A stretch of 27,283 nucleotides of DNA from a virus: positions 1 through 27,283 of the IMG/VR virus record IMGVR_UViG_3300030406_001803; one strand, given 5' to 3'. The notes beneath the pieces were generated by a model. The model made no database searches, was not told the origin of the DNA, and saw only the letters and a list, made by a program, of their open reading frames with translations. Shown here one piece after another: positions 1-27,283 of the stretch (the first letter of the stretch is position 1; every line of letters begins with the position of its first letter). A program made the translations under genes and the position numbers.

Positions 1-147
1 GCAGAAGAAAAAGGTTTAATTGAACCCGATCGTATAGTCAGACCACAGAACTTAACTCAATTAGGCTCTACACCTGCAGCAAGTGCTAATGCTACAATTG
101 ATGCTAATACAGCAGGTAAATTCCCTAGCAACGAGGTAAGTGTCTAA
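1..147 (+). CDS. 3' end of an unrecognised structural-region gene (cut by window start)
   Basis: Frame 1 is open from the first base and ends at TAA 145-147, giving the last 48 residues of a longer protein. The tail reads AEEKGLIEPDRIVRPQNLTQ, followed by an Ala/Asn/Thr-rich stretch and a short FPSNEVSV end. It looks hydrophilic and probably flexible, with no motif I recognise. The stop shares its last A with the ATG of the next gene (TAATG), so the two are probably translationally coupled and in one operon. Its start and function lie outside the window. Confidence 0.7.
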   Translation, partial: AEEKGLIEPDRIVRPQNLTQLGSTPAASANATIDANTAGKFPSNEVSV

Positions 148-701
148 TGGTAGTAGATAAAGCAGTAAAGGCAACAAGATTAGCCGGACCACAATTAGAT
201 AAAGCTATCGGCATGTTACTTGGAGCAGCAGGTGATGTTGCTGAAGGAGCTACAGCTTCAGCGATGAGAGGTATAACAAAAGGAGTTTTTGGTAAAAATA
301 GAAATCAAATTCCTGCTATTCTTCGTGATCAAATAAAAGGTCAAGCAGGCCCAATACCTCAATTAGTAGGTGCGGGAACACAAGTTTATATTGGAGCAAA
401 AGGGGTACAGGGAGGAATGAATGCAGTTGGATCAATGATAGGTACAAATAAACAGCAGTCCAATTATTCTCAACCAATGAGTTCTGGTATGGATAGGTTT
501 ATAGCACAAGCAGAATTACAAAATTTAAAATTTCAAAATGAATTAGCTTTAATGTATGCAAAACAAGAAGCTAGTCAACCAGGTAGACAATATCTAAATA
601 TGGCAGAAGCAGAGAAGACTTTGAGTGAAGCGGGAGAGATTACTAACGCAGAAGTATTACAAGTAGCACGTAGTATTTATGGTACAGGTTTACGTGCATA
701 G
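147..701 (+). CDS. Unrecognised Ala/Gly-rich protein, possible virion-internal or ejection protein
   Basis: 184 residues. The start is fixed by the TAATG junction with the preceding gene. The N-terminal 60 residues alternate short hydrophobic Ala/Gly/Leu stretches (AIGMLLGAAGDVAEGA) with basic residues. Residues 75-100 hold another Gly-rich hydrophobic segment. The last 80 residues look helical and charged (QAELQNLKFQNELALMYAKQ), compatible with a coiled coil. I do not recognise a family. It is the first of three Gly/Ala-rich proteins in a row upstream of the terminase. In several phage groups, proteins of this composition are internal and ejected with the genome. That role here is inference from composition and place only. 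Confidence 0.75.
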   Translation: MVVDKAVKATRLAGPQLDKAIGMLLGAAGDVAEGATASAMRGITKGVFGKNRNQIPAILRDQIKGQAGPIPQLVGAGTQVYIGAKGVQGGMNAVGSMIGTNKQQSNYSQPMSSGMDRFIAQAELQNLKFQNELALMYAKQEASQPGRQYLNMAEAEKTLSEAGEITNAEVLQVARSIYGTGLRA

Positions 702-735
702 TAATTCTATAATTTTAGAAAAGAAGTAAGATCTG

Positions 736-1245
736 ATGGTATTAGGAACAATTAAAAGATTTGCTGGTAGTTTATTTGGAAGAGGTGATAATAATTCCTC
801 GTCCAGTAGTCTTTTACGAAATGCTCCACGTTTTGGGCCTGAACTTTATAGTCCAGGGTTTGGTGACTCAAGTGGTATATCTTTATCAGATACTTTTAAA
901 TTGCAGGGTTTATCAAATGATAAAGATAATAGAAGTTCTCGTGAGAAGTTTTCAGCTGGATTTGATGAAGGAATGTCTTACGCAGATTCTTTTAAAAAAG
1001 ATAATGGTGATACTCGTATGGCTGGACAACTATTCGCACCTAGAGGAGGTGGTGCAGGACAGCTTATTCCTGGATTTGCTATCCGTGATGAAAAAGCACT
1101 TTATCCTACAGGTATTATTGCAGGACAAAGGGGTAGTGGAGGGTTTAATTTAGGTCGTGCAATAGCAGGAGGGTTTAAAGGATTTCTTGGAGGCGGAGGA
1201 CCTATAGGTGCTGCTGGAGGTTTTATAGGTGGAGGTTTTGGTTGA
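736..1245 (+). CDS. Unrecognised protein with glycine-rich hydrophobic C-terminus
   Basis: 169 residues. The ATG at 736 is preceded by a purine-rich AAGAAGTAAG that can act as a weak SD. The N-terminus is basic and hydrophobic (KRFAGSLFGRG), followed by a Ser run, a polar middle and a striking C-terminus from about residue 125 made almost only of Gly, Ala, Phe and Ile (GGFKGFLGGGGPIGAAGG). Such glycine-zipper-like tails can insert into membranes. No family recognised. A 130-codon open frame at 761-1153 in another + frame is taken as a shadow because this frame has the better start and the same compositional style as its neighbours. Confidence 0.72.
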   Translation: MVLGTIKRFAGSLFGRGDNNSSSSSLLRNAPRFGPELYSPGFGDSSGISLSDTFKLQGLSNDKDNRSSREKFSAGFDEGMSYADSFKKDNGDTRMAGQLFAPRGGGAGQLIPGFAIRDEKALYPTGIIAGQRGSGGFNLGRAIAGGFKGFLGGGGPIGAAGGFIGGGFG

Positions 1246-1306
1246 TTATTAGAATTTTCAAAGAATACGTAATTTAAAATATTAACAACAAGTAATTAAT
1301 AACGAG

Positions 1307-2068
1307 ATGGCACTACCGCAGACATTAATGGCAGGGATGAAATATCTACCAGTTCTTGGATCGGTAGTAGGAGCTGTACCAGGTCTACGAAGAGGTAATT
1401 TAGGAGAAGCTGCATTAGGTGCCGGTTTTGGAGCTTTGACTGGTGGCACAGCTGTCGGACCTTTGACATCAGCAACTAAAGGTGCAGCAAGAATGGCAGC
1501 TAGTCAAGGTGCTGCAAAGGCTTTAGGTAGATTTGGCATGCTTCCAATAACACCGGCTAATTTATCAAGAGCCGCTGAAATAGGAGTTCCTGTAGCAGGT
1601 GCTCTTGGAACAGCTAAATTAGCTCAACTCGGAGGAGACTTTGGAGGAGGATCAGCGGCAAGAGCAGGCAGAGGAACAGCCGGTCTAGTAGGATACGGAA
1701 CAGTATCCGGTGAACCTATGATGGGTTCTCCAATACCTCCAGTTTCAGGTTATGGTGTAGTACCTCCAATGGGTGATGCACTTGATGTTTTAAGTCCAAC
1801 AGGTTTAGATGCCGGTAGAAGATTAAGAACTATAAAAGATGCTGAGGCGTTAAGAGATGCTCAAAATATTATTCTTCCTACAGTAAGAAAGTATGCAGAG
1901 CAAGCTAAGAGAGATGAGTTTGCAAGAAGCATTGCAGCAAGGGGAATTGCACAGAACATTGCTACAAATGCAGCCCTTACTCAGAACATGCAACAGGCTG
2001 CTCTTGGCATGGGAGCTACAGCTGCACAACAAGCAGGTGCAGCACTAACTGCAAGATTTAATTACTAA
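1307..2068 (+). CDS. Unrecognised Ala/Gly-rich protein with glycine-zipper segments and C-terminal helix
   Basis: 253 residues. Residues 10-60 contain repeated small-residue spacing (VLGSVVGAVPGL, GEAALGAGFGALTGG) resembling a glycine zipper. Residues 90-125 are again Gly/Ala-rich. Residues 130-160 are Pro/Gly-rich. Residues 170-253 look like a long charged-to-Ala/Gln-rich helix, ending in an Ala/Gln-rich stretch and RFNY. This matches the general look of internal or ejection proteins, but I cannot assign a family. The 61-nt gap before it has no clear promoter and only a poor SD. The next gene starts 2 nt after its stop, which argues for cotranscription. Confidence 0.75.
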   Translation: MALPQTLMAGMKYLPVLGSVVGAVPGLRRGNLGEAALGAGFGALTGGTAVGPLTSATKGAARMAASQGAAKALGRFGMLPITPANLSRAAEIGVPVAGALGTAKLAQLGGDFGGGSAARAGRGTAGLVGYGTVSGEPMMGSPIPPVSGYGVVPPMGDALDVLSPTGLDAGRRLRTIKDAEALRDAQNIILPTVRKYAEQAKRDEFARSIAARGIAQNIATNAALTQNMQQAALGMGATAAQQAGAALTARFNY

Positions 2069-2070
2069 TT

Positions 2071-3096
2071 ATGTCTGAAGAAAAATCAGAAAAAAAAGAA
2101 AGAAAAAGTGTTATAGAACGTTTTAATGACTTTCGGAAAAACGTTCTTGGATTAAGTGATGATCTAGCTCCTACTCTTGTAGATAAAGTTGAGGGTACTA
2201 GCCCTTATGGAAAGATACAGGATCTTTCACAAATATCCGAAGCTTTTGGTGGAATAAATAAATTACCACGAGGTTTTGAAGCTATAGATATGAGTGGGCG
2301 TGACTCAGGTTTTGTTGAGGGTGCATTAGGATTACCTAAAACTGTAAAAGGTTTAGATATCAAACAAGGAAGAATATTTGGAGATACAGCAGGTGTACTT
2401 AAGATAAATCCAGATTTGGAATTTAAAGGATTAGGATCAAATGAGGAGATAAGACAAATTCCTTACAGTGGATTAGGTGGTAAAGAACCTCAGTTTGAGA
2501 TAGTAAAGAAAGGTGCTCCTTATTCTGGAGTACCAAGGATTTTTGCCGGAATGGTTGACCTTATTACCGGTGACAGAACAGATTTAGATAGAAGAGGTAA
2601 GAAAGGTGATAAACCAAGAATAGTTGATATAACTGATCCTAAAAATTATTTAGTAAATCCTGTACAAGCAAAAAGAATTGAAGAAGAATTAGAAAAACAA
2701 GGAATTGAACCTACTACTAAATCTGATCCATTAGGAGATATAGACACAAATGTAAAAAAACAATTAGAAGCATTTAAACTTCTTGATAAGTATGAGTCTG
2801 ATAAAAGAAATAGAGAAGCTTTAAGATCAACAGCATTGCAGTTTGGTACAGAGCCTCTTAGACAATATTTTCTTAATAGAGCAGGCCAAACAGCTCAAGA
2901 TAGGTTAATTAGAGGTTTATTCCAAATGGAAGCAACACCATCTAATATTCAAAGAATAATGAAATCAAAGCAAGAGCAAATGAATCTCGCTGCTGATTCT
3001 GAATACCGAAGAGCATTAGGAACAGCAGCACAGCAAACAGCTGCTAACCAATTTGGTGTTGCAGGTATTCAACGTTCCTTTGGTAATGTTTCTTAG
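2071..3096 (+). CDS. Unrecognised hydrophilic virion-region protein
   Basis: 341 residues starting 2 nt after the previous stop. The N-terminus is highly charged (MSEEKSEKKERKSVIERF). The middle has many Gly/Asp/Lys turns and a basic patch (DRRGKKGDKPR). The C-terminal 130 residues are strongly helical and Gln/Ala/Arg-rich (LDKYESDKRNREALRSTALQ), like the C-terminus of the preceding protein. No enzyme motif is seen. Its place between the Gly/Ala-rich proteins and a coiled-coil rod, ahead of the terminase, suggests a structural or internal tail protein. Function unknown. Confidence 0.75.
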   Translation: MSEEKSEKKERKSVIERFNDFRKNVLGLSDDLAPTLVDKVEGTSPYGKIQDLSQISEAFGGINKLPRGFEAIDMSGRDSGFVEGALGLPKTVKGLDIKQGRIFGDTAGVLKINPDLEFKGLGSNEEIRQIPYSGLGGKEPQFEIVKKGAPYSGVPRIFAGMVDLITGDRTDLDRRGKKGDKPRIVDITDPKNYLVNPVQAKRIEEELEKQGIEPTTKSDPLGDIDTNVKKQLEAFKLLDKYESDKRNREALRSTALQFGTEPLRQYFLNRAGQTAQDRLIRGLFQMEATPSNIQRIMKSKQEQMNLAADSEYRRALGTAAQQTAANQFGVAGIQRSFGNVS

Positions 3097-3136
3097 TTTA
3101 GTGCAGTTAAAATTTAAATACACAGTTTGTTAAAAA

Positions 3137-4150
3137 ATGGGTAGTAAGTCTCCACCACCCCCACAGATAATATATCCACCAGCTCCACCACCTCCAGCTC
3201 CTACTACACAGGTGCCAACACAGTCGTTGTCGAGTCAGAATGCGCTTAATGAAGTAAGTGCTAAACAGCAGCGTCTAAACATGGAGTTAGGTGCTCAATT
3301 AGATAGAACTAACAAGCAGTTCTTTACTACAGAGAATATTAGACAGACACAGGCGACTGGCGCTGAGAACAGACTCCAACTTAAAACAGCTGGAGAAGAG
3401 GATCGTGCTACTGCAAGAGTAACAGGTCAGGAACGTCGTGCAGAGGTTGCTGAGACAGGTCTTCAGTACAGGAGAGGTCTTGAGACAGCTGGTGCTCAGG
3501 ATAGGCTTACTACAGCCGAAACCGGAAGGCAACAACGTTTAGGTATTGAGACTACAGGTGCTCAAGAACGTTTATCAACTGCTGAACGTGGAAGGCAACA
3601 ACGTCTTGGCATAGAAACTACAGGTGCTCAAGAACGTCTATCAACTGCTGAACGTGGAAGGCAACAAAGGTTAGGAATAGAAACTACAGGAGTACAGGAA
3701 CGTTTAAGTACAGCGGAACGTGGTAGACAACAAAGACTTGGAATAGAAACTACTGGAGCACAAGAACGTTTAAGTGAGGCAGAGAGAGGAAGACAACAAA
3801 GGTTAGGAATAGCTGCTACAGGAGTAGAGCAAAGAAGAGGTATTGAGACTACTGGAACTCAACAACGATTGACCCAAGCTCAATTACTAGGTGGACAAGA
3901 AAGACAGATTGGATTAAGAGGTAGAGAAGAACGATTGACCACAGCAGAAACAGGTAGGCAGCAGAGATTAGGGATCGAAACTACAGGTAGAGAACAAAGA
4001 CAAACAGCTAGGGTTACAGGAGAAGAGCAAAGAGCTGGAATAAGAGAGACAGGTAAAGAAACCAGAGCAGTAGACTTGCAAAGAGAGCTGTTCCGACGCT
4101 ATAAAGAGAATAGAGATTTCGAACAAGCACAGCGTGCATATCGTGTATGA
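3137..4150 (+). CDS. Proline-rich-headed 11/22-residue repeat rod protein, probable structural protein
   Basis: 337 residues. It opens with a Pro-rich head (residues 5-27, PPPPQIIYPPAPPPPAP). From about residue 60 to 315 it is built of 11-residue half-units of the type RLSTAERGRQQ and RLGIETTGAQE, each beginning with Arg and rich in Gln, Glu, Thr and Gly. There is almost no hydrophobic core apart from Leu/Ile every 11 residues. This spacing fits a hendecad-type coiled coil or other elongated fold. Similar ETTG/GxEQR repeats occur in marine phage structural proteins as I remember them. The last 25 residues are a charged helix. Its TGA overlaps the ATG of the next gene (ATGA), so translation is coupled to the packaging genes. 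Confidence 0.8.
   Translation: MGSKSPPPPQIIYPPAPPPPAPTTQVPTQSLSSQNALNEVSAKQQRLNMELGAQLDRTNKQFFTTENIRQTQATGAENRLQLKTAGEEDRATARVTGQERRAEVAETGLQYRRGLETAGAQDRLTTAETGRQQRLGIETTGAQERLSTAERGRQQRLGIETTGAQERLSTAERGRQQRLGIETTGVQERLSTAERGRQQRLGIETTGAQERLSEAERGRQQRLGIAATGVEQRRGIETTGTQQRLTQAQLLGGQERQIGLRGREERLTTAETGRQQRLGIETTGREQRQTARVTGEEQRAGIRETGKETRAVDLQRELFRRYKENRDFEQAQRAYRV
3503..3832 (+). repeat. Five tandem 66-nt (22-codon) repeats inside the rod gene
   Basis: Units start at 3503, 3569, 3635, 3701 and 3767, and encode residues 123-144, 145-166, 167-188, 189-210 and 211-232 of the rod protein. The protein unit is RLSTAERGRQQRLGIETTG plus three residues. At DNA level synonymous positions differ (for example AGG/CGT for Arg, GGT/GGA for Gly), so the array is kept at protein level and has drifted in sequence. 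Weaker 11-residue half-units continue on both sides. Confidence 0.85.
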
Positions 4151-4632
4151 AGAATTGGATTCAAACTTTAACTTCCAAAGATCGCGAATCCTTTCTTCAA
4201 TTTTGTAAAAAAACAGGCTCTCCAATACAAATATATTTATTTTCCCGTTTTCTTGGCTTTCAAGGGACGATAGTTGAATGTAATGAATGGTCAGAAAAAG
4301 AATTTAAAAAAAGAAATTTTCATTTAGTTTTAGAAACAGAAATAGATAATATGCAAATTGATATAGCAAATTTACGTGAAGCTATTCAAATGGGAATGGT
4401 TAAGCAAGATATGGGTGCTGCAAGAATTGCAATGTTACAAAAAGAATTACGAGGTGCAATTAAACAATTAGATGATAAAAAAGTTTTAACTGATAAACAA
4501 GGATTAATTCTTGCAGGTGCTGACAGGGCTTTGAGAGAGATGTTAAGTATCTTTAGAGATGATCCTATAGAAGGACCTCTTCAGGAAGCATCTATGGGCG
4601 TATGGACCAAAATATTGCAAGAAGAATCTTAG
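4147..4632 (+). CDS. Candidate terminase small subunit
   Basis: 161 residues, immediately upstream of TerL and overlapping the previous gene by ATGA. The N-terminal 55 residues have the look of a small helical domain (SKDRESFLQFCKKTGSPIQI), followed by what appears to be a long helix from about 60 to 125 with regular hydrophobic spacing (ETEIDNMQIDIANLREAIQ), a likely oligomerising coiled coil. That plan, an N-terminal DNA-binding part and a helical oligomer part, and the position match a small terminase, which recognises the packaging site and regulates TerL. No diagnostic motif is visible, so the assignment rests on context, size and helix pattern. Confidence 0.5.
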   Translation: MKNWIQTLTSKDRESFLQFCKKTGSPIQIYLFSRFLGFQGTIVECNEWSEKEFKKRNFHLVLETEIDNMQIDIANLREAIQMGMVKQDMGAARIAMLQKELRGAIKQLDDKKVLTDKQGLILAGADRALREMLSIFRDDPIEGPLQEASMGVWTKILQEES

Positions 4633-4634
4633 CG

Positions 4635-4641
4635 ATAAATA
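4635..4641 (+). promoter_or_regulatory. Weak candidate late-promoter-like ATAAATA before TerL
   Basis: ATAAATA lies between AGCG (4631-4634) and CGCT (4642-4645), which could pair as a 4-bp stem, 15 nt before the TerL ATG. It resembles the TATAAATA late promoter core of T4-type phages. In such AT-rich DNA the word is expected by chance a few times, so this is only a suggestion. Confidence 0.15.
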
Positions 4642-4656
4642 CGCTATGCTACGTTC

Positions 4657-6180
4657 ATGGCAGGTACAAGTATTTATAGTGTTTACAGACGCACAGCTCG
4701 TGCCGCTGCTAAACAACAAGTTGTAAAGAAAACTTCAAATATTGATATAGAAAAAGCGCGAAAAAATTTTGCGTATTTTTGTGATGTTGTAGGGGGAAAA
4801 CCTCCAGCAAAACATCATATGGAATGGCATAAATATTTATGCACTGGAGATGATAGTGTTTGCTTACGTGGAATAGCCGGACCTAATATTGATATTCTTG
4901 CTCCCAGAGGATCTGCTAAATCTACCGTTTTAGGTTTGTATACAGCTTGGGCTATAGGCGTACATGCTCTTCATAAATTACCTTTAAAGATTTTATACAT
5001 TTCATATACAGTTGATGTTGCTAGACCAAAGAGTGCAGCAATAAAAAGAATTATAGAAGAAAGTAAAAATTATAAAGAAATTTTTCCTACAGTAAAAATA
5101 GCTAAAGGAATTAATTCTAATGAATATTGGAGTATTGATTGGAAATTTGCAGGAATAAAATCTACCGGAGAAGAAGAATTTAGTGTTTGTTGTGCAGGAT
5201 TAAAAGGTGCTGTTACATCTAAAAGATCACATCTATGTATTATTGATGATGCTATAAAAAGTTCGGATGATATTAAAAACAAAGATATTCGTCAAGCTAT
5301 GGAAGATAACTGGAATGCCGTTATTGTTCCTACTATGTTCGAAGGTGCTAGAGCTATTTGTTTAGGTACAAGATTTCGTCATGATGATATACACGCTAGA
5401 GCCTTTTTGCCTGCCAATGGATGGACACAAATAATACAATCGGCAATTACTGTTGACGAACAAGGAGAAGAGATATCTTACTGGCCGGAGATGTGGTCAC
5501 TTAAATATCTAGAAGAGAGAAGAAGAGTTGCTCCAGTAGCATTTAGTTTTCAATATCAAAATCAAATTGTACAAACAAGTGAACTTTCTTTATCTCCAGA
5601 TTTAATTGTTAAGGGAACTATCTCTACAGAGTTTGATGCATTAGGTGTGGGAGTTGATTTATCTGCTGGAGTTAGAGAACAAAATGATTATACAGTTTTT
5701 GTTATGGGTGGACGAGTTAGAGATAAAATTCATATTATTGATTGTAAAAGAGTAAGAGTTATGGGTAATTTAGAAAAATTAGAATTATTAATGGAAATGA
5801 TGGAAGAATGGGGAGTTGTTTATAAAGATGGTAAAAGTTATTTTCCTACAGGAGCTGCAACTCACATTTGGTCTGAGGCAGTTGCATATCAAGCTTCTTT
5901 AGAGGCTGATTTTAAAAGAATATGTTTAGGCGATCATGGATTACATAATTTAATTTGGCATCCAGTAAAAGGATTTAGAGGAGATAAAGTTGCACGATTT
6001 AGAGGGATTATGGGATTATTTGAGCAAAGAAAAATTATTTTTAACAAGTTTAGAAAGTTTGGACCTCTTACTGATGAGATAGTAAATTTTGGTGTTAGCT
6101 CACATGATGATTGCGTAGATGCATTAGTTTGGCTATGTAATGGGTTAATGACTCGCGGAAAACTTGAGTTAGAGTATTGA
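4657..6180 (+). CDS. terL: Terminase large subunit (packaging ATPase and nuclease)
   Basis: 507 residues, a normal TerL length. The ATPase half has a Walker A of the form PRGSAKST at residues 83-90, Walker B LCIIDD at 193-198 and a coupling-type motif CLGTRFRHDD at 235-244. The nuclease half shows the RNase H-like acidic set: D334 in GVGVDLS, E407 in IWSEAV and the HDDCVDAL cluster at 483-490 (D484/D485/D488). TerL docks on the portal, drives DNA into the prohead and cuts the concatemer. The gene follows the candidate small subunit by 24 nt and precedes the portal with one small gene between. No SD is seen before the ATG (CTACGTTC), as with many genes here. Confidence 0.95.
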   Translation: MAGTSIYSVYRRTARAAAKQQVVKKTSNIDIEKARKNFAYFCDVVGGKPPAKHHMEWHKYLCTGDDSVCLRGIAGPNIDILAPRGSAKSTVLGLYTAWAIGVHALHKLPLKILYISYTVDVARPKSAAIKRIIEESKNYKEIFPTVKIAKGINSNEYWSIDWKFAGIKSTGEEEFSVCCAGLKGAVTSKRSHLCIIDDAIKSSDDIKNKDIRQAMEDNWNAVIVPTMFEGARAICLGTRFRHDDIHARAFLPANGWTQIIQSAITVDEQGEEISYWPEMWSLKYLEERRRVAPVAFSFQYQNQIVQTSELSLSPDLIVKGTISTEFDALGVGVDLSAGVREQNDYTVFVMGGRVRDKIHIIDCKRVRVMGNLEKLELLMEMMEEWGVVYKDGKSYFPTGAATHIWSEAVAYQASLEADFKRICLGDHGLHNLIWHPVKGFRGDKVARFRGIMGLFEQRKIIFNKFRKFGPLTDEIVNFGVSSHDDCVDALVWLCNGLMTRGKLELEY

Positions 6181-6207
6181 CGACTTAAACTATTACTAAC
6201 AAGATTA

Positions 6208-6390
6208 ATGTCACCTACTTACTACAATCTAGAATTAGAGCAAGACCAATATGGTTCTGCTGTTATTCCCCTCCCTGATGAACTATGTCATGACATGGCA
6301 CTACAACCAAACGAAAGGTTTGAGGTAGAATGTGAGGGAGATGAAATCAAATTAAAAAGATTACATGCAGGATATGACATTGATCAATAG
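6208..6390 (+). CDS. Small AbrB/MazE-like swapped-hairpin protein
   Basis: 60 residues. Residues 12-52 follow the AbrB/SpoVT/MazE pattern: a short strand ending in Gly, then VIPLPDELCHDMAL, then a Pro-Asn turn, a second hairpin FEVECEGDEIKLKRL. In that family two chains swap hairpins to form a DNA-binding dimer, often a transcription regulator or an antitoxin. No partner toxin gene sits beside it: the flanking genes are TerL and portal, with 27- and 17-nt gaps. It could regulate the late operon, bind DNA during packaging, or use the fold for protein contacts. The DNA-binding face is not provable by eye. The family call is fairly firm for so short a protein. Confidence 0.65.
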   Translation: MSPTYYNLELEQDQYGSAVIPLPDELCHDMALQPNERFEVECEGDEIKLKRLHAGYDIDQ

Positions 6391-6407
6391 TCCAAACTTC
6401 TAATCTA

Positions 6408-8657
6408 ATGAGTGAAAGTAATAGCAAAACTGCCTTAGAAGATATGATCAAATCGGTCATAAATAGAGATGGCCGTGGTTCAGCAGATACTATGCTGTTA
6501 AGTTCTCATTTATCCCAAATGAAAATGTTTGGGATTAGGCAGGGAGTTGAGTTTTATCCTCAGCAAGATAATTTAGGAACTCAAAGATTTGATTTTATTC
6601 AACAAGTAATAAAATTTAATCAGCTTGATGCAAGACTTGATGCAATATGGGATAGATTTTTAGCATATGGAAAAGGATTATTTTATATAAGACCTACAGA
6701 AAAATCTTATAGAATTTATTGGTTTAATAAAGACGCATATAGGACTTATTACACACCTGAAGGAGATCTACAGGAAGTTATTATTATTTATCCTTACAAA
6801 GTAAAATCTTCTAAAGGTTTTGCCGGAGTTGGTTTAAATACAGATAAAAGATATATGAGATTAAAAATTACTGCTAAAGAAATAGAAGAAATACATACTG
6901 AACAAGAAATAACTTTTGAACAAGATAATATAAATTTTGCTGCTTTTGATAAAAAAATCGTAGAAAATTCTATGGAATTTATTCCATGTGTTGAAGTATT
7001 TAATAATCCGGATGCATTTGGAACTGATGGTTCAGGTGAGTTTGACTTCTTAGCAAATCAAATATTAGCTCACGATGAAATGGTAAAAAATATTAGAGCT
7101 AATTTATCATTCTTTGGTAATCCAACTTTACTTTCTTCTAGACCCAAACAAGATATTGTTGAGAGCGATAGTGAGACAGCTCAACGTCCTAGTATATCTA
7201 GTCAGTCCGGTTTTCAATCTGATGTTAACTTATTTAGTTCCACATATAAACAAGATCCTATAACAAGACAACAACCTGGATATACTGGCAAACCAGGAAG
7301 TGGAATGAGAGTTCCTAGAGTTATTGCTAATTTAGAACCTTCAGATCGTGTTGGATTTATTACACCTAATGCTGTAAGTTCTGATCAGGCTCGATTCTCT
7401 GAACAACTAAGAAGTGAAATCAGATTAGCTTTAGGTGGTATAGATGATTTAAGTATTACTAATGTAACGGCTACAGAAATTAAATCTGCTTATGGTCGGG
7501 TAAGTGCAACAGCCAAAAAGAAATGTTTACAAATTTATCAATATGGAATATGTAAATGTTTCGAATTAATTATTTTTCAAGAAGAACAAATTTTTAGAAA
7601 ATCCTTGGCTTTTGCTTCAGGAATAAAATATCCTGTTTTACCAGAAAATATCGAAGATCCAAAAGCACTTGAAAAATACGATAAACAGAAAGCAAAGTAT
7701 GAGCAAAAATTACAAGCTGCTGTTGACGAAGCAGTAGAGAAAAAAGAAATACCTGACGGGGTTTTAGGCTTAATACCTGATGGGGATAGAACTGTTTTAT
7801 GGAGATGGATGGGACCTGTTTATGAGGACACTGCTCAAGACAAACTTAATCAATCTATCTTTACTCGAAATCTTCAAGAATTAGGCGTTGATAGCATAGA
7901 AGCACTGAAGTATTTATTCCCATCTAAAACGGACGATGAGATTGCTGCAATGCTCTCTGGTTTTCCCTTCCGGATGGTTGGAGAAGTACAGAGGGCATAT
8001 TCGCAGTTTATTGATTTAATAAATCAAGAGATGCGAACACCACATCCGCAGCAACCGAATTTACCGATGGCTGCAGACCCAAGATTGGATTTAACTCCTT
8101 TCTTATATCGAACATTAGAAAGTTTACAAAAAGAGGTAACCTATGCAGGCCGATACCGCAGCGCCGACCCAATCGGCACCCCAAGTATCCCAGACCCAGC
8201 CGACCAGCTACGTGGCTCAGACAGCGGCGCAGGCACCGGCCGTTTCAACGAATTCCCAATGGGTGGCTCCATCCCAACCAGTGGCGGCACCAGCACCACA
8301 AGTGCAAGCGCAGATGGGGATCAACAACGGATACAACCCTACTCAGTACAGCCCCCAGCCACAACAGGCGGCTCCACAAGCGGAGAACCCATACAAGGAC
8401 GCATTCAACAGGGTGGTAGGACTCCTGAGTTCACCAGTTCAATTCCCGTTCCAGGGTCAACAGTCGATTCAGAATCAACCAATCGACCAAACCAATTACG
8501 CTTCCCAAACACCAACCCAATACAACAACGCGGTAGCGCCGACTTATACGCCTTCGACCAACAACAACCAGGCATACTCCAACAGTTATTCCCAAACTTC
8601 TCAGGAGATAACCAACGAGCAGTTAATGGCAAACGGGGTAAGCGAGGCAAGTCTTGA
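6408..8657 (+). CDS. Portal protein with long low-complexity C-terminus
   Basis: 749 residues. The first 570 look like the portals of marine phages: a helical start (FDFIQQVIKFNQLDARLDAI), then WDRFLAYGKGLFYIRPT and YRIYWFNKDAYRTYY, a HDEMVKNIRANLSFFGNPTL segment, and TATEIKSAYGRVSATAKKKC. The portal is the dodecameric ring at the capsid vertex through which TerL packs DNA. Residues 580-749 are Ser/Gly/Pro/Gln/Arg-rich and probably disordered, ending GKRGKRGKS. This whole tail is encoded on top of the 5' part of the next gene, read in another frame. No SD before the ATG (CTAATCTA). The core is confident; whether the long tail is functional is inferred from the frame staying open for 171 codons. 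Confidence 0.88.
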   Translation: MSESNSKTALEDMIKSVINRDGRGSADTMLLSSHLSQMKMFGIRQGVEFYPQQDNLGTQRFDFIQQVIKFNQLDARLDAIWDRFLAYGKGLFYIRPTEKSYRIYWFNKDAYRTYYTPEGDLQEVIIIYPYKVKSSKGFAGVGLNTDKRYMRLKITAKEIEEIHTEQEITFEQDNINFAAFDKKIVENSMEFIPCVEVFNNPDAFGTDGSGEFDFLANQILAHDEMVKNIRANLSFFGNPTLLSSRPKQDIVESDSETAQRPSISSQSGFQSDVNLFSSTYKQDPITRQQPGYTGKPGSGMRVPRVIANLEPSDRVGFITPNAVSSDQARFSEQLRSEIRLALGGIDDLSITNVTATEIKSAYGRVSATAKKKCLQIYQYGICKCFELIIFQEEQIFRKSLAFASGIKYPVLPENIEDPKALEKYDKQKAKYEQKLQAAVDEAVEKKEIPDGVLGLIPDGDRTVLWRWMGPVYEDTAQDKLNQSIFTRNLQELGVDSIEALKYLFPSKTDDEIAAMLSGFPFRMVGEVQRAYSQFIDLINQEMRTPHPQQPNLPMAADPRLDLTPFLYRTLESLQKEVTYAGRYRSADPIGTPSIPDPADQLRGSDSGAGTGRFNEFPMGGSIPTSGGTSTTSASADGDQQRIQPYSVQPPATTGGSTSGEPIQGRIQQGGRTPEFTSSIPVPGSTVDSESTNRPNQLRFPNTNPIQQRGSADLYAFDQQQPGILQQLFPNFSGDNQRAVNGKRGKRGKS
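8131..8137 (+). promoter_or_regulatory. SD that fixes the scaffold start inside the portal gene
   Basis: AAGAGGT ends 5 nt before the ATG at 8143, one of the clearest ribosome sites in a window where many genes have none. It lies within the portal coding sequence. It supports real initiation at 8143 and thus true two-frame translation downstream. Confidence 0.7.
8143..8657 (+). other. Dual-coding overlap of portal and scaffold genes
   Basis: Both frames stay open for 171 codons. By hand count about 24 of 172 scaffold codons end in T inside the overlap, against about 36 of the next 78 after the portal stop at 8655-8657. In this frame relation a T-ending scaffold codon followed by AAN, AGN or GAN would create a portal stop, so the change in codon use fits selection to keep both frames open. 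The two encoded stretches are both low-complexity and likely disordered, as is common in overprinted segments. Confidence 0.75.
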
Positions 8658-9135
8658 AGTAATTAATCATTTTGGTGCTGATGCTCCAGCAGTTTTAAAT
8701 AACTATGCAGTACAGCTAGAAGATTCATTAATTCAATCAAACGCTAACTTACAGGAAGCTGTTAATCTTCTTCAGGAGATGTCTACTGAGCACAAAGCTT
8801 ATGAACAGATTCTTACTGATCCAGATGTATTAGCAGATTACACATGTGAGTTCTTCGGTCCTAATGGTCCTTATCCAGTAGAAGAAGAGCAAGCAGGTTA
8901 TGCTAATCAAGGTGTACAGCAAAGACCTTTAGCAGGTCAGCCTCAAGCTCAGGCTCCTTCACGTCCTGAAATGCCTGTTCCTCCACAGCCACAAGCTCCT
9001 AGAAATGCAGGAGACTTTTGGAATGACTTTGGAACTGCGGCAGACCGTGACCCACAGAACGCATGGAAATATCTAAATGCAGCACAACAGAATCCTGAGA
9101 TCTTCCGTCAGAAGCTCTTAGTAATGGATTCCTAA
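8143..9135 (+). CDS. Probable capsid scaffold / assembly protein
   Basis: 330 residues. The first 170 are Gln/Ala/Pro/Asn-rich and probably disordered. Residues 155-245 form what looks like a helical region (LEVINHFGADAPAVLNNYAV, ending in a FFGPNGPYPVEEE motif), recalling the assembly proteins that sit between portal and capsid in cyanophages. The end is a compact helical piece (PEIFRQKLLVMDS), as expected for a C-terminal capsid-binding helix of a scaffold. Scaffolds template the prohead and then leave. Position between portal and capsid supports this. The 5' 515 nt are shared with the portal gene, in the frame one nucleotide downstream of it. Confidence 0.7.
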   Translation: MQADTAAPTQSAPQVSQTQPTSYVAQTAAQAPAVSTNSQWVAPSQPVAAPAPQVQAQMGINNGYNPTQYSPQPQQAAPQAENPYKDAFNRVVGLLSSPVQFPFQGQQSIQNQPIDQTNYASQTPTQYNNAVAPTYTPSTNNNQAYSNSYSQTSQEITNEQLMANGVSEASLEVINHFGADAPAVLNNYAVQLEDSLIQSNANLQEAVNLLQEMSTEHKAYEQILTDPDVLADYTCEFFGPNGPYPVEEEQAGYANQGVQQRPLAGQPQAQAPSRPEMPVPPQPQAPRNAGDFWNDFGTAADRDPQNAWKYLNAAQQNPEIFRQKLLVMDS

Positions 9136-9145
9136 GAAAAACAAC

Positions 9146-9175
9146 AGGGGGTGATAATTCACCCCTTACTTTTTT
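9146..9175 (+). terminator. Terminator-like hairpin after scaffold gene
   Basis: GGGGTGA (9148-9154) pairs perfectly with TCACCCC (9159-9165) around a TAAT loop, extended by G-T and A-T pairs, followed by TTACTTTTTT. The tract is interrupted once by AC. It ends 3 nt before the next ATG, so it may also act as an attenuator or RNA-stability element between scaffold and the capsid side genes. Confidence 0.7.
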
Positions 9176-9178
9176 AAA

Positions 9179-9607
9179 ATGAAGAAGAAAAAACCAAGCA
9201 CATCACAAAAAGCTGATCAATTTTTAAATACGATTGGAACAGCCGGAGGACTAATAGGATCACCAAGCCTTATAGGTTTTGGAGGATCTGATCTTCGTGA
9301 GCAAGTATTTGCTGGTAATAGAGATGAATATGCAAACCGACGCATGGAGCAGGGAGATACAAGAGTTTCAGGATCTGCAGCTATGCCCTCTGATCTAGAT
9401 GCATCTTATTTAAAATTAAATCTCCCAGGGTCACCATTACCTGCTAATGCTTTGTTAATGCCTAGAAACGTAATGAATGCACAGATAACACAACAACAGA
9501 TAGCTGCTAATGAACAATTAATATATGGTCAAAATATGCCTTTAGCCGGAACTATGCAGTTACCTATAGGTCAGCCTCCTTTAGAATCAAGAAAAGGTAA
9601 AAAGTAA
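9179..9607 (+). CDS. Unrecognised small structural-region protein
   Basis: 142 residues, with a basic start (MKKKKPSTSQKADQF) and a Gly/Ile-rich segment at 18-35 (TIGTAGGLIGSPSLIGFGG). The rest is polar with many Asn/Gln/Met and ends basic (SRKGKK). No family recognised. It starts directly after the hairpin T-run with no room for an SD or a promoter, so it depends on readthrough. It sits between scaffold and capsid and touches the next small gene. It may be a minor head protein, but nothing proves it. Confidence 0.65.
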   Translation: MKKKKPSTSQKADQFLNTIGTAGGLIGSPSLIGFGGSDLREQVFAGNRDEYANRRMEQGDTRVSGSAAMPSDLDASYLKLNLPGSPLPANALLMPRNVMNAQITQQQIAANEQLIYGQNMPLAGTMQLPIGQPPLESRKGKK

Positions 9608-9814
9608 ATGGATTCCAATAAAGCTAAAAAAGCAACAAAAAAAGCAAAAGATTTTCAAAAATTTGCAGCTGAGTTTGATGCAATGAGAGCAGCTGAAGAA
9701 GCTTCTCAAGCTACGATGCAACCAGCTGATGGATTAATTAATCCTTATGGACGTATTGGCACTGTCCCTCCAACTGAATATACAGTAACAAATCAGTTAA
9801 ACGGATACGCATAA
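9608..9814 (+). CDS. Unrecognised small Lys/Ala-rich protein
   Basis: 68 residues starting at the base after the previous TAA (AAGTAAATG), with AAAAGG 9 nt upstream as a weak SD. The first 40 residues look like a charged helix (NKAKKATKKAKDFQKFAAEF). The end is polar with Pro and Tyr. Tight coupling to the gene before suggests a shared role next to the capsid gene. No family recognised. Confidence 0.6.
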   Translation: MDSNKAKKATKKAKDFQKFAAEFDAMRAAEEASQATMQPADGLINPYGRIGTVPPTEYTVTNQLNGYA

Positions 9815-9954
9815 TTAAGATAAATTTTTAGAGAAAACTTATATAAGTACAATATTAAGTTAATTTATAATTCTAATAATGGAATTTATTTTCCAGTTTC
9901 AAAAATGAGCACAATTTAGTGTTCGCAATCAGCAAACCTAGCTGAAATTCTAAA
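9815..9954 (+). promoter_or_regulatory. 140-nt gap before the capsid gene, candidate promoter/leader
   Basis: This is the largest non-coding gap in the window. It is very AT-rich and holds a perfect 12-nt palindrome ACTTATATAAGT (9837-9848) overlapping a TACAAT (9848-9853) that could serve as a -10 box, without a good -35. No SD lies just before the capsid ATG (GAAATTCTAAA). An own promoter for the highly expressed capsid gene is plausible; the exact site is a guess. Confidence 0.35.
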
Positions 9955-11100
9955 ATGTTTATAGATAACGATTTTCCGAAGCTGCTGGGTGCCGAGTTAT
10001 ATAGACCACATCCTGCGTATATCGTAGAAATGGCAACAGAGCCAGTGGTTGTACATGACTTCACCAAGCAGCCAGGTCAGACCGTTCAGTTAGATCGCTA
10101 CAGATTCTTTGGCAATCCTGGAACTAAGACTTCAAGAGAGAGGACTCAGGACCAGACAATTGGCACAGCAAATAGCAGATCTATCGTAAAGGACAAAGTA
10201 CTTGTATCTCTTAGGGAATATACAGGTCCTGCTGACCCTAACAACTCAAATCTACCTAGCACATTCAAAATTGCTAGAGAAACCCTAATGACAGCTCAGC
10301 GTCTGCTTCTTGACACTGGAAACTTAAATATGTTCCATCAGTCAATTGGTTCGCTTACACTGTTGGATGACTATAGAAGATGGAGAGATAGAGTATTCCT
10401 TGATGAGCTATTCAAATCTGAAGCTCGTGGTCAGTCTTCTGACACACAAGGTGGTTACTACTATCCAAACACAAAAACTAAGTCAAACTCTACTACTCTT
10501 AATGCATATACTGCTACAGAGTACGCATCAGAGCGTTTCAAGTTCAACGTTAAGACAGACCTTCTAGAAGTAGTTAAGAGCTTAAGAAAGAGACACGTAC
10601 CAGTATTCGGCGATGGTTACTATCGTTGTATAGCTGATCCTTCATTCATGAAAGATCTACGTGCAGATCAAGGATTCAGAGAAGTTGCAAGATACCCAGG
10701 AATGGGTCAAGGCAACCCATTAATGCAAGCAGGTGCTCCTAACCAAGCAATCTACCAAGGTGGACAGTATGGTCAGGCACAGTTTGTTGCAGGTGAGCCA
10801 GTTATGCCATCTGGATTCGTATTTGAAGGTGTAAGATTCTTCGAATCTACAAACTTCCCATCTAAAACAATTACGGTCGATATTGGTGATGGTGGCGGAG
10901 CTTCCTCAAGAACAACTCCTGCTGGACTATTCTTTGGTCCTCAGTCAATTGGTGTTGGTATTGGTGGTCCAAATGCTCAAGTTTTAATCAATAACAATGA
11001 TGATTTTTCCAGATTTATCATTCTGATTTGGCAGCTATATGCTGGCTTTGCGAACTTGAATAAGGACTTCATTACAACAGCCTTCACAATTACTGAATAA
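9955..11100 (+). CDS. Major capsid protein
   Basis: 381 residues. The start (FIDNDFPKLLGAELYRPHPA), the basic E-loop-like region about residues 50-75 (FFGNPGTKTSRERTQDQTIG), a central helix with RRWRDRVFLDELF and the end FSRFIILIWQLYAGF fit an HK97-fold capsid protein as found in marine phages. Codon use here has more C-ending codons (TAC, AAC, TTC) than neighbours, which is usual for a very highly expressed gene. Position right after scaffold and before an abundant accessory protein and a strong terminator agrees. It forms the icosahedral shell around the portal. I call the family from overall resemblance and context, not from a search. Confidence 0.85.
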   Translation: MFIDNDFPKLLGAELYRPHPAYIVEMATEPVVVHDFTKQPGQTVQLDRYRFFGNPGTKTSRERTQDQTIGTANSRSIVKDKVLVSLREYTGPADPNNSNLPSTFKIARETLMTAQRLLLDTGNLNMFHQSIGSLTLLDDYRRWRDRVFLDELFKSEARGQSSDTQGGYYYPNTKTKSNSTTLNAYTATEYASERFKFNVKTDLLEVVKSLRKRHVPVFGDGYYRCIADPSFMKDLRADQGFREVARYPGMGQGNPLMQAGAPNQAIYQGGQYGQAQFVAGEPVMPSGFVFEGVRFFESTNFPSKTITVDIGDGGGASSRTTPAGLFFGPQSIGVGIGGPNAQVLINNNDDFSRFIILIWQLYAGFANLNKDFITTAFTITE

Positions 11101-11106
11101 GGGAGG
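11101..11106 (+). promoter_or_regulatory. Strong SD for the post-capsid gene
   Basis: GGGAGG directly follows the capsid TAA and lies 9 nt before the ATG at 11116. This is one of the strongest ribosome sites seen here and suggests high output of the 272-residue protein. Confidence 0.7.
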
Positions 11107-11115
11107 ATTTAAATA

Positions 11116-11934
11116 ATGGCAACTTACAAAAGTGATTCAGGTGCAATCATAGAACCTGGAAATCAGATCAATCGTTTATCTTCTTTCAACCATGAAGGAA
11201 CTAAAGGTTGGCCTGGAGTTGAAGCATTCGAACTTATTGGTTTTCATAAGATTTCTAATAAATCAGGAACTAAAGCAAACCATAAGAGTTTCAACATAAC
11301 AATCCCTTCTCCCGATCGTCGTCCTGATGATCGTGTACGTAATGATCGTAGCAGCCTAGTAGTAAATGCTAGTTCAGATAGACCTGCTTACATCTACCAA
11401 GCTTCTATAGCTATTGGTAATGATATTCCAGCAGGTGGTCTTCCATCTTTCCCTGCTTCCCCAGTGACAGCAGACATTGGAGGTACTAATACTGAAGTAA
11501 TCTTACTAGGACCTGACAATGGTGGTGTTCCTTTTGGTGTACCAGCAACTCAAGCAAACGGTTTAGCAGCAGCTACAAGTACTTTGACATTTAGTGGTAC
11601 AACTATCGCTCAAGGAACTTCAAACGTTTCTGTTGCAAAACTTCCATTTTGGACAGCTGTAACTACAGCTGGTATTGATGATCAGGATGCTGCAAACTCC
11701 ATGATGTACAAAGTCACAGCAAACACAACATTTAAAATTTATAATGTTAACGCTGTAACTTCAACAGCCGTTAATGGTGATGGTTTATTCATCTCTGATG
11801 ATGACCATACAGCAGGTAAAGCAGCATATATTCTATGTCGCGTTAATTACCTACGTCCAGCTGCGGGTGTAAGCTTCAATGATGTCCAAGGCTTCATTGA
11901 TTTTGCTTCACAAGTAGGCGGTACAGATTCATAA
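11116..11934 (+). CDS. Abundant virion protein candidate (capsid accessory/decoration)
   Basis: 272 residues. The N-terminal 75 are charged and polar, with a basic-acidic patch PDRRPDDRVRNDRSS. The remainder is rich in Thr/Ala/Val/Gly with beta-strand alternation (TSTLTFSGTTIAQGTSNVSV). No signal peptide or membrane segment. It lies 15 nt after the capsid gene with a strong SD, and before the best terminator of the window. Stoichiometry close to the capsid protein is therefore likely, as for decoration or cement proteins. It could instead be a tail tube protein. No family recognised with certainty. Confidence 0.7.
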   Translation: MATYKSDSGAIIEPGNQINRLSSFNHEGTKGWPGVEAFELIGFHKISNKSGTKANHKSFNITIPSPDRRPDDRVRNDRSSLVVNASSDRPAYIYQASIAIGNDIPAGGLPSFPASPVTADIGGTNTEVILLGPDNGGVPFGVPATQANGLAAATSTLTFSGTTIAQGTSNVSVAKLPFWTAVTTAGIDDQDAANSMMYKVTANTTFKIYNVNAVTSTAVNGDGLFISDDDHTAGKAAYILCRVNYLRPAAGVSFNDVQGFIDFASQVGGTDS

Positions 11935-11958
11935 TTTATATTTCTAAATTATCTAAAG

Positions 11959-11985
11959 AGGCGAGTCTTAGTGGCTCGCTTTTTT
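11959..11985 (+). terminator. Rho-independent terminator after the capsid operon
   Basis: AGGCGAG (11959-11965) pairs with CTCGCTT (11975-11981) around a 9-nt loop, followed by an uninterrupted T run 11980-11985. It is GC-rich against AT-rich flanks and placed right after the accessory capsid gene. This is the best intrinsic terminator in the window. It would limit readthrough from abundant capsid mRNA into connector genes. Confidence 0.88.
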
Positions 11986-12038
11986 ATTGGCAACAAAAGT
12001 TTAATGAGTTAAGCTATTCAAAGATATCTAATTAATTT

Positions 12039-12479
12039 ATGTTATATCAGTACAAATTGACCGGTGGACTTGTAGAAAAAATAAGCCAACATGACGAAGG
12101 TGTTTTTATGTGTGTTGATGCTAATGAGGAAGTTCTTTATATTGAAGAAAGTATGTTAATTCCACATCTAGATGCAACAACAGAAAAAATTAAAAATGAA
12201 GAGAAATTTACTCAAGAGTTAAAGGCAGACGGAGTAAAACCTGCTAAGCCTACAACAAAAGAAACTTTTCCTATAGATAGAAGAATAAATATTAATAATG
12301 CTAGTGCTAGACAAATAGCAGATGCCCTACCTGGAGTTGGTTTGAAAACAGCTAGAGATATAAAAGATTTTCAAACTACTTTATCAGGAGAAAGATATAC
12401 AAGATTAGATCAACTTCAATCAATAAAGAGAGTTGACTGGGATGAAATATTTAAGGCAGACTTAGTAAGAGTAGACTAA
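12039..12479 (+). CDS. ComEA-like helix-hairpin-helix protein in the head-tail cluster
   Basis: 146 residues. The N-terminal 50 look like a small beta domain (LYQYKLTGGLVEKISQHDEG), then a charged linker. Residues 83-113 carry a helix-hairpin-helix of ComEA type: ININNASARQIADALPGVGL with the hairpin LPGVG at 97-101, then KTARDI. In that family the motif binds DNA backbone without sequence preference. The last 30 residues look like a second HhH-like half (YTRLDQLQSIKRVDWDEIF). Place after the capsid genes suggests a head-completion or connector protein touching packaged DNA. The motif is clear; its role in the virion is inferred. Confidence 0.75.
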   Translation: MLYQYKLTGGLVEKISQHDEGVFMCVDANEEVLYIEESMLIPHLDATTEKIKNEEKFTQELKADGVKPAKPTTKETFPIDRRININNASARQIADALPGVGLKTARDIKDFQTTLSGERYTRLDQLQSIKRVDWDEIFKADLVRVD

Positions 12480-12506
12480 TAGTAAGCCTATTGTTAGTTT
12501 GTTTGA

Positions 12507-12986
12507 ATGAAGCTCGATACGTTTATACAGTCCAAAGTGCGTTGGCACTTAGGTTATAATTTAACTTCTATACCTGCTGGTGATCAAGCAAGACTTGAAG
12601 AAGCTGTTAATAATGTACAGGATACTTTTTGGGTAAGTAAAATTATAGAGCAAGTTGGTAGGTGTGATGAGGCTGAAAAACGCACCGATATGACGGGTAG
12701 TATAAACAATGATTTTCTTCCTAGAAATAGAATAGAAAGTATTGCTGGTGACGTTGATAGAACAGTTGCTACATCAGATTTTAGAGAAACACTTAAAACT
12801 TGGACTGAGATTTATATTTATGAGACTGATAGATTAGCAATGCACCTTTATGTACCAAACTATCGAAACCCTGAACAAGCTCGATATAGATTTAATAGAG
12901 AGGGGGCTGAATTTATTCAAGCACTACCTGGGCCTGCAGATGTTGCTGTTGGCACACGTTTATTCTTAGAGACAAATCATAGATAG
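12507..12986 (+). CDS. Candidate head-tail connector / completion protein
   Basis: 159 residues, apparently mixed helical and beta. It opens with a helix (MKLDTFIQSKVRWHLGYNL), has acidic and basic stretches in the middle, and an aromatic end (IYIYETDRLAMHLYVPNYR). Size and place between the capsid operon and small tail genes fit an adaptor or stopper protein, but I see no diagnostic motif. The start has no SD (GTTTGTTTGA). Confidence 0.55.
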   Translation: MKLDTFIQSKVRWHLGYNLTSIPAGDQARLEEAVNNVQDTFWVSKIIEQVGRCDEAEKRTDMTGSINNDFLPRNRIESIAGDVDRTVATSDFRETLKTWTEIYIYETDRLAMHLYVPNYRNPEQARYRFNREGAEFIQALPGPADVAVGTRLFLETNHR

Positions 12987-13031
12987 ACACATTTCCCCCT
13001 GTTATTGTAATAAAAAGAAGAGTATTTATTA

Positions 13032-13373
13032 ATGGCTGTAACTTACCAACAAGACACTATATTTTTAATTGATACTCAACTGTCAGCAGTTGGGACTGGT
13101 ACAGCATTAGCTGTTACGCAAAATAATTTTTTTGCTACTAAAAGTTATACATTGATTGCTGTCGTAGCAAGTATAGGAACAAATGTGGTTGTAAGACTAG
13201 AGGGTAGTATTGATGGGACAAACTATGCTCCAATAATTGCTGATAAAACTATAACTAGCAATGGATCACATGCATACAATGTCAACGGTATGCCAGTTAA
13301 ATTTATTAGAGCTAATTTTGTAAGTAAGAATGGTGGATCACCTACAATAGATTTTCATTTAGCAGCTTTGTAA
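13032..13373 (+). CDS. Small beta-rich virion protein
   Basis: 113 residues with strong strand alternation and few charges (YTLIAVVASIGTNVVVRLEG, then SIDGTNYAPI). The look is of a single beta sandwich, as in many small capsid- or tail-associated proteins of marine phages. AAGAAG lies some distance before the ATG as a weak SD. The next gene begins on the base after its stop. Exact role unknown. Confidence 0.68.
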   Translation: MAVTYQQDTIFLIDTQLSAVGTGTALAVTQNNFFATKSYTLIAVVASIGTNVVVRLEGSIDGTNYAPIIADKTITSNGSHAYNVNGMPVKFIRANFVSKNGGSPTIDFHLAAL

Positions 13374-13652
13374 ATGATAGAAGTTCCTGCATATAAGATA
13401 AAACCAAGAACTAATCTTGGGTACTCATTAGGAATAAATAGAGATAAAGATATTATTAGAGATCCTAGACAAAGAAATGTATTTGCTCAAAGTCAAGGGG
13501 GTACTAGAATGGCAGGAGACATTGATATATTCGATGCTATGGCAGGAGATGTTCCAACTAAGACTATTAGGGGTTCTGATCTTGGTCTTTATCGTACAAG
13601 CAGAGCTTTAAAATCTGCACCCTTTACTTCCGAACAGGAGACTATTTACTAA
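13374..13652 (+). CDS. Unrecognised small protein
   Basis: 92 residues, polar, with many Arg/Asp (RDKDIIRDPRQRNVFAQSQG) and no clear hydrophobic core, which suggests an extended or partner-dependent protein. It directly follows the beta-rich gene with no gap and overlaps the next ATG by one base (TAATG), so three small genes 13032-13834 form one translational unit. No family recognised. Confidence 0.62.
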   Translation: MIEVPAYKIKPRTNLGYSLGINRDKDIIRDPRQRNVFAQSQGGTRMAGDIDIFDAMAGDVPTKTIRGSDLGLYRTSRALKSAPFTSEQETIY

Positions 13653-13834
13653 TGGCTGAAAAGAAAGGCAAAATGCCACCTCAATTACTAGAGTATTTTA
13701 AGAAAAAAAATGCTAAAAAAGGTGAAAAAGATGAAAAATCTGACGAGAAAGAAAAAGGTAAAATGGATAAAGAACAACGTAAGGAAGCCGTAACTAAGGC
13801 AAGAAAGCGTATGGAAAAAAAAGATAAAAAATAA
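13652..13834 (+). CDS. Lysine-rich polyampholyte small protein
   Basis: 60 residues, with 21 Lys and 3 Arg by hand count and about a dozen acidic residues. After a short head (MPPQLLEYFKKKNAKKG) it is nearly all charged (KDEKSDEKEKGKMDKEQRK) and likely disordered or a single helix. It could bind DNA or act as a flexible linker or chaperone. The start overlaps the previous stop (TAATG). A minus-strand frame over this stretch is only a mirror of the Lys codons. Confidence 0.6.
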   Translation: MAEKKGKMPPQLLEYFKKKNAKKGEKDEKSDEKEKGKMDKEQRKEAVTKARKRMEKKDKK

Positions 13835-13880
13835 TAAAAAACCTTGCTTTATAATTAACCTAACTCCCTCGTAAGAAAAA

Positions 13881-14687
13881 GTGTCAAGTAGTAGTTCAAA
13901 CAAACAACCATTAATGGTAGATCGTCCGGCGACGACCTCTACATTATGTACAGTTGCATCAGGTCAATCTTTTTTAACAAGTTTGATACCTACAGCTGTT
14001 GGTAATGCCACTAAAGTATTTGATGTTGATTCAGCCTTAGCAGATACTGCTATTAGTGGGGCATATATTGATGAAATATGGTTTACATATAGTAAAAGAG
14101 TTATCCAAAAAATGGATGCTGTTGATACTCAGACTTCTACTTTTTCAGCGTCTGGTACGACTTGTACTATTACAATGCCTGTAGGGGTTTTACATAATTT
14201 AGAAATAGGTCAAAAATTATTTATAGATTTTTCTGGTTACAACACAGGAACTGTTCCAAAGGATGATACTTTTACTGTTGCAGATACAGTAAATTTCACT
14301 TCTACAACTTTTGATATAACTATTCCAAATATACCTAGTGGGACTATTACTGGAACTTCTACTCTTTCACTACCCATAGATTTTTGTTTTTATCTTGTTA
14401 ATACTGGAACTGTTACAAATATAACCCAGTTTTCTCCCTTGTTTGTACAGAGTATCCCTCAAGTAGCTGAGAATCAAATTCTGAGCACTACTCTAAAAGA
14501 AACACTTCCTTTAATAAATCATCCAACAGTTCAAGCTGGATCTAATTTTGGTAGTGCAAATAATGAAATTGCTCCAAAACAAAGAGGTTTAATGCTTAGA
14601 AGAGGACAAGCTTTGTTTGTTGCAGCAAGCGGACCTACTGCTTTAACAAATGGCTTCTATTGTAATGTTCAAGGTGGATTCTATTAA
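13881..14687 (+). CDS. Tail/virion protein with one beta module shared with the next gene
   Basis: 268 residues from a GTG start; an ATG 11 codons later (13914) is a possible alternative and neither has a strong SD. Residues 1-80 resemble a small beta domain. Residues 88-163 are a beta module (TCTITMPVGVLHNLEIGQKL, then a FIDFSG turn and FTVADTV) that matches three modules in the following 755-residue protein: T-x-T-x-x-x-x-H-x-L-x-x-G-x-x-x-x-x-D-F. The C-terminus (APKQRGLMLRRGQALFVAAS) has the flavour of phage tail surface proteins. It lies 5 nt before the next gene. Probably a tail or baseplate component; function not known. Confidence 0.7.
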   Translation: MSSSSSNKQPLMVDRPATTSTLCTVASGQSFLTSLIPTAVGNATKVFDVDSALADTAISGAYIDEIWFTYSKRVIQKMDAVDTQTSTFSASGTTCTITMPVGVLHNLEIGQKLFIDFSGYNTGTVPKDDTFTVADTVNFTSTTFDITIPNIPSGTITGTSTLSLPIDFCFYLVNTGTVTNITQFSPLFVQSIPQVAENQILSTTLKETLPLINHPTVQAGSNFGSANNEIAPKQRGLMLRRGQALFVAASGPTALTNGFYCNVQGGFY

Positions 14688-14692
14688 ATAAA

Positions 14693-16960
14693 ATGCCTTT
14701 TGATGTTAACGGGTTTGATAAGACATCAAAATTTAATTTTAAAAATGAATTTAAATCTTTTAATAACAAACCTAAAGTACCAAGTGTAAATAAAGGATCT
14801 GATGGGCGTGAGTTAGAGAGTGAGATTAATTTCTATAATAAAGATTCTTTATGGACGAGGTGGAGAAGGGGATATGAATTATATACAATTATTCAAAATC
14901 TATTAGGATCAAAATTTAAAGAAAGAGATACAAGAGGAGATTATCGTTTATTCTTTACTTTTCAACAGTTTCCTGGAGTTTTTATACCTGCTCGTATATT
15001 TACATTTCCATCATCCAATCAAGAATTAGGTGAACATATTGTTGGAATGAGAGATACAGATGGATTTAGTTTTTATGAATTTGGTTTACCAATATTAGAA
15101 GTCAGATATTTAGCAGATGCAGTAAATGCATCATACAGTCAAAGCGGAACATTAATAACTGTGACCAAATCTGATCATGGTTTATTTCCAGGTGACAATG
15201 TGTTTCTTGACTTCTCAACCGGAAGTGCAGTTGATGCAACTTTGACAATTGATAGTAAAACTCAAAATACATTCACTGTAACTGCTAGTGGTTCTTTAAA
15301 TACTGCAGGAAATGTTACTTATTACAACTCAACATCATTCAACGATACAAGATGGAGATTTGTGCGGGTCAAATTACAAAGTTTACCTACTGAGGTAGGT
15401 TTTTTAAAAGATGAAAGAATGACTGACAGAATTATAGAAAGAGATCCTGGTGTAGCCTCTACATATTCAAGATCAGGATCTACAGTTACGATAACTTGCA
15501 GTTCCAATCATGGTCTTTCTACTGACAACAAAGTTTTTCTTGATGTATCTACTGGTAATGTTCCTTCAGGCAGATATACTATTACAGTTTTAAATACTAC
15601 TCAATTTACTGTTAGGACTCTTACTACAGGAACAACTTCAGGTAATTTAACTTTATTCAGATTAATTAAGGGCTTTAGATACGATGATTATGTAGGATAT
15701 ACCGTAACTGGTTCTGATACATCAACTAATGAGATAATTTTTGAAAAAAAAGATAGTTATGGAGCGAAAACTGTAGATACAATTGCTAAAACGACTGTGC
15801 CTGCACATAGAGGATTTGCTGTTGGAAGATTTTTGTCAACAGAATTAAGATGGAATTGTTCTTGTCAAGATTTTTCCCGTCGTGACAGCTATGATTTATT
15901 TAGTAATTTAAACAATAGAAGGTTTCCAGTAACTTCTATAAGAGATGTAAAACCTGGAAATGTTATAGAAAATGATGGAACATTAAGTGATAGAAGAGAT
16001 GATCCAGGTGTATTTAGAGATTTAGGTTATGTGACAATAAATAATTTTTATCAACTACCTGAATATGAAGATAAAAGACAAGATTCTTTTCAAAATCTTC
16101 AATATCATCAGCTCAGATGGTGCAAACATATCTATGCAGCCATGTGGTCTTTAGTTCATGATGAAGGTAATGAGCCTTTAAAATTAGCAGCAAAATATGA
16201 AATTACTGATATAAATATTACTGTTGATTTTGAGAATCATGGCTTAGAAAAAAATCAAAAAATTCAATTAAATTTTACAAGTGGAAATGCAATTTCTGGT
16301 GAATATACAATAACCAATGTTCCTAATCCTAATCAATTTGTTGTAGTATATCCATTTGAGTTAAATACTAGTGGATATGTTACTGTAGAGAATTTAAAAA
16401 AACATGAGTATGTTAACTCATGGCTCTTAGAACCTAGCGATAAACCTATAGGTAGAGGATTAAAGTATTGGGAAAAAATATGGCCTAAAGAACAACAAAG
16501 ACTTAGAGAGTCAGCAGAAGTTTTTGCTTTATATAATCGCACAACAAAATGGGAAGGTAATAAAAACGTTATTGGTAATTTTAATTTACCTCAAAATATT
16601 GCTAATTTTGATCCCTCAGTAATTGCTATGAATCTTACTGACAGTATTAAAAGAGATGAAAAAGGTAATTTAAATAGATCAGGTAATCCATTAAATATTA
16701 CTAATAGATTAATTGCGATGGTAAATAAACTATTTAATAAATCTCCAACTACACTTGATGATGTTAAGTTTGGTATTGTTAACAGACCATTAGGAGAATT
16801 TGTTGACTCTTTTGAGACAGGGTTTTTACAAGCAGGTGAATACTTAAATGGAGAAAAACTTGAATTAGCTACAAATACTAGTAATTTAGATGCAGGAACA
16901 TTTAGTCCAGAGACTGCACAAGATACAGTTGTAGATGGTGGACTATACATTAATAGTTAA
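14693..16960 (+). CDS. Large tail protein with three beta modules and a split SWIM-like motif
   Basis: 755 residues. The N-terminus is basic and hydrophilic, then an aromatic folded part (residues 55-145, WTRWRRGYELYTIIQNLL). Beta modules lie at about 148-211, 258-322 and 500-565, each with an HGL turn and a (V/I)-x-L-(D/N)-(F/V) strand. Between the second and third lies C389-S-C391-Q-D-F and, 85 residues later, C477-K-H479-I-Y-A. That is the CxC...CxH pattern of a SWIM zinc finger, with a long insertion. The end (residues 590-755) is helical and polar. Size and place before the fibre genes suggest a tail hub, baseplate or tail-spike-like structural protein; a peptide family name cannot be given. 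Confidence 0.72.
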   Translation: MPFDVNGFDKTSKFNFKNEFKSFNNKPKVPSVNKGSDGRELESEINFYNKDSLWTRWRRGYELYTIIQNLLGSKFKERDTRGDYRLFFTFQQFPGVFIPARIFTFPSSNQELGEHIVGMRDTDGFSFYEFGLPILEVRYLADAVNASYSQSGTLITVTKSDHGLFPGDNVFLDFSTGSAVDATLTIDSKTQNTFTVTASGSLNTAGNVTYYNSTSFNDTRWRFVRVKLQSLPTEVGFLKDERMTDRIIERDPGVASTYSRSGSTVTITCSSNHGLSTDNKVFLDVSTGNVPSGRYTITVLNTTQFTVRTLTTGTTSGNLTLFRLIKGFRYDDYVGYTVTGSDTSTNEIIFEKKDSYGAKTVDTIAKTTVPAHRGFAVGRFLSTELRWNCSCQDFSRRDSYDLFSNLNNRRFPVTSIRDVKPGNVIENDGTLSDRRDDPGVFRDLGYVTINNFYQLPEYEDKRQDSFQNLQYHQLRWCKHIYAAMWSLVHDEGNEPLKLAAKYEITDINITVDFENHGLEKNQKIQLNFTSGNAISGEYTITNVPNPNQFVVVYPFELNTSGYVTVENLKKHEYVNSWLLEPSDKPIGRGLKYWEKIWPKEQQRLRESAEVFALYNRTTKWEGNKNVIGNFNLPQNIANFDPSVIAMNLTDSIKRDEKGNLNRSGNPLNITNRLIAMVNKLFNKSPTTLDDVKFGIVNRPLGEFVDSFETGFLQAGEYLNGEKLELATNTSNLDAGTFSPETAQDTVVDGGLYINS

Positions 16961-16962
16961 TT

Positions 16963-17388
16963 ATGGCAGTACAAATTCAAACTCGAAGGTCTAGTACTTT
17001 AAATGACAGACCATTTCCTATTAGATTAGGAGAAGGAGAATTGGCTTTAAACAATAATTCAGGATCTCCAGGTTTATTTTTCGCTGATAATACTGCCTCT
17101 CCCAACACTGGTTTAATAAAGGTTGGTCCTGTTCATGTTGGAACGACTTTACCAAATACATCACCTGCAGGATTTAGTAGTTTTAGTAAAGGTGAAACTT
17201 GGTTGAATACTTCTAGCACACAAATTTTTGAAGTTTATGATGGAGCTGCTTGGCAAACAGTAAAAGCTGTTGTATCAATTGGAGCTGGACAACCAGCTAA
17301 TGCTGTTAATGGGCAATTACATTATGACACTAATACCAATCAATTAATAATGTATGTTCAATCAAGTAATTCTTGGATCAACGTTTAA
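16963..17388 (+). CDS. Small fibre-type protein with Mtd-like N-terminal pattern
   Basis: 141 residues. The start VQIQTRRSSTLNDRPFPIRL followed by GEGELALNNNSGSPGLFFAD follows the phage fibre N-domain pattern (x-Q-x-R-R ... L-x-x-G-E-L-A-x-x) seen at the start of many tail fibres, including major tropism determinants. The rest is a beta-rich domain with GETWLN, and GQLHYDTNTNQLIMY, a common fibre tip motif. It begins 2 nt after the previous stop and ends exactly where the minus-strand gene ends. Likely a small tail fibre or fibre adaptor. Confidence 0.72.
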   Translation: MAVQIQTRRSSTLNDRPFPIRLGEGELALNNNSGSPGLFFADNTASPNTGLIKVGPVHVGTTLPNTSPAGFSSFSKGETWLNTSSTQIFEVYDGAAWQTVKAVVSIGAGQPANAVNGQLHYDTNTNQLIMYVQSSNSWINV

Positions 17389-17631
17389 TTACTTACTGAG
17401 TAAATGATCTAATATTCTGTCCAATTTGGTGTGAACAGCTTGCATTTCTCTTAAAAAATCTTCTTTCAAAACGTAATCATGTATCACTTCATTTCTAAGT
17501 CTATCAACATTAGTCTCTATATTTTCAAATCTTTTGTCTAATTTTTTATTAAAATTTCCCAAAGCTCTACTGATACCAGCAAAGGCTCCAATACTACCTG
17601 AGATAATTGCAGCAATTAGTTGTGGTTCCAC
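17389..17631 (-). CDS. Minus-strand membrane plus coiled-coil protein, holin-like candidate
   Basis: 80 residues from a GTG start at 17631 with GGGAGG 9 nt upstream (17641-17646 on the + strand), one of the best SDs here. Residues 5-25 are a likely membrane segment (LIAAIISGSIGAFAGISRAL). Residues 27-80 are an amphipathic helix ending HTKLDRILDHLLSK, a C-terminus I recall from marine cyanophage small proteins. The pattern is a type of holin or membrane-anchored structural protein. It is the only minus-strand gene, and its stop abuts the + gene stop with no gap. The good SD, the protein pattern and the clean fit between genes argue that it is real. Lysis function is only inferred. Confidence 0.75.
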   Translation of the reverse strand: MEPQLIAAIISGSIGAFAGISRALGNFNKKLDKRFENIETNVDRLRNEVIHDYVLKEDFLREMQAVHTKLDRILDHLLSK

Positions 17632-17701
17632 GGTGTAATTCCTCCCTATCTCTATTCTATAGGAGTTTACAAATTAAAATATTAAATAGTAGGAGTTTTC
17701 T
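17632..17701. promoter_or_regulatory. 70-nt divergent region with two ribosome sites
   Basis: The minus gene SD (GGGAGG, complement of 17641-17646) and the + gene SD AGGAG (17691-17695, 6 nt before the ATG at 17702) lie here. AGGAGTTT occurs twice (17661 and 17691). Between them the DNA is nearly pure A/T. Divergent promoters must lie here or inside neighbours. No clear -35/-10 pair is seen on either strand. Confidence 0.4.
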
Positions 17702-18232
17702 ATGGCAACAGGATACGAACCAAATATAGAAGGAGCTATTGCAGTTTTAGTGGATCTAATGACTGGTAATAATTTTACAATGACTCGTTCACCATATGAA
17801 CCTAATTTTAGAGGTCTTACGGATGCAATTATAGATTTAAAGGAGGGGTTTCCAACCTTTGCCCCTTTACAGATAGGATTTGATGCAACAACATTTGAAA
17901 CTGTAGCTGACGGGGATGCTTTATTTATAAGAACCTCTGATGGAAAAGTTGGTAAAGCCAGTGCTGCTGATGGAACTTTAGAAAATGCAAATGTTGTAGG
18001 GTTTGCTAATTCAGGGGTTACTACAGGGGCGACTGTCAAAGTAGTAGTTGTTGGTATTAAAACTATGAGTGGGTTAAACGCTGGAGATCTACATTTTTTA
18101 TCCCCATCTACAGCAGGAGATATTACAACTACAGCACCTACAGGGTCAGGTCAAGCGGTGGTTAGAGTGGGAGAGAGTGTTACTAGTACACAATTTGCAA
18201 TCCAACCTGAACCTCCAGTTTTATTAACATAA
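17702..18232 (+). CDS. Structural protein, first of a tandem paralogous pair
   Basis: 176 residues. The core (residues 60-170) has DGDALFIRTSDGKVGKASA, then a NVVGFANSGVTTGATVKVVV segment, GDLHFLSPSTAGDI, and a VGESVTSTQFAIQPEPP end. The same sequence of blocks occurs in the next gene and in small virion proteins of marine phages that I remember. Likely a small beta-barrel virion or fibre-associated protein. The first 50 residues (ATGYEPNIEGAIAVLVDL, then SPYEPNFRGLTDAIIDLKEG) themselves hold an internal duplication of an EPN-x(2-3)-G-x(4)-L motif. Strong SD AGGAG. Its TAA shares the A with the next ATG. Confidence 0.75.
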   Translation: MATGYEPNIEGAIAVLVDLMTGNNFTMTRSPYEPNFRGLTDAIIDLKEGFPTFAPLQIGFDATTFETVADGDALFIRTSDGKVGKASAADGTLENANVVGFANSGVTTGATVKVVVVGIKTMSGLNAGDLHFLSPSTAGDITTTAPTGSGQAVVRVGESVTSTQFAIQPEPPVLLT

Positions 18233-18696
18233 TGAGTAGCGTAACTAACAATCAACCATATGCATCTAATTATGAAGGTTTTGTAGGGGCTTTACAAGAT
18301 TTTCGATTAACTATGCCTGCTCCCATAGCTTTCAAAGTTGTGGGATACAATGCAGAGGTTTTTGAAGATGTTGTTCAAGGCGATGCCTTATTTTGTAGAA
18401 ATAGCGACGGAAAACTAGGTAAAGCTATTGCAAATGATACTAGAGAGAAATCGCATGTTGCGGGTTTTGCAGAAACAACTCAGAGTACTGGATCTAATGT
18501 TAGAGCTATTGTAAGAGGTGTTATTGCCACTTCTGGGTTGACTGCTGGGCGTAATTACTTTTTATCTCATTTAACTGCAGGTGCAATAATTGAAAACCCA
18601 ACCACAACTTCTGGACATTTTGTAGTACCTGTTGGGGAGTCAGGAACTTCTACACAATTTGTCATAAGAATAGAACCTGAGACTTTAAGGAGTTGA
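18232..18696 (+). CDS. Structural protein, second of the tandem paralogous pair
   Basis: 154 residues, starting in a TAATG overlap. It repeats the order of blocks of the gene before: NYEGFVGALQDFR, QGDALFCRNSDGKLGKA, HVAGFAETTQSTGSNVRAIV, LTAGRNYFLSHLTAGAI, and VGESGTSTQFVIRIEPETL. It lacks one of the two short N-terminal repeats, which explains the shorter length. The pair probably arose by gene duplication and may form mixed oligomers. Exact place in the virion unknown. Confidence 0.75.
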   Translation: MSSVTNNQPYASNYEGFVGALQDFRLTMPAPIAFKVVGYNAEVFEDVVQGDALFCRNSDGKLGKAIANDTREKSHVAGFAETTQSTGSNVRAIVRGVIATSGLTAGRNYFLSHLTAGAIIENPTTTSGHFVVPVGESGTSTQFVIRIEPETLRS

Positions 18697-18732
18697 TAAC
18701 TTTAGGGGCGGTAAAATAATTATACATACATA

Positions 18733-18760
18733 GTTCATTATTTTTTAAAAAAAAATGAAC
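18733..18760. repeat. 28-nt imperfect palindrome in the gap before the long fibre gene
   Basis: GTTCATTATTTTTT pairs with AAAAAAAAATGAAC with a single mismatch, in the 80-nt gap 18697-18776. It is not followed by a T run, though the AT core could work as a bidirectional terminator or as a protein-binding site. The ATG of the fibre gene follows 17 nt later. Confidence 0.5.
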
Positions 18761-18776
18761 TTAGTAAAGATGTAAA

Positions 18777-20540
18777 ATGGCAACAAGAAAATCGCTTGTA
18801 ATTGTTTCTGGTTTATTTCAGGAGTTAAATTCTTCTGCAGATAAATTAGATTTTGCTGGTAACAGTACATCAGATTTAAGTGAAGGAACAAATCAATATT
18901 TTACAAATGCAAGATCAAGATCATCTGTCTCTGTAACAGATAGTGGAGGGGATGGCAGTCTTGCTTATAACAGTTCTACAGGAGTTATTACATATACAGG
19001 ACCATCTGCTTCTGAGGCTAGGGCACATTTAAGTGTTGCCAGTGGATCAGGATTAACTTATAACTCAGGAACAGGTGAGTTTGGTACCAGTGCAATACCT
19101 AATGGTCAGTTAGCTAATTCTGCAATTACCATAGGTAGTACTAGTGTTTCTCTTGGTGCCACTCAAGGTACTTTTACAGGATTAACTTCTTTAGCTTCCA
19201 CAACATTAATAGCAGGAGTGGCTGATGCTGCTAATGCTATTGCTATAGCTAGCGGAAATATTACATTTGAAGGATCAACTGCAGATGCGAACGAATTGAT
19301 ATTAACAGCTGCAGATGCAACAGGTTCAGATAAAACTTTAACTTTACCTAATGAAACAGGAACTTTACTATCAACAGCATCCTCTATTGCAAATAATAAT
19401 TTAGCTAATTCATCCTTAACAATAGGATCTACCTCAATAAGTTTAGGTGGAACAGTAACAACCTTTGCGGGTTTATCATCTTTAACTTCAACAAATTTAA
19501 TTGGTACTACTATAGTTGGAACGACTATAGTTTCGGGTTCTACTGATGCAGCAAATGCTATAACTTTAGGTAGTGGAAATATAGTTTTCGAAGGTAGTGG
19601 AGCTGATGCACATGAAACAACACTGACGGTAACCAATCCTACAGCTGACAGAACCATTACATTTCCAAATTCTACAGGTACAGTAGTTCTTTTAAATTCT
19701 TTAAGTGTTGCTAGTGGTTCAGGATTAACTTATAACTCAGGAACGGGTGAGTTTGGGACTAACTCCATACCTAATTCACAATTAGCAAATAGCTCTATTA
19801 CTGTAGGAAGCACAGGCATAGCACTTGGAAGTAGTGCCACTACTATTGCAGGTTTATCTTCAGTAACTTCGACAGCAGTTGTTACTGATGATAGTGGTTT
19901 TAGAGTTCGTGATAATAGCGATAACACTAAACAATTAGCGTTCGAGTGTTCAGGAATATCTGGGAGCACTACTAGGACATTAACTATTCCTGATGCAAAC
20001 GGAACTATAGCAACACAAGCTTATGTACAAGCTCAAATTACTGCTGAAGATTTAGATGTAGAAACAGATTCTGGTAATTTTGATGTAGATTTAGATTCTG
20101 AGCCATTAATATTAACTGGTGGTACAGGTATAGATACTAGTGGATCGGGGAATACAGCTACTTTTGCTATTGACTCGACAGTAACAACTCTTACAGGATC
20201 TCAAACTTTAACAAATAAAACTTTAACAAGCCCTGTTTTAAACACAGGATTAAGTGGTAGTGCATTTCTAGATGAAGATAATATGGCTAGTAATTCTGCT
20301 ACAAAGGTTGCTTCTCAACAAAGTATAAAAGCTTATGTAGACTCACAAGTTACTGCTCAAGATCTTGATATTACAACAGACTCAGGTTCAATTGCTATAG
20401 ATTTAGACTCAGAACAATTACAGATATCTGGTGGGACAGGAATTAACACAAGCGCTACAGGTAACCAAGTATCAGTTGCTGTAGATTCAACTATAGCTAC
20501 TGAAAGTTTTGCTACTGCAATAGCAGTGGCTTTAGGATAG
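18777..20540 (+). CDS. Mosaic tail fibre protein with repeated modules
   Basis: 587 residues, low in charge and rich in Ser/Thr/Gly/Asn, as in elongated trimeric fibres. Modules in order: a start FSS-free region with LVIVSGLFQELNSSADKLDF; VASGSGLTYNSGTGEFGT at about residue 87 and again at 311; ANSxxTIGSTSxSLG blocks at about 113, 210 and 338; ANAI-x-x-x-SGNI-x-FEGS at about 155 and 260; two copies of a LD-x-x-TDSG-x-x-x-x-DLDSE module near 425 and 525; and a TKVASQQSIKAYVDSQV segment typical of marine phage fibres. It ends IAVALG, similar to the next gene. Likely a side or long tail fibre. Confidence 0.78.
   Translation: MATRKSLVIVSGLFQELNSSADKLDFAGNSTSDLSEGTNQYFTNARSRSSVSVTDSGGDGSLAYNSSTGVITYTGPSASEARAHLSVASGSGLTYNSGTGEFGTSAIPNGQLANSAITIGSTSVSLGATQGTFTGLTSLASTTLIAGVADAANAIAIASGNITFEGSTADANELILTAADATGSDKTLTLPNETGTLLSTASSIANNNLANSSLTIGSTSISLGGTVTTFAGLSSLTSTNLIGTTIVGTTIVSGSTDAANAITLGSGNIVFEGSGADAHETTLTVTNPTADRTITFPNSTGTVVLLNSLSVASGSGLTYNSGTGEFGTNSIPNSQLANSSITVGSTGIALGSSATTIAGLSSVTSTAVVTDDSGFRVRDNSDNTKQLAFECSGISGSTTRTLTIPDANGTIATQAYVQAQITAEDLDVETDSGNFDVDLDSEPLILTGGTGIDTSGSGNTATFAIDSTVTTLTGSQTLTNKTLTSPVLNTGLSGSAFLDEDNMASNSATKVASQQSIKAYVDSQVTAQDLDITTDSGSIAIDLDSEQLQISGGTGINTSATGNQVSVAVDSTIATESFATAIAVALG
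19028..19759 (+). repeat. Pair of ~60-nt direct repeats within the fibre gene, 672 nt apart
   Basis: 19028-19087 and 19700-19759 agree at about 56 of 60 positions by hand alignment; the differences I see fall at codon third positions or a single late base. The spacing is exactly 224 codons, so recombination between the copies would keep frame and delete or duplicate one fibre module block. Confidence 0.8.
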
Positions 20541-20544
20541 TATT

Positions 20545-20946
20545 ATGAGCACTCAAGTCCAATTTAGAAGAGGAACCACCGCAGAACATCAAGCTTTTCG
20601 AGGAGCTGATGGTGAAGTAACTGTTGATACCTCTTTAAAAACTGTAGTTATACATGATGCAATAACGAATGGTGGTTTTCCTGTTTTAAGAGCCGATGGA
20701 TCAAATTCTGTTTTACCAACAGGTAGTCCATCTAATTGTGCAATAAAATTTGCTAATGATGTAGGAACAGGATTAATTAGTCCCTCAACAGGTAGTTTAG
20801 CTCTTGCTACTGCAGGAGTTGCACGTCTTACAATAGATTCTAATGGTGCAGTTACAATTCCAGGTAATGTTACTGTTGGTGGTACATTATCCGCTAATAG
20901 CACTGACCTATCTGACCAACTCGCTCTTATACTCGCTTTAGGCTAA
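20545..20946 (+). CDS. Short tail fibre protein with Mtd-like N-domain
   Basis: 133 residues. Residues 4-45 (QVQFRRGTTAEHQAFRGADG, then EVTVDTSLKTVVIHD) are the common phage fibre attachment domain also known at the start of tropism determinants. Residues 66-105 have the IKFANDVGTG ... SLALATAGVARLTIDSNG motif typical of fibre tips. Same motif appears in the first giant adhesin as ITFTNDDDTGFY. The end LALILALG echoes the AIAVALG end of the preceding fibre, which may mark a shared short C-terminal element. Gap to the gene before is 4 nt, so cotranscribed. Confidence 0.78.
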   Translation: MSTQVQFRRGTTAEHQAFRGADGEVTVDTSLKTVVIHDAITNGGFPVLRADGSNSVLPTGSPSNCAIKFANDVGTGLISPSTGSLALATAGVARLTIDSNGAVTIPGNVTVGGTLSANSTDLSDQLALILALG

Positions 20947-20947
20947 T

Positions 20948-21289
20948 ATGGCAAACACCTTTAAAATTGACACAAAATCCAGTGTTGTTACTGATGCTCA
21001 TACAAGCACAAATGCAAATGTTCTAACAGCTGGAGGATCTGCCACTTTAGTTCTTTTAAGTATTTTAGTTTCTAATAAAACAGGAGCTAGTGCTGATGCT
21101 GATGTATTTTTAGTAACTTCATCTGGTGATGATGTATTTCTTCTTCGTAATGCTCCAATTCCTGCTGGATCTTCATTAGAAATAATAAGTGGATCAAAAA
21201 TAATTATGGAATCAAATGATGTTCTAAGAGTAAGAACAGATACTGCTAGTTCATGCGATGTGGCGATAAGTTACTTAGAACAGACATAA
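20948..21289 (+). CDS. Small beta-sandwich virion protein
   Basis: 113 residues. The pattern LVLLSILVSNKTGASADADV, then a PIPAGSSLEIISGSKIIM turn and a C-terminus DVAISYLEQT matches a small structural protein family I remember next to fibre genes in marine cyanophages (PIPAGSSL and SYLE are its usual landmarks). Likely a single beta-sandwich on the tail or fibre. It starts 1 nt after the previous gene and ends 1 nt before the next. Confidence 0.72.
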   Translation: MANTFKIDTKSSVVTDAHTSTNANVLTAGGSATLVLLSILVSNKTGASADADVFLVTSSGDDVFLLRNAPIPAGSSLEIISGSKIIMESNDVLRVRTDTASSCDVAISYLEQT

Positions 21290-21290
21290 C

Positions 21291-21614
21291 ATGGGTTTAA
21301 CACAGAATAACGATCTTGAGAATTTATTAATTACTTTTAATAAATTAAAAACAGAGGTTGATTTATTAAGTGAGAAAATAAATGAAGAAAAAGTTTTAGA
21401 ATTAAATGATGAAAATTGGGAAAATATTCGAAAAAAACGAGATTATTTGTTAAAAATTTCTGATTGGACTATGACCCCTGGTGCAACGGTAGATCAATCT
21501 CAATGGTCTGCATACAGACAAAATTTAAGAGATTTACCACAAAAATATCAAAATAAACCACCTAATAAAGTTATTTGGCCTACTAAACCGTTTGTTCATC
21601 GTAGAAGATCATAA
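21291..21614 (+). CDS. Tail assembly chaperone-domain protein
   Basis: 107 residues. The N-terminal 38 look like a coiled coil (LLITFNKLKTEVDLLSEKIN). Residues 43-99 follow the phage tail assembly chaperone family (Phage_tail_APC): WENIRKKRDYLLKISDWTMT, SQWSAYRQNLRDLPQKY, and VIWPTKP. In that family such domains lie beside fibre genes and are thought to help fibre folding or attachment. Here it directly precedes the two giant adhesins, in keeping with that. The spaced landmarks (RD-x-L-L-x-x-x-DW, W-x-x-YRQ-x-LRDLP, WP) make this call quite safe. Confidence 0.82.
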   Translation: MGLTQNNDLENLLITFNKLKTEVDLLSEKINEEKVLELNDENWENIRKKRDYLLKISDWTMTPGATVDQSQWSAYRQNLRDLPQKYQNKPPNKVIWPTKPFVHRRRS

Positions 21615-21681
21615 TAATAAAATCAAAAATTAGTAAAAGTAAAATAAATACAGTATTTAGTAAGCTTTTAGCTAATTAGTT
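21615..21681 (+). promoter_or_regulatory. 67-nt AT-rich leader before the first giant adhesin
   Basis: It holds ATCAAAAATTA (21622-21632), ATAAATAC (21644-21651) and AGTATTTAG (21652-21660) and no SD. ATCAAAAATTA and AGTATTTAG recur in the same order before the second giant adhesin. They may be promoter parts or traces of the duplication that made the gene pair. Confidence 0.35.
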
Positions 21682-24600
21682 ATGCCATATATTGGAAATA
21701 ATATCAGATCTGCTGATGATTACAGACTAATAGATAATATAAGTAGTTCCTTTAATGGCAGCACAACTTCTTTTGCCTTACAGGTAGGTGGTTCTTCGCC
21801 TGTTCCTTTCCCAAAAACTCCACAACAATGTTTAATTTCTGTTAATGGTGTAATACAACAACCTGATCCAACAGGTAGTTCAGGATTTACATTATCAGGA
21901 ACGAACATAGTATTTAGCTCTGCTCCAACCAATGGGCATTCATTTTTTGGAATAATATATGCAACAGCAGATTATTTAAATGCAGGTGGAACATTCCCTG
22001 ACGGAGCAGTTGGTAACCCATCTATCACGTTCACAAACGACGATGATACTGGTTTTTATAAAAAAGGATCAGGTGCAGTAGGTATTGTTTCTAATGCTGT
22101 TGAAATTGCAAGTGTTGATGGTAATGGTTTAACAGTTACTAGTAAAGACGCAACAATTAACTCAATCACTATTGGTAAAGGAGCAAACTCTATTTCTGGT
22201 AACACTGTTCTTGGAGAGGGTGCTTTAGATGCTTCTGTTTCTGGTGGATCTAATACTGCTATCGGTAAAAGTGCTTTAACAACTTGCACATCTGGTGGTT
22301 CAAATGTTGCAGTTGGTTTTGAAGCAATGAAACTAAACACCACTGGAGCAACTAATGTTGCTGTAGGTGAAAGAGCAATGCAACAAAATACTACAGGTAA
22401 TGAAAATGTAGGTATTGGACAGTTTGGATTACAAGTTAACACAACAGGTGATAGAAATACTGCTGTGGGATATGCTGCTTTAGATGCAAATACAACAGCC
22501 GACAACAATACAGCCATAGGTGCATTATCTTTATCAGCAAACACAACTGGAACAAATGGAACTGCTTTAGGATCTAATGCTCTAGCTGCAAATACTACTG
22601 GAAATTCAAACACGGCTATTGGTGTGAACTGCATGCTAGTGAACACAACAGGTCAAGATAATACTGCTGTTGGAAGAACCTCTTTAGACGCTAACACTAC
22701 TGGTTCAAGTAATGTAGCTATTGGTAATGGAGCATTGAGTGAAAATACAACAGCAGATAAGAATGTAGGCATTGGTCAAAATGCTTTACATGTAAACACA
22801 ACTGGAACAGATAACGTAGCGGTTGGTGCTAATGCTTTAGATGCTAATACTACGGCTTCAAATAACACAGCAGTTGGAGACAACAGTTTAGGTGCAAACA
22901 CTACAGGCACTAGAAACAGTGGGTTAGGTGCTTTATCTCTACGGGATAACGTAACAGGAAATGATAATACCGCTGTAGGTTACTTCTCTCTGTTGTCAAA
23001 CACAGGATCTAGAAACACAATGGTTGGATCTTTTTCTGCTTATCAAACTACAGGGGGAAATAATACAGGGATTGGTTATGCAGTTTTGCAATCTAATCAA
23101 AATGCAGGTAACAACACTGCTATGGGAGATTCTGCTTTAACTACAAACACTACAGGAGCTAGTAACACTGCCATAGGTTCAAGTGCTTTACAAAATAATA
23201 CTACTGCTGGTAATAATACAGCAGTTGGTCAATCTGCATTAGCAGCAAACACAACTGGACAGAATAACGTAGCTTTAGGCACTTTTGCTTTAGATGCTAA
23301 TACAACAGCAACTCAAGGTACGGCAGTTGGTTATAACGCATTAGGAGCTAATACAACTCAAGGATCAAATTGCGCTTTTGGTGCATTTGCTTTAAGTTCT
23401 AACACTACAGGTGGTATTTGTGATGCTTTTGGTCAAAATGCGTTATTAAGTAATACAACTGGTGGATCAAACTGTGCCTTTGGATTTGAGTCACTACAGA
23501 ATAACACGACAGCTAATAATAACTCTGCTTTTGGATTTAGAGCATTAAAAGCAAACACACTGGGGCCTAATAATGTAGCTGTAGGTAGAGAAGCATTGAA
23601 GGCAAATACTACGGCAGCATATAACGTAGCTGTTGGAGATCAAGCTTTAATTTCAAATACAACTGGAACTCAAAATAATGCGATAGGTGGTTTGGCATTA
23701 TTTTTCAACACTACTGGAAATAATAATATTGGGATAGGTATAGAAGCTGTAAAACTTAATACAACTGGATCAAATAATATAGGCATAGGAGCAGGTGCAT
23801 TAGATGCTAATACGACAGCAAGTGGTAATACTGCTGTTGGTAGTGCAGCTTTAGGTGCAAATACTACAGCTTCTTATAATTCAGCTTTTGGTAAAGATGC
23901 TTCAGCAGCAAACACAACTGGAACTCAGAACGTAGCGGTAGGAGCATTTGCTTTAGATGAAGTTGCAACAGCAAGTAATAATGTTGCGATTGGTTATGGA
24001 ACTTTAAGTGCTGCTTCTTGCGGTTCAAGCAACACTGCTGTAGGTAATACTGCTTTATTAAATAATGTAGAAGCTTTCAATACTGCTGTTGGTGACAGTG
24101 CATTAAAGACTAATACTAGTGGTACATTTAATACAGCAGTCGGAACTTTTACGCTAGATGACCATTCTACAGGAAATAATAATACTGGCTGTGGATATGC
24201 TGCTTTAACTAATAGCACTACAGGAGCTAGTAATACTGCGGTTGGTAGTCTTGCTTTATTAGAAAACACAACTGGATCTAGTAATACAGCTATTGGTTTG
24301 AGCGCAGGGAAATCTGTTACAACTGGCCATAGCAATGTTTTTGTTGGTGTCGCTGCTGGTCAAGATCAAATTACTACAGGGCAAGATCAATGTTTTATTG
24401 CAAGAAGTAATGATGCTGGAGGTAATGCTACTGTTTGGCTTTATGGTGGTACTAGTGGTCAATGTATTCAGGGTAATAACAGTAGTTCTTGGACAACAAC
24501 TTCAGATCAAAGACTTAAAAAAGATATAGTTACAAATACAGTAGGTTTATCAATAATTGATAACGTAACAGTTAAAAATTTTAAATATAAACAATATTCT

Positions 24601-24864
24601 GATGGTTCTCCTGTTTCTTCTGACGATACAGTGGATATGAGTGAATTTCCTGATGCAGATGGAGTTCATCAAGTTTTAATTGGACAAGGGAAAACAGAAA
24701 CACAAATTGGAGTTATCGCACAGGAATTAGAAGCTGTTGCACCAACGTGCGTAACAACAAATGATAAAGGAGTAAAGACAGTAGATACTGATGAATTGTT
24801 CTGGCACATGTTAAACGCTATAAAAGAATTATCAGCAAAAGTCACAGCCCTCGAAGCTGCTTAA
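21682..24864 (+). CDS. Giant YadA-head-like adhesin/fibre with C-terminal S74 chaperone
   Basis: 1060 residues. Residues 1-95 are an attachment domain (MPYIGNNIRSADDY, SSSFNGSTTSF, LISVNGVIQ) shared with the next gene. Residues 112-170 hold a fibre motif with ITFTNDDDTGFY. Residues 173-883 are 42 tandem units, 39 of 17 and 3 of 16 residues, of the type NTAVGxxALxxNTTGxx, like the left-handed beta-roll of YadA-head adhesins. Residues about 930-1060 are an intramolecular chaperone of the S74 type: TTSDQRLKKDI with the Ser941/Lys946 pair at the known five-residue spacing, and a helical C-terminus ELSAKVTALEAA. The chaperone should trimerise the fibre and then cut itself off just before Ser941. 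Likely receptor-binding. Confidence 0.92.
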   Translation: MPYIGNNIRSADDYRLIDNISSSFNGSTTSFALQVGGSSPVPFPKTPQQCLISVNGVIQQPDPTGSSGFTLSGTNIVFSSAPTNGHSFFGIIYATADYLNAGGTFPDGAVGNPSITFTNDDDTGFYKKGSGAVGIVSNAVEIASVDGNGLTVTSKDATINSITIGKGANSISGNTVLGEGALDASVSGGSNTAIGKSALTTCTSGGSNVAVGFEAMKLNTTGATNVAVGERAMQQNTTGNENVGIGQFGLQVNTTGDRNTAVGYAALDANTTADNNTAIGALSLSANTTGTNGTALGSNALAANTTGNSNTAIGVNCMLVNTTGQDNTAVGRTSLDANTTGSSNVAIGNGALSENTTADKNVGIGQNALHVNTTGTDNVAVGANALDANTTASNNTAVGDNSLGANTTGTRNSGLGALSLRDNVTGNDNTAVGYFSLLSNTGSRNTMVGSFSAYQTTGGNNTGIGYAVLQSNQNAGNNTAMGDSALTTNTTGASNTAIGSSALQNNTTAGNNTAVGQSALAANTTGQNNVALGTFALDANTTATQGTAVGYNALGANTTQGSNCAFGAFALSSNTTGGICDAFGQNALLSNTTGGSNCAFGFESLQNNTTANNNSAFGFRALKANTLGPNNVAVGREALKANTTAAYNVAVGDQALISNTTGTQNNAIGGLALFFNTTGNNNIGIGIEAVKLNTTGSNNIGIGAGALDANTTASGNTAVGSAALGANTTASYNSAFGKDASAANTTGTQNVAVGAFALDEVATASNNVAIGYGTLSAASCGSSNTAVGNTALLNNVEAFNTAVGDSALKTNTSGTFNTAVGTFTLDDHSTGNNNTGCGYAALTNSTTGASNTAVGSLALLENTTGSSNTAIGLSAGKSVTTGHSNVFVGVAAGQDQITTGQDQCFIARSNDAGGNATVWLYGGTSGQCIQGNNSSSWTTTSDQRLKKDIVTNTVGLSIIDNVTVKNFKYKQYSDGSPVSSDDTVDMSEFPDADGVHQVLIGQGKTETQIGVIAQELEAVAPTCVTTNDKGVKTVDTDELFWHMLNAIKELSAKVTALEAA
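22198..24330 (+). repeat. 42 tandem ~51-nt repeats in the first adhesin
   Basis: Encodes residues 173-883. The unit consensus is N-T-A-V-G-x-x-A-L-x-x-N-T-T-G-x-x. Three units (two around 22975-23070 and one near 24060) are one residue short. 39x17 plus 3x16 equals the 711 residues counted. DNA units differ mainly at the two variable xx positions and at third bases. ALDANTT units recur about every nine or ten units, hinting at block duplication. Confidence 0.92.
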
Positions 24865-24910
24865 AAATTACCCATTTTAAACTAGATATATCAAAAATTA
24901 TAGTATTTAG
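24865..24910 (+). promoter_or_regulatory. 46-nt leader before the second giant adhesin
   Basis: ATCAAAAATTA (24890-24900) and AGTATTTAG (24902-24910) match words in the leader of the first adhesin. AGTATTTAG directly touches the ATG. There is no SD and no terminator hairpin after the first adhesin. Confidence 0.35.
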
Positions 24911-27283
24911 ATGGGTTACATAGGAGTAGAGCCAGCTTTAGGAAGAAACCGCGAGGTTGACGACATTTCAAGCTCATTTAATGGAAGCTCAACGCAATTT
25001 AATTTAACAGTACAATCTTTAGCTGTCAGCCCAGGAAGTGCTAATGGATTATTAATATCTTTAGGTGGTGTAATTCAAAATCCAAATACAGACTACACAG
25101 TTAATGCATCACAATTAACATTTACTACAGCTCCTGCCTCTGGATTGGATTTTTGGGGCTTAATGCTTGGGCAGGGTATTGATACACAAGCAGTGGCTGA
25201 TGGAACCATAACAAACTCAAGTATTAGTGGATCTGCTGCTATCGCCCTATCTAAACTTGCTACAGGAGCTTTACCTACAGCAATTACAGTAACAAGTGCA
25301 AATATTTCAGATTTAAGTATTGTAAATGCCGATGTAAATGCAAGTGCAGCAATAGCAGGTAGTAAGATTTCTCCAACATTTACTACTGATGGTTCATTCA
25401 ACTCTGTAGCTATAGGTAAAGGAGCAAACTCTGTTTCTACGAATACTGTTCTTGGATTAAATGCTTTAGATTCTGGTTCTTTGTCTGGTGCGAATAATAC
25501 TGCGGTTGGTAAAGAAGCTTTAACAACAAATACAAGTGGATTAAATAACTGTGCCTTTGGGTCTGAGGCTTTGCAATTAAATACAACTGGACAGCAAAAT
25601 GTAGCTATAGGTGCTTTTACCTTAGATGATAATACGACAGGATCATCAAACACTGCTGTAGGAGAACAGGCTTTAACTGCTAATACAACTGCATCAAATA
25701 ATACTGCTTGCGGTTTTTTTGCATTAGCAGTGAACTCAACAGGAAGTAATAATACAGCCGTAGGTAAACAAGCCTTATATTTAAACACAACTGGATTTCA
25801 GAACGTAGCTATAGGTTCTAATGCTTTAGATGCTAATACAACTGGTGCTCTCAACACAGCAATGGGGGAAGGAGCTTTAGGGGCAAGTACTACAGGAAAT
25901 AGGAATGTTGCCGTTGGACAAAGTGCAGGAGCTTTAAATACGACTGGCAGTAATATGACTGCTGTAGGCACAAATGCGTGTAATTTAAACACTACTGGAG
26001 CAAATAATGTTGGTATAGGTAGAGATGCTCTTCTTGCAAATACTACCGCATCAGAAAATACCGCTGTTGGTTCTTTTGCTTTGATGGATAATACAACAGG
26101 AGCAAATAACACTGCTTGTGGTAGAAGTGCTTTAGAAAATAGCACGACAGCTTCAGACAATACAGCCGTTGGTAAAGATGCCTTAAAAACAAACACAACT
26201 GGAGCAACCAATACTGCGGTGGGTGCAACTGCTTTAGATGCTAACACCACAGGAAATTCTAATACTGCTCTTGGAGTCAACGCATTAGGTGGTAATACAA
26301 CCGCAGGGCAAAACACTGCTGTTGGTGCTTATGCACTAGATGCTGCTAATACAGGTGAATATAATGCTGCATTTGGTAGACAATCTCTTAGTGACAATAC
26401 ATCTGGAGACTATAACACTGGATATGGTGCATATTCACTTCCATCTAACACAACTGGACAGAAAAATACCGCTGTTGGTGGTAATGCAATGTTTTATAAC
26501 ACAACAGGAAGTTATTGTACTGCTGTTGGTAAAAATGCTTTAGGTTCAAACTCAACAGCAAATAATAACGTTGCTGTTGGTTATTATGCTTTAGGAGAAA
26601 ACACAACTGGAACAAACAACGTAGCTGTAGGTGCATATGCTTTAGATGCTAATACTACAGGTGTAAGAAATACTGCATTTGGTCTTGGTTCTCTGACTGC
26701 TAATACTACAGGAGAAAGTAACACAGCGTTAGGAAATGAATCTTTACCTAACAATACTACTGGTCAAGATAACGTGACAGTAGGCGATAAAGCTATGTTT
26801 GAAAACTTGACTGGAGATGATAACACAGCAGTTGGAAGAGAAGCATTAATGAACAATACAACCGCAGATAATAATACAGCAGTTGGTTATCATTCTATGC
26901 GAGCAAACACAACTGGAACTAGAAACACAACTGTAGGTAGAGATTCTGGGTTGAGTAACACAACTGCAAGTAACAATACAAGTGTTGGTGCTTATTCTTT
27001 AAGAACAAATCAAACTGGAGTTTATAATACTGCTATAGGAGATTCTTCGTTTTATAACACTACAGTAAATGATAATACAGGTTGTGGTTATGCTGCTGGT
27101 TACAGGACTACTAGCGGAAATAGTAATACTGCGATAGGATCACATGCACTTTATGAAAACACAACTGGAACAAACAACGTAGCGGTAGGAAAAAATGCTT
27201 TAGGAAATAACACTACAGCAAATGGTAATACAGCAGTTGGTTTAAGTGCTTTAGTAGTAAACACAACTGGAAGTGAAAATACT
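24911..27283 (+). CDS. Second giant YadA-head-like adhesin (3' end beyond window)
   Basis: 791 codons with no stop before the window edge. ATG at 24911 gives MGYIGVEPALGRNREVDDIS, and residues 1-90 are a diverged copy of the attachment domain of the gene before (DDISSSFNGS, LISLGGVIQNPN, FTTAPASG). Residues 95-175 are a different spacer with INDSSI-like repeats (GTITNSSISGSAAIALSKLA). Residues 177-788 are one 18-residue and 35 further repeat units (34 of 17, one of 16 residues), and the 37th unit has just begun at the edge. It most probably ends in an S74 chaperone as its neighbour does, outside the window. Three antisense frames over the array are mirrors of the repeat. Confidence 0.88.
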   Translation, partial: MGYIGVEPALGRNREVDDISSSFNGSSTQFNLTVQSLAVSPGSANGLLISLGGVIQNPNTDYTVNASQLTFTTAPASGLDFWGLMLGQGIDTQAVADGTITNSSISGSAAIALSKLATGALPTAITVTSANISDLSIVNADVNASAAIAGSKISPTFTTDGSFNSVAIGKGANSVSTNTVLGLNALDSGSLSGANNTAVGKEALTTNTSGLNNCAFGSEALQLNTTGQQNVAIGAFTLDDNTTGSSNTAVGEQALTANTTASNNTACGFFALAVNSTGSNNTAVGKQALYLNTTGFQNVAIGSNALDANTTGALNTAMGEGALGASTTGNRNVAVGQSAGALNTTGSNMTAVGTNACNLNTTGANNVGIGRDALLANTTASENTAVGSFALMDNTTGANNTACGRSALENSTTASDNTAVGKDALKTNTTGATNTAVGATALDANTTGNSNTALGVNALGGNTTAGQNTAVGAYALDAANTGEYNAAFGRQSLSDNTSGDYNTGYGAYSLPSNTTGQKNTAVGGNAMFYNTTGSYCTAVGKNALGSNSTANNNVAVGYYALGENTTGTNNVAVGAYALDANTTGVRNTAFGLGSLTANTTGESNTALGNESLPNNTTGQDNVTVGDKAMFENLTGDDNTAVGREALMNNTTADNNTAVGYHSMRANTTGTRNTTVGRDSGLSNTTASNNTSVGAYSLRTNQTGVYNTAIGDSSFYNTTVNDNTGCGYAAGYRTTSGNSNTAIGSHALYENTTGTNNVAVGKNALGNNTTANGNTAVGLSALVVNTTGSENT
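25439..27283 (+). repeat. At least 36 tandem ~51-nt repeats in the second adhesin
   Basis: Encodes residues 177-791. Consensus as in the first adhesin (NNTAVGxxALxxNTTGx), with more Cys (NTACG, NTGCG) and Tyr variants. 18 + 34x17 + 16 + 3 equals the 791 residues at the window end, so no frame break is present in the array. Confidence 0.9.

Follow-up and report, generated by a model that had tools for sequence, protein, structure and literature searches.

SWIM domains are nucleic-acid or protein binding modules in which a CxC pair is followed by a CxH pair; in the eight domains that we read, 6–8 residues separate the two pairs, and a proline usually follows CxC. Literature searches for SWIM fingers of phage tails or virions, and for the motif itself, brought up no paper devoted to them among those listed. 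Metal sites of another kind are described for the tail hubs of lambda (gpL) and RcGTA, in which, according to the available parts of the sources, four cysteines hold an iron-sulfur cluster (PMC10721106, PMC7296036), and the function of the cluster is given there as still to be characterized (PMC10721106). Synechococcus phage S-EIV1, with which the present locus is compared below, is a freshwater cyanopodovirus that forms a lineage of its own, according to the available part of PMC8557907.

The S-EIV1 lineage and the position of the gene

We analysed a stretch of viral DNA of 27,283 nt (the window), in which the open reading frame at positions 14693–16960 (+ strand) encodes a protein of 755 amino acids (P0001) belonging to a family of the S-EIV1 lineage. 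The portal-type protein of the window is 52% identical to a protein of S-EIV1 (KJ410740.1), which was the sole matching record for it among the 50,697 records of the phage collection searched. Nine window proteins match S-EIV1 proteins with the order kept, the last two being encoded by the partner gene that begins at 13881 and by the 755-aa gene. The window is a member of the Synechococcus phage S-EIV1 lineage.

The 755-aa gene is placed after the terminase, the portal, the major head protein and the conserved partner gene; the latter lies upstream in all distinct family loci with enough sequence among the matches listed (259/259). According to PHROGs, the genes that follow the 755-aa gene are tail-fibre-like; none of them has a counterpart among the S-EIV1 proteins compared. 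The partner gene and the three beta modules of the 755-aa protein are located as follows.

13881..14687, + strand: conserved upstream partner gene, 268 aa, 30% identical to S-EIV1 P0003
15110..15337, + strand: beta module 1, about residues 140–215, endosialidase-barrel or E1-FCCH-like, absent from S-EIV1
15440..15664, + strand: beta module 2, about residues 250–324, absent from S-EIV1
16172..16396, + strand: beta module 3, about residues 494–568, absent from S-EIV1

All three modules match the endosialidase beta-barrel and E1-FCCH families (PF12195, PF16190), which are unrelated to the metal motif discussed below. The Pfam endosialidase beta-barrel match to the window protein has an E value of 2.2e-05, itself below the cut-off of that family, and the modules find matches in endosialidase barrels of phages and in many fibre-type phage proteins. 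The 755-aa protein is probably a tail or adsorption protein, as its gene position and beta modules suggest, with the caveat that the S-EIV1 branch lacks the modules that point to the tail.

Several further observations concern the same block of genes. The window terminase (4657–6180, 507 aa) has no insert and matches the S-EIV1 terminase on either side of an intein; the S-EIV1 large subunit (KJ410740.1, 54080–56620; L284:6081-8621) carries the Pfam Intein_splicing domain at residues 202–526 (E 1.4e-11). The major head protein of the window (9955–11100) matches S-EIV1 at 71% over residues 1–378 of 381, all within a single frame. At the matching S-EIV1 stretch (L082:768-1892, KJ410740.1 about 60859–61983), a reverse-strand gene is annotated in the record, together with the C-terminal part only, and this stretch is likely misannotated. 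The portal-type gene, which runs to 8657, shares its last 515 or so bases with a 330-aa open reading frame that lies in a different frame (8143–9135). In S-EIV1, too, a counterpart with 40% identity extends back across the portal gene; this may be overprinting or simply a long overlap, and the likeness could partly stem from portal homology. A 146-aa protein of the structural block (12039–12479), 45% identical to an S-EIV1 protein, shows a helix-hairpin-helix motif below the cut-off (E 4.1e-05). Further downstream, the window encodes a 1060-aa fibre-like protein (21682–24864) with a terminal Peptidase_S74 endosialidase chaperone domain.

Conservation and spacing of the CxC and CxH pairs

The initial annotation had pointed to a CxC and a CxH word 85 residues apart in this protein, and both are indeed found. 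C389-S-C391-Q-D-F begins at 15857 (codon of C389, 15857–15859) and C477-K-H479-I-Y-A at 16121 (codons of C477 and H479, 16121–16123 and 16127–16129), with residues 392–476 between them.

15857..15865, + strand: first ligand pair C389-S-C391, Cys in 281/281 covering distinct sequences among the matches listed
15866..16120, + strand: linker, residues 392–476, 85 aa, predicted pLDDT mostly below 50, length compared by family spacing counts
15995..16021, + strand: conserved linker element RDDPGVFRD, residues 435–443, from family alignment columns
16121..16129, + strand: second ligand pair C477-K-H479, Cys and His in 277/277 covering distinct sequences among the matches listed

The S-EIV1 homologue AHV82237.1 (KJ410740.1, 67456–69039; 527 aa) is 27% identical to the 755-aa protein over 215 columns (pairwise E 2e-14). 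It belongs to the same family and occupies the same gene position, so that the 755-aa protein is related to S-EIV1 by both sequence homology and synteny. Whereas AHV82237.1 lacks the three beta modules and has a linker of 149 residues instead of 85, it keeps both motif words, CSCQDFTRRD and LRYCKHIYA, despite the different spacing. On comparison of the sequences, the beta modules appear to have been gained or lost around the core, which was left undisturbed. Nine of the ten matching records, all but S-EIV1, hit the beta modules only (residues 139–259) and were not counted as family.

Family members were collected by six scans of IMG/VR (the best 80 of 109, 256, 559, 464, 209 and 336 relatives, so that remoter members are under-sampled) and one scan of GTDB genomes, to which the window and S-EIV1 were added. 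At least 418 family loci gave 282 distinct sequences, none contained in another. The gene family is carried by hundreds of environmental contigs, with one isolate, S-EIV1, in the phage collection searched. Two bacterial MAG contigs from GTDB also carry it (L202, QQUU01000043.1; L203, RFNU01000051.1); in L203 a partner-like gene lies directly upstream of the family gene, and the two therefore have the appearance of phage contigs that ended up in MAG bins. AHV82237.1 gave no match to PHROGs except one at E 0.32, and sequence searches of the PDB gave no convincing relative.

Non-conservation of the cysteines or the histidine would have spoken against a metal site. Among the 282 distinct homologues from the matches listed, positions 389 and 391 are Cys in all 281 covering rows, and positions 477 and 479 are Cys and His, respectively, in all 277. 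These counts were read from alignment columns; regular expressions overlook variants such as DFTHR. In an earlier alignment of 225 distinct rows among the matches listed, 41 of 414 well-covered columns are invariant, and the four ligands are the only Cys or His positions that never change. Since the patterns of the other scans include parts of the motif, one scan was repeated with N-terminal patterns only; this motif-independent scan (the best 80 of 464) gave 53 distinct rows, with the ligands present in 52/52 and 45/45 covering rows. Chance or recent common ancestry was considered as the source of the conservation and rejected, because both synonymous codons are used at each ligand (for C389, TGT in 155 and TGC in 69 of the 225-row set) and the branches are only about 27% identical.

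The spacing of the pairs takes two ranges among the matches listed: 85 residues in 109 distinct sequences, which make up the window branch, and 142–173 in 168. Elements common to both branches are seen in the alignment of the linker, namely FPxT, KPG, RDxPGVFRDxG and an R before CKH. The description of the motif as split by an 85-residue insertion had to be abandoned: relatives in the matches listed have an equal or longer linker, never a shorter one. With 85 as the shortest family spacing and conserved elements within the linker, we regard the latter as a part of the family core that varies in length and not as a recent insertion.

Comparison with SWIM fingers and predicted structure

SWIM domains and the 755-aa protein are alike in the order of the pairs, CxC and then CxH, and in the CSCxDF- and CKHIxA-like words. 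The wording "exactly as in SWIM proteins" of the initial annotation goes too far: the words are close, but the 755-aa protein has CxCQ with a gap of 85, and the family 85–173, where SWIM domains have CxCP with 6–8. A further difference is that the protein is encoded in a phage structural gene block.

The Pfam SWIM profile (PF04434) scores 10.9 bits on the window protein (E 0.36), below the gathering score of 19.6 bits, and covers the CxH half only (residues 476–486). Even so, no other Pfam family is touched as often: at E<=10, SWIM is reached in 58 of the 80 members scanned (best E 0.069). When fragments were scanned alone, SWIM matched the CxC half in 0/3 cases and the CxH half in 1/3. We also devised a two-half score from eight SWIM domains and applied it to 1,542 other open reading frames for comparison. 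According to this score, the window protein reaches 16.2 bits and the family median is 14.8, against a maximum of 11.6 for the other frames; S-EIV1, with 11.4, falls within their range, and 28 of the 1,542 reach the score of the lowest full-length family member. The CxC half alone is weak (family median 2.8 bits, 95th percentile of the other frames 4.3), and the two-half signal comes mostly from the CxH half. The family thus has the conserved CxC...CxH pattern, while its score stays below the Pfam threshold and its gap is long, and for these two reasons we describe the site as working like a SWIM finger and do not call the protein a member of the SWIM family.

Structure prediction with AlphaFold2 places the two pairs at the ends of regular elements.

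15830..15859, + strand: predicted beta-hairpin (strands 380–383 and 386–389) ending in C389, AlphaFold2
16124..16162, + strand: predicted helix 478–490, starting inside CxH, AlphaFold2, with a counterpart helix 437–445 in the model of the divergent member L161

The model of the window protein (80 sequences, mean pLDDT 64) has the two strands before CxC and the helix from CxH. The model of L161 (41 sequences, mean pLDDT 61) has strands 281–284 and 287–290 and the helix in the same relation; it should be noted that the two alignments have members in common. Hairpin then helix is the order in both models, a tentative likeness to SWIM in view of the low pLDDT after CxC. Within the window model, pLDDT is 80 for the hairpin block 381–390, 36 for the block after CxC and about 57 for the CxH block, and it is mostly below 50 in the linker.

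Fold searches gave no informative match for the metal region, the ranges given falling on the beta modules or, for the core model, mainly on residues 115–288 (Z up to 5.7); the Foldseek matches come without ranges, and one Foldseek search gave no match at E<=0.001. As to a SWIM fold in the metal region, these searches are neutral. Overall, the putative SWIM-like metal site of the initial annotation is partly supported, by the invariant ligands and by the hairpin-then-helix order in two low-confidence predictions, but not in its wording as an insertion.

A candidate zinc site and alternative readings

According to our preferred reading, which we consider about evenly poised between right and wrong, the 755-aa protein would be a structural component peculiar to this lineage, likely of the tail or adsorption apparatus, in which CxC and CxH meet on one zinc and brace the fold. 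The CxC at the end of the hairpin and the CxH at the start of the helix would come together in the folded chain, one zinc would be bound by the four ligands in the fashion of a SWIM finger, the linker of 85–173 residues would loop out as a conserved arm, and the metal would anchor this arm, together with the helix, on the beta core. We infer that the two halves meet, that they bind a metal, presumably zinc, that the protein is located in the virion, and that the site braces and does not bind DNA.

The same ligands could be contributed by neighbouring subunits, with one zinc shared between the CxC of one and the CxH of the other, stapling a ring or trimer, and with the linker as a swapped arm. 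A linker of this length, in which conserved patches occur and little order is predicted for the monomer, would be suited to fold as an arm onto a neighbouring subunit; the order of hairpin-CxC and helix-CxH is, however, explained equally well within one chain, and we consider this reading unlikely. Its more elaborate form appears somewhat less likely still: in a split SWIM-like zinc staple between subunits, each metal would link one subunit's hairpin with the helix of its neighbour, spanning the long conserved arm. Such a staple would lock the tail or adsorption ring of this widespread lineage and possibly act as a switch that is released when the phage meets its host.

An iron-sulfur cluster or iron in place of zinc would have a precedent at the tail tip, in the four-cysteine clusters of the lambda gpL and RcGTA hubs (available parts of PMC10721106 and PMC7296036), with which the 755-aa protein shares a conserved, here putative, metal site in a probable tail protein. 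The hubs, however, have an Fe-S cluster on four cysteines at short spacing and lack the CxC and CxH words. The cysteines of gpL (Cys173, 182, 205 and 212) are spread over about 40 residues, according to the available text, whereas the present family has three invariant cysteines and one histidine, not four cysteines, in words close to SWIM, and no hub family occurs among the 18 Pfam families listed for 80 members. We therefore regard iron as improbable, and it is the ligand set together with the similarity of the words that leads us to zinc.

The residues could also be conserved for a disulfide, a catalytic role or an assembly contact that involves no metal. Three cysteines could include a disulfide, and the models are of low confidence; against this, exactly four Cys and His residues are invariant in 277/277 rows, as CxC plus CxH, each half set in a word that resembles those of SWIM, and a metal-free role seems to us quite improbable. 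Least probable of all is binding of DNA or RNA, for example of the genome end in packaging or ejection, a role that would fit the binding functions of SWIM domains and the invariant basic residues around the ligands (R379, R386, R397, R475 and K478) but sits poorly with a gene among tail-region genes and with the exposed-type beta modules of the window branch.

Taken together, the zinc-brace reading offers a concrete, testable candidate metal site in a family encoded within the structural gene block that S-EIV1-like phages conserve. A CxC/CxH pair of the SWIM type can stay invariant while the spacing between its halves changes two-fold, and since profiles built on a short gap miss pairs with long spacing, other split fingers may be overlooked.
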